Source of the DNA: Roseateles koreensis
GTDB lineage: Bacteria > Pseudomonadota > Gammaproteobacteria > Burkholderiales > Burkholderiaceae_C
Reading direction: 5' to 3'
Assembly: GCF_028595305.1 (NCBI RefSeq)
Contig: NZ_JAQQXS010000001.1
Coordinates: forward strand, 310,001 to 374,000
Length of the DNA stretch: 64,000 nt
Shown: piece by piece, positions 1 through 64,000 of the stretch
How the letters are laid out: each line of letters begins with the position of its first letter
Numbering within the stretch: the stretch's first letter is position 1
Notes under the pieces: generated by a model
What the model was told of the DNA's origin: nothing
Databases searched by the model: none
What the model saw: only the letters and a program-made list of their open reading frames with translations
Made by a program: the position numbers and the translations under genes

Positions 1-2664
1 CGGCAGCGCTTGAAGTTTGAAATAGTGCGAGAAGGGCCCCATCACCATGAAAACGCCCATGGCCATCACGGCCAGCGTCATGCCCAGTAGCGGCCATGCG
101 GCGCGGCTTTGCAGGAAGGGGATTTTTCGGGTGCGGATCATGTGCACGATCAAGGTCTGCGACAACAAGCCTTCGACGAACCAGCCAGACTGGAACAAGG
201 TTTGATGTTCAGGCGTATTGGCCGAGAACACGAACCACATCAGCAGATAGGTGGCAATGTCGAACAAGGAGCTCACAGGGCCGAACCAGACCATGAACCG
301 GCCAATGTCATCCGGGTTCCAGCGCTGGGGCTGGGTTAGCAGTTCGGCGTCCACATTGTCAAAAGGAATAGCGACCTGCGAGATGTCGTACAGCAGGTTT
401 TGCACCAGCAGTTGCAGGGGCAGCATGGGCAAAAAGGGCAAAAAAGCACTGGCTATCAGCACGGAGAAGACATTGCCAAAGTTGGAGCTGGCCGTCATCT
501 TGATGTACTTGAGCATGTTGGCAAAGGTGCGGCGGCCTTCGATCACGCCTTCTTCCAGCACCATCAGGCTTTTCTCAAGCAAGATGATGTCGGCTGCCTC
601 CTTGGCGATGTCCACCGCGGAGTCGACCGAAATGCCGATGTCGGCGGCGCGCAGCGCCGGCGCGTCGTTGATGCCGTCGCCCATGAAGCCCACCACATTG
701 CCGGCCGCCTTCAAGCTGCGGACGATGCGCTCTTTCTGCGCGGGACTGAGTTTGGCGAAGACGTTGTACTTGACGGCGATCTCGCTGAGCTCGCTGTCGG
801 ACATGGCTTCGATCTGCGAGCCCAGCACCACCCCGCGCTGTTCCAAGCCCACCTCGCGGCAGATCTTGGCGGTGACGAGTTCGTTGTCACCGGTCAGGAT
901 CTTCACCTCGATGCCATGGGCTTTCAGCGCGGTCAGCGCCGGTTCGGTGGACTCTTTCGGTGGGTCCAGAAAGGCGACATAGCCCATCAAGGTCATGTTG
1001 GACTCGTCGGCCACTGAGTAGGCTTGCCGGTGGGGCGGCTCCTCCTTCATCGCTACGGCCACAACGCGCAAGCCTTGCTCGTTCAGCGCGGCGGTGCGTT
1101 GCTTGATGTCGGCGAGGCGCTCCGGCGTGAGGGGCATGTCTTGCCCATCTTCGCGAATGCGGGTGCACACCGCCAGCACTTCCTCAAGCGCGCCTTTGCA
1201 GATCAACTCATGGTGGTCGTCCCGCTCGGACACCACAACCGACATGCGGCGGCGTTGGAAGTCGAAGGGAATTTCGTCAACCTTCTTGTAGTTGGCCGCA
1301 ATGTCCAGGCTGCGGTGCACTTCCGCATGTTCCAGCACCGCGACGTCCAGCAGGTTCTTGAGGCCCGTTTGATAGTGGCTGTTGAGGTAGGCCAGGCTGA
1401 GCACTTCCTCGGACTTGTTGCCATGAATGTCGGTGTGCCGCTCCAGAAAGATCTTGTCCTGCGTCAGCGTGCCGGTCTTGTCGGTGCACAGCACGTTCAT
1501 GGCGCCGAAGTTCTGAATTGCATCCAGTCGCTTGACGATGACCCGTTTGCGCGACAGCACCACCGCTCCTTTGGCCAAGGTGGAGGTGACGATCATGGGC
1601 AACATTTCAGGGGTCAGGCCCACGGCGATGGAGAGCGCGAATAAGGCGGCCTCCACCCAGTCGCCCTTGGTGAAGCCGTTGAGCAGCAGCACCAGCGGCG
1701 ACATCACCACCATGAAGCGGATCAGCAGCCAGCTCACCCGGTTGACCCCGGTCTGGAAGGCGGTGGGTGCACGGTCAGTGGCCGTAACGCGTTGGGCCAA
1801 CGCACCAAAGAAAGTTCGTCCACCGGTCTCCAGCACCACGGCAAGCCCGGCGCCGCTGACCACGTTGGTGCCCATGAATAGGAGGTTCTCTAGCTCCAGC
1901 GCGTTGTTGCTGGGCTGGCGGGGTAGGGCGAATTTTTCCACCGGCAGCGACTCGCCGGTCATGGCGGCCTGGCTGACGAACAAGTCCTTGGCGCTCAAGA
2001 CTCGCAGATCGGCGGGGATCATGTCGCCAGCGGACAGCACCACGATGTCGCCCGGCACCAGCTCCCGTATGGGCACTTCTTCCTGATGGGCGGGCTTGGT
2101 GTGGAGCTGGATCTCGAAGAACTCCCTCGCCTCGGCAGCGGCCTCTTCGGCCAAGTCGCGGCGCATGACGGTGGCCTTGTTGCTGACCATGGCCTTGAGT
2201 TCGTCCGCCGCCTTGTTGGAGCGCGTTTCCTGAACGAAGCGCATCACGGTGGAGAGCAGCACCATGGCGCCGATGACAACGGCCGCTCGCAGGTCGTTTG
2301 TTGCATAGGACACAGCGGCGAGCAGGGTCAGCAGCAAATTGAAGGGGTTGCGGTAGCAGTGCCACAGGTGCAGCCACCAGGGCATGGGTTTTTCGTGCCC
2401 CACTTCATTGGGCCCGACTTCGCGGCGAATGAGGTTGGCGCGCTCCGCGCTCAGGCCACTGAGTTGCGTGCCCAGCGAAGCGAGCAAAGACTCCGGCGCG
2501 GTATGGGCTGCAGCCACCAAGCGCTGCGAGAGCTGGTCAGACATCTCATGGGGCTGGGCCTCCCGGCGAAAGGCGTCCCAGATGGCGAGACTGCGGAAAT
2601 GCCTCGCCATGCCATGCGATTGAATGAAACGGACGTAGACGTTCTTGAAGCTGAACATGGGCAT
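1..2664 (-). CDS. mgtA: Magnesium-translocating P-type ATPase, 3' end cut off by the window edge
   Basis: Inner-membrane P-type ATPase that imports Mg2+ using ATP (P3B family, MgtA/MgtB). Reading the minus strand from 2664 the frame stays open to base 1, giving 888 codons, so only about 30 C-terminal residues lie outside. Seen: an actuator TGES loop, the phosphorylation motif CTDKTGT with the aspartate at about residue 395, the hinge motif GDGINDAPALRAADIG, and MgtA-like N-terminal text MFSFKNVYVRF. The ATG at 2664 has GGAG eight bases upstream, which favours it over the in-frame ATG at 2658. Divergent from the cytochrome gene at 2940. Family assignment is firm; Mg2+ specificity follows from resemblance to MgtA, and no separate regulatory leader was recognised. 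Confidence 0.93.
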   Translation of the reverse strand, partial: MPMFSFKNVYVRFIQSHGMARHFRSLAIWDAFRREAQPHEMSDQLSQRLVAAAHTAPESLLASLGTQLSGLSAERANLIRREVGPNEVGHEKPMPWWLHLWHCYRNPFNLLLTLLAAVSYATNDLRAAVVIGAMVLLSTVMRFVQETRSNKAADELKAMVSNKATVMRRDLAEEAAAEAREFFEIQLHTKPAHQEEVPIRELVPGDIVVLSAGDMIPADLRVLSAKDLFVSQAAMTGESLPVEKFALPRQPSNNALELENLLFMGTNVVSGAGLAVVLETGGRTFFGALAQRVTATDRAPTAFQTGVNRVSWLLIRFMVVMSPLVLLLNGFTKGDWVEAALFALSIAVGLTPEMLPMIVTSTLAKGAVVLSRKRVIVKRLDAIQNFGAMNVLCTDKTGTLTQDKIFLERHTDIHGNKSEEVLSLAYLNSHYQTGLKNLLDVAVLEHAEVHRSLDIAANYKKVDEIPFDFQRRRMSVVVSERDDHHELICKGALEEVLAVCTRIREDGQDMPLTPERLADIKQRTAALNEQGLRVVAVAMKEEPPHRQAYSVADESNMTLMGYVAFLDPPKESTEPALTALKAHGIEVKILTGDNELVTAKICREVGLEQRGVVLGSQIEAMSDSELSEIAVKYNVFAKLSPAQKERIVRSLKAAGNVVGFMGDGINDAPALRAADIGISVDSAVDIAKEAADIILLEKSLMVLEEGVIEGRRTFANMLKYIKMTASSNFGNVFSVLIASAFLPFLPMLPLQLLVQNLLYDISQVAIPFDNVDAELLTQPQRWNPDDIGRFMVWFGPVSSLFDIATYLLMWFVFSANTPEHQTLFQSGWFVEGLLSQTLIVHMIRTRKIPFLQSRAAWPLLGMTLAVMAMGVFMVMGPFSHYFKLQALP

Positions 2665-2857
2665 TGCGCTGACTCCGACGCATTATTCGACGCGTACTTC
2701 GATGTTGACTTCAATGTGACTCGCCAAAGTGGCGGGCTTAACTTTTTATTGTGACCGTGCTATGTGTCCGGGTGTTTGCAGCGCAATCTTTGCCGCGGGC
2801 ACCTTGCGGGACAACCCTAATGCTTAAACGCAACGGATAGCGGCTTATTTTGATGGA

Positions 2858-2871
2858 TTGATATCCGTCAA
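2858..2871. promoter_or_regulatory. FNR/Anr-like binding site
   Basis: TTGATATCCGTCAA matches the FNR/Anr consensus TTGAT-N4-ATCAA in nine of ten fixed positions. It sits 69 bases before the ATG of the cytochrome-porin gene and in the mgtA divergent region. This would place oxygen-responsive control on the cytochrome operon; the assignment is by motif only. Confidence 0.5.
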
Positions 2872-2939
2872 TGCTTTTGTGCGTTCTGCGCGCAAACTCG
2901 CCGAGGAAGTCAACTCAACTCATGTCAGGGGGTCCTACC

Positions 2940-4313
2940 ATGGAACTGTCAAAGAGAACGACTGGCCGCTGGGCATTGCGGCTGATGGCGGCGGTGCTGG
3001 CGCTCGGCAGCGTGAGCGCCCAGGCGGTGCCGGCCTATGCGCGCCAGACCGGGCAGAACTGCGTGGCCTGCCATGTCAGTTTTCCTGAGCTCACGCCCTA
3101 TGGCCGATGGTTCAAGCTGTCGGGCTACACCTTTGGGCAGCGGCAGACCCTGCCGGTGGCGATGATGGCGCAGCTCAGCCGCACCCAGATCAAGAACAAT
3201 GACGACGGCACGGGCACCGACACCTTGGTGACCGCCCGTGACCGAATGGCGGCCTTGAATGGCGCCAGCTTGTTCCTCGCCGGCAAGGTGAATGACAACG
3301 TCGGTGGTTTTGTGCAATGGACCTATTCTCAAAACTACAACACCGACGGCACCAGCAGCGGTCACAGCGGCATTGATAACACCGACCTGCGCTGGGTTGG
3401 CCGCATGAGCAGCGCGGACGCCAATGACGTCAAGCTGCTGTACGGCGCCACCCTGCATAACAATCCGACGGTGCAAGACGTCTGGAACAGCACGCCCGCG
3501 TTTGGCTACCCCTTCACCGGGTCACCCACTGCCGTGGGCCCCACCGCTGGTACGCAAATTGAAGGTGCCTTGGCTCAACAGGTGGCGGGGTTGGGGGCCT
3601 ACGCTTTTTACGACCGCACTTGGTACGGCGAAGTCACGGCCTACCGCACTGCAGATGGTCTGTTCGGCATTTTGCGCGCCGGACAGGACATCAACACCCC
3701 CGGAGGCGTCGCCAAGTTGAGCGGCTCCAACCCCTATGTGCGCGTTGCTTACAACCGGGAGTGGGGAGCCAACTCGTTGATGCTGGGTGTTTTTGGTCTG
3801 CAGATAGATCGTTATGTCGACAACACCGACACCAGCAGCGGCACCGACCGATACGCCGACCGAGGCATTGACGCTCAGTACCAGTACATCGGCAGCCCGC
3901 ACACCTTCACGGCGCAGGCCCGCTACATCCATGAGAAGCAGGACTACCGTTCCAGTTTCGCGCAAGGCGCAACGGCCAATCCAAGCGATGTGTTGAAGAC
4001 TTTGCAGCTCAAAGCCACCTATTACTACGATCACCAATACGGTGTCACGCTGAGCCACTTTTCCAGCTCAGGCACGGCTGACGCGTTGCTGTATCCCAGC
4101 GGCGCAGTCACCGGCAGCGCGAACGGGCGGCCCGACAGTTCAGGCAATATCGTCGAACTTGACTATCTGCCGATGCAAAACGTGCGTTTGATGATGCAGT
4201 ACACCGCCTATGACAAGTTCAACGGCAGCAGCGGCAGCGGTTATGACGGAGCGACCCTGCGCAGCCCAAGTGACAACAACACGGTGTTTTTGAATCTCTG
4301 GGTGTCTTTCTAA
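2940..4313 (+). CDS. Predicted fused monohaem cytochrome c / outer-membrane porin (Cyc2-like)
   Basis: A 457-residue exported protein. Residues 1-29 are a signal peptide; directly after it comes VPAYARQTGQNCVACH with a single CXXCH haem site at 41-45, followed by FPELTPYGRWFKLSGYTFG. From about residue 65 the rest is rich in alternating hydrophobic/polar segments with Tyr, Trp, Gly and Asn, and ends in LNLWVSF, a C-terminal Phe typical of outer-membrane beta-barrels. This layout, the length and the text around the haem resemble Cyc2, the fused cytochrome-porin of neutrophilic and acidophilic iron oxidisers. The start at 2940 is chosen because AGGGGG lies seven bases before it and a signal peptide begins there; an in-frame start at 2871 would add an unlikely leader. 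Followed after 14 bases by a dihaem cytochrome. The substrate is not shown by sequence. Confidence 0.72.
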   Translation: MELSKRTTGRWALRLMAAVLALGSVSAQAVPAYARQTGQNCVACHVSFPELTPYGRWFKLSGYTFGQRQTLPVAMMAQLSRTQIKNNDDGTGTDTLVTARDRMAALNGASLFLAGKVNDNVGGFVQWTYSQNYNTDGTSSGHSGIDNTDLRWVGRMSSADANDVKLLYGATLHNNPTVQDVWNSTPAFGYPFTGSPTAVGPTAGTQIEGALAQQVAGLGAYAFYDRTWYGEVTAYRTADGLFGILRAGQDINTPGGVAKLSGSNPYVRVAYNREWGANSLMLGVFGLQIDRYVDNTDTSSGTDRYADRGIDAQYQYIGSPHTFTAQARYIHEKQDYRSSFAQGATANPSDVLKTLQLKATYYYDHQYGVTLSHFSSSGTADALLYPSGAVTGSANGRPDSSGNIVELDYLPMQNVRLMMQYTAYDKFNGSSGSGYDGATLRSPSDNNTVFLNLWVSF

Positions 4314-4327
4314 AAAGGGGCTGAATC

Positions 4328-4978
4328 ATGAGTTCAAGCATCTATACATATCGGGTCCGCCCGGTCGTGGCGAGTTTGTTGCTGGCCTTGTCCGGTGCGG
4401 CCGTGGCTCAGGACGCCCCGGGTGCCAATGCCATTGCGCAGGCGGATCAGGCTGCGCAAAAGGTGGCTGCAACGATTTGCGCCTCGTGTCATGGTGCCAC
4501 CGGCACCAGCACGTCCCCCTTGTTCCCTCGTCTCGCCGGGCAGCAAGAAGCCTACCTGAATGCTCAACTGAAGGCCTTCAAGGGCAAGACACGGGGCGAG
4601 CAGGATGCGCACGACTACATGTGGGGCATGGCAACTTTGCTGGATGACGCCGTGATTGATGGCTTGTCGCGCTACTACGCGGCTCAAAAGCCTGCCCCGG
4701 GGATGCCGGGCGACCCGGCTCTGTTGGCTCGGGGCAAGGTACTTTATGAGCAAGGCGAGCCGGCTCGCCAGGTGGCGGCATGTTCTGCGTGCCATGGTGA
4801 AAACGCTGCAGGCGTGTCCATCTTTCCACGGCTGGCCGGGCAGCATGCGGCCTATGTGGTGCGGCAGTTGGATGCGATTCAACACAAGTTCCGCGATTCT
4901 CCCGTGATGCACGGCGTGATCAAAGAACTGGACCCGGCCGACATGAAGGCCGTGGCGGCCTATGTGCAGTCGCGCTGA
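4328..4978 (+). CDS. Periplasmic dihaem cytochrome c (c4 family)
   Basis: A 216-residue exported protein with signal peptide (residues 1-27) and two homologous cytochrome c domains. Haem sites are CASCH at 51-55 and CSACH at 152-156; each is followed by the c4-type segment FPRLAGQ, and Met98 or Met101 and Met194 are likely axial ligands. Cytochromes c4 carry electrons in the periplasm toward terminal oxidases. The gene lies 14 bases after the cytochrome-porin, so the two are almost certainly co-transcribed; in Acidithiobacillus ferrooxidans the iron-oxidation operon also begins with cyc2 followed by a c4-type dihaem cytochrome (Cyc1). No oxidase or cupredoxin gene follows here. The operon ends at the strong hairpin at 5015-5058. 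Confidence 0.88.
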   Translation: MSSSIYTYRVRPVVASLLLALSGAAVAQDAPGANAIAQADQAAQKVAATICASCHGATGTSTSPLFPRLAGQQEAYLNAQLKAFKGKTRGEQDAHDYMWGMATLLDDAVIDGLSRYYAAQKPAPGMPGDPALLARGKVLYEQGEPARQVAACSACHGENAAGVSIFPRLAGQHAAYVVRQLDAIQHKFRDSPVMHGVIKELDPADMKAVAAYVQSR

Positions 4979-5014
4979 GCGCAAAGGGGCAAAGAGTCCC
5001 CGGGATTGACCATG

Positions 5015-5058
5015 AAAACGGGCGGGGCCGACTCAGAATAGTCGGCCCCGCCCGTTTT
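5015..5058. terminator. Bidirectional intrinsic terminator
   Basis: A perfect 18-base inverted repeat (5015-5032 and 5041-5058) with an 8-base loop, GC-rich core, flanked by AAAA and TTTT. It separates the convergent cytochrome operon (plus) and chemoreceptor gene (minus). Confidence 0.9.
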
Positions 5059-5073
5059 GTTTGGGGAAAGTGC

Positions 5074-6624
5074 TTACCTCAGCTTGAAGAATGACACTGT
5101 CTGCACGAGGTGCAGCGCTTGTTGCCGCAGGCTTTCTGCCGCTGCGGCGCTTTGCTCGACCAGCGCTGCATTTTGTTGGGTGGTTTGGTCCATCTGGGTG
5201 ACTGCCTCACCCACCTGCGCCACACCGGAGCTTTGCTCGCTGCTGGCGCTGCTGATTTCACCCATGATGTCGGTGACACGGCGGATGGAGTTGACCACTT
5301 CTTGCATGGTGGCGCCGGCCTGGTCGACCAAGGCAGTGCCACTCTCGACCCGCTCGACGCTGGTAGAGATCAGGCTCTTGATCTCTTTGGCCGCGTCGGC
5401 ACTGCGCTGGGCGAGGCTGCGCACTTCGCTGGCCACGACGGCAAAACCACGACCCTGCTCCCCGGCTCGGGCGGCTTCCACCGCTGCATTCAAGGCCAGG
5501 ATATTGGTTTGAAACGCAATGCCGTCGATCACACTGATGATGTCGACGATGCGCTTGGAGCTGTCGTTGATGCCCTTCATGGTCTCGACCACCTGGCCGA
5601 CCACCTGGCCACCCTTGACCGCAACCGATGAGGCGCCCATGGCCAGCTGGTTGCCTTGCTTGGCGTTTTCGGCGTTTTGCGTGACGGTGGAGCCCAGCTC
5701 TTCCATCGACGCCGCCGTTTCTTCCAGTGCGCTGGCTTGTTGCTCGGTGCGCTGGCTGAGGTCTTGGTTGCCTTGGGCAATTTCAGCACTGGCCAGGGCC
5801 ACGTTGTCGGCGTTCGTGCGCACGGTGCCAACAATTTCGGAGAGCTTCTCCGTCATGGCGTTCAGGGTGTTCAGCAACTGCGAAATTTCGTCGCTGCCGT
5901 CAATGCGCAGGCTGTGTGTCAGATCACCTTCGGCAATTTGTTGGGCTGCTTTCACAGCCTGCGCAATGGGCTGGGTGATGAGGCGGGTCACGCAGAACGC
6001 CAGCGCCGTTGCGATGCCCGCCGCGATCACAAGGGCCACGATGACCCAAGTGCGTGATTGCCCGTAAATAGTCTTGGCGTTGTCGTAGGATCCGTCAGCG
6101 CCCTTGGCGTTGATTTCAACCAATTTGGATAAAACTGCGCTCATCGCACGAAAGGTTTCGCGGGACTCACCACGGTATATGGCTTTGGCTTCGTCATGCG
6201 TCTGCTCTCCGCCCCGGGACAATTTCAACAACTTGACGTGGGCTTGTCCGGTCGCCTTGTAGGCGGGGGCGAGCGTTTCGTAGGCGCGGCGCTCCTCGCC
6301 ATCCGTCACCATCGGTGCGTAGGTTTTGAGCAGGCTTTCGAATTTGCTGACGATACCGGCCATTTCTCTTTCAATGCCGTCCATCTCCTTGGTGTCCATG
6401 GCCATGACGTGGTTGGCCTGGAGACGGCGGAACTGATTGGCCGTGTCTTGCAACTCGCCAAGCACCTTGACGCTGGGCAGCCAGTTGCCGGCCAGATCCT
6501 CAACGTTGGCGTTGATGCGGCTCAGTTGTGAGATGGCAAAGCCACCCAGTGCCAATGTGAGCGCCACGACAATGGCAAAGGCCATGCCAAGTTTCGTGCC
6601 AAGTCGATAGTTGTTCAGATTCAT
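5074..6624 (-). CDS. Methyl-accepting chemotaxis protein
   Basis: A 516-residue membrane chemoreceptor that signals to CheA/CheW. Order: first membrane helix at about residues 12-32, a four-helix-bundle periplasmic sensor, second membrane helix near residue 190-210, HAMP domain, then the long cytoplasmic signalling helix. The hairpin tip is visible as [20 protein letters not shown] followed by [10 protein letters not shown], and glutamate/glutamine-rich methylation stretches flank it. The start at 6624 ([11 protein letters not shown]) has an AAAGG-type ribosome site and puts the first helix in the right place; an upstream in-frame ATG at 6681 would add 19 unlikely residues. The ligand is unknown. 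Stands alone, with no che genes nearby. Confidence 0.93.
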
Positions 6625-7028
6625 TGCCAGGACCTTTCTAGAGACGAGGTGCCGCAAACTTGCGGGGGCAAAGCAGGGCACGCGGGATAAACCCGTGGTT
6701 GCGCTGTATATCGGCAGCTTGCAGCAAGAGCTTAGGGGCAGGGATCATGTTGCTCCGCCCCCATTGACTGGCTGCGCACCATCCGGGGTGCCTTCAGTGC
6801 CAACTCAGGTCAATTCAGGCCAACTCGTGAATGGCCTGCCTGTGATTATTGGCAAGTTCCTGGCGGATTGCCATGCAAAAAGAGCGAACTTGGTGTTTAT
6901 CCTCGCCCGGTGTCGGTTACCGTCGAGTTTGGGGGTTTGTGTTGATGACGAGGCACTCCGCCTGCCGGAAACTGCAGGATTGACGTCGGCGGCTACAGTG
7001 CATTCTTCAGCGATTTGAAAGGTCTTGC
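6625..7028. other. Non-coding stretch between divergent genes
   Basis: About 400 bases between the divergent chemoreceptor and hydrolase genes. It holds the ribosome site of the chemoreceptor. No convincing gene, RNA or recognised operator was seen; short open frames here have no recognisable similarity. Confidence 0.6.
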
Positions 7029-7898
7029 ATGCAGGTTCGTTCTTCCGCCTGGTTTGACGCTCAGTACAACAATCGCGCACGGGTTGAGGACAGCGCGGTG
7101 ATTTTGGAGCGCATGGCCAGCGCCTCGAAGTTTGTGCGGGAAAACGCCGCCAGGGCGTTCGATCTGCCCTATGGGCCGACGCCCTCTGAGCGGCTGGATG
7201 TGTTTCCCACCGATGTGGCGGGCGCGCCGGTGTTGGTGGTGCTGCATGGCGGCTGGTGGCGGGGGCGGGACAAGTCCGACTATTCATTTTTGGCCAGCGC
7301 CTTCACGGAGGAAGGAGCCATGGTCGTGGTGCCTAACTATCCGCTCTGTCCTGAAGTTAGCTTGGACCGCATCCCTTTGCAGTTAACGCAGGCACTGGCC
7401 TGGGTTTGGCGAAATGCGGCCCGCTATGGCGGTGACCCCAATCGCATCATCATTGCCGGTCACTCGGCGGGCGGGCATCTCGCGGCCATGTTGACGTGTT
7501 GCGACTGGAAGGCAGTGGGTGCCGACTTGCCGCGGCATCTGATCAAAGGGGCGATTTCTATTTCAGGCGTTCACGACCTGGCCCCCATTCGCAAGACGCC
7601 TTTTTTGCAGGCTGACTTGAGGCTGGACGCCGCCGCGGTTCGTCGTTTGAGCCCGGTGCATTTTCCGGCACCCGAGGCACCGTTCTACGCGGTCGTGGGC
7701 GCGCAGGAGAGCGAGGAGTTCAAGCGCCAGACGCAAGCCATACGCCAGGCCTGGGGCAGCCGGGCGGTGCCTGTGTGCGAGGAGATTGCGGGCTGCAATC
7801 ACTTTGACATCCTGCACGATCTGGCCGATCCGCAGGGGCGCAGCCACTTGCTCACGCGCCGCCTGCTGGCGTTGCGCTGGTTCAGTGCCTTGTTCTGA
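7029..7898 (+). CDS. Alpha/beta hydrolase, kynurenine-formamidase-like
   Basis: A 289-residue cytoplasmic hydrolase. Seen: oxyanion-hole motif LHGGWW at residues 72-77, nucleophile elbow GHSAGGH with Ser146, and a likely catalytic His258 in GCNHFDIL. The HGGxW plus GHSAGG combination is typical of the arylformamidase/carboxylesterase branch of the alpha/beta fold, whose members open N-formylkynurenine or hydrolyse small esters. No other tryptophan catabolism gene lies nearby, so the substrate is open. The ATG at 7029 is the only well-placed start. The gene ends just before the degenerate repeat that borders the inserted iron module. Confidence 0.82.
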   Translation: MQVRSSAWFDAQYNNRARVEDSAVILERMASASKFVRENAARAFDLPYGPTPSERLDVFPTDVAGAPVLVVLHGGWWRGRDKSDYSFLASAFTEEGAMVVVPNYPLCPEVSLDRIPLQLTQALAWVWRNAARYGGDPNRIIIAGHSAGGHLAAMLTCCDWKAVGADLPRHLIKGAISISGVHDLAPIRKTPFLQADLRLDAAAVRRLSPVHFPAPEAPFYAVVGAQESEEFKRQTQAIRQAWGSRAVPVCEEIAGCNHFDILHDLADPQGRSHLLTRRLLALRWFSALF

Positions 7899-7905
7899 GT
7901 GATCC

Positions 7906-7965
7906 GTGACCGCCCTGATCAGACTGCCGTATGGTGGCCGTGTAGCGGCCCGGGCGGTGATTGAC
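7906..7965. repeat. Left copy of a flanking direct repeat (decayed yitT 3' end)
   Basis: Sixty bases matching 12773-12821 with one 11-base insertion and a few substitutions. On the minus strand it encodes VNHRPGRYTA, the same ending as the yitT-like protein whose intact gene lies 4.8 kb away. It is therefore a relic of that gene's end plus its downstream flank, left when the intervening iron-uptake genes arrived or were rearranged. Confidence 0.75.
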
Positions 7966-8099
7966 GATCCGCGCCGCACGACCGGATTTCCGCGCCATGA
8001 TCGCCTTTGTCAAAAGTTGCGACCGCCATCGCAGCGGTGATCGGGCATTTATTAACCGTATTGTTGGCGCGAATTGCCAGTCGGCTTTGAATTGCTCCG

Positions 8100-8429
8100 T
8101 CATTCAAGGCTCGCCCAAGGCACCATGCAGCGCAATGCGCGTGGCCGCCAGGCCAGAATGAAGGCAATGGCGCACGAGGCAGTGGAGATCGACATCACCC
8201 AGACGAGCACGGCCATCGACAGATGATCGGCGCCGCAGCACAGCAGCAGCGAGCCGAACCATGCGGTGATGCCAAGCAGGCGCAATGCAGACACTTGTTT
8301 CCTGCCGATCGCTGTACTCTCGGCTCCGCGTATTTGCTGCCAGTGGACATCAAGTGAGGCCGCCAGCCAGACAGCGCCGGCCAGGCTGCACCATAGTGCC
8401 GCGAAGATGATCAAGGACTCAGAACGCAT
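8100..8429 (-). CDS. DUF3325-type small membrane protein of an iron-uptake operon
   Basis: A 109-residue protein with about three hydrophobic segments (near residues 6-24, 50-65 and 70-93) beginning MRSESLIIFAALWCSLAG. Small proteins of this kind (DUF3325) sit at the end of operons with PepSY-membrane and DUF3649 proteins beside siderophore receptors; their role is not known. The start at 8429 overlaps the end of the PepSY gene by 11 bases, pointing to translational coupling. A longer frame upstream would run deep into the PepSY gene and is rejected. Confidence 0.7.
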   Translation of the reverse strand: MRSESLIIFAALWCSLAGAVWLAASLDVHWQQIRGAESTAIGRKQVSALRLLGITAWFGSLLLCCGADHLSMAVLVWVMSISTASCAIAFILAWRPRALRCMVPWASLE

Positions 8430-10089
8430 GGCCTTCCTCCGCGGCTGCGCTGCGCTGGCTGGCGCCAGGCTGCAAGGCCGGCCAGCGCAGGCGAAGCCGG
8501 CGCGCGGTAGCCGTGGCCAGCAGGCCGACAGCCAGCAAGGCGATATCAACGCCGGCCACGGGCCAGTAGTGCTCGATGAAGACGGTCTTCAACAGATGAT
8601 CGCCGGTGGTGATGCTGTTCAGCATCAGCGCCGCAAACGCCAGCACGGCAATGGCGCAACACTGTTCGAACCAGGCCGGCGACGGTTGCACCGGGCGCAA
8701 CGGCTTGCTCCGCCAAGCGGCGTGGACGAATGAAAGAAGCCAGCTGGCCCAGAACGCGCGCTTCTCCCACTCACCACGCAGAGTCAGGTCTTGCGGCAAC
8801 AGCTGGTTGGCCACCAGGACGGCCAGCACGGCGATCAGCATGCCAGTTACTGTTGTAACGGCCATCGCATCGGCACAGCGGGCATGTCCCGGCTGTGCCC
8901 GCTTGCGCTTCTCGACGAAGAACAGGAAACCCGTGACGATGCAGACGCAGCCCGCCATGCCGCCAAACAGATAGAACCAGCGCAGTGCCCAATGTTCGAA
9001 CTGCTGAAGGTGCAGGCCGGTGAGGAACTCGTTGATCTTCGCCACCGTCGAGGGCTGGGGCTCCTCGAACAGCACTCGGCCGGTCGCGCCCTCAAAATGG
9101 ATGGCTTGGCCGAGCAGGGCCACGCGATCGCTGCCGCCGCGATAGACGGTCACGTAACTGTTCTTGTCGCCGGGATGGCTGATGTAGAGGTAGCCGACCT
9201 CACCGGCCATGCCGTGCGACGCCCAGCGGCGCTTGGCCTCGATGACCATTGCATCGACCGAGGCGATGGACGCTGGCACGCCAGAGGCTGCATAGGGCAG
9301 GTTCTTTGCCTGCGCCTCGGCGATCGCGGCGGCCGTGGCCTGCGGCTTCAGCAGCGTCTCCGAAACCGGCAGGTATATGCCAGCGAAGATCGTCAGGCCC
9401 GTCAGCGCGAAGAAGAAGTGGAAGGGCAGCGCGACCACGCCGGTCAGGTTGTGCAGGTCTAGCGTGCTGCGCTGGACGTGCTTCTTCGGTCGGAAGGTAA
9501 AGAACTCGCGGAACAGGCGGCGGTGGATAACCACGCCCGAGACCAGTGCGGCCAGCATCACCAGCGCCGCCAGGCCGACGATCCAGTAGCCTAGATTCCT
9601 CCAGCCGATGTGCAGGCTGATATGCATCGGGTAGAAGAACTCGCTGCCGATCTTCAGCTGGTCGTCGCGCAGCACCCGGCCGTTGCGTGGGTCGACGGTG
9701 ACGTGGCCATGCACATGGTCGTCTGCATCGTTGGGGTTGCCCGGCACGGCGTACTCGGCATAGAGGCCAACAACGGGATCGCGGTGCGTCGTGTAGGCGG
9801 CCCAGTTGAGCGGTTTCAGCTCGGTTGGCAGCGGCGATTTGACGCGCCCGCCCGCAGCTTCGAGTTCGTCCGCCGCGGGCTTCATCTGCGCAAAGATTGG
9901 CGCCAGCATGCTGTCGTAAGACGGCATGGTCTGCGCGGCGAAGCGGGTTTCGGGTAGCGCCCAGCGGTCGAACTCGCGGTCGAACACCGATAGGGAACCG
10001 AAAAAAAAGATGACGATCAGCAGGTAACCCAGCACCAGGCCCAGCCAGGTGTGCAGCCAACTCATCGAAAGACGAAAGCTCGAAAACAT
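8419..10089 (-). CDS. PepSY-associated membrane protein, ferrisiderophore-reductase-like
   Basis: A 556-residue inner-membrane protein. It starts with an amphipathic His-containing helix (MSWLHTWLGLVLGYLLI), has a large periplasmic section, then a cluster of membrane helices with paired histidines (MHISLHIGWRNLGYW, DLHNLTGVV, GLHLQQFEHWALRW) that suit haem b binding, and a final block of four or five helices. This matches PepSY-TM proteins such as FoxB/FegB, which help release iron from siderophores at the inner membrane. It lies in a minus-strand operon after the DUF3649 gene and before the DUF3325 gene, divergent from a TonB-dependent receptor and behind shared Fur boxes. The reductase role is inferred from the family. 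Confidence 0.85.
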   Translation of the reverse strand: MFSSFRLSMSWLHTWLGLVLGYLLIVIFFFGSLSVFDREFDRWALPETRFAAQTMPSYDSMLAPIFAQMKPAADELEAAGGRVKSPLPTELKPLNWAAYTTHRDPVVGLYAEYAVPGNPNDADDHVHGHVTVDPRNGRVLRDDQLKIGSEFFYPMHISLHIGWRNLGYWIVGLAALVMLAALVSGVVIHRRLFREFFTFRPKKHVQRSTLDLHNLTGVVALPFHFFFALTGLTIFAGIYLPVSETLLKPQATAAAIAEAQAKNLPYAASGVPASIASVDAMVIEAKRRWASHGMAGEVGYLYISHPGDKNSYVTVYRGGSDRVALLGQAIHFEGATGRVLFEEPQPSTVAKINEFLTGLHLQQFEHWALRWFYLFGGMAGCVCIVTGFLFFVEKRKRAQPGHARCADAMAVTTVTGMLIAVLAVLVANQLLPQDLTLRGEWEKRAFWASWLLSFVHAAWRSKPLRPVQPSPAWFEQCCAIAVLAFAALMLNSITTGDHLLKTVFIEHYWPVAGVDIALLAVGLLATATARRLRLRWPALQPGASQRSAAAEEGHAF

Positions 10090-10110
10090 ATGTAAAAAAG
10101 CTCCGCAGGT

Positions 10111-10416
10111 TCAGATGGACAAGGGCGTCAGCCAAGCGCCCAGGGCAGTCATGGCCACGCCGCCACCCAGCAGCACCAGCCAGGCGCGCCAGGCACTCGC
10201 AGCCGCGTAGCACCAGCAAAAGGCCGCGAGCCAGACCAAGAAGGCCAGCAGGTACATGGCCATCTGGGCATCTGCATAGGGCATGCCGATACGAAGCAAG
10301 GCTGCGATGCCCAGCATCACCAGGCCAAAGACAAAGATCCAGCCGCCAATGAAGCTGGCAGCGATGCGGGAGGCGACTTCGAACGGTGGCGGAGGAGTGG
10401 TCATTGCAACTTTCAA
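10111..10416 (-). CDS. DUF3649-type iron-uptake membrane protein
   Basis: A 101-residue protein with three predicted membrane helices (about 15-40, 48-72 and 76-97) and a proline-rich N-terminus. It fits the DUF3649 family of small proteins found first in operons with PepSY-membrane and DUF3325 proteins. It is the first gene of its operon, 21 bases before the PepSY gene, and begins directly next to the Fur boxes at 10421-10474. Function within the family is unknown; association with iron uptake comes from context. Confidence 0.72.
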   Translation of the reverse strand: MKVAMTTPPPPFEVASRIAASFIGGWIFVFGLVMLGIAALLRIGMPYADAQMAMYLLAFLVWLAAFCWCYAAASAWRAWLVLLGGGVAMTALGAWLTPLSI

Positions 10417-10420
10417 ACGC

Positions 10421-10437
10421 GATTAATTCTCATTATC
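10421..10437. promoter_or_regulatory. Fur box 1
   Basis: GATTAATTCTCATTATC resembles the Fur consensus built of GATAAT/ATTATC units. It lies directly in front of the minus-strand DUF3649 operon, in the intergenic region shared with the siderophore receptor. Confidence 0.65.
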
Positions 10438-10459
10438 GCAACACTTCACGGATTTTAAA

Positions 10460-10474
10460 TGAGAATCAATCTCA
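10460..10474. promoter_or_regulatory. Fur box 2
   Basis: TGAGAATCAATCTCA is a 7-1-7 inverted repeat with six of seven paired positions and matches the Fur 7-1-7 consensus TGATAAT-C-ATTATCA well. It lies 53 bases before the receptor start and can serve both divergent promoters. Confidence 0.75.
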
Positions 10475-10526
10475 AATAATATAGAGTCGTATCCGCATTT
10501 GCAAAAATGAACCCACGAATAAAACC

Positions 10527-12653
10527 ATGAAAACTCACTTCCTGATGACGGCCTGCGCCTTGGCTGCATTGATTGCGATCGCCGACGTCGCCCAGGCCCA
10601 GGCCCAGGCCGAAGCCCAGAGCACATCCACGCTGGAGAAGATCGTCGTCACCGGCAAGCGCGCCAACCGCGTCTCCAAGGGCGCCACCGGCTTGGCGATG
10701 GATATCAAGGACACGCCGCAGTCGATCAGCTCGATCGACAAGGAGGACCTGACCAACTTCGGCCTGACCGGCAGTAACGAAGCGCTGGCCATGGCCACCG
10801 GCATCAACGTGGAGCAGTACGAGACCAATCGTGCCACCTTCAATTCACGTGGCTTCGAGATCCAACTGACCCAGATGGATGGTCTGGGCATGACCAATTC
10901 CTGGGGCACCGTCGTCGGACGCGAGGATACCTTCCTCTTCGAAAGTATCGAGGTGATCCGTGGCGCCAACGGCCTGCTCACCGGCGTCGGCAATTCCTCG
11001 GGCACGATCAACTACATCCGCAAGCGCCCGAAAAACGAGGATGGCGGCGAGTTCGGTGTGAGCTTCGGCTCCTGGGGCTTGAAGCGGGCTGAGCTGGACT
11101 ACAACAAGGTATTCACCCAGGACGGCAGCTGGGCTGGCCGCTTGGTCGTGGCTTCCGAGGACAAGGATTCCTTCACCCGCGACCTCCACAACAAGCGCAA
11201 CACGATCTATGGGGTCGTCGACGGGCAGATCGGGCAGAACGGCACGCTGACCGTGGGCTTGACCGCTGTCGACGCGAAGCAGAATGCGCCGATGTGGGGT
11301 TCTCTGACGCTGCTGCACGCGGAGGGCTCGCAGGCCGATTTCCCGGTGAGCTCTTCCACCTCGGCCAACTGGGCCTACTGGAACACCCAGTCCTACAACG
11401 CCTTTGCCGAGTACACGCACCGCCTGACGCAAGACTGGGAAGCCAAGCTTACCTATAACGTCCGCCATGCCAACGAGGCGACGAAGCTGCTCTATGCCTA
11501 CTCGTACACCGGCGTGTTGAACAACGACAACACCGGCTTGGTCGGCTGGCCTTACCGCAGCCAGGGCAGCACGGATGACAGCGTTCTGGACGCCAACGTC
11601 AGTGGCCCGTTCTCGGCCTTCGGTCGCAAGCACACCCTGCTGGTGGGTCTGAGCCGTTCGCATGAAAAGACGGCCGTGGACACGTACGCTGCGCTGACGC
11701 ATATGGGGGACTCCTTGCCCGCCTTCCCCTACGGCGGTAACGCCTACGCCGAACCCGATTGGGCCGTGCGCGCGCCAAGCACCCGCGGTCAGCAGACGCT
11801 GACACGCATGTACGTGGCCTCTCGCCTGGTGCTGACCGACAACCTCAAGGCCATCGTCGGATTGAATGCAGTGCATCTCGAACGCAGCGGCGCCTCGATC
11901 TACGGCAGCGCGGCCACCAACACCGAGTATCCGGACACCAACAAGTTCAGCCCCTATGTTGGCCTGACCTATGATTTCACGCCTGACGTGCTGGGCTATG
12001 TCTCCTACTCGGACATCTTCCAGAACCAGGACCAGACCGACCACGGCGGCCACTACCTCGCGCCGATGAAGGGCGTGAACGCGGAGACTGGCATCAAGGC
12101 CGAATGGCTGAATAAGCAGTTGATGACCACCTTCGCCCTCTTCACTGCCAAGCAGCAGAACCTGGCCACCTACGCCGGCCTCATCACCGACGTGCCGACG
12201 ACCGACCCGCGCTACAACACCAATTGGTACGAGGGCAAGGACGTCCGGTCTAAGGGCTTTGAACTGGAGGCAGTCGGTCGCCTGAGCAAGGACACCAAGG
12301 TTTCGCTGGGCTACACCCACCTGATCTTGACCGGCCCCGACGGCAAGGACATCTACGAATGGGTGCCGCGCAACACACTCAAAGCCCGCGTCGAAAGCCG
12401 CATGCCCGCGCTGCCAGAGTTGCACCTCGGCCTGGCCGGCCGCTGGCAGTCAGAGATCAGCAACGTCAGCTATGGCAAGCAGTCGGGCTACGCGGTCGCC
12501 GATGTGTTCGCTTCGTACGCGCTCAACTCGAAGATGACAGTGCGCCTGAACGTCGACAACCTGAGCGACAAGAAATACATCACCGGCCTGGCCTACGGCG
12601 CCCTGTACGGCGCGCCGCGCAGTTACGGCGTGTCGCTGGACTACAAGCTCTGA
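10527..12653 (+). CDS. TonB-dependent ferric siderophore receptor
   Basis: A 708-residue outer-membrane receptor. Residues 1-24 are a signal peptide; a TonB box-like LEKIVVTG follows, then the plug domain (DTPQSISSIDKEDL, SRGFEIQ, ESIEVIRGANGLLTGVGNSSGTINYIRKRP) typical of FhuE/FoxA/FpvA-type hydroxamate siderophore receptors. The barrel ends in SYGVSLDYKL. Length is normal for the family. Fur boxes upstream and the divergent PepSY operon support iron-repressed uptake of a ferrisiderophore. No siderophore synthesis genes are present, so the compound may be foreign to the cell. The exact ligand cannot be read from the sequence. Confidence 0.92.
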   Translation: MKTHFLMTACALAALIAIADVAQAQAQAEAQSTSTLEKIVVTGKRANRVSKGATGLAMDIKDTPQSISSIDKEDLTNFGLTGSNEALAMATGINVEQYETNRATFNSRGFEIQLTQMDGLGMTNSWGTVVGREDTFLFESIEVIRGANGLLTGVGNSSGTINYIRKRPKNEDGGEFGVSFGSWGLKRAELDYNKVFTQDGSWAGRLVVASEDKDSFTRDLHNKRNTIYGVVDGQIGQNGTLTVGLTAVDAKQNAPMWGSLTLLHAEGSQADFPVSSSTSANWAYWNTQSYNAFAEYTHRLTQDWEAKLTYNVRHANEATKLLYAYSYTGVLNNDNTGLVGWPYRSQGSTDDSVLDANVSGPFSAFGRKHTLLVGLSRSHEKTAVDTYAALTHMGDSLPAFPYGGNAYAEPDWAVRAPSTRGQQTLTRMYVASRLVLTDNLKAIVGLNAVHLERSGASIYGSAATNTEYPDTNKFSPYVGLTYDFTPDVLGYVSYSDIFQNQDQTDHGGHYLAPMKGVNAETGIKAEWLNKQLMTTFALFTAKQQNLATYAGLITDVPTTDPRYNTNWYEGKDVRSKGFELEAVGRLSKDTKVSLGYTHLILTGPDGKDIYEWVPRNTLKARVESRMPALPELHLGLAGRWQSEISNVSYGKQSGYAVADVFASYALNSKMTVRLNVDNLSDKKYITGLAYGALYGAPRSYGVSLDYKL

Positions 12654-12772
12654 TGCACATGGCGGCTGGTGCGGCCTGTAAGACGCCCCTCAAAGCTGCC
12701 GCTCATCGGCATCCTGATAGGGCCGACTTTGGCTGATCGCAGTGCAGCGTGGCTTGAGGGAGCGAATTGTCA

Positions 12773-12821
12773 GTGACCGCGCTGATCAGACTGCCGTGTA
12801 GCGCCCAGGGCGGTGATTGAC
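12773..12821. repeat. Right (intact) copy of the flanking direct repeat
   Basis: Forty-nine bases repeating 7906-7965 without its 11-base insertion. Here the sequence is the genuine last codons and downstream flank of the yitT-like gene. With the left copy it brackets the siderophore module. Confidence 0.75.
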
Positions 12822-13415
12822 CACCAGTGCCGCGTTGATGGCGGCCATGCCCAGCAGTGACAGGCCCACTCGGGCGGGCGAGACAAAGCTCAGGGCGCTC
12901 AGCAGAATCAAGGCGTCCAGGCCGGCTTGCACCATGCCGGCCGGCCAACCCTTCTTTTCCTGCAGATAAAGCACCAGCACATTGAGCCCGCCGAGCGAGG
13001 CTCGGTGGCGGAACAAAATCAGCATGCCCGCGCCAATGAGCAGGCCGCCCGCAATGGCCGCAAACACGAGGTTGAGCTGGCTGAACTGAATCCAGTGGGG
13101 CAGGATTTCGCTCAGTGCAGACATCATGCTCACCGCCGTCACTGTTTTGAGCATGAATGCCAAGCCCATGCGTTTATAGGCCAGCCAATAAAAGGGCAGG
13201 TTGATGCAAAAAAAGAGTGCGCCAAAGGGCAAGCCTGTTGCGTAGTGCACCATGAAGGCAATGCCCACGGTGCCCCCCGTCAACATGCCGGCCTGCTTGA
13301 ACAAGGCCACACCCAGCGCCACAAACAAGGTGCCGGTGACCAAGGCTTGCAGGTCCTCGAAATTGCTGTGCCGAAAACTGCGGCTGGCTGCGCGCAGCTT
13401 GTCTGCGGCACTCAT
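12786..13415 (-). CDS. YitT-family membrane protein
   Basis: A 209-residue inner-membrane protein with about five hydrophobic helices. Seen: glycine-rich GTLFVALGVALFKQAGMLTG then GTVGIAFMVHYATG near the start, FCINLPFYWLAYKRMG in the middle and GGLLIGAGMLILFRHRASLGG, all in the order usual for the YitT/DUF161 group, whose transport role is unproven. The start at 13415 overlaps the stop of the DUF2788 gene by four bases (ATGA), so the two are coupled. The last residues VNHRPGRYTAV are duplicated at 7906-7965. Confidence 0.82.
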   Translation of the reverse strand: MSAADKLRAASRSFRHSNFEDLQALVTGTLFVALGVALFKQAGMLTGGTVGIAFMVHYATGLPFGALFFCINLPFYWLAYKRMGLAFMLKTVTAVSMMSALSEILPHWIQFSQLNLVFAAIAGGLLIGAGMLILFRHRASLGGLNVLVLYLQEKKGWPAGMVQAGLDALILLSALSFVSPARVGLSLLGMAAINAALVVNHRPGRYTAV

Positions 13416-13621
13416 CCGTTCATCCACCATTTGATGATGCCTTTGGCAATGAAGCCCACCATGCCGAAGCCCAGGCCCAGCAACAGCACAAAGGTGCCAA
13501 AGCGGCCCGCGCGAGATTCTCTGGCCAATTGAAAAATGATGAAGATCATGTAGACCATGAAGGCGCCAACGCCCCAGGTCAGGCCGAATTGAGCGATCTG
13601 CTGTTCGGTGAATCCAAACAT
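13412..13621 (-). CDS. DUF2788 small membrane protein
   Basis: A 69-residue protein with two predicted membrane helices (about residues 14-33 and 42-63), beginning MFGFTEQQIAQFGLTWG and ending IIKWWMNG. It fits the DUF2788 family of short conserved betaproteobacterial/gammaproteobacterial membrane proteins of unknown role. Its stop overlaps the start of the yitT-like gene; the DUF2189 gene ends 17 bases upstream. Confidence 0.78.
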   Translation of the reverse strand: MFGFTEQQIAQFGLTWGVGAFMVYMIFIIFQLARESRAGRFGTFVLLLGLGFGMVGFIAKGIIKWWMNG

Positions 13622-13638
13622 GGTTGTTCCTGGTCGTC

Positions 13639-14421
13639 CTAATCGGCGCGTTTGACGAGGTCGCGGTAGGCGTGCCAGCTGGCATGACCCAGCCACGGCA
13701 CGACCACAACCAGGCCTAGCAGCATCGTGGCCATGCCCGCCAGACTCAGCAGCATGATCAGGGCAGCCCACAGGGCTACCGGCGCGGGGTACTCCATCAC
13801 CACACGCCAACTGGTGAAAACGGCGCCCAGCACACCGATCTGGGTGTCCAGGATCAAGGGCACCGCAATCATCGTGGAGGCGAACATGGGGGCCGCGAGC
13901 AAAGCGCCGAGGCCCAGCCAAATTTCGAACAGATGCGAGTTGTCGTTGAGCACGACATAACGCAGAAAGTCCTCGGGCGTATGAATCGGTTGGGGCGCAA
14001 AGCCGGTGATCAGGGAGGCCGAGGTCATCACCCAGCCGGTACCGGCAAAGGCCAGCAGAACACCAAAGACAACTAGCCGGCCATCGTGTGGGCGCCAAGC
14101 GTCAATCACACGGGCGAGGCTGGGCGTTCGGCCCATTTCAATGTCGCGACTGATGACGTACAAGCCGGTGGCCAAAATGGGCGCCACCAACAAAAATCCA
14201 CTGAAGGCCCCGGACAACAGCCAGAACCTGTCATGCGTCAGCCACAGGACCAAACCGCCAACAACCGCCATCACAACACCGTGCAGCAGGGACGCGCCCG
14301 GGCAGCGCAACAAGTCTTGCCAGCCGCGCGCCAGCCATCCCAGCGGGCGGAGCAGGGGGATGGGTTTCACGCCGAATTGGCGTGATTGCTGCAGGGCTTT
14401 TTCAGTTTCGAGCATGGGCAT
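13639..14421 (-). CDS. DUF2189 integral membrane protein
   Basis: A 260-residue inner-membrane protein with six predicted helices. Seen: WLARGWQDLLRCPGASLLHG before the first helix, the GLYVISRDIEMGRTPSL loop, and a C-terminal PWLGHASWHAYRDLV. These are hallmarks of the DUF2189 family, function unknown. The start MPMLETEKAL at 14421 is preferred over the longer frame beginning at 14484. It heads the three-gene minus-strand unit with DUF2788 and the yitT-like gene. Confidence 0.8.
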   Translation of the reverse strand: MPMLETEKALQQSRQFGVKPIPLLRPLGWLARGWQDLLRCPGASLLHGVVMAVVGGLVLWLTHDRFWLLSGAFSGFLLVAPILATGLYVISRDIEMGRTPSLARVIDAWRPHDGRLVVFGVLLAFAGTGWVMTSASLITGFAPQPIHTPEDFLRYVVLNDNSHLFEIWLGLGALLAAPMFASTMIAVPLILDTQIGVLGAVFTSWRVVMEYPAPVALWAALIMLLSLAGMATMLLGLVVVVPWLGHASWHAYRDLVKRAD

Positions 14422-14537
14422 GGGACGGTCCGAATGATGCCTGCCGCTGCGGGAGTGCAGCTTGAGCGAAGTCAAGTCGGGCACGGATCAGCGGCCCAAC
14501 TGCACGTCTATTATTCACCGGCTTGACCCGGCCCACT

Positions 14538-15650
14538 TCAGGGGTTTTGCAGCATTTGCGTGGCCACGGCGCTCAGGGCTTGCGGCCCGCCATCGGGCAA
14601 ATGCAGTTGGCGTGCCTGGGCGAGTTGCGGGTAATGCCCGCTCAACGAGCGCTCATAGCCCGGATCGTAGTGTTCGCGCATGAGCTCGCCGAAAACGCTG
14701 GCGAAGTCGCCCGCACGGGCCAGGGCTTGCCAATGGCTCACTTTTTGGTGGCCCCGCAGCGTGACGAGGCCTGACAGCAGGGTGCAGAACTGGTCGGGTT
14801 GGGCCTTGAAATGGGCATAGTCTTCCAGCAGCAATTGCACGCGGGCGGCGTCGGGCATTTCGAGCCAGTAGCATGTTTTTGTGGCGCGCATGGCCGTATG
14901 CAGCGCCTCGGGCAGGCGAATCAGGCCGATCTTGCGACTTTCGCTTTCCACAAAAATGGGTCGGCTCAAATCCAGCGCTTTGAGCGCTTGCCACAGCAAG
15001 CTGTCAAACCCTTTTTGACTGGGTTGGGCCTGATCGGGCAAGGCCCCCAGCACGGAACCCCGGTGTCGTGCCAGGCCTTCAAGATCGAGCACCTGGGCCC
15101 CTTGCGCACGCAACGCATGCAGGAGGCGGGTCTTGCCGCTGCCGGTTCTGCCGCACAACACGTGCAGGGGAAAGTCCAGCGGAATGGCGTCCAGCGCGAG
15201 ACGCACCTCGGTACGGTAGGCCTTGTAGCCCCCCGCCAATTGCCGTGATTTGAAGCCGATTTGCCCCAGGAACCAATGCATGGCACCGGAGCGTTGGCCG
15301 CCGCGCCAGCAGTACACGAGCGGGCGCCAGTTGCGTGGTAGCGCGGCGCCGTGCGCGTCCAGGTGTTGGGCGATATTGCGGGCTACCAAGGCCGCACCGA
15401 GTTTACGGGCCTCGAAGGGTGACGCTTTGTACAGCGTGCCGACAACGCGCCGTTGCTCGTCGTCCAGCACCGGCCAGTTGAGGGCGCCGGGCAGGTGGTC
15501 TTCGGCAAACTCCGAGGGGCTGCGCACGTCGATGATGGCATCAAATTCGTCCAGCTTCGCCAGGGCCGCCGGGGCGTCGATCACGGTGGGGGGCACGCGT
15601 GAGGGCGCCGGTGCAGGCTGGGGTTGTTGCGGCTGTGCTTCGGTGCTCAT
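14538..15650 (-). CDS. mnmH: tRNA 2-selenouridine synthase (SelU/MnmH)
   Basis: A 370-residue enzyme that replaces sulfur in 2-thiouridine at the tRNA wobble position by selenium, through a geranylated intermediate, using selenophosphate. An N-terminal rhodanese domain carries [17 protein letters not shown] and the active-site loop [10 protein letters not shown] with Cys114; a C-terminal P-loop reads GRTGSGKT at 167-174. The start at 15650 overlaps the glnD stop by four bases, so it is read in the glnD transcript. A Pro/Gln-rich leader of about 20 residues precedes the domain. No selD is seen in the window. Confidence 0.93.
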
Positions 15651-18295
15651 TGGGGCAGGGCAATGGCGTCGAGCAATTCGGTCTCGATCAACAACTGCGT
15701 CTTGTTTTGCTGCAGGGCAGGCCCATCGACGAGGAAGGTGTCTTCCACGCGCTCGCCCAGGGTGGAAATCTTGGCGAGATGCAGATTGATGTTGTGGCGA
15801 GCCATGACGCGGGCGATGGCATAGAGCAGGCCAGCCCGGTCGGTGGTGCTGACTGACAGCACCCAACGCTGACCTCGCTCATCGGGGCGCAGCGCGATGC
15901 GCGGCGTGTACGGGAAGCTCTTGACCCGGCGGGAGAGCCGGCCGCGCCGCGGCTCGGGCAGCGGGCTGTCGGCCATGAGCGCCTGCGTCAACTTGGTTTC
16001 AACCAGCGACACTAAATCGCGGTGGTGCAGGTCGAGGTCGGGGCTGATGACTTGAAAGGTGTCTAACGCATAGCCCTTGCGGGTCGTGTGCACCTTGGCA
16101 TCGAGAATGTTGAAGCCGGCGCCGTCGAAGTAGGCACACATGCGCGCAAACAGATCGGGGCGGTCGGGCGTGTAGACCAGTACCTGCAGGCCTTCACCCA
16201 CCGGGGAGGGGCGGGCGCTGACCTTAGGCTGCTCGCTGCTGACATCGCGCCACAGCGCGCGCGCATGCCAGGCGAGTTCGCTGGCCTCGTGCCGGGCAAA
16301 GTAGCTCAGCTCCAAGGTGTCCCACAAGGCGGCTTCAGTGCCGGGCAACATGCTGTGCAGGGCCAAGCTGTGGCGGGCCTCATTTTTGCGGGCTTCGATT
16401 TCGGCGTCGGCATTGGGCCGTGCGCCGCCGAGTGCCCGCAGGGTGATACGGTAGAGGTCTTCCAGCAGCTTGCCTTTCCAGGCATTCCAGACCTTGGGGC
16501 TGGTGCCGCGGATGTCTGCCACGGTGAGCAGGTACAGGCCGGTGAGGTGGCGTTCATCGCGCATTTTGGCGGCAAAGGCGGCAATCACTTCGGGGTCGGC
16601 GAGGTCTTCTTTCTGCGCCACGCGGGAGAGGGTCAGGTGGTGCTGCACCAGAAAAGCAACCAGCTCGCCGTCTTCTTTGCTAATGCCGTGCGCACGGCAG
16701 AAACGTTTGACTTCCGTGGCGCCCAATTCGGAGTGGTCACCGCCCCGGCCCTTGGCCACGTCATGGAACAGCGCCGCAACGTACAGCAACTCCGGCTTGT
16801 CCCATTGCGCCGCTAGCGAGGAGCAGAAACTGTATTCGTGGGCATGCTCGGGAATGAAAAAGCGCCGCACATTGCGCAAGACCATCAAGATGTGCTGGTC
16901 CACGGTGTAGACGTGGAACAGGTCGTGCTGCATCTGTCCGACGATGGCGCGGAAGACCCACAAATAGCGCCCCAGCACCGAGGTCTGGTTCATCAGGCGA
17001 AAGGCGTGCGTTTGGCCCTCCGGCTGGCGCAGAATCTGCATGAAGGTGGCGCGGTTTACCGGATCGCGGCGGAAGTTGGCGTCCATCACGCCCCGGGCGT
17101 TGTAGAGCGCCCGCAAGGTGTGGGCCGAGAGGCCCTTGATGCCCGGCGTCTGTTGATAGCACAAGAAGGTGCGCAGGATGGCGTGCGGTTGACGGTGGTA
17201 GAGGTCGTCACTGACCACCTCGAGCATGCCGGCACGGTCCAGAAACTCGTCATTGATGGGGCGCATCAGCCCCTGTTGAGAGCCATTCACCTGCTCCTCA
17301 AGATTGAGCAGCAGAATTTGATTGAGCTGGCTGACCGCCTTGGCCGCCCAGTAGTAGCGCCGCATCAGGACTTCAGAGGCGCGCTGGGCTTTGCTGCCGG
17401 CGTAGCCAAAACTCTCTGCCACCGCCGTTTGCAGGTCGAAGACCAAGCGATCTTCACGCCGCCCGGCGACAAGGTGCAGGCGGGCGCGAATCAGTTTGAG
17501 CAGGCCTTCATTGCGCTGCAGCTGGTGGCTTTCGAACGCAGTGATCAGGCCCTTGGCGGCCAGTTCGTGCCAGGTCTTGCCCAGGCCGGCGGCGCGAGCA
17601 ATCCAGATCAGCACTTGCAGATCGCGCAGACCCCCCGGGCTTTCTTTGCAGTTGGGCTCCAGCGAGTAGGGTGTTTCATCGAACTTGGTATGCCGTTGGC
17701 GCATCTCCAGCGTCTTGGCGCGCAAGAAGGCCTTGGGGTCCATGGCGGCCATCAACTGCGCGTCCATCTGCTGCTGCAATTTGCGCGAGCCGCACAGCAG
17801 GCGCGACTCCAGCAGGGCGGTCTGCACCGTCACATCCGCCGCAGCTTCGGTGATGCATTCACCCAAGGTGCGAACCGAGGAGCCGATTTCGAGCCCGCTG
17901 TCCCAGCACGCGGTGATGAAGCTTTCGATGCCTGCCTTGAGCGGGGTGCATTGGTGGGCTTCTACACCGTTTGGGAGCAGCACCAACACGTCGACGTCGG
18001 AGTAGGGGAACAGTTCGCCGCGCCCGTAGCCGCCCACCGCCACCAGGCTGGCGCCCTGCGGCATGGCCGCCGCAGCCCAAAGCGCCTTTAACTGAAGGTC
18101 CACCTGCCGCGCCAACTTGCGCAGCAGGCTTGTGCCGGCGCTCAGCGTCGATCGGGCGGCGCGAAACTGGTCGAGGATCAGCTTTTTGTCAGCCTTGAAT
18201 TGCTGACGCAGCGCTGCAATGTCCAGCACCGTCGGCGTCTCTGACGGCTGGGGATCGCACGGTGTCACAGGCGTGCTTTCTTGGGCGGCAGCCAC
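15647..18295 (-). CDS. glnD: Bifunctional PII uridylyltransferase / uridylyl-removing enzyme
   Basis: An 882-residue cytoplasmic nitrogen-status sensor that uridylylates PII proteins when glutamine is low and removes UMP when it is high. Domains in order: nucleotidyltransferase with [15 protein letters not shown] at 88-102 (Asp100 and Asp102 metal ligands); an HD phosphohydrolase domain with [17 protein letters not shown]; two ACT domains at the end ([16 protein letters not shown] and [16 protein letters not shown]). Length is normal. It starts four bases after the map stop and overlaps mnmH, giving a map-glnD-mnmH unit. Confidence 0.97.
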
Positions 18296-18299
18296 GGCC

Positions 18300-19112
18300 T
18301 CAGGTCTTTGTGGACGTGATGAAGGCGGGCAGCGGCGGGCTGCCGTCGGACAAGGTGAAGACCTCGTAGCCGGTTTCGGTCACCATCAGGGTGTGCTCCC
18401 ACTGGGCAGAGAGCGAGCGGTCTTTGGTGACGATGGTCCAGCCGTCGCCCGTTTCTTTGATCTCGCGGCGGCCGGCGTTGATCATGGGCTCGATGGTGAA
18501 CACCATGCCGGGCTTGAGCTCTTCCAGCGTCCCGGGGCGGCCGTAGTGCAGCACCTGCGGTTCTTCGTGGAAGACTTGGCCAATGCCGTGGCCGCAGAAC
18601 TCGCGCACGATCGAGAAGCCGGCGTTTTCGGCAAAAGTTTGAATGGCGTGCCCGATGTCACCCAGTCGGGCGCCGGGCTTGACCTTGGCGATACCCTTCC
18701 ACATGGCTTCGTAGGTGAACGCGCACAGGCGCTTTGCCGCGATGGAGCCATTGCCGACCACAAACATCCGGCTGGTGTCGCCATGCCAGCCGTCTTTAAT
18801 GACGGTGACGTCGATGTTCAGGATGTCGCCGTCCTTCAAGGCCCGATCATTGGGAATGCCGTGGCAGACTTGATGATTGATCGAGGTGCAGATCGACTTG
18901 GGGTAGGGGATGTAGCCGGCCGGCGTGTAGTTCAGCGGTGCGGGGATCGCCTGCTGCACGTTGACGATGTAGTCGTGGGCCAGCTTGTCGAGTTGTTCGG
19001 TGGTGGTGCCCGGTTTGACATGCGGGGTCAGCATGTCCAGCACTTCGGAGGCCAGGCGCCCGGCAATGCGCATGGCCGGGATATCTGCGCCGGATTTGAT
19101 GGTGATCGTCAT
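18300..19112 (-). CDS. map: Type I methionine aminopeptidase
   Basis: A 270-residue metalloprotease that removes the initiator methionine from nascent proteins. All five metal ligands are visible: Asp101, Asp112, His175, Glu208 and Glu239, with the substrate-binding His84 in CHGIP; each is four or five residues later than in the E. coli enzyme. First gene of the map-glnD-mnmH group. The ATG at 19112 gives the expected N-terminus [11 protein letters not shown]. Confidence 0.97.
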
Positions 19113-19229
19113 CCGCGCATTTTAACTGGGACACGACCGTCGCAGGTTTGCTGCGGTCTTGTCCTTGCCCGGGCTGAGGTCGAACGAGGCCGGATGATTC
19201 GCCAGGGCCGCGTCCGCCGAGTTTGGGCG

Positions 19230-20054
19230 TCAGGCCACCCAGTCCACCATGCCGCTCCAGGCGGTGAATAGCACCACGATGCCAAAGGCGATGCGATACC
19301 AGGCGAAGGGCACAAAGGTGTGGCTGGAGATGTAGCGCAGCAACCAGCGCACGCACAGCCATGCGCTCAGGAAGCTGACCACAAAGCCAACCAGGAACAA
19401 GGGCGTGTCCGCCATCGACAACATGGCGCGTTCTTTCCACATGCTGTAGCCGCCTGCCGCCACCAGCGTGGGAATGGCCAGGAAGAAGCTGAAGTCCGTG
19501 GCAGCCTTGCGCGACAAGCCCAGCAGCATGCCACCGATGATGGTGGAGCCAGAGCGACTGGTGCCGGGGATCATGCCCAGGCATTGCACCAGGCCCACCT
19601 TCAGCGCATCCAGCGGGGTCATTTCGTCGATATCGTTGATGCGCACCGTGAGCTTGGCGCGCCGCTCCACCCAGAGAATGATCAGGCCGCCGACGATGAA
19701 GGCAGCGGCCACCACCGGTGCGTTGAACAAGAAGACCTTGATTTTCTTGTAGACGAAGAAGCCGATCAGCGCGGCCGGCAGAAAGCCGATGGCCACATTG
19801 ATGATGAAGCGGCGTGCCCGCTCGCTGCTGCCAAAGTCCTGAAACGCCCCGGAGATGCGCTGCCAATACACGATGATCACCGCCAGGATGGCGCCGGTCT
19901 GGATGGCGATGTCGAACACCTTGGACTTGTCATCCGTCATGCCCAGCAGGGTGCCGGTAAGGATCAGGTGGCCGGTGGACGAGACGGGAAGAAACTCGGT
20001 CAAGCCCTCCACAATGCCCATGATGGTGGCTTTGATCAGCAATACGGGATCCAC
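19230..20054 (-). CDS. uppP: Undecaprenyl-diphosphatase
   Basis: A 274-residue inner-membrane enzyme (BacA/UppP) that dephosphorylates undecaprenyl pyrophosphate for reuse in cell-wall synthesis; overexpression gives bacitracin resistance. Seen: the catalytic motif [17 protein letters not shown] at residues 16-32 and the [10 protein letters not shown] loop, with about seven or eight hydrophobic helices and normal length. Divergent from the tetR gene at 20273; separated from map by 117 bases. Confidence 0.96.
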
Positions 20055-20201
20055 GGCTACTCCTCTTTAAAGTGGGCGCGATGATAGCTTGCGCCTGTGA
20101 CGGACGAATCGACGTGGGGCGGCCAGGCGGTTGCCGTGGCGTGTGTGGGTTTGATGCGCCAGGGCCGAGGTTGACCGGCGGCTTGTGGGCGAATACATTA
20201 C

Positions 20202-20215
20202 TGACCGATCAGTCA
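20202..20215. promoter_or_regulatory. Probable TetR-family operator
   Basis: TGACCGATCAGTCA is a near-perfect palindrome (two mismatched positions) and lies 57 bases before the tetR start. Palindromes of this form are usual operators of efflux-linked TetR regulators, so autorepression is likely. Confidence 0.5.
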
Positions 20216-20272
20216 ATAGAGCATTCGATGCACTGCTCTCGTGACGCCCGCTGAATTCATCAGGTCCGTGCA

Positions 20273-20992
20273 TTGAGCCTCAACCCCCTTTCGAACAAGG
20301 TCTCATCCAGCCGCGCCGGCACGCGCCAGCGGCGCAAAGAAGCGCGCCCGCAAGAGTTGCTGGACGCGGCGCTGACGCTGTTTGTCGAAAGGGGCTTTGC
20401 CGCCACCCGCAGCGAAGAGGTGGCGGCACGCGCCGGTGTCTCCAAAGGCACGTTGTACCGCTACTACCCCAGCAAAGAAGATTTGTTCAAGGCAGTGGTG
20501 CGCGAGAACCTGTCGGTGCATATCGAAGACAGTGCCGTGCAGGTGGCCAATTTCACCGGCTCCAGCGTTGACTTGCTGCGCCAAGTCATGAACGACTGGC
20601 TGTGCGAGGTTGGCGACCGCAATCTGGGCGGCATCTGCAAGATCATGCTGGCGGAGGCCGGCAACTTTCCTGAGTTGGCGCAGTTCTACATGACTGAGGT
20701 TATCGCGCCCACCAACGACTTGCTGTGCGCTTTGATCCGGCGCGGCATTGAGCGCGGTGAATTCCGCGAGGTGCCAGTGGCCGAGACCGTCACGGTCTTG
20801 ATCGGGCCCATGTTGCACATGGTGCTGTTTGAACATGCGTTTGGCGCCTGCAAGATTCAAGAGGTGCAGATTGATCCCGCCAGTGTCATGGCGGTGCATC
20901 TGGATCTGCTCTTGCGTGGTTTGCTGAGTTCACCGGTAGCGCCAACAACAGATCTGGCCGCTCCGTCTCCTTCCCTTTCCTCCCGCTCTTGA
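20273..20992 (+). CDS. TetR/AcrR-family repressor of the adjacent RND efflux genes
   Basis: A 239-residue regulator. Residues about 25-70 form the TetR helix-turn-helix ([23 protein letters not shown] then [21 protein letters not shown]); the rest is a ligand-binding all-helical domain similar to the AcrR C-terminal type. The start appears to be TTG at 20273, since no in-frame ATG or GTG precedes the DNA-binding domain; its ribosome site is weak. It lies 13 bases before the adaptor gene and behind a palindromic operator, so it probably represses its own operon until an efflux substrate binds. Confidence 0.88.
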
Positions 20993-21005
20993 AAGACGTT
21001 TGCCC

Positions 21006-22190
21006 ATGAAGCTTTGGCAGAAGATTGCGTTGTCTCTGGTTGTGTTGCTTGGCATGGGGCTGGCTGGAAAAAGTTATATGAAATCGCGTCAAGCTGCGGC
21101 CGAGGCCGCAGCGATGGGGGCGAAGGCGCCGGTGGGATTGGTCTTGGCCGATATCGATGTAGTGAGCCTTAAGCGCCAGCGCTTCACCAGCAGCCTGGAC
21201 ATTTCAGGCAATGTGCGTGCGGTGGACAGTGCGGTGATCAAGGCCAAGGTGGCGGCTGAGTTGGCGCAACTGAGCGTGCGCGAGGGCGACACGGTGAAGG
21301 CCGGCCAGGTGGTTGGCCAACTGGACAACGTTGAGTTCGACTGGCGTTTGCGCCAGGCGGAGCAGCAAGCGGCTGCCAGCCGCTCGCAACTGGACATTGC
21401 CAAGCGCACGCTTGATAACAACCGGGCCATGGTGGCGCAGGGATTCATTTCGCCAACCGCCATGGATCAGGCCGTGGCCAGCGAAGCCGGTGCCCAGGCC
21501 ACCTTGCTGGCCGCTCAGGCTGCCGTGGAGTTGGCGCGCAAATCATTGGCTGACTCGCGTTTGCTGGCGCCGATTTCGGGCCAGGTATCGCAGCGGCTGG
21601 CCCAGCCGGGCGAGCGCGTGGCCATTGACGGCAAGATCCTGGAAATCGTTAACCTCTCCAAACTGGAGATGGAGGCCGCCATCGCGCCAGAATTTGCCGG
21701 GGCGGTGAAGGTCGGCGCCAAGGCCCGTTTGCAAATTGAAGGCCTGGCGGGCGATGTGCCTGCAGTGGTGGCCCGCATCAACCCGATGGCGCAGGCCGGC
21801 TCGCGCGCGGTGCTGGTGTATTTGCGCATCGATGGCCAGCCGGGACTGCGGCACGGCATGTTTGCGCGCGGCAAGCTTCTGCTCGAAGAACACGAGGCCC
21901 TGGTGGCGCCCCAGTCAGCGGTGCGCATGGACAAGGCCAAGCCCTATGTCTTGAAGATTGAGGACGGCGCGGTCAAGGCCATCAAAGTGGAAGAGGGCCC
22001 TGTAGGGGAGATTGCCGGGCAGACGGTGGTTGAACTTCGCGTGAGCGCGGACAGCGGGCTGGGCGATGGCGCGCGAATCCTGGCTATTTCGGCAGGCCAA
22101 GTGGCTGACGGCACGCGGGTCAGCTTGGCGGAGTTGGGGCACGACAAGGTCCCGGGTAGCGCTCAGCCGGCCTCCGGCACGGCACACTGA
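21006..22190 (+). CDS. RND efflux periplasmic adaptor (membrane fusion protein)
   Basis: A 394-residue HlyD/AcrA-type adaptor joining the inner-membrane pump to the outer-membrane channel. Seen: an N-terminal membrane anchor ([15 protein letters not shown]), lipoyl halves [20 protein letters not shown] and [20 protein letters not shown] around an alpha-hairpin (about residues 110-185), then beta-barrel and membrane-proximal domains. No lipobox, so it is anchored by the N-terminal helix. The ATG at 21006 is chosen over a TTG two codons earlier. Sixteen bases separate it from the pump gene. Confidence 0.93.
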
Positions 22191-22205
22191 GGACGGGCCC
22201 GCACC

Positions 22206-25200
22206 ATGTGGTTCACCCGTATATCGATTCAAAACCCGGTCATGGCCGTGATGGTCATGATGGCCTTTGTGGTGCTGGGCCTGTTCAGTTATCAGCGCTT
22301 GTCGGTCGACCAGTTTCCGAACATCGACTTCCCGACCGTGGTCGTGCAGATGGACTATCCCGGCGCTTCGCCAGAGATTGTCGAGAGCGAGGTCACCAAA
22401 AAGGTCGAAGAGGCGGTCAACACGGTCGCCGGCATCAATGCCCTGACGTCGCGCTCGTATGAAGGCACCTCGGTCGTCATCATCGAGTTCAATCTTGATG
22501 TGGACGGCCGCAAGGCGGCTGAGGACGTGCGCGAGAAAGTCGCCCTCGTGCGACCCACCTTGCGCACCGAGGTGAAGGAGCCTCGGGTTTCCCGTTTCGA
22601 CCCGCAAAGCATGCCTATTTTCAATGTGGCCGTGCTGTCTGAAGATGGCAAGCAGAGCACGCAGGAATTGACCACCTGGGCGGTCAAGGTTTTGCAAAAG
22701 CGCCTGGAAAACGTACGTGGCGTGGGCTCCGTGACGGTGGTGGGCGGCCTGCAGCGGCAGGTGCAGATTCGCCTGCGTCCGCAGGCCATGGAGTCGATGG
22801 GCGTCACCGTCGACCAGATGCTGAACGCGGTTCAAAGTGAAAATCAGGAACTGCCCATGGGCAATCTGCGCTCGCTCGAAAAAGAGCAGGTGGTGCAGAT
22901 CAACGCCCGTTTGAAGCGCCCGGAGGAGTTTCGCGACATCGTGGTGGCGCGCAAGAACGGCGTGTCCGTCAAGCTGTGGCAGGTGGCCGACGTGGTGGAC
23001 GGCCCGCAGGAGGTGGACAGCCTGGCGCTCTACAACGGCCAACGCACCGTGCTGCTCAGCGTGCAGAAGAGCCAGGGCGAGAACACCATCGACGTGGTGG
23101 ACGGCCTCTACGCGGCCTTGAAAGAGTCCAAGGCCGTCACGCCCAAGGGTATCAAAACGGAGGTCAATCGCGACAACTCGCGCGCCATCCGCGTCTCGGT
23201 GGCGAACGTGCAGCACACCTTGTTTGAAGGTGCGGCGCTGACGGTGTTGATCGTCTTCTTGTTCCTCAACTCCTGGCGCTCCACCATCATCACCGGCCTG
23301 ACGCTGCCGATTGCGTTGATCGGTACGTTCTTGTTCATGTACGTGTTCGGGTTCACCATCAACAACATCACCATGATGGCTCTGAGCCTGTGCGTGGGCT
23401 TGTTGATCGACGATGCCATCGTGGTGCGCGAGAACATCGTGCGCCACGTGCAAATGGGCGCTTCACCCAAGCAGGCGGCGCTGGATGGCACTGAAGAAAT
23501 CGGCCTGGCGGTGCTGGCCACCACCTTGTCCATCGTCGCGGTGTTTCTGCCCATCGGCTTCATGGGCGGCATCGTGGGCAAGTTCTTCCACGAGTTTGGC
23601 ATCACCATCGTGGCTGCAGTGCTGATCTCTATGTTTGTCAGCTTCACGCTGGACCCGATGCTGTCGAGCATTTGGCACGACCCTCAGGCCCATGGCGTGC
23701 ACAAGGGCCCGCCGGTCACGTTGTACGACAAGACGCTGGGCCGCGTCACCGGCGCGTTCGATACCTTCACCGAGTGGCTGTCGAGCATCTATCAAGCCGT
23801 GCTGGGTTGGTCTTTGCGGCACAAGGGCAAAACCTTGGCCATCGCCCTGGCGTCGCTGCTGTGCAGTTGCGCCTTGATTTCAGGTGTGGGCAAAGAGTTT
23901 GTGCCCAAGGCAGATTTGTCGGAAACGCAGATCAACTTCTACACCCCCGTGGGCTCGGCCCTGGAGGTGACCGAGGCGCGCGCCCGGCAGATCGACACGG
24001 TACTGCGCGCCATGCCAGAGGTGAAGTACACCGTAACGACCATCAACAGCGGCATGGCGGCTGGAAAGATTTATGGCGCGGTGTATGTGCGCTTGCAGGA
24101 TCGCAAGGACCGCAAGCGCAGCGTGAACGACTTGGCGACTCCCATGCGTGAGAAGCTGGCGCAAATCCCCGGCATCACGGTGACCAATATCGGCCAGACC
24201 GATCTTGGGGGAGGCAAGAGCCTGCAGTTCTCGCTTCAGGGCGCTGATCTGGATGAGTTGGAGCGGCTCTCGAAGCAGGTGATGGTGCGCTTGCAGAAGA
24301 TCCCGGGGCTGGTGGATTTGGACACCACGCTCAAACCCGACAAGCCGACGGTGTCCGTGGAGGTCAAGCGTGATGCCGCCGCCGATGTCGGGCTCAACGT
24401 CAGCAGCCTGGCGACCACCTTGCGCACCCTGGTGGCGGGCACGACTGTTGGCAACTGGCGAGCGTCCGATGGCGAGAACTATGACGTGATCGTCCGCCTG
24501 GGGCCGGAAAGCCGTGACGCCATCGCCGACCTGCGCGGCATGCCCATCAATGTGGCCGCCGCTGCCGACGGCACACCGCGTGCGGTGCGCTTGAGCCAGG
24601 TGGCTGATGTGCGTGCTTCCACCGGGCCTAACCAGATCAATCGACGGGACCTGAACCGGGAGATCACCATCGACGCCAACGCCTTGGGGCGCAGCTCGGG
24701 CGAGGTGTCGGCCGACATCAAGAAAGTGCTGGATGACACGGCGTTTCCGCCCGGCTACCGCTACAGCTTTGGCGGTTCGACCAAGAACATGAACGAGTCC
24801 TTCAGCTACGCGGTTGGTGCGCTGGCCTTGGCCATCGTGTTCATCTACATGATTCTGGCCAGCCAGTTCAAGAGCTTCCTGCAGCCCTTGGCCTTGATGA
24901 GCTCGCTGCCGCTGACGCTCATCGGCGTGGTGCTGGCCTTGCTGGCCTTCCGCTCGACGCTGAATATGTTCAGCATCATTGGGATTGTCATGCTGATGGG
25001 CTTGGTCACCAAAAACGCGATCCTGCTGATTGATTTTGCGATCCGCTCCCGCGAGGGCGAACATGGGCATGGTGTCGACGCCGAGCCCATGGGCCGCAAT
25101 GAAGCGCTGTTGCATGCGGCCAAGGTGCGCCTGCGCCCGATCTTGATGACCACCCTGGCGATGGTTTTTGGCATGGTGCCGCTGGCCTTTGCGATGAGCG

Positions 25201-25355
25201 AGGGCGCCGAGCAACGTGCTCCCATGGGACAAGCGGTGATTGGCGGGGTGATCACGTCCTCGCTGCTGACCCTGGTGGTGGTGCCGGTGATCTATTGCTA
25301 TCTGGATGATTTGTCGATGTGGGCAAAGCGCAAATTCCTGGGCGGCAAGGCCTGA
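22206..25355 (+). CDS. RND multidrug efflux pump, HAE-1 family
   Basis: A 1049-residue proton-driven inner-membrane pump of the AcrB type. Seen: N-terminal RISIQNPVMAVMVMMAFVVLGL helix beginning, the porter text QFPNIDFPTV, the TM4 proton-relay pair Asp402-Asp403 in GLLIDDAIVVREN, the central FLNSWRSTIITG loop, and a repeated C-terminal half with IGIVMLMGLVTKNAILLIDF. Length and two-fold repeat are normal. Works with the adaptor upstream and probably the TolC-type channel encoded at 26514. The exported compounds cannot be predicted. Confidence 0.95.
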   Translation: MWFTRISIQNPVMAVMVMMAFVVLGLFSYQRLSVDQFPNIDFPTVVVQMDYPGASPEIVESEVTKKVEEAVNTVAGINALTSRSYEGTSVVIIEFNLDVDGRKAAEDVREKVALVRPTLRTEVKEPRVSRFDPQSMPIFNVAVLSEDGKQSTQELTTWAVKVLQKRLENVRGVGSVTVVGGLQRQVQIRLRPQAMESMGVTVDQMLNAVQSENQELPMGNLRSLEKEQVVQINARLKRPEEFRDIVVARKNGVSVKLWQVADVVDGPQEVDSLALYNGQRTVLLSVQKSQGENTIDVVDGLYAALKESKAVTPKGIKTEVNRDNSRAIRVSVANVQHTLFEGAALTVLIVFLFLNSWRSTIITGLTLPIALIGTFLFMYVFGFTINNITMMALSLCVGLLIDDAIVVRENIVRHVQMGASPKQAALDGTEEIGLAVLATTLSIVAVFLPIGFMGGIVGKFFHEFGITIVAAVLISMFVSFTLDPMLSSIWHDPQAHGVHKGPPVTLYDKTLGRVTGAFDTFTEWLSSIYQAVLGWSLRHKGKTLAIALASLLCSCALISGVGKEFVPKADLSETQINFYTPVGSALEVTEARARQIDTVLRAMPEVKYTVTTINSGMAAGKIYGAVYVRLQDRKDRKRSVNDLATPMREKLAQIPGITVTNIGQTDLGGGKSLQFSLQGADLDELERLSKQVMVRLQKIPGLVDLDTTLKPDKPTVSVEVKRDAAADVGLNVSSLATTLRTLVAGTTVGNWRASDGENYDVIVRLGPESRDAIADLRGMPINVAAAADGTPRAVRLSQVADVRASTGPNQINRRDLNREITIDANALGRSSGEVSADIKKVLDDTAFPPGYRYSFGGSTKNMNESFSYAVGALALAIVFIYMILASQFKSFLQPLALMSSLPLTLIGVVLALLAFRSTLNMFSIIGIVMLMGLVTKNAILLIDFAIRSREGEHGHGVDAEPMGRNEALLHAAKVRLRPILMTTLAMVFGMVPLAFAMSEGAEQRAPMGQAVIGGVITSSLLTLVVVPVIYCYLDDLSMWAKRKFLGGKA

Positions 25356-25441
25356 TGGCCCATGCTGTTGGCGTTTTGCGGGCCACTAGAATTGCAAAAA
25401 TAACCAAGCGATGCGACGTCGCTTTTTGACGAGGAATTGAG

Positions 25442-26095
25442 ATGAATATCGAACAAGCCCGCTTCAACATGATCGAACAGCAGATTCGCCCCTGGAATGT
25501 GCTGGACGCGGGCGTTTTGGCCTTGTTGGCCGTGGTGAAGCGCGAAGATTTTGTGCCCACGGCTTACAAGAGCGCGGCCTTCATGGACACCGAACTGCCC
25601 CTGCCGGGCGGCCAGCAAATGCTGGCGCCGCGCCTGGAAGCACGCCTGCTGCAGACCTTGAATGTGTCGCGCCACGAGAAGGTGCTGGAAATCGGCACGG
25701 GCAGCGGCTTCATGGCCGCATTGCTCGGCCACAAGGCACAGCGCGTGTTCAGCTTGGAAACGAATCCTGAGTTGGCGGCTTTGGCTCGGGAAAATCTGCG
25801 CCGCTCCGGTGTGCGCAATGTCGTCGTGCAAGAGCAGGACGGCGTGCACGGCTTGGCGGGCGAGGCGCCTTTTGATGCCATCTTGCTGTCGGGTTCCGTC
25901 GCCGAGGTGCCGCCTCAATTGTTGAATCAACTCAAGGTGGGCGGCCGTTTGCTGGCGATTGTGGGCGACGAGCCCGTGATGCGCGCCCGCTTGGTGACGC
26001 GTGTTGGCGACAACGAGTTCCGCGGCGTTGATCTGTTCGACACCATCGCGCCGCGCCTGCAGGGCTTTGGCGAGCGCAGCGGTTTTGCTTTCTGA
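25442..26095 (+). CDS. Protein-L-isoaspartate O-methyltransferase family protein
   Basis: A 217-residue SAM-dependent methyltransferase fold. Motif I reads VLEIGTGSGFMAALLG, followed by an acidic FSLETN and PFDAILLSG, as in Pcm, which repairs isoaspartyl residues. The N-terminal MNIEQARFNMIEQQIRPW is typical of the group found beside rhodanese and tolC in betaproteobacteria, which differs from true Pcm; repair activity is therefore not certain. A good ribosome site (GAGGAATTGAG) precedes the ATG. Confidence 0.85.
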   Translation: MNIEQARFNMIEQQIRPWNVLDAGVLALLAVVKREDFVPTAYKSAAFMDTELPLPGGQQMLAPRLEARLLQTLNVSRHEKVLEIGTGSGFMAALLGHKAQRVFSLETNPELAALARENLRRSGVRNVVVQEQDGVHGLAGEAPFDAILLSGSVAEVPPQLLNQLKVGGRLLAIVGDEPVMRARLVTRVGDNEFRGVDLFDTIAPRLQGFGERSGFAF

Positions 26096-26114
26096 GCTGC
26101 AAGCCGTACACCCG

Positions 26115-26450
26115 ATGATGCAGATCAGCCCTCGCGAGTTGGTGGCGCTGTGCGGTGCCTCAACGGGTGAGCCCTTGCGGCTGCTGGATGTGCGCGAGCC
26201 CTGGGAGGCTGCGCTGGCCAGCATCCGGCTGGAAGGCGCGGAGGCCCGTCTCATGCCCATGTCGCAGGTGCCGGCGCTCTGCAGCACGCTCGACCCCAAG
26301 CAGCCCATCGTCTGCTATTGCCATCATGGGGTGAGAAGTCTGCAGGTCGTCGCATTTTTGCTGCGCCAGGGCTTCGAAACCGTCTATAACCTCGCCGGTG
26401 GCATCGATGCTTGGTCGCAAGACATCGACGCATCGGTATCTCGATATTGA
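26115..26450 (+). CDS. Single-domain rhodanese
   Basis: A 111-residue sulfurtransferase-fold protein. Seen: LLDVREPWEAALA near the start, and the active-site loop VCYCHHGVRSLQ with the catalytic cysteine expected at the second Cys. Rhodaneses of this kind move sulfane sulfur, often to cyanide or thiol partners. It sits 19 bases after the methyltransferase and 63 before tolC. Two adjacent ATG codons (26115, 26118) could start it. Confidence 0.88.
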   Translation: MMQISPRELVALCGASTGEPLRLLDVREPWEAALASIRLEGAEARLMPMSQVPALCSTLDPKQPIVCYCHHGVRSLQVVAFLLRQGFETVYNLAGGIDAWSQDIDASVSRY

Positions 26451-26513
26451 CTGGCCTGACGGCCTTAACAGACGACTCATTGGTCGCACCCACCCATGTT
26501 GACAAGGACGCTC

Positions 26514-27875
26514 ATGACTGAATCGCGTGCAACTTCTTTGCGCATCGCCCCCCATCGACTCGGGTTGGCGCTTCTCCTGGCGTTTGGCTCGGCCGGTGCC
26601 GTGCAGGCGCAGAGTTTGCAAGAGCTTTATGACGCCGCACGCGGGTTTGATGCGAGCTATCTCTCGGCCCGTTCTTTGTCGGATTCAGCGCAGTACAAGG
26701 CTGCGCAGGCGGACGCTCTGGGCCGCCCCAGCCTGGGGCTGGGCGGCAGCTACACCGGCCAGCGTCTCGAGCCTGTCAGCGGTTTGAACTTCAACGCGGC
26801 CACCGCCCAAGTCGGCCTGACTGGCAAATATGCGCTCTACAACCCGGCCAGCTCGGCCACCATCGCGCAGGCACAGCGGGCCTTGAGCGTTGCGCAGGCC
26901 GATCTTGAGGTGGCCGAACAAGACTTGATTGTCCGAATGGCGCAAGCCTATTTTGATGTGCTGGCTGCCAAAGACACTTTGTCCACCAGCCAAGCCGCCA
27001 AGGCCGCTATCGCTGAACAACTGGCTTCCGCAAAACGCAATTTCGAGGTGGGCACCGCCACCATCACCGACACCCGTGAAGCCCAGGCCCGTTTTGACCT
27101 GGCAACCGCGACCGAGATCGCCGCCGACAACGACCTGAGGGTCAAGAGCGTGACGCTGGACCAATTGGTGGGCCGTGTGGGCGTGACACCGAAGCCATTG
27201 GCCGTGCCAGTCGCCTTGCCTGCGGTTCTGCCGGTGACGGTGGACCCTTGGGTGACGCAGGCGGACGAATTGCACCCGTCGATCCGCAAGGCCCGCCTGG
27301 CGCTTGAAGTGGCCAAGCTGGACACCACCAAGGCTCGGGCCAATGATGGTGTCACGGTTGACATGACGGGCTCAGTGGCCGTCTCTAACGAGCGGACCAA
27401 CATCAAGAATCCTCAGATCGCCACAGGCGCCGGAGAAGGTACGGCCAAAACCGCCTCTTTGGGCCTGAGCATCAATTACCCCTTGTATGCCGGCGGTGCC
27501 AACCAAAATCGCATCAAGGAAACCCTGATTTTGGAAGAGAAGGCGCGCAACGACCTGGACTACGCGCGCCGCAGCGTGGCTGAAGGGACCAAGCGGGCCT
27601 TCTTCGGCGTGCAATCGCTCAACGCCCAGGTGAAAGCCTATGAGGCCGCCGAGTCTTCCTCCAAGTTGGCGCTTGATGCCACGCAACTGGGCTACAAAGT
27701 CGGCGTACGGGTCAACTTGGACGTGCTGAACGCCCAGACGCAGCTCTACACCACCCAGCGCGACTTGGCCAAGGCGCGCTATGACGTGCTGGTCAACGGC
27801 CTCAAGCTGCGCCAGGCCTCAGGGCAACTCAAGGCTGAAGATGTGTCGGCCGTGAATCAGTTGCTGGCCAAATAA
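26514..27875 (+). CDS. tolC: TolC-family outer-membrane channel
   Basis: A 453-residue outer-membrane efflux protein. It has a signal peptide (residues 1-33, ending VQAQS), and two OEP repeats, each with long alpha-helical hairpins (for example AQADLEVAEQDLIVRMAQAYFDVL in two parts, and NDLDYARRSVAEGTKRAFF). The frequent Ala/Gln helix text and the KVGVRVNLDVLNAQTQLY segment are classic TolC marks. It probably forms the exit duct for the RND pump upstream. Start at 26514 (AAGGAC ribosome site) rather than 26496. The operon ends at the hairpin at 27900. Confidence 0.94.
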   Translation: MTESRATSLRIAPHRLGLALLLAFGSAGAVQAQSLQELYDAARGFDASYLSARSLSDSAQYKAAQADALGRPSLGLGGSYTGQRLEPVSGLNFNAATAQVGLTGKYALYNPASSATIAQAQRALSVAQADLEVAEQDLIVRMAQAYFDVLAAKDTLSTSQAAKAAIAEQLASAKRNFEVGTATITDTREAQARFDLATATEIAADNDLRVKSVTLDQLVGRVGVTPKPLAVPVALPAVLPVTVDPWVTQADELHPSIRKARLALEVAKLDTTKARANDGVTVDMTGSVAVSNERTNIKNPQIATGAGEGTAKTASLGLSINYPLYAGGANQNRIKETLILEEKARNDLDYARRSVAEGTKRAFFGVQSLNAQVKAYEAAESSSKLALDATQLGYKVGVRVNLDVLNAQTQLYTTQRDLAKARYDVLVNGLKLRQASGQLKAEDVSAVNQLLAK

Positions 27876-27899
27876 TCTGTCCTCTTTGAAGACTCTGTG

Positions 27900-27922
27900 A
27901 AACCCGCTGCGGCGGGTTTTTT
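27900..27922 (+). terminator. Intrinsic terminator after tolC
   Basis: AAACCCGC and GCGGGTTT form an 8-base stem with a 4-base loop followed by a run of T. It lies 25 bases after the tolC stop and just before yaaA. Confidence 0.88.
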
Positions 27923-27943
27923 GCTGTCGATGAAAATGCTGCC

Positions 27944-28726
27944 ATGCTTTATTTGATTTCTCCCGCCAAGGCGCTGGACTACGAAACGCCCACGCCAGAG
28001 GCTGTGAAGGCGCTGAGCACGCAGCCGCAGTTCGTGGCGCAGTCCCGCGCGTTGATCGACATCCTCCGGGCCCAATCTGAAGGCCAGGTGGCCGCCCTCA
28101 TGCATTTGTCGGATGACTTGGCGCGACTCAATGTCGCGCGTTATCAAAGCTGGCGGCCACAATTCACGCATGAGAACAGCAAGCCTGCCGCCTTTGCGTT
28201 TGATGGCGATGTCTACGGCGGCCTATCGGCCCCGACATTGAGCCTGGCTGACCTGGGCTGGGCCCAGCAGCATCTGGCGATTCTGTCGGGCCTGTATGGT
28301 GTGCTGCGCCCCTTGGATCTGGTGCAGCCCTATCGGCTTGAAATGGGTACCCGCTTGGCCAATCCATCAGGCGCCAGCCTTTACAGCTTTTGGGGTGATC
28401 AATTGGCCGAGCATCTCAATCAGCGTGCTGCGGCGGCGCAAGTGCCGGTCATCGTGAACTTGGCCTCGCAGGAGTATTTTCGGGCGGCGGATCGAGCTTG
28501 CCTGAAGCCGCGGGTCATTGAGTGCCAGTTCGAGGACTGGAAAAATGGGCAATACAAGATCATCAGTTTTTTTGCCAAGCGCGCACGCGGCCTGATGGCA
28601 CGTTACGCCATCACTGAGCGCATTGACACGCCGGCGGGTTTGCGGGATTTCAATCGAGAGGGCTATGCCTTTGAGTCAGCCTTGTCGACGCCTGAGCGCC
28701 TGTTGTTTCGGCGCCGCCTGGCCTGA
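27944..28726 (+). CDS. yaaA: Peroxide stress protein YaaA
   Basis: A 260-residue cytoplasmic protein of the DUF328/YaaA family, which limits free iron and oxidative damage during peroxide stress in E. coli. Seen: the signature N-terminus MLYLISPAKALDY, LYGVLRPLDLVQPYRLEMG in the middle and KIISFFAKRARGLMARY near the end. Length matches the family. It is transcribed from its own unit after the tolC terminator. Confidence 0.95.
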   Translation: MLYLISPAKALDYETPTPEAVKALSTQPQFVAQSRALIDILRAQSEGQVAALMHLSDDLARLNVARYQSWRPQFTHENSKPAAFAFDGDVYGGLSAPTLSLADLGWAQQHLAILSGLYGVLRPLDLVQPYRLEMGTRLANPSGASLYSFWGDQLAEHLNQRAAAAQVPVIVNLASQEYFRAADRACLKPRVIECQFEDWKNGQYKIISFFAKRARGLMARYAITERIDTPAGLRDFNREGYAFESALSTPERLLFRRRLA

Positions 28727-28749
28727 CGAGCAGAGTAGGGGGGGCACAC

Positions 28750-29619
28750 ATGTCGACGCAGTTGGTCACGGTGGAAGTGCGGCGTTGGATCGCCGTTCAA
28801 TTCAAGGAAGGGCATGACCAGAACAAGATTCTGGCCGCCTTGCGGGCCAGCGGTTGGGACGCCGATGTGGCGGAACAAGCGGTGCAAGCGGTTCTGGGCA
28901 AGCAAGGTCAGCAACCCGGTTTGAAACGTTTTGAAGCAGCGCAGCGGGCGTTGCCGCCTTCGGGTCGCCTCCCTGAACCTGACTTGACGGCGGAGCGTTC
29001 GGAGTGCGTCGTGGAGGGGCATACCGTCAAGGTTCTACTGACCCTGGCGCAGCCTCGCATCGTTGTTTTTGGGGGCTTGTTGTCCGACGAAGAATGCGAT
29101 GCCTTGGTGGCGCGCGCACGCCCAAGAATGTCGCGTTCTGAAACGGTTGCAGACACCTCCGTTGGCAGTGAGGTCAACACCGCCCGCACCAGTGACGGCA
29201 TGTTCTTTACACGCGGTGAGGATGCCTGTGTTGCGCGGATCGAATCACGCATCGCCGCACTCTTGAATTGGCCGGTCGAGAACGGTGAGGGCCTGCAAGT
29301 TTTGCATTACCGCCCTGGTGCTGAATATCAGCCGCACTATGACTATTTTGATCCTGGCCATGTGGCGACCCCCGCGATTCTTGCGCGTGGCGGGCAGCGC
29401 GTAGGCACTTTGGTGATCTATCTCAATACGCCTGAGGCGGGCGGTGCGACAGTGTTCCCGGACATTCAACTGGCCGTGTCACCGGTGAAGGGTAACGCTG
29501 TGTTTTTCAGTTATGACCAGCCGGACCCCGGTACACAAACACTCCACGGCGGCGCCCAGGTTTGCGCAGGTGAAAAATGGGTCGCCACCAAATGGTTGCG
29601 TGAAGGTGAGTTCATTTGA
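28750..29619 (+). CDS. 2-oxoglutarate/Fe(II) dioxygenase, prolyl-4-hydroxylase-like
   Basis: A 289-residue enzyme. The C-terminal P4H fold carries the iron ligands His196 and Asp198 (QPHYDYFD) and His266 (TLHGG), and Lys276 to bind 2-oxoglutarate. The first 50 residues form a separate helical segment (RRWIAVQFKEGHDQNKIL) resembling a small UBA-like fold. Bacterial relatives hydroxylate proline, in Pseudomonas on EF-Tu; the target here is unknown. It begins 23 bases after yaaA and may share its transcript. Confidence 0.88.
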   Translation: MSTQLVTVEVRRWIAVQFKEGHDQNKILAALRASGWDADVAEQAVQAVLGKQGQQPGLKRFEAAQRALPPSGRLPEPDLTAERSECVVEGHTVKVLLTLAQPRIVVFGGLLSDEECDALVARARPRMSRSETVADTSVGSEVNTARTSDGMFFTRGEDACVARIESRIAALLNWPVENGEGLQVLHYRPGAEYQPHYDYFDPGHVATPAILARGGQRVGTLVIYLNTPEAGGATVFPDIQLAVSPVKGNAVFFSYDQPDPGTQTLHGGAQVCAGEKWVATKWLREGEFI

Positions 29620-29693
29620 CAGGGTAGGGCAGCGCTGCGCCTAAAATTGGCGCAGGCAAATTTCCGCTGAATAGACGACTGGAGAAATTCTTG

Positions 29694-30026
29694 ATGAAAA
29701 AGACGATAGTTCTGGCCCTGGCCAGTTTGGTGAGCAGCTTGGCTTTGGCACAGCAAATTCCCCAGCAGGCCCCTCAACAGGCCGCGCAGCCGATGCCGCC
29801 AGCCGTTGCCGGCCGAGTTATCAGCGAGCCCACTGCCCAGGCCCCCGCCAAGGCCGAAAGCAGTGCCAAGAAGAGCAAGTCAAGCAAGAAAAACGCTTCA
29901 CACGCGTCTTCCGGCAAAAAGTCCAAGAAGACCAAGAAGTCGGCCGCAGGTAAGTCGTCCAGCAAAACCAAGACGGCTGGCGCTCACAAGGCCAAGACCA
30001 AGCACCCCGCACACAAGGTGCATTGA
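29694..30026 (+). CDS. Secreted lysine/alanine/serine-rich low-complexity protein
   Basis: A 110-residue protein with a clear signal peptide (residues 1-20, ending LALAQ) then a Gln/Pro-rich stretch and, from about residue 50 to the end, a very basic Lys/Ser/Ala region with repeats like KKSKK and KTKTAG, resembling histone-H1-like tails. After export it would be strongly positive and likely disordered, able to bind nucleic acid, LPS or peptidoglycan; this is inference. No domain was recognised. GGAG lies nine bases before the ATG at 29694. The palindromic repeat cluster starts immediately after the stop. Confidence 0.7.
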   Translation: MKKTIVLALASLVSSLALAQQIPQQAPQQAAQPMPPAVAGRVISEPTAQAPAKAESSAKKSKSSKKNASHASSGKKSKKTKKSAAGKSSSKTKTAGAHKAKTKHPAHKVH

Positions 30027-30128
30027 AAATTAATGGGGTCAAAAAATTAATGGGGTCAGAGTCGATTTATCAATAAATCGACTCTGACCCCATTTGTTTG
30101 ATAAATCGACTCTGACCCCATTTGTTTG
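30027..30128. repeat. Palindromic repeat cluster of REP/RAYT type
   Basis: A perfect 22-base inverted repeat (30049-30070 and 30073-30094, two-base loop) built on GGGGTCAGAGTCGATTTAT. The right arm with its tail is then tandemly duplicated as an exact 28-base unit (30073-30100, 30101-30128), and a shortened left-arm copy precedes at about 30029-30040. The GGGGTCAGAGTCGA core is of the kind that flanks REP-associated tyrosine transposase elements; no transposase gene is present. Confidence 0.75.
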
Positions 30129-30143
30129 TTGGCTGTTCCAGCA

Positions 30144-30177
30144 AACAAAAAGGGCATCCGAAGATGCCCTTTTTGTT
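30144..30177 (-). terminator. Intrinsic terminator of efp
   Basis: A perfect 14-base stem (30144-30157 and 30164-30177) with a 6-base loop, ending in a T run on the minus strand. It lies 18 bases past the efp stop and also could act on plus-strand transcripts. Confidence 0.88.
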
Positions 30178-30195
30178 GTGCTGGAGCGCGAACGC

Positions 30196-30750
30196 TCAGA
30201 CGCGCTTGCGGTACTCGTGCGTGCGGGTGTCGATTTCGATCTTGTCGCCTTGGGCAACGAAGATGGGCACCGGGATTTCGAAGCCGGTAGCGATCTTGGC
30301 AGGCTTGAGCACCTTGCCGGAGGTGTCGCCCTTGACGGCGGGCTCAGTCCAGGTCACTTCGCGCACCACGGACGTGGGCATTTCAACCGAGATGGCCTTG
30401 CCGTCGTAGAACACCACTTCTACGGGCATCGCATCTTCCAGGTAAGAAACGGCGTCGCCCATGTTCTCGGCTTCGACTTCGAACTGGTTGTAGTCGGTGT
30501 CCATGAACACATACATCGGGTCAGCGAAGTAGGTGTAGGTGCAGTCTTTCTTTTCCAGAATGACTTGGTCCATCTTGTCGTCGGCCTTGAACACGACTTC
30601 GGTGCCCGAGCTGTTCAGCAGGCTCTTGAGTTTCATGCGCACGGTGGCGGCATTGCGGCCACCACGGCTGTATTCGGTCTTCAAAACGACCATCGGGTCC
30701 TTGCCGTGCATGATCACGTTGCCGGCGCGGATTTCTTGTGCAATCTTCAT
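30196..30750 (-). CDS. efp: Elongation factor P
   Basis: A 184-residue translation factor that relieves ribosome stalling at polyproline. Three beta-barrel domains are present at normal length. The tip loop reads [12 protein letters not shown], with arginine at position 32 in place of the lysine used in E. coli; this is the form rhamnosylated by EarP, whose gene lies just upstream. The start [13 protein letters not shown] at 30750 is preferred to an in-frame ATG 60 bases earlier. Transcribed after earP, ending at the terminator at 30144. Confidence 0.97.
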
Positions 30751-30986
30751 GGGTGTTCCGATATTGGAGGGACAGATGTTGCGGGTGGCCATTCGTTCGG
30801 GTGAGGGCATATGCCTGTCACCGTCGCGGCGGGTTCATGTCCCTGGCCAATAAAGCAGCAATTTGAATTAATGCCGACGGTACCCAAGGCGCTGGGCCTT
30901 AGATGCCTTAGATGCCTGAGTTCCACTGAGCCGGGTCGTCAAAACAACCAGCTCGGCGAGCCTCTTGCGTGGCAAAGCGTCGGATT

Positions 30987-32054
30987 TTAGCTTGTTTTGC
31001 GGGCGAGATGGATCAGTTGGCTGGTGAGATCGTCTTGTTCCGCCAAATGTGCACGCCAAGCTTGGGCGTGTGCCGGCCCAAGCCGCAGCAGTTCCGGCAG
31101 GTTCAGGCTTGGGGTGGCCCAGGGTTGAAGGCCGTTCCACTGCCGCCACAGGGTGCGATAGTGATTGGCTAGCGTGGCATCAGCATCAGCCAGCCAGCGC
31201 GCCATAAAGGCTTCCAGCTTGGGTGCATGTGCCAGGTCGTCTTGGGGGTAGATGTGCCAAACGAAGGGCTTGCCGGCCCACTGCGCGCGCACGAAGGAGT
31301 CTTCACCGCGCACAAAATTGAGGTCGCAGGCCCAGAGCAATCGGTCGAAATTCGGCTGGCTCAAAAATGGCAGGGCTAGCCAGTTCAAGTCGGCCGGCAG
31401 TGTCATGCGGGTCATTTGGTCCTGAACCTTGCCGGCGCAAACGAGCAGCAAAACGTCGGCTTGCGCCAGCTCCGACAGCAGCGCCGGGAGCGCCATGTTG
31501 GCGTAGGTAAACAGGCTGACCACAGTTTGGCCAGCCCGGCGATGCACGCCATGCGACGACAGCCAGGCGGCCGCATCAAATTCCGCTTGAGATTTCAGCA
31601 GATCGGGCTCGCGCAAGAGACCGCCGGTGCGGGAGGTGAAGCCGGGGTAAAAAAAACGCTTAGTCAAGCCGCGCCCCGGCCCGCTGAATTGCGGCGAACT
31701 CAGGCCGTGGCTGCGCTCCACATAGCTCTCAGCGCTAAGATATTCAAGATTCAGCCATAGCGGTGGGCGCGCTTGCACGGCCATCTGGGCCACGAAGGCT
31801 TTGGGCAACTCGCAGCCAAAGGCTTCGATGACGACGTCGGGCGGCGCCAGCCCTGCGGCGGGCGCGTCCCAGTGGCGGATTTCGATGCTGGCAGGCCTGG
31901 GATGTGGCGCCATCCACTGCAGTGCGGAGGGGTCGTCGATCCACAAACGCAGCTTTTCACCTCGCGCGGCCAAGTCGTGTGCGAGCCGCCAGCAAACACC
32001 CACGTCACCGAAGTTGTCGACCACGCGGCAAAACAAATCCCATTGCAAACTCAT
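30987..32054 (-). CDS. earP: EF-P arginine 32 rhamnosyltransferase
   Basis: A 355-residue GT-B glycosyltransferase that adds rhamnose from dTDP-rhamnose to Arg32 of EF-P. Seen: the N-terminal DLFCRVVDNFGDVGVCWRLA with the conserved aspartates of the active site, and the nucleotide-sugar site NFVRGEDSFVRAQWAGKPFVWHIYPQ (in two halves of under twenty residues). Start at 32054 (MSLQWDLFCR) matches the family; a frame from 32126 would add 24 residues overlapping the uvrC promoter. Partner efp lies about 240 bases downstream with the matching Arg32. Confidence 0.95.
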   Translation of the reverse strand: MSLQWDLFCRVVDNFGDVGVCWRLAHDLAARGEKLRLWIDDPSALQWMAPHPRPASIEIRHWDAPAAGLAPPDVVIEAFGCELPKAFVAQMAVQARPPLWLNLEYLSAESYVERSHGLSSPQFSGPGRGLTKRFFYPGFTSRTGGLLREPDLLKSQAEFDAAAWLSSHGVHRRAGQTVVSLFTYANMALPALLSELAQADVLLLVCAGKVQDQMTRMTLPADLNWLALPFLSQPNFDRLLWACDLNFVRGEDSFVRAQWAGKPFVWHIYPQDDLAHAPKLEAFMARWLADADATLANHYRTLWRQWNGLQPWATPSLNLPELLRLGPAHAQAWRAHLAEQDDLTSQLIHLARKTS

Positions 32055-32124
32055 GGCGCAATTATCAAGGCGCCGCTGAGCCGCTTGCTGTCGGGCTGCT
32101 GTGGGGGCGGCACAATCGGGTCCC

Positions 32125-34212
32125 ATGCAAGCCAGTGAGACTCCTGATCCTGCCCAATCGCCTTTGAGCGATGCTGAACTGGGCGCCCAAAAACAAGCCG
32201 AGTGGACCGCCGAGCGCCAGATGATCGAAGCTGCCGAGGCGCAGCGTGTGGCCGAAATGGAGCGGGCCGCCGTTGCGCAGCGCGAAAAAATCTTGGCCCA
32301 GGTCGCCGCTTTACCGGGGTTGCCGGGTGTCTATCGCTACTTTGACGCCCAGGATCAAGTGCTTTATGTGGGCAAGGCCAAGCACCTGAAGCGCCGGGTG
32401 TCCAGCTACTTTCAGAAAGACCACGGTGGCACACGCATTGGCATGATGGTGGCGCGCATTGCGCGGCTCGACACCACAGTGGTCCGCACGGAGGCTGAGG
32501 CGCTGCTGCTGGAAAACAACCTGATCAAAACCTTGAACCCCAAGTTCAATATTTTGTTCAAGGACGACAAGAGTTACCCCTATCTCAAGTTGAGCGGCCA
32601 TGCCTACCCGCGGATCAGCTATTACAGGGGGGCGGTGGATCGGCGTCACCGTTACTTCGGGCCCTTTCCCAGTGCCTGGGCAGTGAAGGAGTCGATGCAA
32701 CTGATCCAGAAGGTTTTCAAGCTGCGCACCTGTGAAGACACTGTGTTCAACAACCGCAGCCGCCCCTGCTTGGTATACCAGATTCGGCGCTGTTCGGGGC
32801 CTTGCGTGCCTGAGGGACAAACCGCTGATTACGCACGCAATGTGAGCAACGCCGAACGGTTTTTGCTGGGTGAAACTCAGGAGGTGATGGACGGCCTGCA
32901 AGCACAGATGATGGCGCATGCGGAGCGGCTGGAGTTTGAGCTGGCGGCCGAGCGCCGCAACCAGATCCAAGCCTTGGCGAGTGTGCTGCAGCAGCAGTCG
33001 ATGGACGAAAACAGCGCCACGGGACGGGACCGGGACGTCGACATTCTGGCCGCCAAGGTGCATGGCGGGCGCGCTTGCGTGAACTTGGCGATGGTGCGCG
33101 GTGGCCGGCACCTGGGGGATCGGGCCTTCTTCCCCAAACACGTGGAAGAGGCCACCGCGCTTCGGCTCGACCTGGATGGCGATGAGGATGGCGACAAGGG
33201 CGGCGGCGCTGATGGCGCGGGCGATGAGGCCGGATCAATCACAGCGTACTCGCCCGAGCGCCAGGTGCTGGAAGCCTTCATGGCGCAACACTATCTCGAC
33301 GCGTCAGTGCCCTCGTTGATCGTGGTGAGTGAGGCGGTGGACGATGCGTTGGCGCAGGCCTTGACCCAGCAAGCCGGCTTCAAGGTCACCACGCAAGCGC
33401 AGCCCCGCGGGCAGCGGCGCATCTGGCAGGACATGTGTATCAAGGGCGCTGAGTTGGCCTTGGCGCGTTTGTTGTCTGAAGAGGGCTCGCAGCAGGCGCG
33501 TACGCGGGCCTTGCTTGAAGCCCTGGATTTGTCAGCCCCAGATTTGGACACCTTTCGCATCGAGTGTTTTGACATCAGCCATACCGCGGGTGAATCGACG
33601 ATGGCGTCGTGCGTGGTGTTCGAGTCGCACCAGATGCAGAGCAGCGAGTACCGGCGCTACAACATTGACGGAATCACCGGTGGCGACGACTATGCCGCGA
33701 TGCGGCAGGTGCTGACTCGCCGCTACAGCAAACTGGCCGAAGCGGCGCAATTGGGGACGGGGCGTTTGCCAGATCTGGTGCTGGTGGATGGTGGCCGGGG
33801 TCAAGTCTCGATGGCGCGCGAGGTGTTCGAAGAGTTGGGCCTGGACTTGAGCCTGATCGTCGGTGTGGAAAAGGGCGAGGGCCGCAAGGTGGGGCTCGAA
33901 GAATTGGTGTTCGCGGATGGCCGTGTCAAAGTGTCATTGGGCCGGGACTCTGCCGCCTTGATGCTGGTGGCGCAAATACGCGATGAGGCGCACCGTTTCG
34001 CAATCACGGGCATGCGCGCCAAGCGCGCTGCCGTGCGCACGGGCGGCTCACGTTTGGAGGATGTGGACGGCGTGGGGCCGAAAAAGCGGGCCCAACTGCT
34101 GCAGCGTTTTGGGGGAGTGCGTGGCGTGGCGCAGGCCAGCGTCGAAGAAATTGCGACGGTCAAAGGCATATCCCGTGAATTGGCAGAGGAAATTTATCGT
34201 GTCTTGCATTGA
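32125..34212 (+). CDS. uvrC: Excinuclease ABC subunit C
   Basis: A 695-residue nuclease that makes both incisions in nucleotide excision repair with UvrAB. Domains: GIY-YIG 3' nuclease ([20 protein letters not shown]) beginning near residue 65, UvrB-binding UVR motif near 270, an RNase-H-like 5' nuclease domain with FDISHTAGE and LVDGGRGQV, and a C-terminal tandem HhH ([17 protein letters not shown]). Two oddities: an N-terminal extension of about 60 mostly charged residues, and an acidic Asp/Gly-rich insert near residues 350-372 ([20 protein letters not shown]). GTG at 32101 is an alternative start. Divergent from earP. Confidence 0.95.
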
Positions 34213-34765
34213 AACTGCGCCCGCTTGGTCCCGCGTGGCCTTGGGCTTGGGACTGGCGGCCTTGTTGTCCGGCTGTTCGATGGATGGCGGCCCTCGCCCT
34301 GCTGCGGGCAGCACGCCCCAGGTGGGTACGGCATCCGAGGCTGCCGGCGGTGTTGTGGGCCGTGGCGATCCAGCCCCCAAGCCTTCGCCCGGCAACAGTT
34401 CGGCCGAGGGCAAACCGGTGGTGCTCGCGCAGCCGAAGCCGGTGCGCAACGGCGACGAATTGCGCAAGCAGGCGGCCCAGCGTCTGGTGGCAGCCAACCC
34501 GGAACACAGTTATATGGGCGAGGTGCCGGCCATCTTGTTGGCCATCCCTGTGTTGGAAGTCGAATTGAAGCGGGACGGCAGCATCAAAGCCATCACCGTG
34601 TTGCGCAAGCCCGGGCAAGCACTCGAAACCTTGCAACTGGCGATGGACGCCGTACACCGTGCCGCGCCGTATGGTGATGTCTCCGCCATGCCGCGACCCT
34701 GGAAATTCACCGAGACCTTTTTGTTCAACGACGAGCGCAAATTCAAGCCGCGAACGCTGGACTGA
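34199..34765 (+). CDS. Putative lipoprotein with TonB/TolA-like C-terminus
   Basis: A 188-residue predicted lipoprotein. The GTG at 34199 overlaps the end of uvrC by 14 bases and gives a signal with lipobox LLSGC. Next comes a Gly/Pro/Ala-rich spacer (about residues 25-75), then a conserved-looking domain ([27 protein letters not shown], in part) with alternating strands and a helix, resembling the C-terminal domain of TonB or TolA proteins. That likeness is weak. Its place between uvrC and pgsA suggests co-transcription. Function unknown. Confidence 0.7.
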
Positions 34766-34920
34766 TGTATCGCGCTATGCCCTGGGCTGAAAAACTTGGG
34801 GCTGCGGTGAAGCGCGTGAAGGACTGCGGTGGCTGCACCTCCGTGTCGGCGCAACAATAAAGCCACATTCTCTGCCGGCCCAGGGCAAATCATGCCCTTT
34901 TGTTGTGCACAATGCCCAGC

Positions 34921-35487
34921 ATGTTCTTCACACTGCCTACGCTCTTCACTTGGGCCCGCATCGTCGCCATTCCGCTGATCGTGGGGGTGTTCTACCTGGA
35001 CATTTCTGCGGTCAATCAGAATCTGCTGGCCACCGGCCTGTTTGTGCTGGTTGCGCTAACGGACTGGCTTGACGGCTACTTGGCGCGCAAGCTGAATCAA
35101 GCCTCCGCCTTCGGGGCCTTTCTGGATCCGGTGGCGGACAAAATTCTGGTGTGCGCCGCCTTGCTCGTCTTGTTGGAATTGGGGCGCGTCAATGCGCTGG
35201 TGGCCTTGGTCATCATCGGGCGCGAGATCACCATTTCTGCGCTGCGTGAGTGGATGGCGCAGATCGGCGCGTCGCGCAGTGTGGCTGTGCACATGGTCGG
35301 CAAGCTCAAGACCACAGTGCAGATGGTGGCGATTCCCTTTTTGCTGTTTGATGGCCGCCTGTTTGACCTGATCCCCACGCATGTTTGGGGCACTTGGTTG
35401 ATTTACCTGGCGGTGATCTTGACCATCTGGTCCATGGTCTATTACCTGCAAAAAGCGCTTCCTGAAATTCGCGCCAAAGCGCGCTGA
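34921..35487 (+). CDS. pgsA: CDP-diacylglycerol-glycerol-3-phosphate 3-phosphatidyltransferase
   Basis: A 188-residue inner-membrane enzyme making phosphatidylglycerol-phosphate for phospholipid synthesis. The CDP-alcohol phosphotransferase motif D-G-x2-A-R-x8-G-x3-D-x3-D is complete: Asp51, Gly52, Ala55, Arg56, Gly65, Asp69 and Asp73, in TDWLDGYLARKLNQASAFG and the residues after it. About four or five hydrophobic helices. The start at 34921 (MFFTLPTLFTWAR) aligns with E. coli PgsA; an ATG three codons earlier (34912) is also possible. Downstream is the HU gene after 270 bases. Confidence 0.95.
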   Translation: MFFTLPTLFTWARIVAIPLIVGVFYLDISAVNQNLLATGLFVLVALTDWLDGYLARKLNQASAFGAFLDPVADKILVCAALLVLLELGRVNALVALVIIGREITISALREWMAQIGASRSVAVHMVGKLKTTVQMVAIPFLLFDGRLFDLIPTHVWGTWLIYLAVILTIWSMVYYLQKALPEIRAKAR

Positions 35488-35757
35488 ATGTGCGACCGGC
35501 GCATGCTGCGTGTCGATTGGTCAGATCTTTTGTATCAGGATTTTTCCTTGGCCCTGACGGGTCTTGAATCCGCATAAAATCCGCTGCTTCGCGGCGTTCG
35601 GGTCGGCGCCGCAACCCCTTTTGAAATTCTGCTCGCTATTGCGTTTGTTGAATTGTTTCGAGCAGTGAAACATCTACCGCCGTGCATTGCGTGCAGCGCG
35701 GGCCTGAACATCTGAGCGTGCCGTGGGCACGCTTACCCACCTTTGAGAGGTATCGAA

Positions 35758-36030
35758 GTGAACAAGTCTGAACTGATCGATCACATTGCCGTGCAAGCCG
35801 ATATTTCCAAAGCGGCGGCGGCGCGTGCACTCGAAGCTGTGATCGGCAGCGTCAAGAGCACACTGAAGAAAAATGGCTCCGTTTCTTTGGTGGGGTTTGG
35901 GACCTTCAGCGTGACCCAGCGCGAAGCGCGCTCTGGCCGCAATCCGCGCACGGGCGACACCATCAAGATTGAGGCCGCCAAAGTGCCAAAATTTCGTCCC
36001 GGAAAAGCTTTGAAGGACGCTGTGAATTAA
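35758..36030 (+). CDS. hupB: HU-family DNA-binding protein
   Basis: A 90-residue nucleoid protein that bends DNA as a dimer. Complete HU fold: [11 protein letters not shown] start (GTG codon at 35758), helices, and the DNA-binding arm signature [18 protein letters not shown] with [11 protein letters not shown]. The ribosome site GAGAGG precedes the GTG. A longer frame from 35743 is less likely. It lies alone between pgsA and tRNA-Val, preceded by about 270 bases with no other gene. Confidence 0.96.
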
Positions 36031-36036
36031 ATCCCG

Positions 36037-36042
36037 TATAAT
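36037..36042 (+). promoter_or_regulatory. -10 element for tRNA-Val
   Basis: TATAAT lies 13 bases before the mature tRNA 5' end, in the loop of a short CCCGTA/TACGGG hairpin just after the HU stop. No good -35 hexamer at standard spacing is seen. Confidence 0.5.
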
Positions 36043-36054
36043 TACGGGCTTCGC

Positions 36055-36130
36055 GGGTGCTTAGCTCAGTTGGTAGAGCATCTCCTTTACACGGAGGCGG
36101 TCGGCGGTTCGAGCCCGTCAGCACCCACCA
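36055..36130 (+). tRNA. tRNA-Val (anticodon TAC)
   Basis: A 76-base tRNA with paired acceptor GGGTGCT/AGCACCC, standard D loop (AGCTCAGTTGGTAGAGC), anticodon stem CTCCT/GGAGG type with TAC, T loop GGTTCGAGCCC, and an encoded CCA end. Followed by ppiD on the same strand after 161 bases. Confidence 0.97.
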
Positions 36131-36234
36131 AATACCGTGCTATGTTCAACGGCCCAGTGTCCACGTCAAGTGCGGCGGTGCATGGATGGGGTGTTAACTT
36201 GGCGCATGGCATTCACCCACAATGCCAACTCATT

Positions 36235-36260
36235 CAAAGGCGGACCTCGGTTCGCCTTTG
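36235..36260 (+). terminator. Possible weak hairpin after tRNA-Val
   Basis: CAAAGGCG and CGCCTTTG form an 8-base stem over a 10-base loop, but only a short T run follows. It could be an attenuator or terminator between tRNA-Val and ppiD. Confidence 0.35.
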
Positions 36261-36291
36261 TCGCATTCGCATGCATGTCTGAGGTTTTTCG

Positions 36292-38211
36292 ATGTTTGAG
36301 TTCGTCCGTAAGCACACGCGCCTGTTCCAATTCATCTTGTTGATTCTGATCCTGCCTTCCTTTGCTTTGGTCGGAATGCAGGGCTACACCAGTTTCATGG
36401 ACAACGCCAACGCAGGCGTGGCGACCGTGGATGGCCGCAAGATCACGCAGACGGAATGGGATGCCGCGAATCGCCAGCAGGCCGAGCGTCTGCGCGCCCA
36501 AATGCCCAATCTGGACCCCAAGCTGCTGGACTCCCCCGAGGCTCGCAAGGAAGCGTTGGAGGGTTTGATTCGCGAGCGAGTGCTGCAAGCCGCGGCCAAG
36601 GACCAGCATTTCGTCGTCAACGACGAGCGTCTGCAATCGATGTTCCAGAACGACCCGCAGTTCGCCTTCTTGCGCAACCCCGATGGCACCGTCAACAAGT
36701 CTTTGCTGGCCGCGCAAGGCATGAGCTCGCAAATGTTTGTTGAGCGCCTGCGTCAAGACCTGGCATTGCGCCAAGTGACACAAGGCGTGGCAGGCTCGAC
36801 CCTGGCCACCAGCGCGAATGCCAATGCTGCATTCGACGCCTTGTTGCAGCAGCGTGAGGTGCAGGTGCAGCGCTTCGAGGCCAAAGACTTCCTGGCCAAG
36901 GTTTCGCCGACTGATGCGCAATTTGAAGCCTTCTACAAAGATCCGGCCAACGCAAGCTTGTTCCAACTGCCCGAGAACGCGCAAATCCAATACGTGGTGT
37001 TGGACCTCGAAGCCTTGAAGGTCGGTGTCTCGTTCAATGAAGAAGACCTGCGCAAGTACTACGAAGAAAATGCTTCGCGTTATGCCGTTGCCGAAGAGCG
37101 CCGCGCCAGCCACATCTTGATCAAGGTCGACAAGACAGCCTCCGCTGAGGTGCGCGGCAAGGCCAAGGCGCGTGCAGAAGAACTGTCAGCGCAGGCACGC
37201 AAGAACCCGTCGGCGTTTGCTGAATTGGCACGTAAAAACTCGCAGGATGAAGGCTCTGCTGTGAATGGCGGCGACCTTGATTTCTTCGGCCACGGTGCGA
37301 TGGTCAAGTCCTTCGACGATGCTGTGTTTGCCATGAAAAAAGGCGAAATCAGTGCCCCGATCGAATCAGAGTACGGCTACCACGTGATCGAGTTGACCGC
37401 CATTCGTGGCGGCGACAAAAAAAGCTTTGATTCGGTGCATGCCGAGGTTGAGGCTGAGGTTCGCAAACAGTTGGCGCAAAAGCGTTATTCAGAGGCCGCT
37501 GAGCAGTTCAGCAATTTGGTGTATGAGCAAGCCGACAGCCTGCAGCCTGCGGCAGACAAACTGAAATTGAGCCTCAGCACCGCAACAGTTCAGCGCACGC
37601 CGGCTTTGGGTGCAACCGGCCCGCTCGCTTCGGCCAAATTGCTGGAGTCCATTTTTAGCAACGACGCGCTGCGCAACAAACGCAACACCGAGGCCGTAGA
37701 AACCGCCGCCAACCAAATGACTGCCGCCCGCGTGGTTCAGTACAACCCTGCCAAACTGCAGAGCCTGGACGACGTGAAAGACAAGGTTCGCGCTCAAGTC
37801 GTGGGCAAGCTGGCGATGGCCGAGGCTGTCAAAGCAGGACAAGCACGACTTGAGTCTCTGAAGGCGGGTGGAGACGCCGCCGGTTTGGGTGAGGCCACCT
37901 GGGTTTCACGCGCCAAGGCGAGCGGGTTATCGCGCAAGGTCTTGGAAGCCGTGCTGGCGGCGGATGTGAGCAAACTGCCGACGAGCGTGGGCGTGGACAC
38001 GGGCGAGGGCGCCTACGTGGTGCTGCGCCTCAACCAATTGCAAGACCGCGACCCGGCTGTGATCGACGCCAAACGCGCCGCCCAGCAATATGCCCAAGCC
38101 TGGAGCGCGGCAGAATCTCAAGCCTACTTCGCCGCCTTGAAGCGCCACTACAAAGTGGTGCTGAAGGCACCGGCCACAGCCGTCTCGGCGGCTTCTGCCG
38201 CTCAACCTTGA
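36292..38211 (+). CDS. ppiD: Peptidyl-prolyl cis-trans isomerase, PpiD-like
   Basis: A 639-residue periplasmic folding factor anchored in the inner membrane. An N-terminal helix (FQFILLILILPSFALVGM) is followed by a SurA-like chaperone domain, a parvulin rotamase domain at about residues 265-365 (RRASHILIKVD, GGDLDFFGHGAMVKSFDDA, YGYHVIEL), and a long C-terminal chaperone part. Domain order matches PpiD, which assists outer-membrane and secreted proteins. The start is the ATG at 36292. It lies between two tRNA genes. Confidence 0.93.
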   Translation: MFEFVRKHTRLFQFILLILILPSFALVGMQGYTSFMDNANAGVATVDGRKITQTEWDAANRQQAERLRAQMPNLDPKLLDSPEARKEALEGLIRERVLQAAAKDQHFVVNDERLQSMFQNDPQFAFLRNPDGTVNKSLLAAQGMSSQMFVERLRQDLALRQVTQGVAGSTLATSANANAAFDALLQQREVQVQRFEAKDFLAKVSPTDAQFEAFYKDPANASLFQLPENAQIQYVVLDLEALKVGVSFNEEDLRKYYEENASRYAVAEERRASHILIKVDKTASAEVRGKAKARAEELSAQARKNPSAFAELARKNSQDEGSAVNGGDLDFFGHGAMVKSFDDAVFAMKKGEISAPIESEYGYHVIELTAIRGGDKKSFDSVHAEVEAEVRKQLAQKRYSEAAEQFSNLVYEQADSLQPAADKLKLSLSTATVQRTPALGATGPLASAKLLESIFSNDALRNKRNTEAVETAANQMTAARVVQYNPAKLQSLDDVKDKVRAQVVGKLAMAEAVKAGQARLESLKAGGDAAGLGEATWVSRAKASGLSRKVLEAVLAADVSKLPTSVGVDTGEGAYVVLRLNQLQDRDPAVIDAKRAAQQYAQAWSAAESQAYFAALKRHYKVVLKAPATAVSAASAAQP

Positions 38212-38340
38212 CCGCCTGAAAGAGACGCCTCAGGCCTTGTCCACCGCGGGTGAAGCATGGCCACGGCGGCGCGCTGATTCAACGACGCGGGCAAGCTTGC
38301 TGCGTGTACGACATAAAAAATTCAAAATTTCTTGAAGACC

Positions 38341-38370
38341 TTCAAAACAGACGAAAATTCGTTCTATAAT
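38341..38370 (+). promoter_or_regulatory. Promoter of tRNA-His
   Basis: TTCAAA (38341-38346) and TATAAT (38365-38370) with 18-base spacing, 56 bases before the tRNA 5' end, in an AT-rich stretch. Confidence 0.6.
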
Positions 38371-38426
38371 GAGAGTCTTCGCAGTGATCGAGATTAGTTT
38401 TATTCGATTGCTCCGCAAGTTTCAGT

Positions 38427-38503
38427 GGTGGCTGTAGCTCAGTTGGTAGAGCTACGGATTGTGATTCCGTCGGTCGTGGGTTCGAGCCCCATCAGCCACC
38501 CCA
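38427..38503 (+). tRNA. tRNA-His (anticodon GTG)
   Basis: A 77-base tRNA with the extra 5' G (-1) typical of histidine tRNAs at 38427, acceptor GTGGCTG/CAGCCAC, D loop AGCTCAGTTGGTAGAGC, anticodon GTG, T loop GGGTTCGAGCCC, and encoded CCA. Terminated by the hairpin at 38518. Confidence 0.97.
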
Positions 38504-38517
38504 AAAAATGCCAGTAA

Positions 38518-38543
38518 AAACAAGGACCTTCGGGTCCTTGTTT
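38518..38543 (+). terminator. Intrinsic terminator of tRNA-His
   Basis: AAACAAGGACC and GGTCCTTGTTT make an 11-base stem with a TTCG tetraloop, followed by a short T-rich tail. Confidence 0.88.
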
Positions 38544-39029
38544 CGTTTCAGGGGCGCGCTGGGGGCGAATCCTTCTCATTTGAGGGAGTTATGCCACATC
38601 GATGGCGACTTCAAAGACTACAAGTTGTGCCCCGCCATGATCGGACATGCCGGAAAGACCTGTTCCAGGATCAGCGTGTGAGTCCTCGCCTTGGTGACGC
38701 CGACGCGCAGAATCTTCCTGCTGCGCCAGTACGGTGGAAACCTTCTCACATCAATTGGCAACCCATCCCGAGCCCGCATGCCATTGGCTTTCAAAATCCT
38801 CCCCGACCGTCGGGGACTTGAGCAGTGGTAGCAGAAGTCCACGCAACGCATCGATCACTGTCGCCAGCGCCATCTTCTCCAAGGAGTTCTTGCGCAGGAA
38901 ACCCAGCGTGAGTCACCATCAAGGGCAAAGGCTGAATTGTTGGCCTGCACCATGCCCCTCCCCGAAGTCATCGTCGGTTTTGCCGCCTATAGTTGAAGCA
39001 AGGGCATGCAGCCTACAGGAGATGAATTG
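38544..39029. other. Gap after tRNA-His with no recognisable gene
   Basis: About 490 bases. Both strands have open frames of under 100 codons (for example 38618-38851 minus) without start signals or recognisable similarity. A stretch of this kind after a tRNA can be the remains of an old insertion, but no integrase, att repeat or known domain was seen. Confidence 0.5.
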
Positions 39030-39269
39030 ATGAACTCGCCCTATCACCGCTTCAGTGAATTGTTCGCCCAGTTGGGGCTGCCCTCGAACGACGAGGCGAT
39101 CCGTCGGTTCATTGCCGAGCACGCGCCTCTGGCTGGGGAAATCAAGCTTGAAGACGCAGCGTTTTGGACCGCTGCGCAGGCCCAATTGCTGCGTGAGACC
39201 ATCATTGATGACGCCGATTGGGCCGATGTGGTGGACCACCTCAACGCCGCGCTGCGCTCGGTGTTGTGA
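39030..39269 (+). CDS. DUF2789 small protein
   Basis: A 79-residue cytoplasmic protein beginning MNSPYHRFSELFAQLGLPS, with IRRFIAEHAPLAGEIKL and AAQAQLLRETIIDDADWAD. This order is typical of the DUF2789 family; no function is known. AGGAGA precedes the ATG at 39030, which decides the start over an ATG at 39006. The octanucleotide repeat begins 28 bases after its stop. Confidence 0.83.
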   Translation: MNSPYHRFSELFAQLGLPSNDEAIRRFIAEHAPLAGEIKLEDAAFWTAAQAQLLRETIIDDADWADVVDHLNAALRSVL

Positions 39270-39297
39270 CCGGCGAACAGGTTGATGGGCAGATGGG

Positions 39298-39385
39298 CTG
39301 ATGCGCTGATGCGCTGATGCGCTGATGCGCTGATGCGCTGATGCGCTGATGCGCTGATGCGCTGATGCGCTGATGCGCTGATGCG
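39298..39385. repeat. Octanucleotide tandem repeat, 11 perfect copies
   Basis: The unit CTGATGCG is repeated eleven times without a mismatch over 88 bases, between the DUF2789 gene and the first pirin gene. Each unit offers the same ATG/TGA-rich text. Perfect simple repeats of this length are prone to slipped-strand copy-number change. It is non-coding here, ending 122 bases before the pirin start. Confidence 0.95.
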
Positions 39386-39507
39386 CCCGTCATCTCAGCC
39401 ATGGAACGATGTGTTCACGCTGTAGGGACTGCTGAGATCGGGTTGTCACCCTCACCCTACTGACCATGCGGGCGGCCTTCGCTGCCCCGAAATAGCAGGA
39501 GCTTTTG

Positions 39508-40383
39508 ATGAAGACGGTTCTTTCGACCCGCAGTGCGCCGAGCCGCCATTGGGTTGGCGACGGATTTCCCGTGCATGGGATGTTTGGCTACAACGAAGGC
39601 GCTGTCGAGCGGAGCCCTTTTTTGATGCTGGACTACGCTGCCCCCACCCATTTCGAGCCAACGAGCGCTCGGCGCGGTGTGGGCCAACATCCGCATCGGG
39701 GGTTCGAGACGGTCACGATTGTCTATGCCGGTGAGGTCGAACACCGTGATTCGACCGGCCAGGGCGGTGTGATTGGTCCTGGCGATGTGCAGTGGATGAC
39801 CGCAGGCGGCGGCATTCTGCATGAGGAGTTTCACTCGGCCCAATATGCCAAGACGGGCGGCCCCTTCGAGATGGTGCAATTGTGGGTGAACCTGCCGGCA
39901 CGGGACAAGATGACCATACCGGGATACCAGGCGATTTTGAATGCCGACATTCCCGTCAGCCCTTTGCACAATGCCGAGGGGCAAGCGGCGGGGCAGGTGC
40001 GCGTGATTGCTGGTACTTTTGAGGGAGCTCATGGCCCGACTCACACCTTCTCGCCGATGAATGTGTGGGACCTGCGCTTGCAGGGTGGGCATACGGTAGA
40101 GTTGCTGCAGCCTGAAGGCTGGTCGGTGCAATTGGTGGTCTTGGCTGGCAAGGTTCGGATCAACGGTGGCACCGTTCTCGGCGCCGCGCAGATGGCCTCT
40201 TTGTCGGCCCAGGGCAACGAGTTGCGCATCGAGACCGACAGCGATGCCAAGTTGTTGTTGCTGGCGGGTGAGCCCATCGACGAACCGGTGGTGGGCTATG
40301 GCCCCTTCGTGATGAACAGCCAGGCGGAAATTGTGCAGGCGATCGACGACTTCAACGCGGGCAAGTTTGGCCGGATGCGTTGA
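39508..40383 (+). CDS. Pirin-family protein 1
   Basis: A 291-residue bicupin. The metal-binding residues of the N-terminal cupin are present: His61 and His63 (QHPHRGFETVT), His105 and Glu107 (GGGILHEEF). Bacterial pirins include quercetin 2,3-dioxygenases and redox-linked regulators; the substrate here is unknown. AGGAG precedes the ATG at 39508. It is convergent with a second, divergent pirin gene 84 bases beyond its stop. Confidence 0.92.
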   Translation: MKTVLSTRSAPSRHWVGDGFPVHGMFGYNEGAVERSPFLMLDYAAPTHFEPTSARRGVGQHPHRGFETVTIVYAGEVEHRDSTGQGGVIGPGDVQWMTAGGGILHEEFHSAQYAKTGGPFEMVQLWVNLPARDKMTIPGYQAILNADIPVSPLHNAEGQAAGQVRVIAGTFEGAHGPTHTFSPMNVWDLRLQGGHTVELLQPEGWSVQLVVLAGKVRINGGTVLGAAQMASLSAQGNELRIETDSDAKLLLLAGEPIDEPVVGYGPFVMNSQAEIVQAIDDFNAGKFGRMR

Positions 40384-40467
40384 TGTGCAGGGGGCTTTGG
40401 CCCCATACCGTAGCTGGTGAGGCTCCCCAAAATTGGAGGCCATATCGCGTCATGTGGGGCCAGGGTC

Positions 40468-41397
40468 TCAGGACCCGGCCTTGAGCTTGAGGCCCGCCAG
40501 CGTCGGGGCAACCAGACGCGGCGAGTTCGCGCCTGGTACGGCAGCAAAACGCGCATCACCGGCATTCCAATCCGCCAGCGCCTGCTCAAGCTCAAGCTGT
40601 GTACGTGCGACAAAGTTCCACCACAGCAAGGGTGGGCTGGCAAACGGTTCGCCGCCGAGCACGAGCATCTGGGTGTCAGCCGAGCAATGCAGGTCCAACG
40701 CACTGCGGCCGCGATCCAGCTTGAGCAAGGTGCCGGGCATCAAGGCTTCACCCGCCACCGCCGCTGCGCCGCGCAGCACGAGCACCGCATGCTCGAAGCC
40801 TGGCTCCAGCGGCAGCGAGGTTTGCACCGCGCTTGTGGTGACCAGATCTAAACCAACCAGAGGGCTGAATACTTCCACCGGAGAACTCGCGCCCAGCGCG
40901 TTGCCGACCAACACTGTGATCGTGAGGCCTTCACGTTCGATGATGGGCAGGGTTGGGTAGTGCTCGAAGGCGGGTGCGCGGTTGCGTTCGGTGTCGGGCA
41001 GCGCGATCCACATTTGTGCGGCATGCAAGCGACCGCCGTCGACCACGGCATCTTCGCTGTGCACGATGCCATGCCCGGCGGTCATCAGGTTCACCTGACC
41101 GGCGCGAATGACTTGCTCATGGCCCAGCGAATCGCGGTGCAGCAATTCGCCCTCGATCATCCAGGTAAAGGTTTGCAGGCCGATATGCGGATGCTGCCCC
41201 ACATGCATGCCTTGGCCGGGCTCGAACTGCGCCGGGCCGGCGTGGTCCAGAAAACACCAAGCACCCACGGTGCGCAGGCCGTGAGCGGGTAGGGCACGGC
41301 GCAGCGTGATGCCGCCCACGACAGACGGCCGGGCTTCGACACGTTGAAGGGATGCGTCGGTGTTGCCGTTGATGGAATCGGCGTGTTGTTCGGCCAT
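40468..41397 (-). CDS. Pirin-family protein 2
   Basis: A 309-residue bicupin related to, but clearly different from, the neighbour at 39508. Metal site: His69 and His71 (GQHPHIGLQTFTW), His113 and Glu115 (AGHGIVHSE). It carries a distinct C-terminal cupin and an N-terminal leader of about 20 residues. It lies 14 bases after osmC on the minus strand and so probably forms a two-gene operon with it, divergent from the broken lysR gene. Function unproven. Confidence 0.9.
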   Translation of the reverse strand: MAEQHADSINGNTDASLQRVEARPSVVGGITLRRALPAHGLRTVGAWCFLDHAGPAQFEPGQGMHVGQHPHIGLQTFTWMIEGELLHRDSLGHEQVIRAGQVNLMTAGHGIVHSEDAVVDGGRLHAAQMWIALPDTERNRAPAFEHYPTLPIIEREGLTITVLVGNALGASSPVEVFSPLVGLDLVTTSAVQTSLPLEPGFEHAVLVLRGAAAVAGEALMPGTLLKLDRGRSALDLHCSADTQMLVLGGEPFASPPLLWWNFVARTQLELEQALADWNAGDARFAAVPGANSPRLVAPTLAGLKLKAGS

Positions 41398-41411
41398 TTC
41401 GGATCCTTTAC

Positions 41412-41822
41412 TCAGGCGATCGAACTGTCGACGCGAACTTCTCCCGTCAGCAACTTGTGCATGGGGCAGGCGTTCGAGATCTTTAGCAATTGTGCGCGCT
41501 GCTCCTCGTTCAGCTCACCTTCCAGCCGGATGCGGCGCACGATGTCGTTGCCGCTGGCGGGCTTGCCATTCGGGTTGAGTTCCAGGGTCACATGAATATC
41601 GGCCAGCGGCCACTGCCGACGGACGGCCACCATGCGCAGCGTGATGGCCGTACACGCGCCGAGGCTTGCCAGCATCAGCCGCGTGGGGTCAGGTGCGGCG
41701 TTGGCGCCACCGACATCGATGGGTTCGTCGGCCGACCAAGCATGCCCGAGATCATCCTCCAGGGTAACGAGGTAGTTGGTGCTCACCGGCAGCGTAGCGG
41801 TGACTCGCGAGATGTTTGGCAT
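41412..41822 (-). CDS. OsmC-family peroxide/thiol protein
   Basis: A 136-residue protein of the OsmC/Ohr fold, whose paired cysteines reduce organic hydroperoxides. Cys57 (LASLGACTAITL) and Cys119 (KISNACPMHKLL) occupy the two conserved positions. Closer to the OsmC-like YhfA/redox branch than to Ohr. First gene of the osmC-pirin operon, facing the lysR relic across a 173-base region with a perfect palindrome. Confidence 0.9.
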   Translation of the reverse strand: MPNISRVTATLPVSTNYLVTLEDDLGHAWSADEPIDVGGANAAPDPTRLMLASLGACTAITLRMVAVRRQWPLADIHVTLELNPNGKPASGNDIVRRIRLEGELNEEQRAQLLKISNACPMHKLLTGEVRVDSSIA

Positions 41823-41965
41823 GACGGGTTGGTTCCTTGATTCTTCGAAATCAGGTGGAGAGCGTCACGAATGCGCTGCGCTCGGCAACGTCATGACGGC
41901 AACACCGTGAGATGACTGTAGATTTGGATTCATCGCGCAGGTAGTCTTTAAAATTGCGCAGCATT

Positions 41966-41981
41966 GTTCTATTGATAGAAC
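41966..41981. promoter_or_regulatory. Palindromic operator candidate between osmC and lysR
   Basis: GTTCTA-TTGA-TAGAAC, a perfect 6-4-6 inverted repeat 14 bases before the lysR start. Its place suggests a LysR-type site controlling both the regulator and the osmC-pirin operon, but the regulator is broken. Confidence 0.5.
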
Positions 41982-41995
41982 GACAAAGGGTGCCG

Positions 41996-42658
41996 ATGCA
42001 AGATCTCAATGATCTCGTTTATTTCGCGCATGTGGTTGATCATCGTGGCTTTGCGCCAGCCGCGCGTGCGCTGGCGGTGCCCAAGTCCAAGCTCAGCCGG
42101 CGCATTGCCTTGCTGGAGGAGCGATTGGGTGTGCGGCTGATCCAGCGCTCGACCCGCCGTTTCTCGGTGACCGAGGTGGGCGAGAGCTACTACCGCCGCT
42201 GGAAGATTCCAGCCTGGTGATGCGTGAACTGGCCCAGCGCGACCTGTACCTTGTGGCAAGCCCTGATTTGTGCCAACGCCTTCCATTGCCCACCGTGCCG
42301 GCGGAACTGGAGAAGCTCCCCAGCCTGGGCGATGGTCCGGCGGACCGGGATCATGTGTGGCAGTTGGTGGGCCCGGCCGGCGCTGTAGCCGATATTCCGC
42401 ATCGGCCCCGCCTGGTGACTGACGACATGCACGCGTTGCTGGTTGCCGCGGTGGCGGGCCTGGGCGTCGTGCAATTGCCGGCGATGGTGATGGGGGGACG
42501 AGCTGCGCGGCGGCCGTTTGGTGCGGCTGTTGCCGGATTGGTGTTCCAAGGGCTCGGTGATCCACGCCGTGTTTCCTTCCCGGCGGGGATTGTTGCCATC
42601 GGTTCGTGTGTTGATCGACTTCTTGGCCCAACGGTTCGCGGAGACTGCTGAAGATTGA
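41996..42658 (+). pseudogene. LysR-family regulator with internal deletion and frameshift
   Basis: The N-terminal winged helix is intact (DLNDLVYFAHVVDHRGFAPAAR, then LSRRIALLEERLGVRLIQRSTR) up to VGESYYRR, after which the frame stops at 42220. In the next frame the text restarts as LEDSSLVMRELAQRDLYLVAS, which is the middle of the effector domain, so about 100 residues are missing at about 42198-42201. A second shift sits in the run of six G at 42492-42497: before it VVQLPAMVMG, after it, in another frame, DELRGGRLVRLLPDW and VLIDFLAQRFAE to the stop at 42658. It cannot make a working regulator. It faces the osmC-pirin operon, its likely former target. Confidence 0.88.
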
Positions 42659-42695
42659 GTAACCCGTCTGGCGCACCGTTAGCGGAGCCAATGAC

Positions 42696-43436
42696 TCACC
42701 AGACGGTCAACTGATGCGTCAAGAGGCGTTGCAGCCAGGAGCGTGAAGCCGTCTCAGAGACATCGCCCTGGCCGACAATTTCAAGGCGTGCGTCCACCAC
42801 GTCGCCGGACTGCACCACATTGCCGGCCTTGACGTCGCGCGGGTCCACGACGCCTGAGAAGCGCATGGTGCTGACGCCGTTGTTGAAAGCGATGCTGCGC
42901 TCGCCACCCACTACCAGATGCCCGTTGGACAGCACGTTGACGACGGACGCGGCGAGGCGACCGGTTAATTTGCTATTGTTCTCTGTGTTGCCGCTGCCTT
43001 TGAAAGAGTCCGTGCCGGAGGCGCTAACGTCCATATTCATGAGACCTTTGAGCACGCTGCCCAGGCTGTTGGAGTTGGAGCCCGGGCCCTTGGAGGTGAG
43101 GGCGTTGGCACGCGAGTTGTCGGTGCTCAGTTTGCTGCTGGCGCTGAGGATTTCGGAGATATCCACCTTGAGCGTGTCGCCCACATTGCGGGGCCGCCGC
43201 TCGGCGGAGAATAAGGAGTCCGTCGCCATGCCCGGTCGGTAGATGCCGCCGGTCACCTGTGCTTCGACATAGGTGGGTGTCATTGCGGGTGCGGCGGTCA
43301 GCGGGCCCCGTGTGATGGTGGTCGGCGCCGACGCGCACCCGCACAAGGTGGACAGCCCAGTGAGCAGCAGCAGGCCCAGCGTGGCGAGGCTGCGGTTCTG
43401 GCGAGGGGTCGAGGCGCTTTGATGGAGGGTCTGCAT
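42696..43436 (-). CDS. flgH: FlgH-like flagellar L-ring protein (orphan)
   Basis: A 246-residue outer-membrane lipoprotein of the FlgH family, which forms the L-ring around the flagellar rod. Seen: a leader with a lipobox-like LCGC (Cys34), YVEAQVTGGIYRPGMATDSLF, the family mark ERRPRNVGDTLKVDI, GRLAASVVNVLSNGHLVVGGER, and DPRDVKAGNVVQSGDVVDAR with a shorter-than-usual C-terminus ending RLLTHQLTVW. No flgI, flgG or other flagellar gene is nearby, unlike a normal flagellar operon. It is the third gene of a minus-strand cluster with a lipoprotein and a helical protein, 100 bases after the former. Confidence 0.85.
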   Translation of the reverse strand: MQTLHQSASTPRQNRSLATLGLLLLTGLSTLCGCASAPTTITRGPLTAAPAMTPTYVEAQVTGGIYRPGMATDSLFSAERRPRNVGDTLKVDISEILSASSKLSTDNSRANALTSKGPGSNSNSLGSVLKGLMNMDVSASGTDSFKGSGNTENNSKLTGRLAASVVNVLSNGHLVVGGERSIAFNNGVSTMRFSGVVDPRDVKAGNVVQSGDVVDARLEIVGQGDVSETASRSWLQRLLTHQLTVW

Positions 43437-43536
43437 CGCTGGGTTTCCGGTGGATATGGGGTGTGGATCAGGGCTGGCCCCGTAGAGGAGGGGCGTCGGC
43501 GCTGATGTTCAGGTCGGTGAAATCAAGTCGGCAGGC

Positions 43537-44082
43537 TCAATGCGCGACAGGGGTCAGCAGGGCCGACACCACGGGGGCCAACTTGCTGCGTGTGGACGCC
43601 CATTTGCCTAGCTCCAGGTAATCGTCGACCGTGTAGGCGCTGCTGGCCAGTACCGTGCCGCGTTCAGAACGCAGGGTCAATGCCGCGCGATTCAAATAGG
43701 GCTTGTAGTCGCCGCCGAATAATGGAATATCCCAGCGCAGATCAGCCGTATATCTCAACCAGATATTGCAGGCGGGCTGAGTGCTGCCGGGCGGATAGAC
43801 GCGGCTTTCAATACCGTGTGACTGAAACTCGGCCTGCAGAGCGGGGATAAGATCAATCAATTGGATATTCTCGTTGTATTCGATGCACATCTGTTTGAAT
43901 GCCGCAAAATTGTGCTGCACCGTGTCGCTCGCGCTGGTGCCGTTCTCGGCGGCGGAATAAACCGCGGCGGAACTGCCCGCTTTGGCCAATTCCCAAAGGG
44001 GAATCGGGCTGAGCACAGAGCAGCCGCCAAGCAATAGCGCCGCGGCAAGGGCGATCAGGCTGGTTTGAAGGGTTTTGGGCAT
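43537..44082 (-). CDS. Lipoprotein of unknown function beside orphan flgH
   Basis: A 181-residue predicted lipoprotein: MPKTLQTSLIALAAALLLGGC with lipobox LGGC (Cys21). The mature part has no motif I recognise; it includes FAAFKQMCIEYNENIQL and a strand-rich second half (NIWLRYTADLRWDIPLFGGDY) that could form a small beta domain. It starts 17 bases after the helical protein gene and precedes flgH. A further cysteine pair (in CIEYN and ACNIW) could form a disulfide. Function unknown; location at the outer membrane is inferred from the lipobox. Confidence 0.72.
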   Translation of the reverse strand: MPKTLQTSLIALAAALLLGGCSVLSPIPLWELAKAGSSAAVYSAAENGTSASDTVQHNFAAFKQMCIEYNENIQLIDLIPALQAEFQSHGIESRVYPPGSTQPACNIWLRYTADLRWDIPLFGGDYKPYLNRAALTLRSERGTVLASSAYTVDDYLELGKWASTRSKLAPVVSALLTPVAH

Positions 44083-44099
44083 GATGAGGTGGGGTGAAG

Positions 44100-44612
44100 T
44101 CAGACCAAATCTTGCACGGCAACCACGGCCATCCCGGCGTAGTTGCCCACGGTGTTCACCGCCGACTCGACGCCCTTGACCACGGCGCTGCTGACTTCGC
44201 TGACCTCGTCGCCCACACTCGTCAAGGCCTGGCTGACAGTGTTCACTCCGCTTTGTATAGCGGTGTAGGTGTCGTGCGCCGCGCTTTCTACGCTGCTCAA
44301 GCCGCTGCGTGCCCAGGCTTCAACCGCTTGGCCAGCGGCCTCGGCTTCGGTACCCAGGTTGCTGACGGCGCCTTCGACGGAATCAACAGCCGTGTGCAAG
44401 CCGTGGGACACAGTCTCGTAGCCCTCGCTTGCTGATTGGGCCAGGGCCTCAAGTGCTTTGCTGCTGAACGCGTAGGTGCTGCTGACCGCATCTTTGGCGG
44501 TGTCCGCCACGCCAATGAGGGAGGCGGCCAAAGGCCCGACCGTCTTCACATCGCGCTCATATTTGCCGAGCTCCGGTACGCGGGTTGCATAGGATGATGA
44601 AATTGAATCCAT
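44100..44612 (-). CDS. Ala/Ser/Val-rich amphipathic helical protein
   Basis: A 170-residue protein without signal peptide or cysteine. From about residue 40 it is nearly continuous amphipathic helix, with a loose repeat of Ala/Ser/Val and Glu/Asp (TAVDSVEGAVSNLGTEAEAA, then GVNTVSQALTSVGDEVSEVS). The pattern recalls phasins, apolipoproteins and LEA proteins, which coat lipid or granule surfaces, but there is no real match that I recognise. First gene of the cluster with the lipoprotein and flgH; an AT-rich region lies upstream. Confidence 0.7.
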   Translation of the reverse strand: MDSISSSYATRVPELGKYERDVKTVGPLAASLIGVADTAKDAVSSTYAFSSKALEALAQSASEGYETVSHGLHTAVDSVEGAVSNLGTEAEAAGQAVEAWARSGLSSVESAAHDTYTAIQSGVNTVSQALTSVGDEVSEVSSAVVKGVESAVNTVGNYAGMAVVAVQDLV

Positions 44613-45638
<1,026 letters not shown>

Positions 45639-45671
45639 CACAGCGATTGAGCCCCTTGCCTGAAAGCGCCC

Positions 45672-46667
45672 ATGAACAACAACCTGACCCTTTTCACCCC
45701 CGCGGGTGCCCTGGCCAAAGCGCAGCCCTTGATGCGGGCCGCCAAGCGCCTGGCCAAGCTGGGCTTTGACGTGCATATCGACGAGGCTGCGCAGGCCCGG
45801 GACCAGCGCTTTGCCGGCGACGACGCCACCCGTTTGGCCGCATTGCACCGGGTGGCGGCAGCTGCGCCCAGCGTAGCCATGGCCACACGTGGCGGCTACG
45901 GCATGACGCGCCTGCTGGACCAAATCGATTGGAAGGTCCTGGCCCAAAGCGTCGAGCAAGGTACGCGCTGGGTTGGTATGAGTGATCTCACCTCGCTGCA
46001 ACTGGGCCTACTTGCACACGCCAAAGCGCAGAGCTGGGCCGGCCCCATGGCCTATGGCGACTTCGGCCGCAGCAGCAAAGAGGGAGGGGTTGACGACGTG
46101 ACCCAAGATTGTTTTCTGGAGGCCATGAACGGCTTGCTGGAGGCGGTTGGCTTTCGCTGCGAAAAAGGGCACGATGGTCTGGCGGTGCGCGGTACTTTGT
46201 GGGGCGGCAATTTGACGGTGCTGAACTCTTTGCTCGGGACCAAGCATCTGCCCAAGATCAAGGGCGGCATCTTGTTTCTTGAAGACATCAACGAGCACCC
46301 ATATCGGGTCGAGCGCAGTTTGTTGCAACTGGCGCAGGCGGGCATTCTGGACGCGCAAAAGGCGATTGTTCTGGGTGATTTTGGCGGCTGGAGCAAGGCG
46401 CCCAATGACCGTGGGTATGACCTCAAGGCCGCCGTCGAGGCGGTGCGCGCTCGTACCAAGACACCCATTTTGACGGGCTTGCCCTTCGGCCATGTGGAAA
46501 CCAAAGTCTGCTTGCCGGTGGGTGCGCAAGTGGATTTGATGGTGCAGGGCCGTGACGTGCTGTTGGATTGGCAAAGTGACCCGCAGCACAAACATGCGCA
46601 TGAACATTTGCATGAACAACATTCGCACGATCATGCCGGCGAGGGCGTGCATGACCACGCGCACTGA
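45672..46667 (+). CDS. ldcA: LD-carboxypeptidase with histidine-rich tail
   Basis: A 331-residue cytoplasmic peptidase (family S66) that cuts the terminal D-alanine from muropeptides in wall recycling. Catalytic triad is visible: Ser104 (VGMSDLTSL), Glu204 (LFLEDINEHPYR) and His274 (LPFGHVETK). The body is of normal length, but residues 301-331 form a tail with eleven histidines (HKHAHEHLHEQHSHDHAG and beyond) that the family usually lacks; it could bind Ni, Zn or Cu. It follows tadA by 33 bases. Confidence 0.93.
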   Translation: MNNNLTLFTPAGALAKAQPLMRAAKRLAKLGFDVHIDEAAQARDQRFAGDDATRLAALHRVAAAAPSVAMATRGGYGMTRLLDQIDWKVLAQSVEQGTRWVGMSDLTSLQLGLLAHAKAQSWAGPMAYGDFGRSSKEGGVDDVTQDCFLEAMNGLLEAVGFRCEKGHDGLAVRGTLWGGNLTVLNSLLGTKHLPKIKGGILFLEDINEHPYRVERSLLQLAQAGILDAQKAIVLGDFGGWSKAPNDRGYDLKAAVEAVRARTKTPILTGLPFGHVETKVCLPVGAQVDLMVQGRDVLLDWQSDPQHKHAHEHLHEQHSHDHAGEGVHDHAH

Positions 46668-46810
46668 CCCCTGACTTTTCGCACGCGGCACCGATTGGTT
46701 AGGCCGTTATGATTCATCGCAACGCCTCGTGATCTTCGGCCTATTAGCCGCCCTGATCTAGAGGCTTTGTGTTTTTTTGAATCAGCTTGTTGGTGATGCA
46801 GGGGCATCGG

Positions 46811-49156
46811 ATGGATGGGGCGGCGATGAGGGGGCAGTGGTGGCTTTGGCGAGCAGACCTGACAAGGCTGGTCCGGTGGATTGCGCGCGGCCGGCCAGTA
46901 CGTTTGGCCTCGTCGTTAGGTATGGCGCTACTCATGGGTTTGGGCCTGTCCGCCTGCAATAACAGCCCGTATCCCTTGGGTGCCGAGAAAGAGAACACCT
47001 TGTTCATGGCATTTCAGGAGCGGTCGCCGCGCTACCTGGACCCGACCGCCTCCTACACCGCGCCGGAGTCGGTCTACGCCTACCAAATTTACGAGCCGCC
47101 CTACGGTTACCACTACCTCAAACGGCCCTATGAGTTGATTCCGCGCGCGGCGCAAGCGGTTGTGAGGCCGTATTACCTCGACGCTCAAGGCCATCGCCTG
47201 GCTGATGACGCACCTGACAATCAGGTGGCGCAAAGTGTCTATGAGTTGAAGATTCGGCCCGGCTTGAAGTACGCGCCGCACCCCGCTTTTGCCCGAGATG
47301 CCGGTGGCCGTTTGCGTTACCACGCGATGACGCGGGCTGAGCTGGGCGACAAACGCTCACCCTGGGAGTTTGCCGAACTGGGCAGCCGCGAGTTGGTGGC
47401 AGAGGACTTTGTCTACGCCGTCAAACGCCACGCCTCCCCGCGGGTCGAGGCACCAGTATTTGGTTTGTTTTCTGAACATGTGGTGGGCCTGAAAGCCTAC
47501 GCTGAACTGATTCGCACCGAAAACGCGAAGCTGCTGAAAGGCCTGCCCGAGAGCGCACCCGACAAGCCGTTTCTTGACTTCAGACGCTGGCCGCTGGAAG
47601 GGGCGCAGGCGGTCGATAAAACCACCTTGCGCATCCTCATCAAGGGTAAATATCCGCAGTGGAAGTACTGGCTGGCCAGTACCTTTCTTGCGCCTGTGCC
47701 CTGGGAGGTGGATGCCTTCTATGCGCAGCCCGGCATGAATGAGCGGGGCTTGTCTTGGAACCAATGGCCCGTGGGCACCGGCCCCTACATGATGACGGAG
47801 TACAGCCAAGACCGGCGCCATGTGATGAGCCGCAACCCCAACTACCGTGTGGACACCTATCCCTGCGAGGGCTCGCCGGGTGATGCCGAGGCAGGGCGCT
47901 TGGCTGATTGCGGCAAGCGCTTGCCCTTCATCGACAAGATCGTTGCCACCTCGGTCAAAGAAATCGTGCCCATCAAAGAGTTGTTCAAACAGGGCTACCT
48001 CGACCTGCCAGAAATGGACCGGGCGGACTGGGGCGTCGACTTCATGGTCGACAAAACCGACTCCGACGACGTGGCCCAGCGCTTTGATGAGCGGGGCTAC
48101 AAGTTTCCGCTGACCGTGGACATCACCAATTGGTACCTGGGCTTCAATATGCTGGACCCGGTGGTTGGGCAGGGCGATACGCCTGAGCGGGACCGCCGCA
48201 ACCGAAAACTGCGCCAGGCCCTGTCCATTGCGATTGATTGGGAGGAGGGGTATGGCCGCATCTTCCGCAGCCGGGGCGGGGTGGCCGCACACGGGCCGAT
48301 TCCCCCGGGGGTGTTTGGCTCGCATGAAGCTCAGTTGGGGCAGGCTGGTCAAGTGCTGGCGCACAACCCGGTGACGCACAAACTGGTCAACGGCAGGGTG
48401 GAGCGGCGTTCCATTGATGAAGCCCGCGCCTTGATGGCCGAGGCCGGTTACCCCGATGGGCGAGATGTGAGTACCGGCCAGCCGCTGGTGTTGAACTACG
48501 ACTACATGCGCGTGGTGACGCCCGAAGTCAAAGCGCAAAACGATTGGATGATCAAACAGTTCGCCAAATTGGGTGTCCAGTTGGAGGTGCGCGCGACCGA
48601 CTACAACCAGTTCCAGGACAAGGTCATGAAGGGCAAGCACCAGGTGTTCTGGTGGGGTTGGTTTGCCGACTATCCGGATGCTGAGAATTTCTACTTCCTG
48701 CTTTACGGGCCCAACGCGAAGTCAAAGCATGAGGGGGAGAACACCAGTAACTATGAGAACCCGGCATTCGACCGCCTGTTTCGCCAACTGCAGACCCTGG
48801 AAGATGGCCCCGAGAAGCAGCAGGTGATGGACGCCATGCTGAAACTGGTGCGTGAGGACGCGCCCTGGGCCTTTGGCTACTGGTCGTACTCAGGCTCGGC
48901 GTTCCAGAGCTGGCTCTACAACGGCAAGCCCGGCGTGGTGGTGCGGGATGCGACCCGCTACCTGCGGCTGGACACGGCACAACGCAGCGCGAAGATTGCA
49001 CAGTGGAATCATCCGGTGTGGTGGCCTTTGGGTGTCTTGCTGGTCGGGTGCGGCTTGATTTTCTGGCGTACACGCCGGAGTTTCATGCTGCGAGAGCAGG
49101 CGGCTGCGCCGGGCTATGGCGCACCAGCGTCGGGTGAGCAAGTTGGGAGCGCGTGA
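46811..49156 (+). CDS. Oligopeptide ABC transporter substrate-binding lipoprotein with C-terminal membrane helix
   Basis: A 781-residue periplasmic binding protein of the SBP_bac_5 family. A basic/Trp-rich leader leads to the lipobox GLSAC; then LDPTASYTAPESVYAYQIYEPP, KLRQALSIAIDWEEGY, and VFWWGWFADYPDAENFYFLLYG mark the peptide/nickel-binding family. It is longer than usual (about 500-600) and ends in a membrane helix (HPVWWPLGVLLVGCGLIFW) and a short cytoplasmic tail, so it is tethered at both ends. AGGGG before the ATG at 46811 favours that start; others within 30 bases are possible. Its stop is directly joined to the next start. Confidence 0.88.
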   Translation: MDGAAMRGQWWLWRADLTRLVRWIARGRPVRLASSLGMALLMGLGLSACNNSPYPLGAEKENTLFMAFQERSPRYLDPTASYTAPESVYAYQIYEPPYGYHYLKRPYELIPRAAQAVVRPYYLDAQGHRLADDAPDNQVAQSVYELKIRPGLKYAPHPAFARDAGGRLRYHAMTRAELGDKRSPWEFAELGSRELVAEDFVYAVKRHASPRVEAPVFGLFSEHVVGLKAYAELIRTENAKLLKGLPESAPDKPFLDFRRWPLEGAQAVDKTTLRILIKGKYPQWKYWLASTFLAPVPWEVDAFYAQPGMNERGLSWNQWPVGTGPYMMTEYSQDRRHVMSRNPNYRVDTYPCEGSPGDAEAGRLADCGKRLPFIDKIVATSVKEIVPIKELFKQGYLDLPEMDRADWGVDFMVDKTDSDDVAQRFDERGYKFPLTVDITNWYLGFNMLDPVVGQGDTPERDRRNRKLRQALSIAIDWEEGYGRIFRSRGGVAAHGPIPPGVFGSHEAQLGQAGQVLAHNPVTHKLVNGRVERRSIDEARALMAEAGYPDGRDVSTGQPLVLNYDYMRVVTPEVKAQNDWMIKQFAKLGVQLEVRATDYNQFQDKVMKGKHQVFWWGWFADYPDAENFYFLLYGPNAKSKHEGENTSNYENPAFDRLFRQLQTLEDGPEKQQVMDAMLKLVREDAPWAFGYWSYSGSAFQSWLYNGKPGVVVRDATRYLRLDTAQRSAKIAQWNHPVWWPLGVLLVGCGLIFWRTRRSFMLREQAAAPGYGAPASGEQVGSA

Positions 49157-50140
49157 ATGTTGCTGTATCTCCTGAAACGTCTGGGCTATGGGGTGTTGGT
49201 GCTGATTGGCATCAACCTGCTGACCTTCTTTTTGTTTTTTTCGGTCAACACTCCCGACGACATGGCCCGTCTGAACATCGGCGGCAAGCGCGTGACGCAG
49301 GTGCAGATTGACAAGTGGAAGACCGAGCGCGGCTATGACAAGCCGCTGGTTTGGGACGCCGCGCAGAGTGGGCCCCAAAAGCTCACTCACACGATTTTGT
49401 GGGAGCGGTCCGCGTCTTTGATGCTGGGTGACTTTGGTCGCTCGGATGCACGCCAGGCGGTGGATATCGGGCATGAAATCAAGACGCGCATGGGTGTCAG
49501 CCTCCAACTGGCGGTGCCCTTGTTTGCCTTGCAGGTGATGGTCAGTGTTGCCTTCGCGTTACTGTTGGTCTTTTTTCGGCATACGGCGCTGGACTTCTGG
49601 GGTGTGGTGCTGTGCGTGTTGATGCTTTCTATCTCCAGCCTGTTCTACATCATCGTGGGCCAGTATTTCTTTTCGCGCGTGTTGCGCCTGGTGCCCATCA
49701 ACGGCTATGCGCCCGGCCTGGATGCGATCAAATTTCTGGCCTTGCCGATTCTGTTGTCTTTGCTTTCACGCCTGGGCAGTGAGGCGCGCCTGTATCGCGC
49801 CATGTTCCTGGAAGAGGCCTCCAAGGACTATGTGCGTACCGCCCGCGCCAAGGGCATGAGCGAGCAGGTGGTGTTGTTTCGCCATGTGCTGCGCAATGCC
49901 TTGATCCCTATCATCACCAGCGCGGGGAGCTATTTGCCGTATGTGTTTTTGGGGAGCTTGGTGTTCGAGAGCTTCTTCGGGATTCCGGGCCTGGGGGCAT
50001 TCATCATCGAGGCGATCTCGGGGCAAGACTTTGCCATCGTGCGTAGCATGGTGTTTGTGGGGGCTGTGCTTTACATCGCCAGCAATGCCCTGATCGATGT
50101 TGCCTATACCTGGGCTGACCCCCGCGTTCGACTGGGCTGA
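49157..50140 (+). CDS. Oligopeptide ABC transporter permease 1 (OppB-like)
   Basis: A 327-residue inner-membrane permease with six helices and the BPD_transp_1 motif in EEASKDYVRTARAKGMSEQ near residue 220 (the EAA loop that contacts the ATPase). Its first base follows the binding-protein stop with no gap. It pairs with the next gene to form the channel. Confidence 0.93.
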   Translation: MLLYLLKRLGYGVLVLIGINLLTFFLFFSVNTPDDMARLNIGGKRVTQVQIDKWKTERGYDKPLVWDAAQSGPQKLTHTILWERSASLMLGDFGRSDARQAVDIGHEIKTRMGVSLQLAVPLFALQVMVSVAFALLLVFFRHTALDFWGVVLCVLMLSISSLFYIIVGQYFFSRVLRLVPINGYAPGLDAIKFLALPILLSLLSRLGSEARLYRAMFLEEASKDYVRTARAKGMSEQVVLFRHVLRNALIPIITSAGSYLPYVFLGSLVFESFFGIPGLGAFIIEAISGQDFAIVRSMVFVGAVLYIASNALIDVAYTWADPRVRLG

Positions 50141-50143
50141 GCC

Positions 50144-51616
50144 GTGGACTTCAAATTTGTTCTTCTATGGACCGACGCGGCCCTGTGGGCCCTGGCGGTG
50201 TCCTTGCTGGCGTACGCGTGGCGGGTGCGAGGGCAGGCCAGCCTGCGGGCAAACTGGCTGCGGGTGCTGCGGGACCCGGTGGCGGCCAGCGCAGGCCTGT
50301 TGTTGGGTTTGTTTTTTCTGTTGACCCTGGCGGACAGCGTGCATTTCCGCCTGGCGCTGCCATCAGGTGACGGGCCGCGACACTACGACACCCAAACCCA
50401 CTCGTTGCTGGACGCGCTGTTGCGGCGCCAGATTGCCATGCGTGAGACCAGCTACTCGGCGCCGTTGGCGTATCGGGCCTTCAACAAGGGGGCGGCGGTG
50501 GGGGATGCCACCGCTGCACAGCCGGTGGTGGACGGGCAAACGCCCCCTCATCATGACCGCCCCCGTTTGCAGTTTGGCGGTGCGCACCTGGAGGACCCTG
50601 TTCAACAGTGGGCGCCCGATGTCGGTCGGCGAGTGGCCTGTGGCATGGCGGCTGGCTTGAGCGTCACCTTGCTGTTGAGTGCCGGCGTGGCCTTGGGCCT
50701 GTCGAAAACGCATGGCGGTGTGAACCGCGCGTGGCTTGCCTTGGTGGCCGACCGCACCCACTACCCTTGGCGGGCCCTGCTGGGCACCGTTGGCATCGTG
50801 GCCTTGTGTGTTGGGGTTGTGGTGGCCTTGATGTCGAATTACCACGTCTTTGGCACCGATCAAACCGGCAACGACGTGTTCTATCAGGCCCTGAAAAGTA
50901 TTCGCACAGCCTTTGTGATCGGCGCGCTGTCGACCCTCGCGACTTTGCCCCTGGCGCTGGGCTTGGGCGTGCTGGCGGGGTATTACAAAGGGTGGGTCGA
51001 TGAGGTGATCCAGTACATCTACACCTTGCTCACTTCCGTTCCCAATGTCTTGCTCATCGCCGCCTGTGTCTTGATGGTTCAGGTCTTTCTGGATACCCAC
51101 CCGGATGCGTTTGAAACAGGTGCCGAGCGGGCTGATTTGAAGATGTTTCTGCTCTGCCTCATTCTTGGCTTGACTGGCTGGGCAGGGCTGTGCCGCCTGG
51201 TACGCGGTGAAACGCTTAAATTGCGTGAGCTGGATTATGTGCAGGCCGCCACCGCTTTTGGCGTGAGCGATGTCCGCGTCATGCTGCGGCATATCGTGCC
51301 CAATTTGATGCACCTGGTGTTGATCACGGTCGTACTGAGTTTTTCGGAGTTGATCTTGTACGAGGCGGTCTTGACCTATGTGGGCGTGGGCGTAGACCCC
51401 AGCATGAACAGCTTTGGCGGCATGATCAATCTGGCTCGCTCGGAGATGTCCCGAGACCCGGTCGTGTGGTGGAGCTTTGCTGCGGCATTTGGGGTCATGG
51501 TGACTCTGGTTTTGGCCGCGAACTTGTTTGCCGATGGTGTGCGCGATGCCTTCGATCCACGCGCCCGCCAGACCCGGTTGCGTGTGCAGCCCCCGTCTCG
51601 CAAGGCTGAGGGCTGA
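50144..51616 (+). CDS. Oligopeptide ABC transporter permease 2 (OppC-like, extended)
   Basis: A 490-residue permease, well beyond the usual 300. The extra length is N-terminal: after the first helix (AGLLLGLFFLLTLADSV) comes a periplasmic segment of about 100 residues, then a second helix and the normal OppC core with RGETLKLRELDYVQAATAFG near residue 360 (EAA loop) and helices around it. The start is a GTG three bases after the previous stop. It may contact the tethered binding protein through the added domain. Confidence 0.9.
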   Translation: MDFKFVLLWTDAALWALAVSLLAYAWRVRGQASLRANWLRVLRDPVAASAGLLLGLFFLLTLADSVHFRLALPSGDGPRHYDTQTHSLLDALLRRQIAMRETSYSAPLAYRAFNKGAAVGDATAAQPVVDGQTPPHHDRPRLQFGGAHLEDPVQQWAPDVGRRVACGMAAGLSVTLLLSAGVALGLSKTHGGVNRAWLALVADRTHYPWRALLGTVGIVALCVGVVVALMSNYHVFGTDQTGNDVFYQALKSIRTAFVIGALSTLATLPLALGLGVLAGYYKGWVDEVIQYIYTLLTSVPNVLLIAACVLMVQVFLDTHPDAFETGAERADLKMFLLCLILGLTGWAGLCRLVRGETLKLRELDYVQAATAFGVSDVRVMLRHIVPNLMHLVLITVVLSFSELILYEAVLTYVGVGVDPSMNSFGGMINLARSEMSRDPVVWWSFAAAFGVMVTLVLAANLFADGVRDAFDPRARQTRLRVQPPSRKAEG

Positions 51617-51619
51617 GTC

Positions 51620-53476
51620 ATGTTGAAGATTGAAGACCTCAAGGTCACCCTCGACGCGGAAGTGGGTCTGGTGCGCGCCATCGATGGCATGCGTCTGACC
51701 TTGCGGCGCGGCCAGACCTTCGCCCTCGTGGGTGAATCTGGCTGCGGCAAAAGCATGACAGCCCTGGCCCTGATGCGCTTGCTGCCCGAAGGCGGCCGCA
51801 TCGATGGCGGGCGCCTGCTCCTGGACGAGCAAGACGTTTTTGCCTTGCCCGAGGCCCAAATGCGCGCTGTGCGGGGCGGGCGCATCGGCATGATTTTTCA
51901 GGAGCCTTCGACCAGCCTGAATCCCGTCATGCGGATCGGTGAGCAGATGGTTGAGGCCATTGAGGCGCACACGCCTCTGCGGGGCGCCGCAGCAAAGGCA
52001 AAAGCCATTGAATGGCTCGATCGGGTCGGCATCCCTGAGCCGGCGCGCCGCATCGACGACTACCCCTTTCGCATGAGTGGCGGGCAAAAGCAGCGCGTGA
52101 TGATCGCCATGACACTTGCTGCTGAGCCTGACTACTTGATTGCGGACGAACCCACCACGGCGCTGGACGTCACCGTGCAAGCACAAATTCTCGATCTGCT
52201 GCGCGACCTGCAACGCGAGCGCGCGCTGGGCGTGCTCTTGATCACCCATGACTTGGCGGTGGTCTCCAGGATGGCGCACCAAGTGGCCTTGATGTATGCC
52301 GGGCAAATCATCGAGTTGGCCCCTGCCGACACCTTTTTTGCCGCCCCCCGCCACCCCTATGCCCGTTTGTTGCTGCAAGCGCTGCCCGATGCCGCAAAGC
52401 GGGGCGAACCCCTGGCCGCCATCGCCGGCACCGTGCCGCCGCTGTGGACGCATTTCAAGGGCTGCCGTTTTGCGCCGCGCTGCGATCGTGCTTGGGCGCC
52501 CTGCCAGCAGGTGTTGCCGGCGCTGGGGCCGGTTGGCCCGGCCCACGAGGTACGGTGCTTGCTATACACCCATGCTGAGGGGGCATCGCAAGTTTTCTCC
52601 CCGAGTTTGCCCGCCGTGCCTCGGGTTGCAGCATCGGGTAACGGAGCCTCAACAACGGCGCAGCCATTGCTTGACGTGCGCAATTTGCGGGTGCGATTTC
52701 CACTCCAACGCTCTTGGCGTGGCAACGGCCCCCGGTATTTCAATGCCGTTGATGACGTGAGTTATGTCATCCGCCCGGGTAGAACCTTGGCCCTGGTGGG
52801 TGAATCAGGTTGTGGCAAGACCACCTCGGGCAAGGCAATTGTGCAATTGCTCAGGCGCTCCGCTCAGATTGAGGGGCAAGCACTTCTAGACGGGCAAGAC
52901 TTGTTCACCCTGAACGGTACTGCCCTGGTGCAGGCGAGGCGGGCTGTGCAGATTGTGTTTCAAGACCCGTTTGCGTCCTTGAACCCCCGTATGCGCGTCA
53001 GCGAGGTGCTCGAGGAGGGCATGCTGGCTTTGCGGCCTGAACTGGATGCCTCCAAACGCCGCGCAAATTTGGAGTTATTGATCGACCAGGTTGGCCTCCG
53101 CCGTGATTGCCTCACGCGCTGGCCGCATGAGTTTTCAGGTGGGCAACGCCAGCGTTTGGCCATTGCTCGAGCCCTTGCGGTGGAGCCTCGTTTGATTGTT
53201 TGCGACGAACCCACGTCTGCGCTCGACGTTTCTGTGCAGGCGCAAATTCTCAATCTGTTGCGCCAGTTGCAGCGTGAGCGGGGCCTGGCGTTTTTGTTCA
53301 TTACGCACAACATTGGGGTGGTGGAGTACGTGGCCGACGATGTTGCCGTGATGCAGCGTGGCCGTATTGTTGAAGCGGGCTCCTGCGAGGCCGTGCTGGG
53401 CGCCCCCCAACAGGCCTACACCCAGACCTTGCTGGCGGCAGTTCCACGACTTGTTGCTGGTATCCAGTCGGTGTGA
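51620..53476 (+). CDS. Oligopeptide ABC transporter ATPase, two fused domains
   Basis: A 618-residue protein with two ABC domains in one chain, like YejF. First: Walker A GESGCGKS at 38-45, signature SGGQKQR, Walker B YLIADEPTTALDV, and a C-terminal Cys-containing FKGCRFAPRCDRAW typical of OppD. Second (from about residue 350): GESGCGKT, SGGQRQR, LIVCDEPTSALDV. Fused ATPase, paired permeases and binding protein resemble the Yej system, which imports peptides including microcin C. Only three bases separate it from the permease. Ends before the hairpin at 53610. Confidence 0.95.
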   Translation: MLKIEDLKVTLDAEVGLVRAIDGMRLTLRRGQTFALVGESGCGKSMTALALMRLLPEGGRIDGGRLLLDEQDVFALPEAQMRAVRGGRIGMIFQEPSTSLNPVMRIGEQMVEAIEAHTPLRGAAAKAKAIEWLDRVGIPEPARRIDDYPFRMSGGQKQRVMIAMTLAAEPDYLIADEPTTALDVTVQAQILDLLRDLQRERALGVLLITHDLAVVSRMAHQVALMYAGQIIELAPADTFFAAPRHPYARLLLQALPDAAKRGEPLAAIAGTVPPLWTHFKGCRFAPRCDRAWAPCQQVLPALGPVGPAHEVRCLLYTHAEGASQVFSPSLPAVPRVAASGNGASTTAQPLLDVRNLRVRFPLQRSWRGNGPRYFNAVDDVSYVIRPGRTLALVGESGCGKTTSGKAIVQLLRRSAQIEGQALLDGQDLFTLNGTALVQARRAVQIVFQDPFASLNPRMRVSEVLEEGMLALRPELDASKRRANLELLIDQVGLRRDCLTRWPHEFSGGQRQRLAIARALAVEPRLIVCDEPTSALDVSVQAQILNLLRQLQRERGLAFLFITHNIGVVEYVADDVAVMQRGRIVEAGSCEAVLGAPQQAYTQTLLAAVPRLVAGIQSV

Positions 53477-53833
53477 AGGTCCTTGTTGCGGAATGTAAAC
53501 GGGAGTTTTGTTGCCTCAAGGCGACAAGTTACGAGCTATTTACCAACCGTTAACGACCCTGAAATGCAGGGGGCAGGGCCTGGGAAAGGGCCTTCCTTAA
53601 GGTCACCACCAAGGGGTTTACCCTTGTTTTACGTGTCCTGTGAGTGCGCTACTCCGAAATTTGGGATTTTTGCCAATTGAGTCGTGAGGAGTTTCCCTAA
53701 CGGATTACTTGTTGGGGCTCATCCACCATAGCGCTCAGGCTCTGGATTGAACCGTCAAGATCTACCGATCTTGATGAAGTTTTTTTGCGGGCTCAGTGTG
53801 TCAATCGACAGCAAATTTCCCTTAGGAGTATTC
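53477..53833. other. Intergenic region before the TonB-dependent receptor
   Basis: About 360 bases with the terminator of the ABC operon at 53610-53630, two short inverted repeats (for example GATC-type text near 53758-53775) and the ribosome site AGGAG of the receptor at 53824-53828. No gene was recognised. Confidence 0.5.
53610..53630 (+). terminator. Probable terminator of the ABC operon
   Basis: CAAGGG and CCCTTG form a six-base stem with a five-base loop, followed by TTTT, 134 bases after the ATPase stop. Short but correctly built. Confidence 0.55.
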
Positions 53834-56695
53834 ATGTTCAAAAAAACCCCGGTAGTCGCAGGCGTCTTGCTTGCACTGAGTGGTGTCACAACGTTGGTCT
53901 CGGCTCAAACGACTCTGGAACGGGTTGAGGTCACGGGCTCTTCCGTCAAACGCATTGAGTCTGAAACGGCTTTGCCGATCACGGTGCTCAAGAAGAGTGA
54001 CATTGCGCGCACTGGCGCGACCAACGTGACCGATCTGCTGCAAAAGCTGCCAGCTATGCAGAATTCGACCAATGAAGGCAGTGCAGTCGGTGGCGAGACT
54101 TTCGGCTTCGCCGGCATCTCTATCCACAACATCGGTGAAACCCGGACGTTGGTGCTGCTGAACGGTCACCGCATTTCGAAGTTCGGTGGTCAAACCGTTA
54201 CCGGTAGCCTGAACGCGATTGACTTGAATACGCTGCCGATTTCTGCGATCGAGCGCGTGGAAATTCTGACCGACGGCGCCTCGGCGTTGTACGGTGCTGA
54301 CGCCGTTGCCGGCGTGGTCAACTTCATTACCGTGAGGAATTCGACCGAAGGCACGATCAATGCTGGCGTTTCGTTGCCGACCCATGCCGGCGCAGAAGAA
54401 AAGCGCATCAGCCTGACCAAGGGCTTTGGCAATTTCGAGGCAGACGGCTTCAATGTCAATGTGGCACTGAGTTACGACAAGCGCGGTACCTTGGCTGCGA
54501 CGCAGCGCGATTTCGCGAAAACCGGTCTGGTGACGCATACAGACTCCGACGGAATTCTCCTCGGTGTTCCTACGGCCAACGCGACATCTAAGCGGTCGGT
54601 GCCGGCGAACTTGAATTTGTACGATGCGGATGGCAATCAACTGACGCGTATCAACCCGACCTTGGCTGCTACCGGCGCGTGCCCAGCCTACCATGTGAAG
54701 TCGGGCAATTCTTGCCGTTATGATTTCACCAGCCAGTTGGAAATTTACCCTGATCGGGAGCGTACCAACGGCTATGTGACCTTCGACAAGAAACTTGGCG
54801 ACGATATCAAGTGGTCGACAGAGTTGCTGGTCAGCCATACAAAGAGCACCTCGCGCATTGCCCCCCCTCCTGGTGAATTGCCGGTTCAAGTGGGTTCAGC
54901 GGCATACAACACCGCGATTGCATTGGCAGCATCAAAGGGCTACTTCCCCATCGGTACCGCGGGTGTGGATGCTGCGCATGCATTCGACCCGACGACTATG
55001 GATGCCAACCTTCGCTTCACAGAGTTGGGCAAGCGGACCAACGTCAATGAAATCGACCTGACTCACTTTGTAACGGGTGTGGAAGGCAGCTTCTCGGGAT
55101 GGGACTACAGCACGTCGTTCACCCATTCTGAAAACACGGTGAAAGATACCTTCGGCGGCGGCTATGCCAGCGTGAGCGGCGTTGCTGCGGCGACCTTCAC
55201 CGAGTTCAATCCCTTCTTGCCGTTTGGTGCCCAGAGTGCCGCAGGTCAGAAGGCCATTGACGGCGCGAAGCTGAGTGGCTACTGGAATGGTGGCAAGTCC
55301 ACACTGCAATCGCTCAACGGACAGGCTTCCCATGATCTGGGTAAGTTGGACGGCGGCACCATGCAGATCGGCCTGGGCTTTTCTTTGCAGCGTGAAAAGC
55401 TGGACTCTCGCCCCGGTGATGTCCTGGCCGGCCGTGTGACTTACAAGACCGACGCCAACAACCAGCCTTGCGCGGCCAGCGGCTTGCCTTGCGTGGGCAC
55501 GGCGATTGACCAGCGTTTTGGCGACTCTGGCATTACGCCGGCATACAACGCAACGCGCGATACCCAAGGTGTGTTCTCCGAATTGGTGATGCCCTTCACC
55601 AAGTCCTTGGAAGTGACTGCCTCGGGTCGGTTCGATCACACCAGTGACTTTGGCAATACCACCAATGGCAAGCTGGCGGTGCGTTATCAGCCGGTCAAGG
55701 AATTGCTGGTGCGTGGTTCGGTTGGTACCGGCTATCTGGCACCATCCATTGCTCAAGTTAATGCGCCCAAGCAAAACTACGGCGTGACGGCAGGAGCATA
55801 TTCGTGCACGGATGGTTCTGCTGCAGCGACCGCGCTGCAAGCTTTGGCAACAGCCAAGGGCCTGCTGTGCGACGACGGCGCGCAGTTCCAGCAGTACGCA
55901 ATGGGTTACAAGAACCTGAAGCCGGAAACGTCACATCAATTCACCTTTGGTGCATTGTGGGAGCCGACTGCCGACTACTCGTTCGGTGCTGACTATTGGG
56001 CTGTGTACATCAGCGACTCGATTGGCTCGAAGACAGAGCAGGTTGTGTTTGCGGACCCTAACAAGTACGCGAGCAATTTCACGGACTTCGTGGATCCGCT
56101 GACTGGCAAGAAGTTGCTGGCCGTTATTTTCCCGAATGAAAATCTGGGTAAATCCATCACTTCGGGTATTGACTTCAGCCTGCGCGGCCGTTTCAAGCTC
56201 GCGGGTGGCAAGTTGACCTCCAACCTGAACGCGACCTATCTGCTGGTCTCCAAGGCTCAACAAGAGGTCGGCGGCGCTTATCTGTCGGACATCGAGAACA
56301 AGGATCAGACGGGTTCGGTCTCCTTCCGTTGGCAAGGCCGATGGATCAATACCTTCGACTTGGGTGATTGGAGCAATACGGCGACTGTCAACTTCAAATC
56401 GGGTTACAACGACTCGGCAGTCGATGCGGCCGTGAAGTCCGGTCCAAACATCGGTACGACCCGTTCTGGCTATCGCCAGCCGGTGCCATGGTTCTACACT
56501 TTGGACCTGACATCGACCTACGCCGTGAACAAGTCGTTCTCCTTGACTGGTGGCGTGCTGAACCTGTTCGATCGCAACCCACCGTTTGTGTTCAGCCAGG
56601 CTGGAACCAGCCGTGGCCAGGAAGTGGGTTGGGATGGTCGCTACTACGACCCCCGCGGCCGTACGATTTTCGCAAACGCATCCTACAAGTTCTGA
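53834..56695 (+). CDS. Large TonB-dependent receptor
   Basis: A 953-residue outer-membrane receptor. Signal peptide (residues 1-25), TonB box-like LERVEVTGS, plug domain (LPITVLKKSDIARTG, TRTLVLLNGHRISKFGG, RVEILTDGASALYGADAVAGV), then a long barrel ending FANASYKF. This is the Oar/CirA-like class with the RVEIL-DGASA-YG plug text, found for peptides, carbohydrates or aromatic compounds rather than siderophores. No Fur box is seen. AGGAG precedes the ATG at 53834. It lies between the peptide transporter and the tonB-exbBD genes, suggesting it feeds that transporter; this is inference. Confidence 0.92.
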   Translation: MFKKTPVVAGVLLALSGVTTLVSAQTTLERVEVTGSSVKRIESETALPITVLKKSDIARTGATNVTDLLQKLPAMQNSTNEGSAVGGETFGFAGISIHNIGETRTLVLLNGHRISKFGGQTVTGSLNAIDLNTLPISAIERVEILTDGASALYGADAVAGVVNFITVRNSTEGTINAGVSLPTHAGAEEKRISLTKGFGNFEADGFNVNVALSYDKRGTLAATQRDFAKTGLVTHTDSDGILLGVPTANATSKRSVPANLNLYDADGNQLTRINPTLAATGACPAYHVKSGNSCRYDFTSQLEIYPDRERTNGYVTFDKKLGDDIKWSTELLVSHTKSTSRIAPPPGELPVQVGSAAYNTAIALAASKGYFPIGTAGVDAAHAFDPTTMDANLRFTELGKRTNVNEIDLTHFVTGVEGSFSGWDYSTSFTHSENTVKDTFGGGYASVSGVAAATFTEFNPFLPFGAQSAAGQKAIDGAKLSGYWNGGKSTLQSLNGQASHDLGKLDGGTMQIGLGFSLQREKLDSRPGDVLAGRVTYKTDANNQPCAASGLPCVGTAIDQRFGDSGITPAYNATRDTQGVFSELVMPFTKSLEVTASGRFDHTSDFGNTTNGKLAVRYQPVKELLVRGSVGTGYLAPSIAQVNAPKQNYGVTAGAYSCTDGSAAATALQALATAKGLLCDDGAQFQQYAMGYKNLKPETSHQFTFGALWEPTADYSFGADYWAVYISDSIGSKTEQVVFADPNKYASNFTDFVDPLTGKKLLAVIFPNENLGKSITSGIDFSLRGRFKLAGGKLTSNLNATYLLVSKAQQEVGGAYLSDIENKDQTGSVSFRWQGRWINTFDLGDWSNTATVNFKSGYNDSAVDAAVKSGPNIGTTRSGYRQPVPWFYTLDLTSTYAVNKSFSLTGGVLNLFDRNPPFVFSQAGTSRGQEVGWDGRYYDPRGRTIFANASYKF

Positions 56696-56714
56696 TCGTC
56701 AAGCTTGATTGGAC

Positions 56715-56741
56715 AAAAAGACCGCCTGGGGCGGTCTTTTT
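56715..56741 (+). terminator. Intrinsic terminator after the receptor
   Basis: AAAAAGACCGC and GCGGTCTTTTT form an 11-base stem with a 5-base loop and a long T run, 19 bases after the receptor stop. Confidence 0.92.
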
Positions 56742-57502
56742 TTTGGGGGCGGAGAAGCCGGGTGACCGTCATTTGAGTTACACCGGAGATCAATTTTCTC
56801 GCCCTGCATCGCTGTGTTTTTCGAGATCGGATCTTCTCACCCCCATGCCGGTGCACCCAGAGGTGCCAAGTCTTGACCTGGCTGCCGTGCGAGATTTTCC
56901 ACGGCGCAGGCGGCTGGAACGGTCTGGTAACTTTTTCCCGGAGATTTTGGGCGTTAGGGGTTACTACTGAGCTTATGGGTCTTTTTTCCTGCCCCTGCAC
57001 CAGTAAAATACCACTTGTCAGCACGAGGCGGAGACCCTGCGAATGTTGGGTTCTTGTCTCGTGCTGTGTCGCTTGTAAGCTGCGGGAAAGCCCCATGATC
57101 GAGGCAATTTCGTTCTCGCTTATGATGCGGCACCGCAAAATTCGATTGCAGCATGTGCTGGCGGATTGCAAGTGCATCCGAAGCGGAGTTCGCTGCGAAA
57201 GTGTGCGAACAGTTGGTTAGATTGGGCTCTCTAGTTGAACCCGGGTTTTGAGTATTTGTGTCCATGCTGCAGGCAGCGGCCGTCGCTCCAGCGCCAAGCG
57301 CGAAGTGGAGGGTGGTCCCAGATGAAGGTCCGCACCTTCTCTGGTCATACGCTGTTGACGCCACCGGTTGCTTTGCTCCAAGCGCGTGTTTGATGAGCGC
57401 TGAGTTAAAGTTTCGAGCCGTTTGGGTTGTTGCGTTTTGAGTTGATTCCTTCCCCCCGAGCGTGTTGATGAAAGTATTTCGCAGTCAAATGAAGGAGCGC
57501 GC
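56742..57502. other. Long gap between receptor and tonB with no recognised gene
   Basis: About 760 bases. Open frames exist on both strands (for example 56954-57364 minus, 56873-57220 plus) but none has a good start signal, known domain or clear coding character. It must hold the tonB promoter; a small RNA cannot be excluded. Confidence 0.5.
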
Positions 57503-58150
57503 ATGAACTTTGCGCAGGAGAAGAACGGCGCCTCGCGCTACACGGGTATCGGCGTCGTTGTGCTGATTCACGTGTTTATTGCGTGGGCTTTGGCCAGCGG
57601 CCTGGCCCGCAAGGCTGTGGAAATGGTGAAGGGTCCGATTGAGACCAAGGTCATCGAAGAAAAGGTCAAGCCGCCGCCGCCGCCTGAAAAGGTTGTGCCA
57701 CCGCCGCCGGATCTGAAGGCACCGCCACCACCGTTCGTGCCGCCGCCTGAGTTTCAGGTGACTGCACCGCCGCCGGTGAATGCGCCTGCCATCCAGTCCA
57801 CGCAAGTGGCGCCGCCTCAGCAAGTGGCAAAAGCTGCACCGGCACCTGCCGTTGCAGCACCGCCACCGGCGCCGCGGGTCGGGCCCCAGCGCGCAGGTGC
57901 TGTGTGTACCAAGATGGGCAAGCCTGAAATGCCTTCGGTCAACTTGAGCGGCGACGCGCTGTTCAAGGCCGTAGCAGTGGTCAAGTCAGGTCGTGTGGTG
58001 TCTGTGGAAATCACCAGCCTGCGTGCCGGTGTGGACCGCAAGGCACAACGCGCACTGGTCTCGGCCATCGAATCCACGTTGCGTGACACCTATGAGTGCC
58101 CGGGCGATGTGGTGATCGAGCAAGAGTTCCAATTCCGTCAGACGGACTGA
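57503..58150 (+). CDS. tonB: TonB energy transducer
   Basis: A 215-residue protein that carries proton-motive energy from ExbBD to outer-membrane receptors. An N-terminal membrane helix (GIGVVVLIHVFIAWALASGL, residues about 15-34), a strongly proline-rich periplasmic spacer (residues about 55-120, PPPPPEKVVPPPPDL), and a short C-terminal domain with strand/helix pattern (FKAVAVVKSGRVVSVEIT). First of tonB-exbB-exbD1-exbD2. The ribosome site AAGGAG lies about 10 bases before the ATG. Confidence 0.94.
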   Translation: MNFAQEKNGASRYTGIGVVVLIHVFIAWALASGLARKAVEMVKGPIETKVIEEKVKPPPPPEKVVPPPPDLKAPPPPFVPPPEFQVTAPPPVNAPAIQSTQVAPPQQVAKAAPAPAVAAPPPAPRVGPQRAGAVCTKMGKPEMPSVNLSGDALFKAVAVVKSGRVVSVEITSLRAGVDRKAQRALVSAIESTLRDTYECPGDVVIEQEFQFRQTD

Positions 58151-58260
58151 TTCTGTCGTCGGCACAGTTCAAGAATCAATCAGCCCCCACAAAGGGTCAG
58201 GCACAACCCGACCCTTTTCTTTCAAACCAGTTTCAGATTTCTTCCGTAGGAGTTGACTTC

Positions 58261-59094
58261 ATGTTCTCTCGTATTTCCGGCCTGATCGCCGCTATCGCCT
58301 TCGCCGCGACCATGGGCTTCTCGCCCGCCCAAGCTCAAGAACAAAAGCCAGCTGACGCTGCGTCGGCTGCTGTTGAGACGCCTGCTGCTCCTGTTGCCGA
58401 AGCTGCTGCACCTGCTGCTCACAAGGTTGACAACCCCTACGGCCTGATGGCCATGCTGGATCACGGCGACATGGTGTCCAAGGGCGTTCTGGGCCTGTTG
58501 CTGATCATGTCCATGGGCAGCTGGTACATCCTGATCACCAAGCTGTGGGACACCACCAAGCTGGCCAAGGAAGCCAAGGACGTGCGCGCCACATTCTTCA
58601 AGAAGGCCAGCTTGGCCGATGGCGTCAAGACGCTGAGCGAAGGCAGCGCGTTCCGCTACATCGCTGGTTCTGCTATCGAAGCCTCGGAGCACCATGAAGG
58701 CGCGCTGACCGAAAACATCGACCACAGCAGCTGGGTCACGATGAACATCGACCGCTCCGTGGCCGACGTGCAAGCTCGTGTGCAAACCGGCCTGGGTTTC
58801 CTGGCGACCGTGGGTTCGACTTCGCCGTTCATCGGCCTGTTCGGCACGGTGTGGGGCATTTTGCAAGCGCTGACCGCCATTGGCGTTGCCGGCCAAGCTT
58901 CTATCGACAAGGTCGCAGGCCCTGTGGGTGAAGCCCTGATCATGACCGCCATCGGTCTGGCCGTGGCTGTGCCTGCCGTGTTGGGCTACAACTGGCTGGT
59001 GAACCGCAACAAGTCGGTGATGGGCCAAGTGCGTGCTTTCGCTGGTGACCTGCACGGCGTGCTGATGGGCAACCGTCAAGTTGCAAAGCGCTAA
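58261..59094 (+). CDS. exbB: ExbB-type proton channel with signal peptide
   Basis: A 277-residue MotA/TolQ/ExbB-family membrane protein. Unlike E. coli ExbB it begins with a cleavable-looking signal (MFSRISGLIAAIAFAATMGF, to about residue 29) and an Ala/Pro-rich periplasmic stretch; then three helices (GVLGLLLIMSMGSWYILI, TGLGFLATVGSTSPFIGLFG, GEALIMTAIGLAVAVPAVLG) with the proton-channel text. It lies 110 bases after tonB. A frame beginning at 58096 overlaps tonB and is not preferred. Confidence 0.94.
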   Translation: MFSRISGLIAAIAFAATMGFSPAQAQEQKPADAASAAVETPAAPVAEAAAPAAHKVDNPYGLMAMLDHGDMVSKGVLGLLLIMSMGSWYILITKLWDTTKLAKEAKDVRATFFKKASLADGVKTLSEGSAFRYIAGSAIEASEHHEGALTENIDHSSWVTMNIDRSVADVQARVQTGLGFLATVGSTSPFIGLFGTVWGILQALTAIGVAGQASIDKVAGPVGEALIMTAIGLAVAVPAVLGYNWLVNRNKSVMGQVRAFAGDLHGVLMGNRQVAKR

Positions 59095-59145
59095 GCCCAG
59101 GCTTAGCCAGAGCAACTTAACAGCAGAAATCCCGGAGAAGCCACC

Positions 59146-59574
59146 ATGGCAATGAATGTCGGATCCTCTTCCGGCGACGACGAAGTGGTTTCGACCATCA
59201 ACACCACGCCCCTCGTGGACGTGATGTTGGTGCTCTTGATCATCTTCCTCCTCACCATCCCGGCGGTTATCAATTCGGTGAAGTTGAATCTCCCCAAGGA
59301 GACCAACGTCGTTCGGGTGACCAAACCGGAAAACATTGAAATCTCGGTGTCCAAAGAAGGTGACATTTACTGGGGCACAACCCTGGTGAATGACACGGAC
59401 GACCTCGTCAAACGTCTGGGCAAGGTGGCGGTTTTGAATCCGCAGCCTGAAGTCCATGTTCGTGGCGACGACAAATCGCGTTACGAGTCAGTTGGTCGCG
59501 TGGTTTATGCGTGCCAGCGGGCCGGCATCATGAAGGTCAGCTTCGTCACCGAACCTCCCGCCAAGGGCGGTTGA
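59146..59574 (+). CDS. exbD: ExbD-type accessory protein 1
   Basis: A 142-residue single-helix protein; the transmembrane segment carries the essential aspartate (Asp25) in NTTPLVDVMLVLLIIFL. It forms the proton path with ExbB. The periplasmic domain has VHVRGDDKSRYESVGRVV, typical of the family. Fifty-one bases after exbB; the second exbD follows 21 bases later. Confidence 0.93.
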   Translation: MAMNVGSSSGDDEVVSTINTTPLVDVMLVLLIIFLLTIPAVINSVKLNLPKETNVVRVTKPENIEISVSKEGDIYWGTTLVNDTDDLVKRLGKVAVLNPQPEVHVRGDDKSRYESVGRVVYACQRAGIMKVSFVTEPPAKGG

Positions 59575-59595
59575 GAAGAAGCCAGGAGCTAAAGC

Positions 59596-60027
59596 ATGGG
59601 AATGAATGTAGGCAGCTCGTCCGGCAGCGATGAGCCGGAAGTGATGATGGACGTCAATACCACGCCCTTGATCGACGTGATGTTGGTCCTGATCGTGATG
59701 TTGATCATCACCATTCCAATTCAGCTGCACAGCGTGAATCTGGACATGCCGCCACCGAGCAATCAGCAGCCGCTGAAAGAACCCGTGGTGCATGAGGTCT
59801 ATATCGACTTCGACGGCACGGTGAGCTGGGACGGCGTGGCACTGCCAGATATGGCTGCCGTGACCACCAAGCTGACTGAAGTGGTTGGCGAGGCCGATCA
59901 GCCCGAGGTCCATATCAAGCCCAACAAGCTGGTGGACTATGGTTATGTTGCTGCGGTGATGGCCTCTGCTCAACGCCTTGGCGTGAAGAAGATGGGCATG
60001 GTCGGCAACGAGCAGTACGTCAAGTAA
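59596..60027 (+). CDS. exbD: ExbD-type accessory protein 2
   Basis: A 143-residue paralogue of the preceding exbD, with the same MGMNVGSSSG opening and Asp27 in NTTPLIDVMLVLIVMLI, but a different periplasmic domain (PDMAAVTTKLTEVVGEADQP). Two ExbD proteins in one operon are known for TonB systems of Xanthomonas and others, where the second is needed for only some substrates. Confidence 0.92.
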   Translation: MGMNVGSSSGSDEPEVMMDVNTTPLIDVMLVLIVMLIITIPIQLHSVNLDMPPPSNQQPLKEPVVHEVYIDFDGTVSWDGVALPDMAAVTTKLTEVVGEADQPEVHIKPNKLVDYGYVAAVMASAQRLGVKKMGMVGNEQYVK

Positions 60028-60083
60028 TCAGCCCGATTGGTCAAACTCGATTGGGCATTGAGGTTTTGATGCGCAGACAAGAG

Positions 60084-60115
60084 CGCGCTTCCCGCGAGGG
60101 CGGCGCGTTTTTTTT
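60084..60115 (+). terminator. Intrinsic terminator after exbD2
   Basis: A GC-rich stem (CGCGCT with GGCGCG, and CCC with GGG) capped by a GCGA tetraloop, followed by eight T, 57 bases after the exbD2 stop. Confidence 0.82.
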
Positions 60116-60243
60116 GGTCTTTATGCAATGATTGCGTCAACGCGTGGCCCCTGGGGTTCGACGCGGATGACTGGGAAAATCGGTGGTTCACAGCTCTGCT
60201 TCAAGAGCAGCCGCCCGACAAAGTAAATGCGAGGAACGAAGCA

Positions 60244-61521
60244 ATGACGAAAGCGACGAACAAGGCCTTGAAGCTCAAGACTCTGGCCACGATTGCACTG
60301 GGTGTTGCAGCCTTTGGATTCAACGCCACGCCGCAAGGCCAGTTTGGATTCGCTCAAGCCCAGGCTCAGTCCGAAGGTGTGCGCCCCGAAGTTGGCAAGA
60401 TCCTGAAAGACGCTGGCGGCCTGATCAAGGCCGGTAAGTACAAGGAAGCCCTGAGCAAGGTGCATGAGGCCGAAGGCGTGAGCGGCCGCAATGGCACTGA
60501 AAACTATTACATCGAAGCCACTCGCGTTGCAGCCGCTTCAGGCGCCGGCGATGCTGACGCCATGGTCAAGGGCTTCGAAGCGATGAAAGCCAGCGGCAAA
60601 CTGGGCACTGCGGACCAGTTGAAGATGATGGAGTCGATTGCCGGCACTTATCTGCGCAACCGCGACAACGCTAAGGCGCTGTCATGGGCGCAGCGTTATT
60701 TCAAGGAAGGTGGCACCAGCGCGTCCATGAAGCAGGTGTTGACCAGCGCACAGTTCCAGTCGGGTGATATGGGCTCGATCATCAAGGATACACAGGACGA
60801 AATCACGGCTGACGAAAAAGCCGGACGTACGCCCTCGATGGACAAGCTGAACCTGTTGCTCAGCGCCGCCCTCAAAAAGGGCGATAGCGCTGCTGAAGGG
60901 TTTGCCGTTGAGCGGTTGCTGAACTACTACCCCCGCAAAGAATTGTGGGCGCAGGTGTTGGGTGGGCTGCAATCGAAGAAGGGCTTCTCCGACCGTTTCA
61001 ACCTAGATATCTTGCGTCTCAAGTTGGCGACTGGCAACCTCAAAGATGCCAACGACTACTTCGAAATGGCCCAGTTGTCAGCCCAGGCAGGCTATCCTGA
61101 AGAAGGTAAATTGGTTGTTGAAAAGGGCATGGCCGCAGGTATTCTGGGTCAGGGTGCCGAAGGTGCTCGTCACAAGCGTTTGTTGGACTTGCTGAATAAG
61201 CGCATCACCGACGGCAAGGCCACTTTGACCGAAACTGAGCGTGCGGCCAGTGAGGCCAAGGATGGCAATGCACAAGTGTCTCTGGGTTTGGCCTATGCAT
61301 TCCGTGGCGAAGCGGCCAAGGGTGCCAAGATCATTGCCGATGGCATCGAGAAGGGCAGTCTGAAGCGTCCTGAAGACGCCAAGCTCTACCTTGGCATGGC
61401 GCAATCCATGGCCGGTGACAGCACCAAGGCCGCGGCGACTTGGCGCAGTGTCAAGGGCACTGACGGTTCGGCTGAATTGGCACGCCTGTGGGTCATTCAA
61501 ACTCGCGGTGCAAAGCGCTAA
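60244..61521 (+). CDS. Periplasmic TPR-like repeat protein of the TonB operon
   Basis: A 425-residue exported protein. Signal peptide to about residue 42, then helix-turn-helix repeats of TPR/Sel1-like type (LIKAGKYKEALSKVHEAEG; SIAGTYLRNRDNAKALSWAQ; SLGLAYAFRGEAAKGAKIIA). It has no enzyme motif and probably acts as a protein-binding scaffold. It lies after the terminator that follows exbD2, so it has its own promoter, but its place suggests a part in TonB-dependent uptake, as TPR proteins do in some Vibrio TonB2-type systems. Function unproven. Confidence 0.75.
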   Translation: MTKATNKALKLKTLATIALGVAAFGFNATPQGQFGFAQAQAQSEGVRPEVGKILKDAGGLIKAGKYKEALSKVHEAEGVSGRNGTENYYIEATRVAAASGAGDADAMVKGFEAMKASGKLGTADQLKMMESIAGTYLRNRDNAKALSWAQRYFKEGGTSASMKQVLTSAQFQSGDMGSIIKDTQDEITADEKAGRTPSMDKLNLLLSAALKKGDSAAEGFAVERLLNYYPRKELWAQVLGGLQSKKGFSDRFNLDILRLKLATGNLKDANDYFEMAQLSAQAGYPEEGKLVVEKGMAAGILGQGAEGARHKRLLDLLNKRITDGKATLTETERAASEAKDGNAQVSLGLAYAFRGEAAKGAKIIADGIEKGSLKRPEDAKLYLGMAQSMAGDSTKAAATWRSVKGTDGSAELARLWVIQTRGAKR

Positions 61522-61543
61522 GCGTTGATCGCATGTCGGTGAG

Positions 61544-61565
61544 ACGCCCGTTTAGCGGGTGTTTT
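61544..61565 (+). terminator. Intrinsic terminator of the TPR gene
   Basis: ACGCCCG and CGGGTGT form a 7-base stem (one G-T pair), loop TTTAG, followed by TTTT, 22 bases after the stop. Confidence 0.7.
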
Positions 61566-61573
61566 CCCCGTCA

Positions 61574-61607
61574 AAAAGGGCCAGGAGATCGCTCTCCTGG
61601 CCCTTTT
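61574..61607. terminator. Bidirectional terminator
   Basis: A perfect 14-base inverted repeat (61574-61587 and 61594-61607) with a 6-base loop and A/T runs on both sides, between the convergent TPR gene and the dehydrogenase. Confidence 0.9.
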
Positions 61608-61649
61608 GCTTTGTAGTGATTGGAGCGCGCTGAAGTCAGCTCTTTTGTA

Positions 61650-62408
61650 TCACTTGGGCGCCAGGCGAATGGCGCCGTCGAGTCGAATGACCTCGCCATT
61701 GAGCATCTCGTTGGTGATGATCTGGTGAACCAGTTTGGCGTAATCCGTGGGTGTACCCAGGCGCGAAGGGAAGGGCACATTTGCCGCCAGCGCATCCTGT
61801 ACTTCTTGCGGCATGCCGAACAACATCGGCGTGCCAAAAATGCCAGGCGCGATGGTCATGTTGCGAATGCCGTTGCGCGCCAAATCGCGGGCAATTGGGA
61901 GGGTCATGCCAACCACGCCACCCTTGGAGGCGCTGTAGGCAGCTTGGCCGATCTGGCCGTCGTAGGCGGCCACAGACGCGGTGGAAATCAACACACCTCG
62001 TTCCCCCGTTGATTCAGGCGCATTTTTGGACATGGCTTCGGCTGCCAGTCGAATCATGTTGAAGCTGCCGATCAGGTTGACGGTGATCACTTTGGAAAAT
62101 AGCGCCAGCGGGTGGGCGCCCTCTTTGCCCACAGTTTTCACGGCAGGGGCAATCCCGGCGCAGTTAACCAAGCCCATCAACTTGCCGAGGCTGACGGCCT
62201 TGGCGACCACGGCCTGGCCATCGGCTTCCTGGCTGACATCGGCCTTCACGAAGGCGCCGCCCAATTCTTTGGCGACAGCTTCGCCACGCTCAACTTGCAA
62301 GTCGGCAATGACGACCGTGGCCCCTTGGGCGGTGAGCATGCGTGCGGTGCCTTCGCCCAAACCGGAGGCGCCGCCGGTGACGATAAATACCTTGCCTGCG
62401 ATTTCCAT
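61650..62408 (-). CDS. Short-chain dehydrogenase, HSD10 / 3-hydroxyacyl-CoA dehydrogenase type
   Basis: A 252-residue NAD-dependent enzyme. Cofactor motif TGGASGLG at 11-18, NCAG at 82-85, and the catalytic Tyr158-x3-Lys162 in AAYSASKGG. The opening [18 protein letters not shown] and the [19 protein letters not shown] segment are typical of 3-hydroxyacyl-CoA dehydrogenase type 2, which works in isoleucine and branched-fatty-acid breakdown. A perfect palindrome lies 67 bases upstream. Other SDR substrates are possible. Confidence 0.9.
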
Positions 62409-62474
62409 GTGATCTCCTTGGGCTTGCTGAGCCGATGTGAGTAAAGAAGGATAGGGCGCGAAAAGTCAGTACCT

Positions 62475-62504
62475 CTACTTGACGTTAACGTAAACGTCAA
62501 GTAG
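62475..62504. promoter_or_regulatory. Perfect inverted repeat, LiuR-like operator candidate
   Basis: CTACTTGACGTT and AACGTCAAGTAG, 12-base arms with a 6-base spacer AACGTA, upstream of the dehydrogenase. The core GACGTTAACGTAAACGTC resembles MerR-family LiuR sites that control branched-chain amino acid catabolism, which fits the HSD10-type gene. The regulator is not in the window. Confidence 0.55.
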
Positions 62505-62656
62505 ACCATTGAAAAGAGGCCGCTCGAAGCGACCTGATCAATTTCCTGCTGGCAGTACAGCGTTGTGAGTCCGTAGCGTCCGCCTGACAAAACCGGGGCT
62601 GTGAGTGAATCGCGCGTTTCATGCGTTGACCCAGGCACAGCCCGCCGGTGACCCAC

Positions 62657-63352
<696 letters not shown>

Positions 63353-63490
63353 TCAGCTGGTTTGGAGCCAAAATCGTACCTGGGAAGCGCCCTTGACAAC
63401 TGCGGGCGAGGATACCATGAGGCACCCTACAACTGGCTGACGGCTGGGGCAAAATGGCGTTTGCCCACGGCTTTTGGGTCTGTTTACGCC

Positions 63491-64000
63491 TCAAAAAAGG
63501 CTGCGAACGCGTTCCAGGTCGGCGGGGGTGTCCACACCGGGGCCGGGGCGCTCAGGGCTGATGTGAACGGCAATGCGCTCACCGTGCCAGAGTACGCGAA
63601 GCTGCTCCAGTGATTCAATCTGCTCCAGCGGGCTGACTTCCAGTTGCGGGAAGCGCCGCAAAAATCCGGCGTGGTAGGCGTACAAGCCCACATGCCGCAG
63701 CGCCGATCCGGCTTGCGGCTGGCCTTGGCCGTCACGCCACCACGGGATCGGGGCGCGCGAAAAATACAGGGCAATGCCGTTTTTGTCGGTCACCAGTTTG
63801 ACCACATTCGGATTGGCAAACTCCGCCGCGCCGTGATCGTTGCTGTCCAACTCGTGAGCGACGGTACTCATCACGCAGCCAGGGCTGGCGCGCAATTTGG
63901 CGGCACATTCATTGATCATGGCAGGTGCAATCAAGGGTTCGTCGCCCTGCACATTGACCACCACTTCTTGACCGTCAAGGCCCAGCAACTCGCAGGCCTC
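63491..64000 (-). CDS. kdsB: 3-deoxy-manno-octulosonate cytidylyltransferase, 5' end outside the window
   Basis: Activates Kdo with CTP for LPS inner-core synthesis. The visible C-terminal 169 residues include [13 protein letters not shown], the STVAHEL segment, [28 protein letters not shown] and [18 protein letters not shown], all KdsB landmarks. The frame runs off the right edge of the window; the internal ATG at 63988 is not the start. Confidence 0.95.

Follow-up and report, generated by a model that had tools for sequence, protein, structure and literature searches.

Two adjacent genes in a 64,000-nucleotide stretch of Roseateles koreensis DNA (the window) encode, as judged from their sequences, a fused cytochrome-porin of the Cyc2 family and a Cyc1-like dihaem cytochrome c4. 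We read them as an FNR-controlled conduit of the Cyc2/Cyc1 type, which most likely passes electrons from Fe(II) via Cyc2 and the c4 protein to a cbb3 oxidase, and we put the probability of this reading at roughly 0.55. A sequence-only reading of the same DNA had noted a Cyc2-like protein paired with a c4-type cytochrome and had proposed an outer-membrane route by which Fe(II) or a solid would supply electrons; the observation is confirmed, the interpretation is partly supported, and what is new here is a probable FNR-type promoter of the stand-alone pair.

A fused cytochrome-porin of the Cyc2 family

The first gene occupies 2940–4313 of the forward strand, within an open reading frame (2871–4313) that we consider real, its probable start codon being the ATG at 2940, which is preceded by a ribosome-binding site read from the sequence as AGGGGG (2927–2932). 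The product of 457 amino acids, presumed to reside in the outer membrane, opens with a signal peptide of about residues 1–29 (2940–3026; judged by eye, likely cleavage between AQA and VP) that runs directly into VPAYARQTGQNCVACHVSFPEL, as had been seen before, and there is only one CXXCH in the protein, the haem c site CVACH at residues 41–45 (3060–3074), which lies within AVPAYARQTGQN-CVACH-VSF-PEL. Relatives were collected with a pair of peptide patterns, of which one was the haem motif; in an alignment of 73 rows, made up of the window protein and sequences from 72 of the 80 named loci, A29, P31, Q36, T37, C41, C44, H45 and L51 are invariant, a conservation that is partly the result of selection, since the rows were found partly through the haem-motif pattern. 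The GC content of cyc2 (0.603) is the same as that of the window.

The AlphaFold2 model built from this alignment has 16 long strands within the span of residues 73–456 (3156–4307) and an additional three-residue strand at 45–47, with a mean pLDDT of 89.2 and a pTM of 0.86, while the haem-bearing N-terminal part is less certain (block means of 55–76 over residues 21–50). The earlier description of a barrel-like region ending in Phe is thus upheld, the C-terminus being WVSF, by a structural check that had been set beforehand. Among the matches listed by Foldseek, most are porins of the OmpC/OmpF/OmpK36 type (best E 1.2e-9), and for the 50 matches listed the TM-scores are 0.53–0.63 by target length and 0.41–0.49 by query length; the barrel's fold matches in the PDB are, in short, general porins in loose superposition. 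An ordinary porin with a chance CXXCH was rejected as an explanation because the haem site and the barrel positions are jointly conserved over the 73 rows.

Set beside the features listed by Keffer 2021, the protein has an N-terminal signal peptide (by eye) with a single CXXCH, a length of 457 residues where at least 365 are expected, a PXL after the CXXCH (CVACH-VSF-PEL, with three residues between) and, in its predicted structure, a beta-barrel of 16 strands that follows the haem domain. The motif AXPXFAR[Q/K][T/Y] reads AVPAYARQT in the window and agrees except for a conservative F-to-Y change, shared by relatives that include L002 and L013. No Pfam or NCBIfam model matches the protein; by its sequence features, we assign it to the Cyc2 family. 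MtoAB, PioAB and MtrCAB resemble the window pair in transporting electrons through the outer membrane, but are built from a 26-stranded porin and a separate decahaem protein (PMC8406198); with 16 predicted strands and one haem, the window protein is not of the MtoAB/PioAB/MtrAB kind. A search for MtrB/PioB gave no match in the host's own genome and likewise none in any control genome.

A Cyc2 tree of 118 rows, made by a quick method and without any named reference Cyc2, was computed after same-place duplicates, four rows of family f239, and L100, L123, L124 and L142 (without a full open reading frame with the haem motif) had been left out. In this tree the window protein shares a 69-row node with Cyc2 proteins of genome G361, which carries a rus-like operon, and so groups with these rather than with unrelated porins. 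The G361 protein stood in for the characterised AfCyc2 in our comparisons, although its operon is without cyc1 and its rusticyanin match falls under the family cut-off. Three further genomes gave no anchor because none matched the Cyc2 family model, namely G455, G249 and G305, the last being the only genome over the rusticyanin cut-off and having a contig that begins at a cup-like gene. In the tree as drawn, the side that holds the window protein is parted by a long branch (0.47 + 1.82 to the two sides of the root) from the f239 group, which probably represents the Zetaproteobacteria. On that reading of f239, the branch sets the window protein apart from the Cluster 1 Cyc2 proteins of neutrophiles such as Mariprofundus ferrooxydans PV-1, which are likewise fused cytochrome-porins. 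No c4 match was found in ten f239 loci (0.5–0.8 kb of downstream DNA searched in nine, 2 bases in L148), and none of the nine testable f239 loci has an FNR box within one mismatch. Elsewhere in the genus, just two of 17 genomes have a match, and it belongs to another lineage. To our knowledge, the genera that carry relatives include ones that are not iron oxidisers of record.

The dihaem partner and its surroundings

The second gene (4328–4978, forward strand) follows the cyc2 stop codon at the distance reported earlier, 14 bases, and encodes a predicted 216-residue cytochrome c4 with a Sec-type signal peptide (by eye) and two haem sites, CASCH (4478–4492) and CSACH (4781–4795). Pfam identifies it as a cytochrome c, and its best solved relative is 1h1o (E 1.6e-38, 135.7 bits, against 109.8 for the next), which we take to be Cyc1 of Acidithiobacillus. 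The other c4-like protein tested in the same genome (L164), used as a control, scored 161.6 for a c4 and 82.1 for 1h1o; the comparison places the window protein closer to Cyc1 than to a housekeeping c4. Its top NCBIfam match is PdsA (NF049874), a periplasmic shuttle that is likewise dihaem, yet at 51.4 bits the match is far under the cut-off of 330 and thus places the protein outside the PdsA family. Taken together, the motif, the predicted barrel, the tree and the PDB comparison support the reading of the pair as Cyc2-like and Cyc1-like.

A c4 match lies on the same strand within 1.5 kb downstream of cyc2 in 68 of the 80 named relatives, so the pairing is not a matter of chance, and neighbour clustering around the cyc2 loci found no second partner as regular. 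In the same clustering, 20 of 75 loci had a member of a merged response-regulator group nearby; a HiPIP gene lies near one Caballeronia copy, with homologues in three of the 80 named loci. The GC3 of the c4 gene (0.700) is slightly below the 0.711–0.858 of eight other open reading frames, and base composition gives little sign of recent import of the pair.

Between the c4 gene and a convergent chemoreceptor gene sits a terminator-like hairpin (5015–5058, forward strand), with a 19-bp stem, a 6-base loop and the ending TTTTGTTT, four T of which pair inside the stem. It folds at -44 kcal/mol (z -7.55), none of 200 shuffles folding as well; a simple terminator scan did not list it. Downstream of the c4 gene there is no cup, coxBACD or rusticyanin, only the hairpin and the convergent gene, in keeping with the earlier remark on the lack of an oxidase or rusticyanin after the pair. 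The PepSY and TonB-receptor genes at 8419–12653 were rejected as members of the same operon, because they are separated from the pair by the hairpin and by the chemoreceptor gene with its opposite orientation. In the rus operon of Acidithiobacillus (Cluster 2, PMC7029218), AfCyc2 resembles the window protein in its signal peptide, its one CXXCH, its motif and its predicted 16-stranded barrel, and is similarly followed by a gene for a Cyc1-type dihaem c4. The window differs in having no cup, coxBACD or rusticyanin after the pair, in its probable FNR-type promoter and in a host with a predicted cbb3 oxidase.

An FNR-type box upstream of the pair

Centred 75 bases before the cyc2 start codon is an FNR/Anr-type box, TTGATATCCGTCAA (2858–2871, forward strand), with one mismatch to TTGAT-N4-ATCAA. 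Upstream of cyc2 relatives, none of the 1024 palindromes compared is commoner than this one: 17 of the 80 upstream windows carry a perfect copy and 28 a copy with at most one mismatch, where shuffles yield 0.1 and 1.0, and the second-ranked palindrome reaches only 3. After thinning at 70% identity, 12 of 44 representatives have a perfect box and 20 have one within one mismatch. Perfect sites number 18 in the 26 kb of upstream windows versus 9 in the other 1,034 kb of these loci, and 32 further distinct loci outside family f239 hold 6 perfect boxes and 12 within one mismatch, these counts being given without a shuffle comparison. The remaining 52 of the 80 upstream windows have no box within one mismatch, including all 12 of the Burkholderia/Caballeronia clade.

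At class II FNR spacing from the window's box is a possible, weak -10 element, CAAACT (2893–2898, forward strand), which agrees with TATAAT at 3 of 6 positions. When the window is pooled with 27 box-bearing named loci, -10 matches of at least 4/6 peak at offset 21 towards cyc2, in 10 of these 28 regions, with no offset exceeding 4 of 28 in the opposite direction; in 12 held-out box-bearing loci, strong matches occur in at most 2 at any offset. Simple scans found no sigma-70 promoter upstream of the window's cyc2 and listed 2850–2871, which overlaps the box, as a terminator-like hairpin of 9 bp, one of four found in the region where 2.6 are expected. Since a divergent P-type ATPase gene shares this upstream region, the box may serve that gene.

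The host's own genome encodes an FNR-like regulator, a CRP/FNR-family protein (G000:C1:387764-388453) with N-terminal cysteines (by eye), 49% identical to the FNR-like protein of L025. Perfect boxes stand before ccoN and at fnr/hemN; of the 11 in this genome only these two are at textbook FNR targets, and several lie within genes. The enrichment upstream of relatives, the window's own box, the regulator and the boxes at ccoN and fnr/hemN make it probable that FNR controls the window copy and that the pair is induced at low oxygen. The open-licence literature, in so far as its text was available, held no report of FNR/Anr control of cyc2.

Direction of electron flow

In the arrangement that we favour, a single transcript would encode both proteins and end at the hairpin, and the FNR-type site would switch the pair on at low oxygen together with the cbb3 oxidase. 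Cyc2 would form a 16-stranded barrel with one haem on an N-terminal plug, presumably at the periplasmic mouth, and the soluble dihaem c4 protein would shuttle electrons between this haem and the inner-membrane respiratory chain. The electrons would most likely come from dissolved Fe(II), or from a comparable reductant outside the cell, and pass through Cyc2 and c4 to the high-affinity cbb3 oxidase. The genome had been called heterotroph-like, a description that did not survive: it carries genes for RuBisCO, phosphoribulokinase and a NiFe hydrogenase and is not simply that of a heterotroph. The host can probably use H2 and fix CO2, and these predicted capacities make a lithotrophic role plausible. 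Of the two electron sources proposed earlier, Fe(II) stands as one option, alongside possible Fe(III) reduction (available text of PMC7735108), and one-haem Cyc2 has been argued to serve dissolved Fe(II) and not a solid (Keffer et al., PMC8406198).

Inward flow, with Fe(II) oxidation, cannot be told from outward flow by sequence, and FNR control does not say which applies. Electrons might instead run outwards, the c4 protein passing respiratory electrons to Cyc2 at low oxygen for the reduction of Fe(III) or another outside acceptor, which we think possible if rather unlikely. The donor could be H2 by way of the host's NiFe hydrogenase, and the FNR box would fit an anaerobic role. Cyc2-like genes also occur on plasmids of Acidiphilium, a genus that includes Fe(III) reducers. 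Among described systems, the nearest parallel to the window pair is a cluster of two genes in the extreme acidophile At. ferrooxidans, Cyc1B/Cyc2B (DN052_01245-01250), which by its description holds homologues of both proteins. In the available text of PMC7735108 and PMC8790237, this cluster and the rus-operon copies increase when the cells grow anaerobically with Fe(III), H2-grown cells included, and Cyc2 is proposed as the terminal Fe(III) reductase. The available text of PMC7735108 on the cluster does not contain the word Fnr and, against outward flow, reports a lower abundance of the B than of the A copies on H2. Mariprofundus Cyc2, which has been shown to accept electrons from Fe(II), stands at +208 mV, above the Fe(II)/ferrihydrite couple of -110 to +110 mV at neutral pH (PMC8406198), which would make mineral Fe(III) an unfavourable acceptor, though chelates of Fe(III) could still serve.

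It is improbable that the pair merely detoxifies Fe(II) or senses redox state without energy gain, oxidising Fe(II) outside the cell before it causes internal damage. The probable low-oxygen promoter and the relatives in genera not known to oxidise iron would suit such a role, as would the catalase-peroxidase gene that adjoins the pair in L038 (by eye), whereas a dedicated, Cyc1-like c4 shuttle in 68 of 80 loci points to the respiratory chain. That the barrel has drifted to another electron donor or acceptor with no iron role, in line with the caution that many Cyc2 homologues, notably in Clusters 2 and 3, are still to be verified and may have other functions (PMC8406198), has a similarly low probability, given that motif, barrel and shuttle are all kept, albeit in rows found partly by the motif.

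The role of Cyc2 relatives outside the known iron oxidisers is an open question in print (PMC8406198), and the accessible part of the open-licence literature, including that on Rhodoferax/Comamonadaceae, Hydrogenophaga and weathering, held no iron phenotype for the window's subclade. The recurring FNR-type promoter offers a testable handle on this question, as genes that have it would be low in well-aerated culture and on at low oxygen, and low expression under aeration could hide a phenotype. A broader and doubtful proposal is that an FNR-switched Cyc2–Cyc1 cassette works both ways in many proteobacteria not known as iron oxidisers, feeding electrons from Fe(II) into cbb3 respiration while traces of oxygen remain and, once oxygen is gone, passing electrons from respiration, which here would derive from H2, on to Fe(III) outside the cell. 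If this were true, the carriers would be unrecognised participants at redox boundaries in soils and aquifers.

Cyc2 and its c4 partner

A P-type cation ATPase gene on the minus strand (1-2664) diverges, across an intergenic region, from cyc2 (2940-4313). Next come a dihaem cytochrome c4 gene (4328-4978) and, at 5015-5058, a hairpin with a 19-bp stem (-44 kcal/mol, z -7.55), then a convergent chemoreceptor gene on the minus strand (5074-6681). A search of the genome returns one match for cyc2. By eye, L023 too has, upstream of its pair and pointing away from it, a fragment similar to the ATPase gene, and P-type ATPases lie near the cyc2-c4 pair in three other loci (L022, L025 and L085).

The hallmarks of Cyc2, as described by Keffer et al. 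(2021, PMC8406198), are a signal peptide, one CXXCH, AXPXFAR[Q/K][T/Y], PXL and a 16-stranded porin, and the window protein, with AVPAYARQT-GQN-CVACH-VSF-PEL, has them all, Y replacing one F. No Pfam or NCBIfam model matches it at E up to 10, and by sequence no solved structure does so under E 3.9. The barrel that the sequence-only reading had placed behind the haem domain is borne out by structure prediction, AlphaFold2 (73-row alignment) giving 16 long strands over residues 73 to 456 with a mean pLDDT of 89.2; the haem-bearing part of the model is less certain (block means 55-76, residues 21-50), and the plug position of the haem is taken from Keffer's model (PMC8406198). Foldseek against the PDB, with E limited to 0.001, gives 292 matches (best 1.2e-9), those listed being mostly OmpC/OmpF/OmpK36-type porins; the fold class is thus porin, but the superposition is loose, with TM-scores of 0.53-0.63 by target and 0.41-0.49 by query length and rmsd of 6.5-13 among the 50 shown. 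Met76 (3165-3167), at strand 1, is nearly invariant in the alignment and could be a distal haem ligand.

The downstream protein is a cytochrome c by Pfam, and its top PDB match, at 135.7 bits with the second at 109.8, is 1h1o (cytochrome c-552), which we take to be At. ferrooxidans Cyc1/CYC41. Three other c4-like proteins of the genome are 34-37% identical; the one compared (L164) scores 161.6 bits with c4 proteins versus 82.1 with 1h1o. Of 80 relatives (the best 80 of 579), 68 share the proposed dihaem c4 pairing, with a same-strand c4 match no more than 1.5 kb downstream; among the other 12, the match overlaps the gene end in L039 and lies upstream in L052, fewer than 750 bases are left in L057 and L095, and eight show no match. 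In a separate set of Burkholderiales loci, a c4 match follows cyc2 in L001 (the window), L003, L004, L005, L007, L008, L018 and, weakly, L017, and a one-haem cytochrome takes its place in L002, L006, L009 and L014. None was seen after cyc2 in L010-L013, L015, L016 and L020 (246 bases left); all that L015 shows downstream is a frame with a single CXXCH at a distance of 676 bases.

Distribution and place in the Cyc2 tree

The 80 relatives are the best of 579 confirmed places in a GTDB genome scan, an uneven sample of the nearest relatives that includes Rhodanobacter, Dyella, Ralstonia, Paraburkholderia, Burkholderia, Methylophilaceae, Chromobacteriaceae, Pseudomonas fluorescens and many metagenome bins. 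A Cyc2 match occurs in 16 of 98 other genomes drawn as relatives, including 2 of the 17 within the genus. In G003 (locus L009) and G005 (locus L006), from two other species of the genus, Cyc2 belongs to a separate lineage and is followed by a one-haem cytochrome, so that within the genus the gene is patchy.

As an anchor for comparison with the Acidithiobacillus iron-oxidation (rus) operon we used the genome G361, where a Cyc2 gene is followed, ~7 kb on, by a rusticyanin-family match (137 bits, below the cut-off of 146.7), the genes between them being by eye cupredoxin-like, CtaA-like and one for oxidase subunit I; because no c4 match was found within 1.5 kb downstream of either of its Cyc2 genes, we term this operon rus-like. 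A quick IQ-TREE tree (118 rows, SH-aLRT) places the window protein among Rhodanobacteraceae and betaproteobacterial bins (L021, 62% identity), and both G361 proteins fall in the same 69-row node (support 100), in agreement with the Cyc2-like identity first proposed. A long branch (0.47 + 1.82, two sides of the drawn root), at a split where by the tool's own warning long branches meet, separates this side from six copies of the family f239 together with L016, L017 and L020. The f239 genomes belong to another class and are small, and they account for 65 of the 89 genomes with a match in a phylum sample of 398; from their biology we take them to be Zetaproteobacteria.

The family and its spread are already known: links of AfCyc2 to homologues in Rhodanobacteraceae, Burkholderiales, Chromobacteriaceae and other groups, and the same lineages for Cyc1, are reported by Li et al. 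(2023, PMC10654088). The window Cyc2 and its c4 pairing belong to this known kind. Two bins, one labelled Rhizobium and the other Thiobacillus denitrificans, hold near-identical Cyc2 proteins (L068 and L069; end branches 0.005 and 0.0043), reflecting either a mislabelled bin or recent transfer. Separately, a same-looking plasmid segment in At. ferrooxidans YQ-N3 (L172), an iron oxidiser, and Acidiphilium cryptum pACRY03 (L173), of an iron-reducing genus, holds a Cyc2-like gene beside a transposase, 34.9% identical to the window protein and annotated only as a hypothetical protein.

An FNR-type box upstream of cyc2

Upstream of cyc2 lies an FNR-type site, TTGATATCCGTCAA (2858-2871). We scanned ~330-base upstream windows of 80 loci (79 relatives and the window; L100, in which the script found no haem motif, was dropped) and found TTGAT-N4-ATCAA perfect in 17, versus 0.1 in dinucleotide shuffles, and with up to one mismatch in 28, versus 1.0. 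Among all 1024 palindromes of its shape it ranks first (17; runner-up 3), and the upstream windows, 26 kb in all, hold 18 perfect sites, versus 9 in the other 1,034 kb of these loci. Of 44 representatives kept on thinning to 70% protein identity, 12 are perfect and 20 within one mismatch; in 32 further distinct loci outside f239, counted without a shuffle baseline, the figures are 6 and 12, the second Cyc2 of G361 being among those with a box. Nine testable f239 copies (11 fetched) gave no site with up to one mismatch, nor did the rus-like copy L118 or the loci L016, L017 and L020.

Across the 28 box-bearing upstream regions (the window's own and those of 27 relatives), TATAAT-like hexamers are commonest 21 bases past the box towards cyc2, with at least four matches in 10/28, against a mean over offsets of 1.5 and at most 4/28 at any offset in the opposite direction. 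Class II FNR promoters have this spacing. The peak was not clearly repeated in 12 held-out box-bearing loci, where offset 22 has a mean of 2.75 and strong matches in 2/12, a level also reached at offsets 7 and 42.

The genome itself has 11 perfect sites, versus 0 for the reversed pattern: one 106 bases upstream of ccoN, one between fnr and the likely hemN start (the hemN frame as called starts before the box), another preceding a second CRP/FNR-family gene, and the rest at unrelated genes or within coding frames. Against FNR control stand the 52/80 upstream windows without a site within one mismatch, the poor -10 of the window copy, a simple scan that assigns its box to a terminator-like hairpin, and the sharing of the region with the divergent ATPase gene. 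In contrast, cyc2 of Sideroxydans ES-1 is reported to rank among the most highly expressed genes on thiosulfate as well as on Fe(II) (PMC8788666). A search of open-licence papers found no published report of an FNR-type promoter of cyc2.

By eye, the pair in L025 (491-11684) sits in an apparent low-oxygen island with a hemerythrin-like protein, universal stress proteins, a HemN-like protein, an ADP-forming acetyl-CoA synthetase, a P-type ATPase and an FNR-like regulator. In six loci of a clade without the box (L049, L055, L056, L058, L059, L063), the gene after cyc2-c4 is, again by eye, a CcsB/ResC-like one for cytochrome c maturation; a seventh member of this gene cluster, in L087, is apparently a wrong-frame ORF.

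Host metabolism and the direction of electron flow

The description of the genome as heterotroph-like does not hold: it encodes, by Pfam, a RuBisCO large chain and phosphoribulokinase, and a NiFe hydrogenase large subunit (706 bits; second copy in two stretches), with SoxB giving no match above the cut-off (52 of 550 bits). From these genes the host is probably a facultative H2-oxidising autotroph rather than a plain heterotroph and, H2 being a possible donor, CO2-fixation genes alone are no argument for iron. The RuBisCO and phosphoribulokinase genes lie outside the window (G000:C3:28000-47000, L167) in an apparently full cbb operon, the other cbb genes being assigned by eye, just 3' of CzcCBA-like metal efflux genes, likewise identified by eye; the hydrogenase matches are at C3:49983 and C3:65433.

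The most likely working scheme runs from Fe(II) through Cyc2 and c4 to the cbb3 oxidase. Fe(II) would enter the barrel from outside and reduce the plug haem, and the c4 protein would ferry the electron to the inner membrane; a low-oxygen state would switch the pair on, with the cbb3 oxidase then as the natural sink. In Zetaproteobacteria, McAllister et al. (2020, PMC7029218) report cyc2 up after Fe(II) addition, with cyc1 up in 4/5 and cbb3 genes in 2/4 genomes. A serious rival is reverse flow, in which the pair passes electrons outward and Cyc2 acts as an Fe(III) reductase, a role proposed for it in At. ferrooxidans (PMC7735108). There, Cyc1B and Cyc2B, the products of a two-gene cluster, are reported to increase when cells grow anaerobically on H2 with Fe(III), a response shared by most rus products (PMC7735108). 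In gene plan and oxygen response this cluster is the nearest parallel to the window pair that we found. The proposed FNR-type promoter makes the role of cyc2 in organisms without known iron oxidation directly testable.
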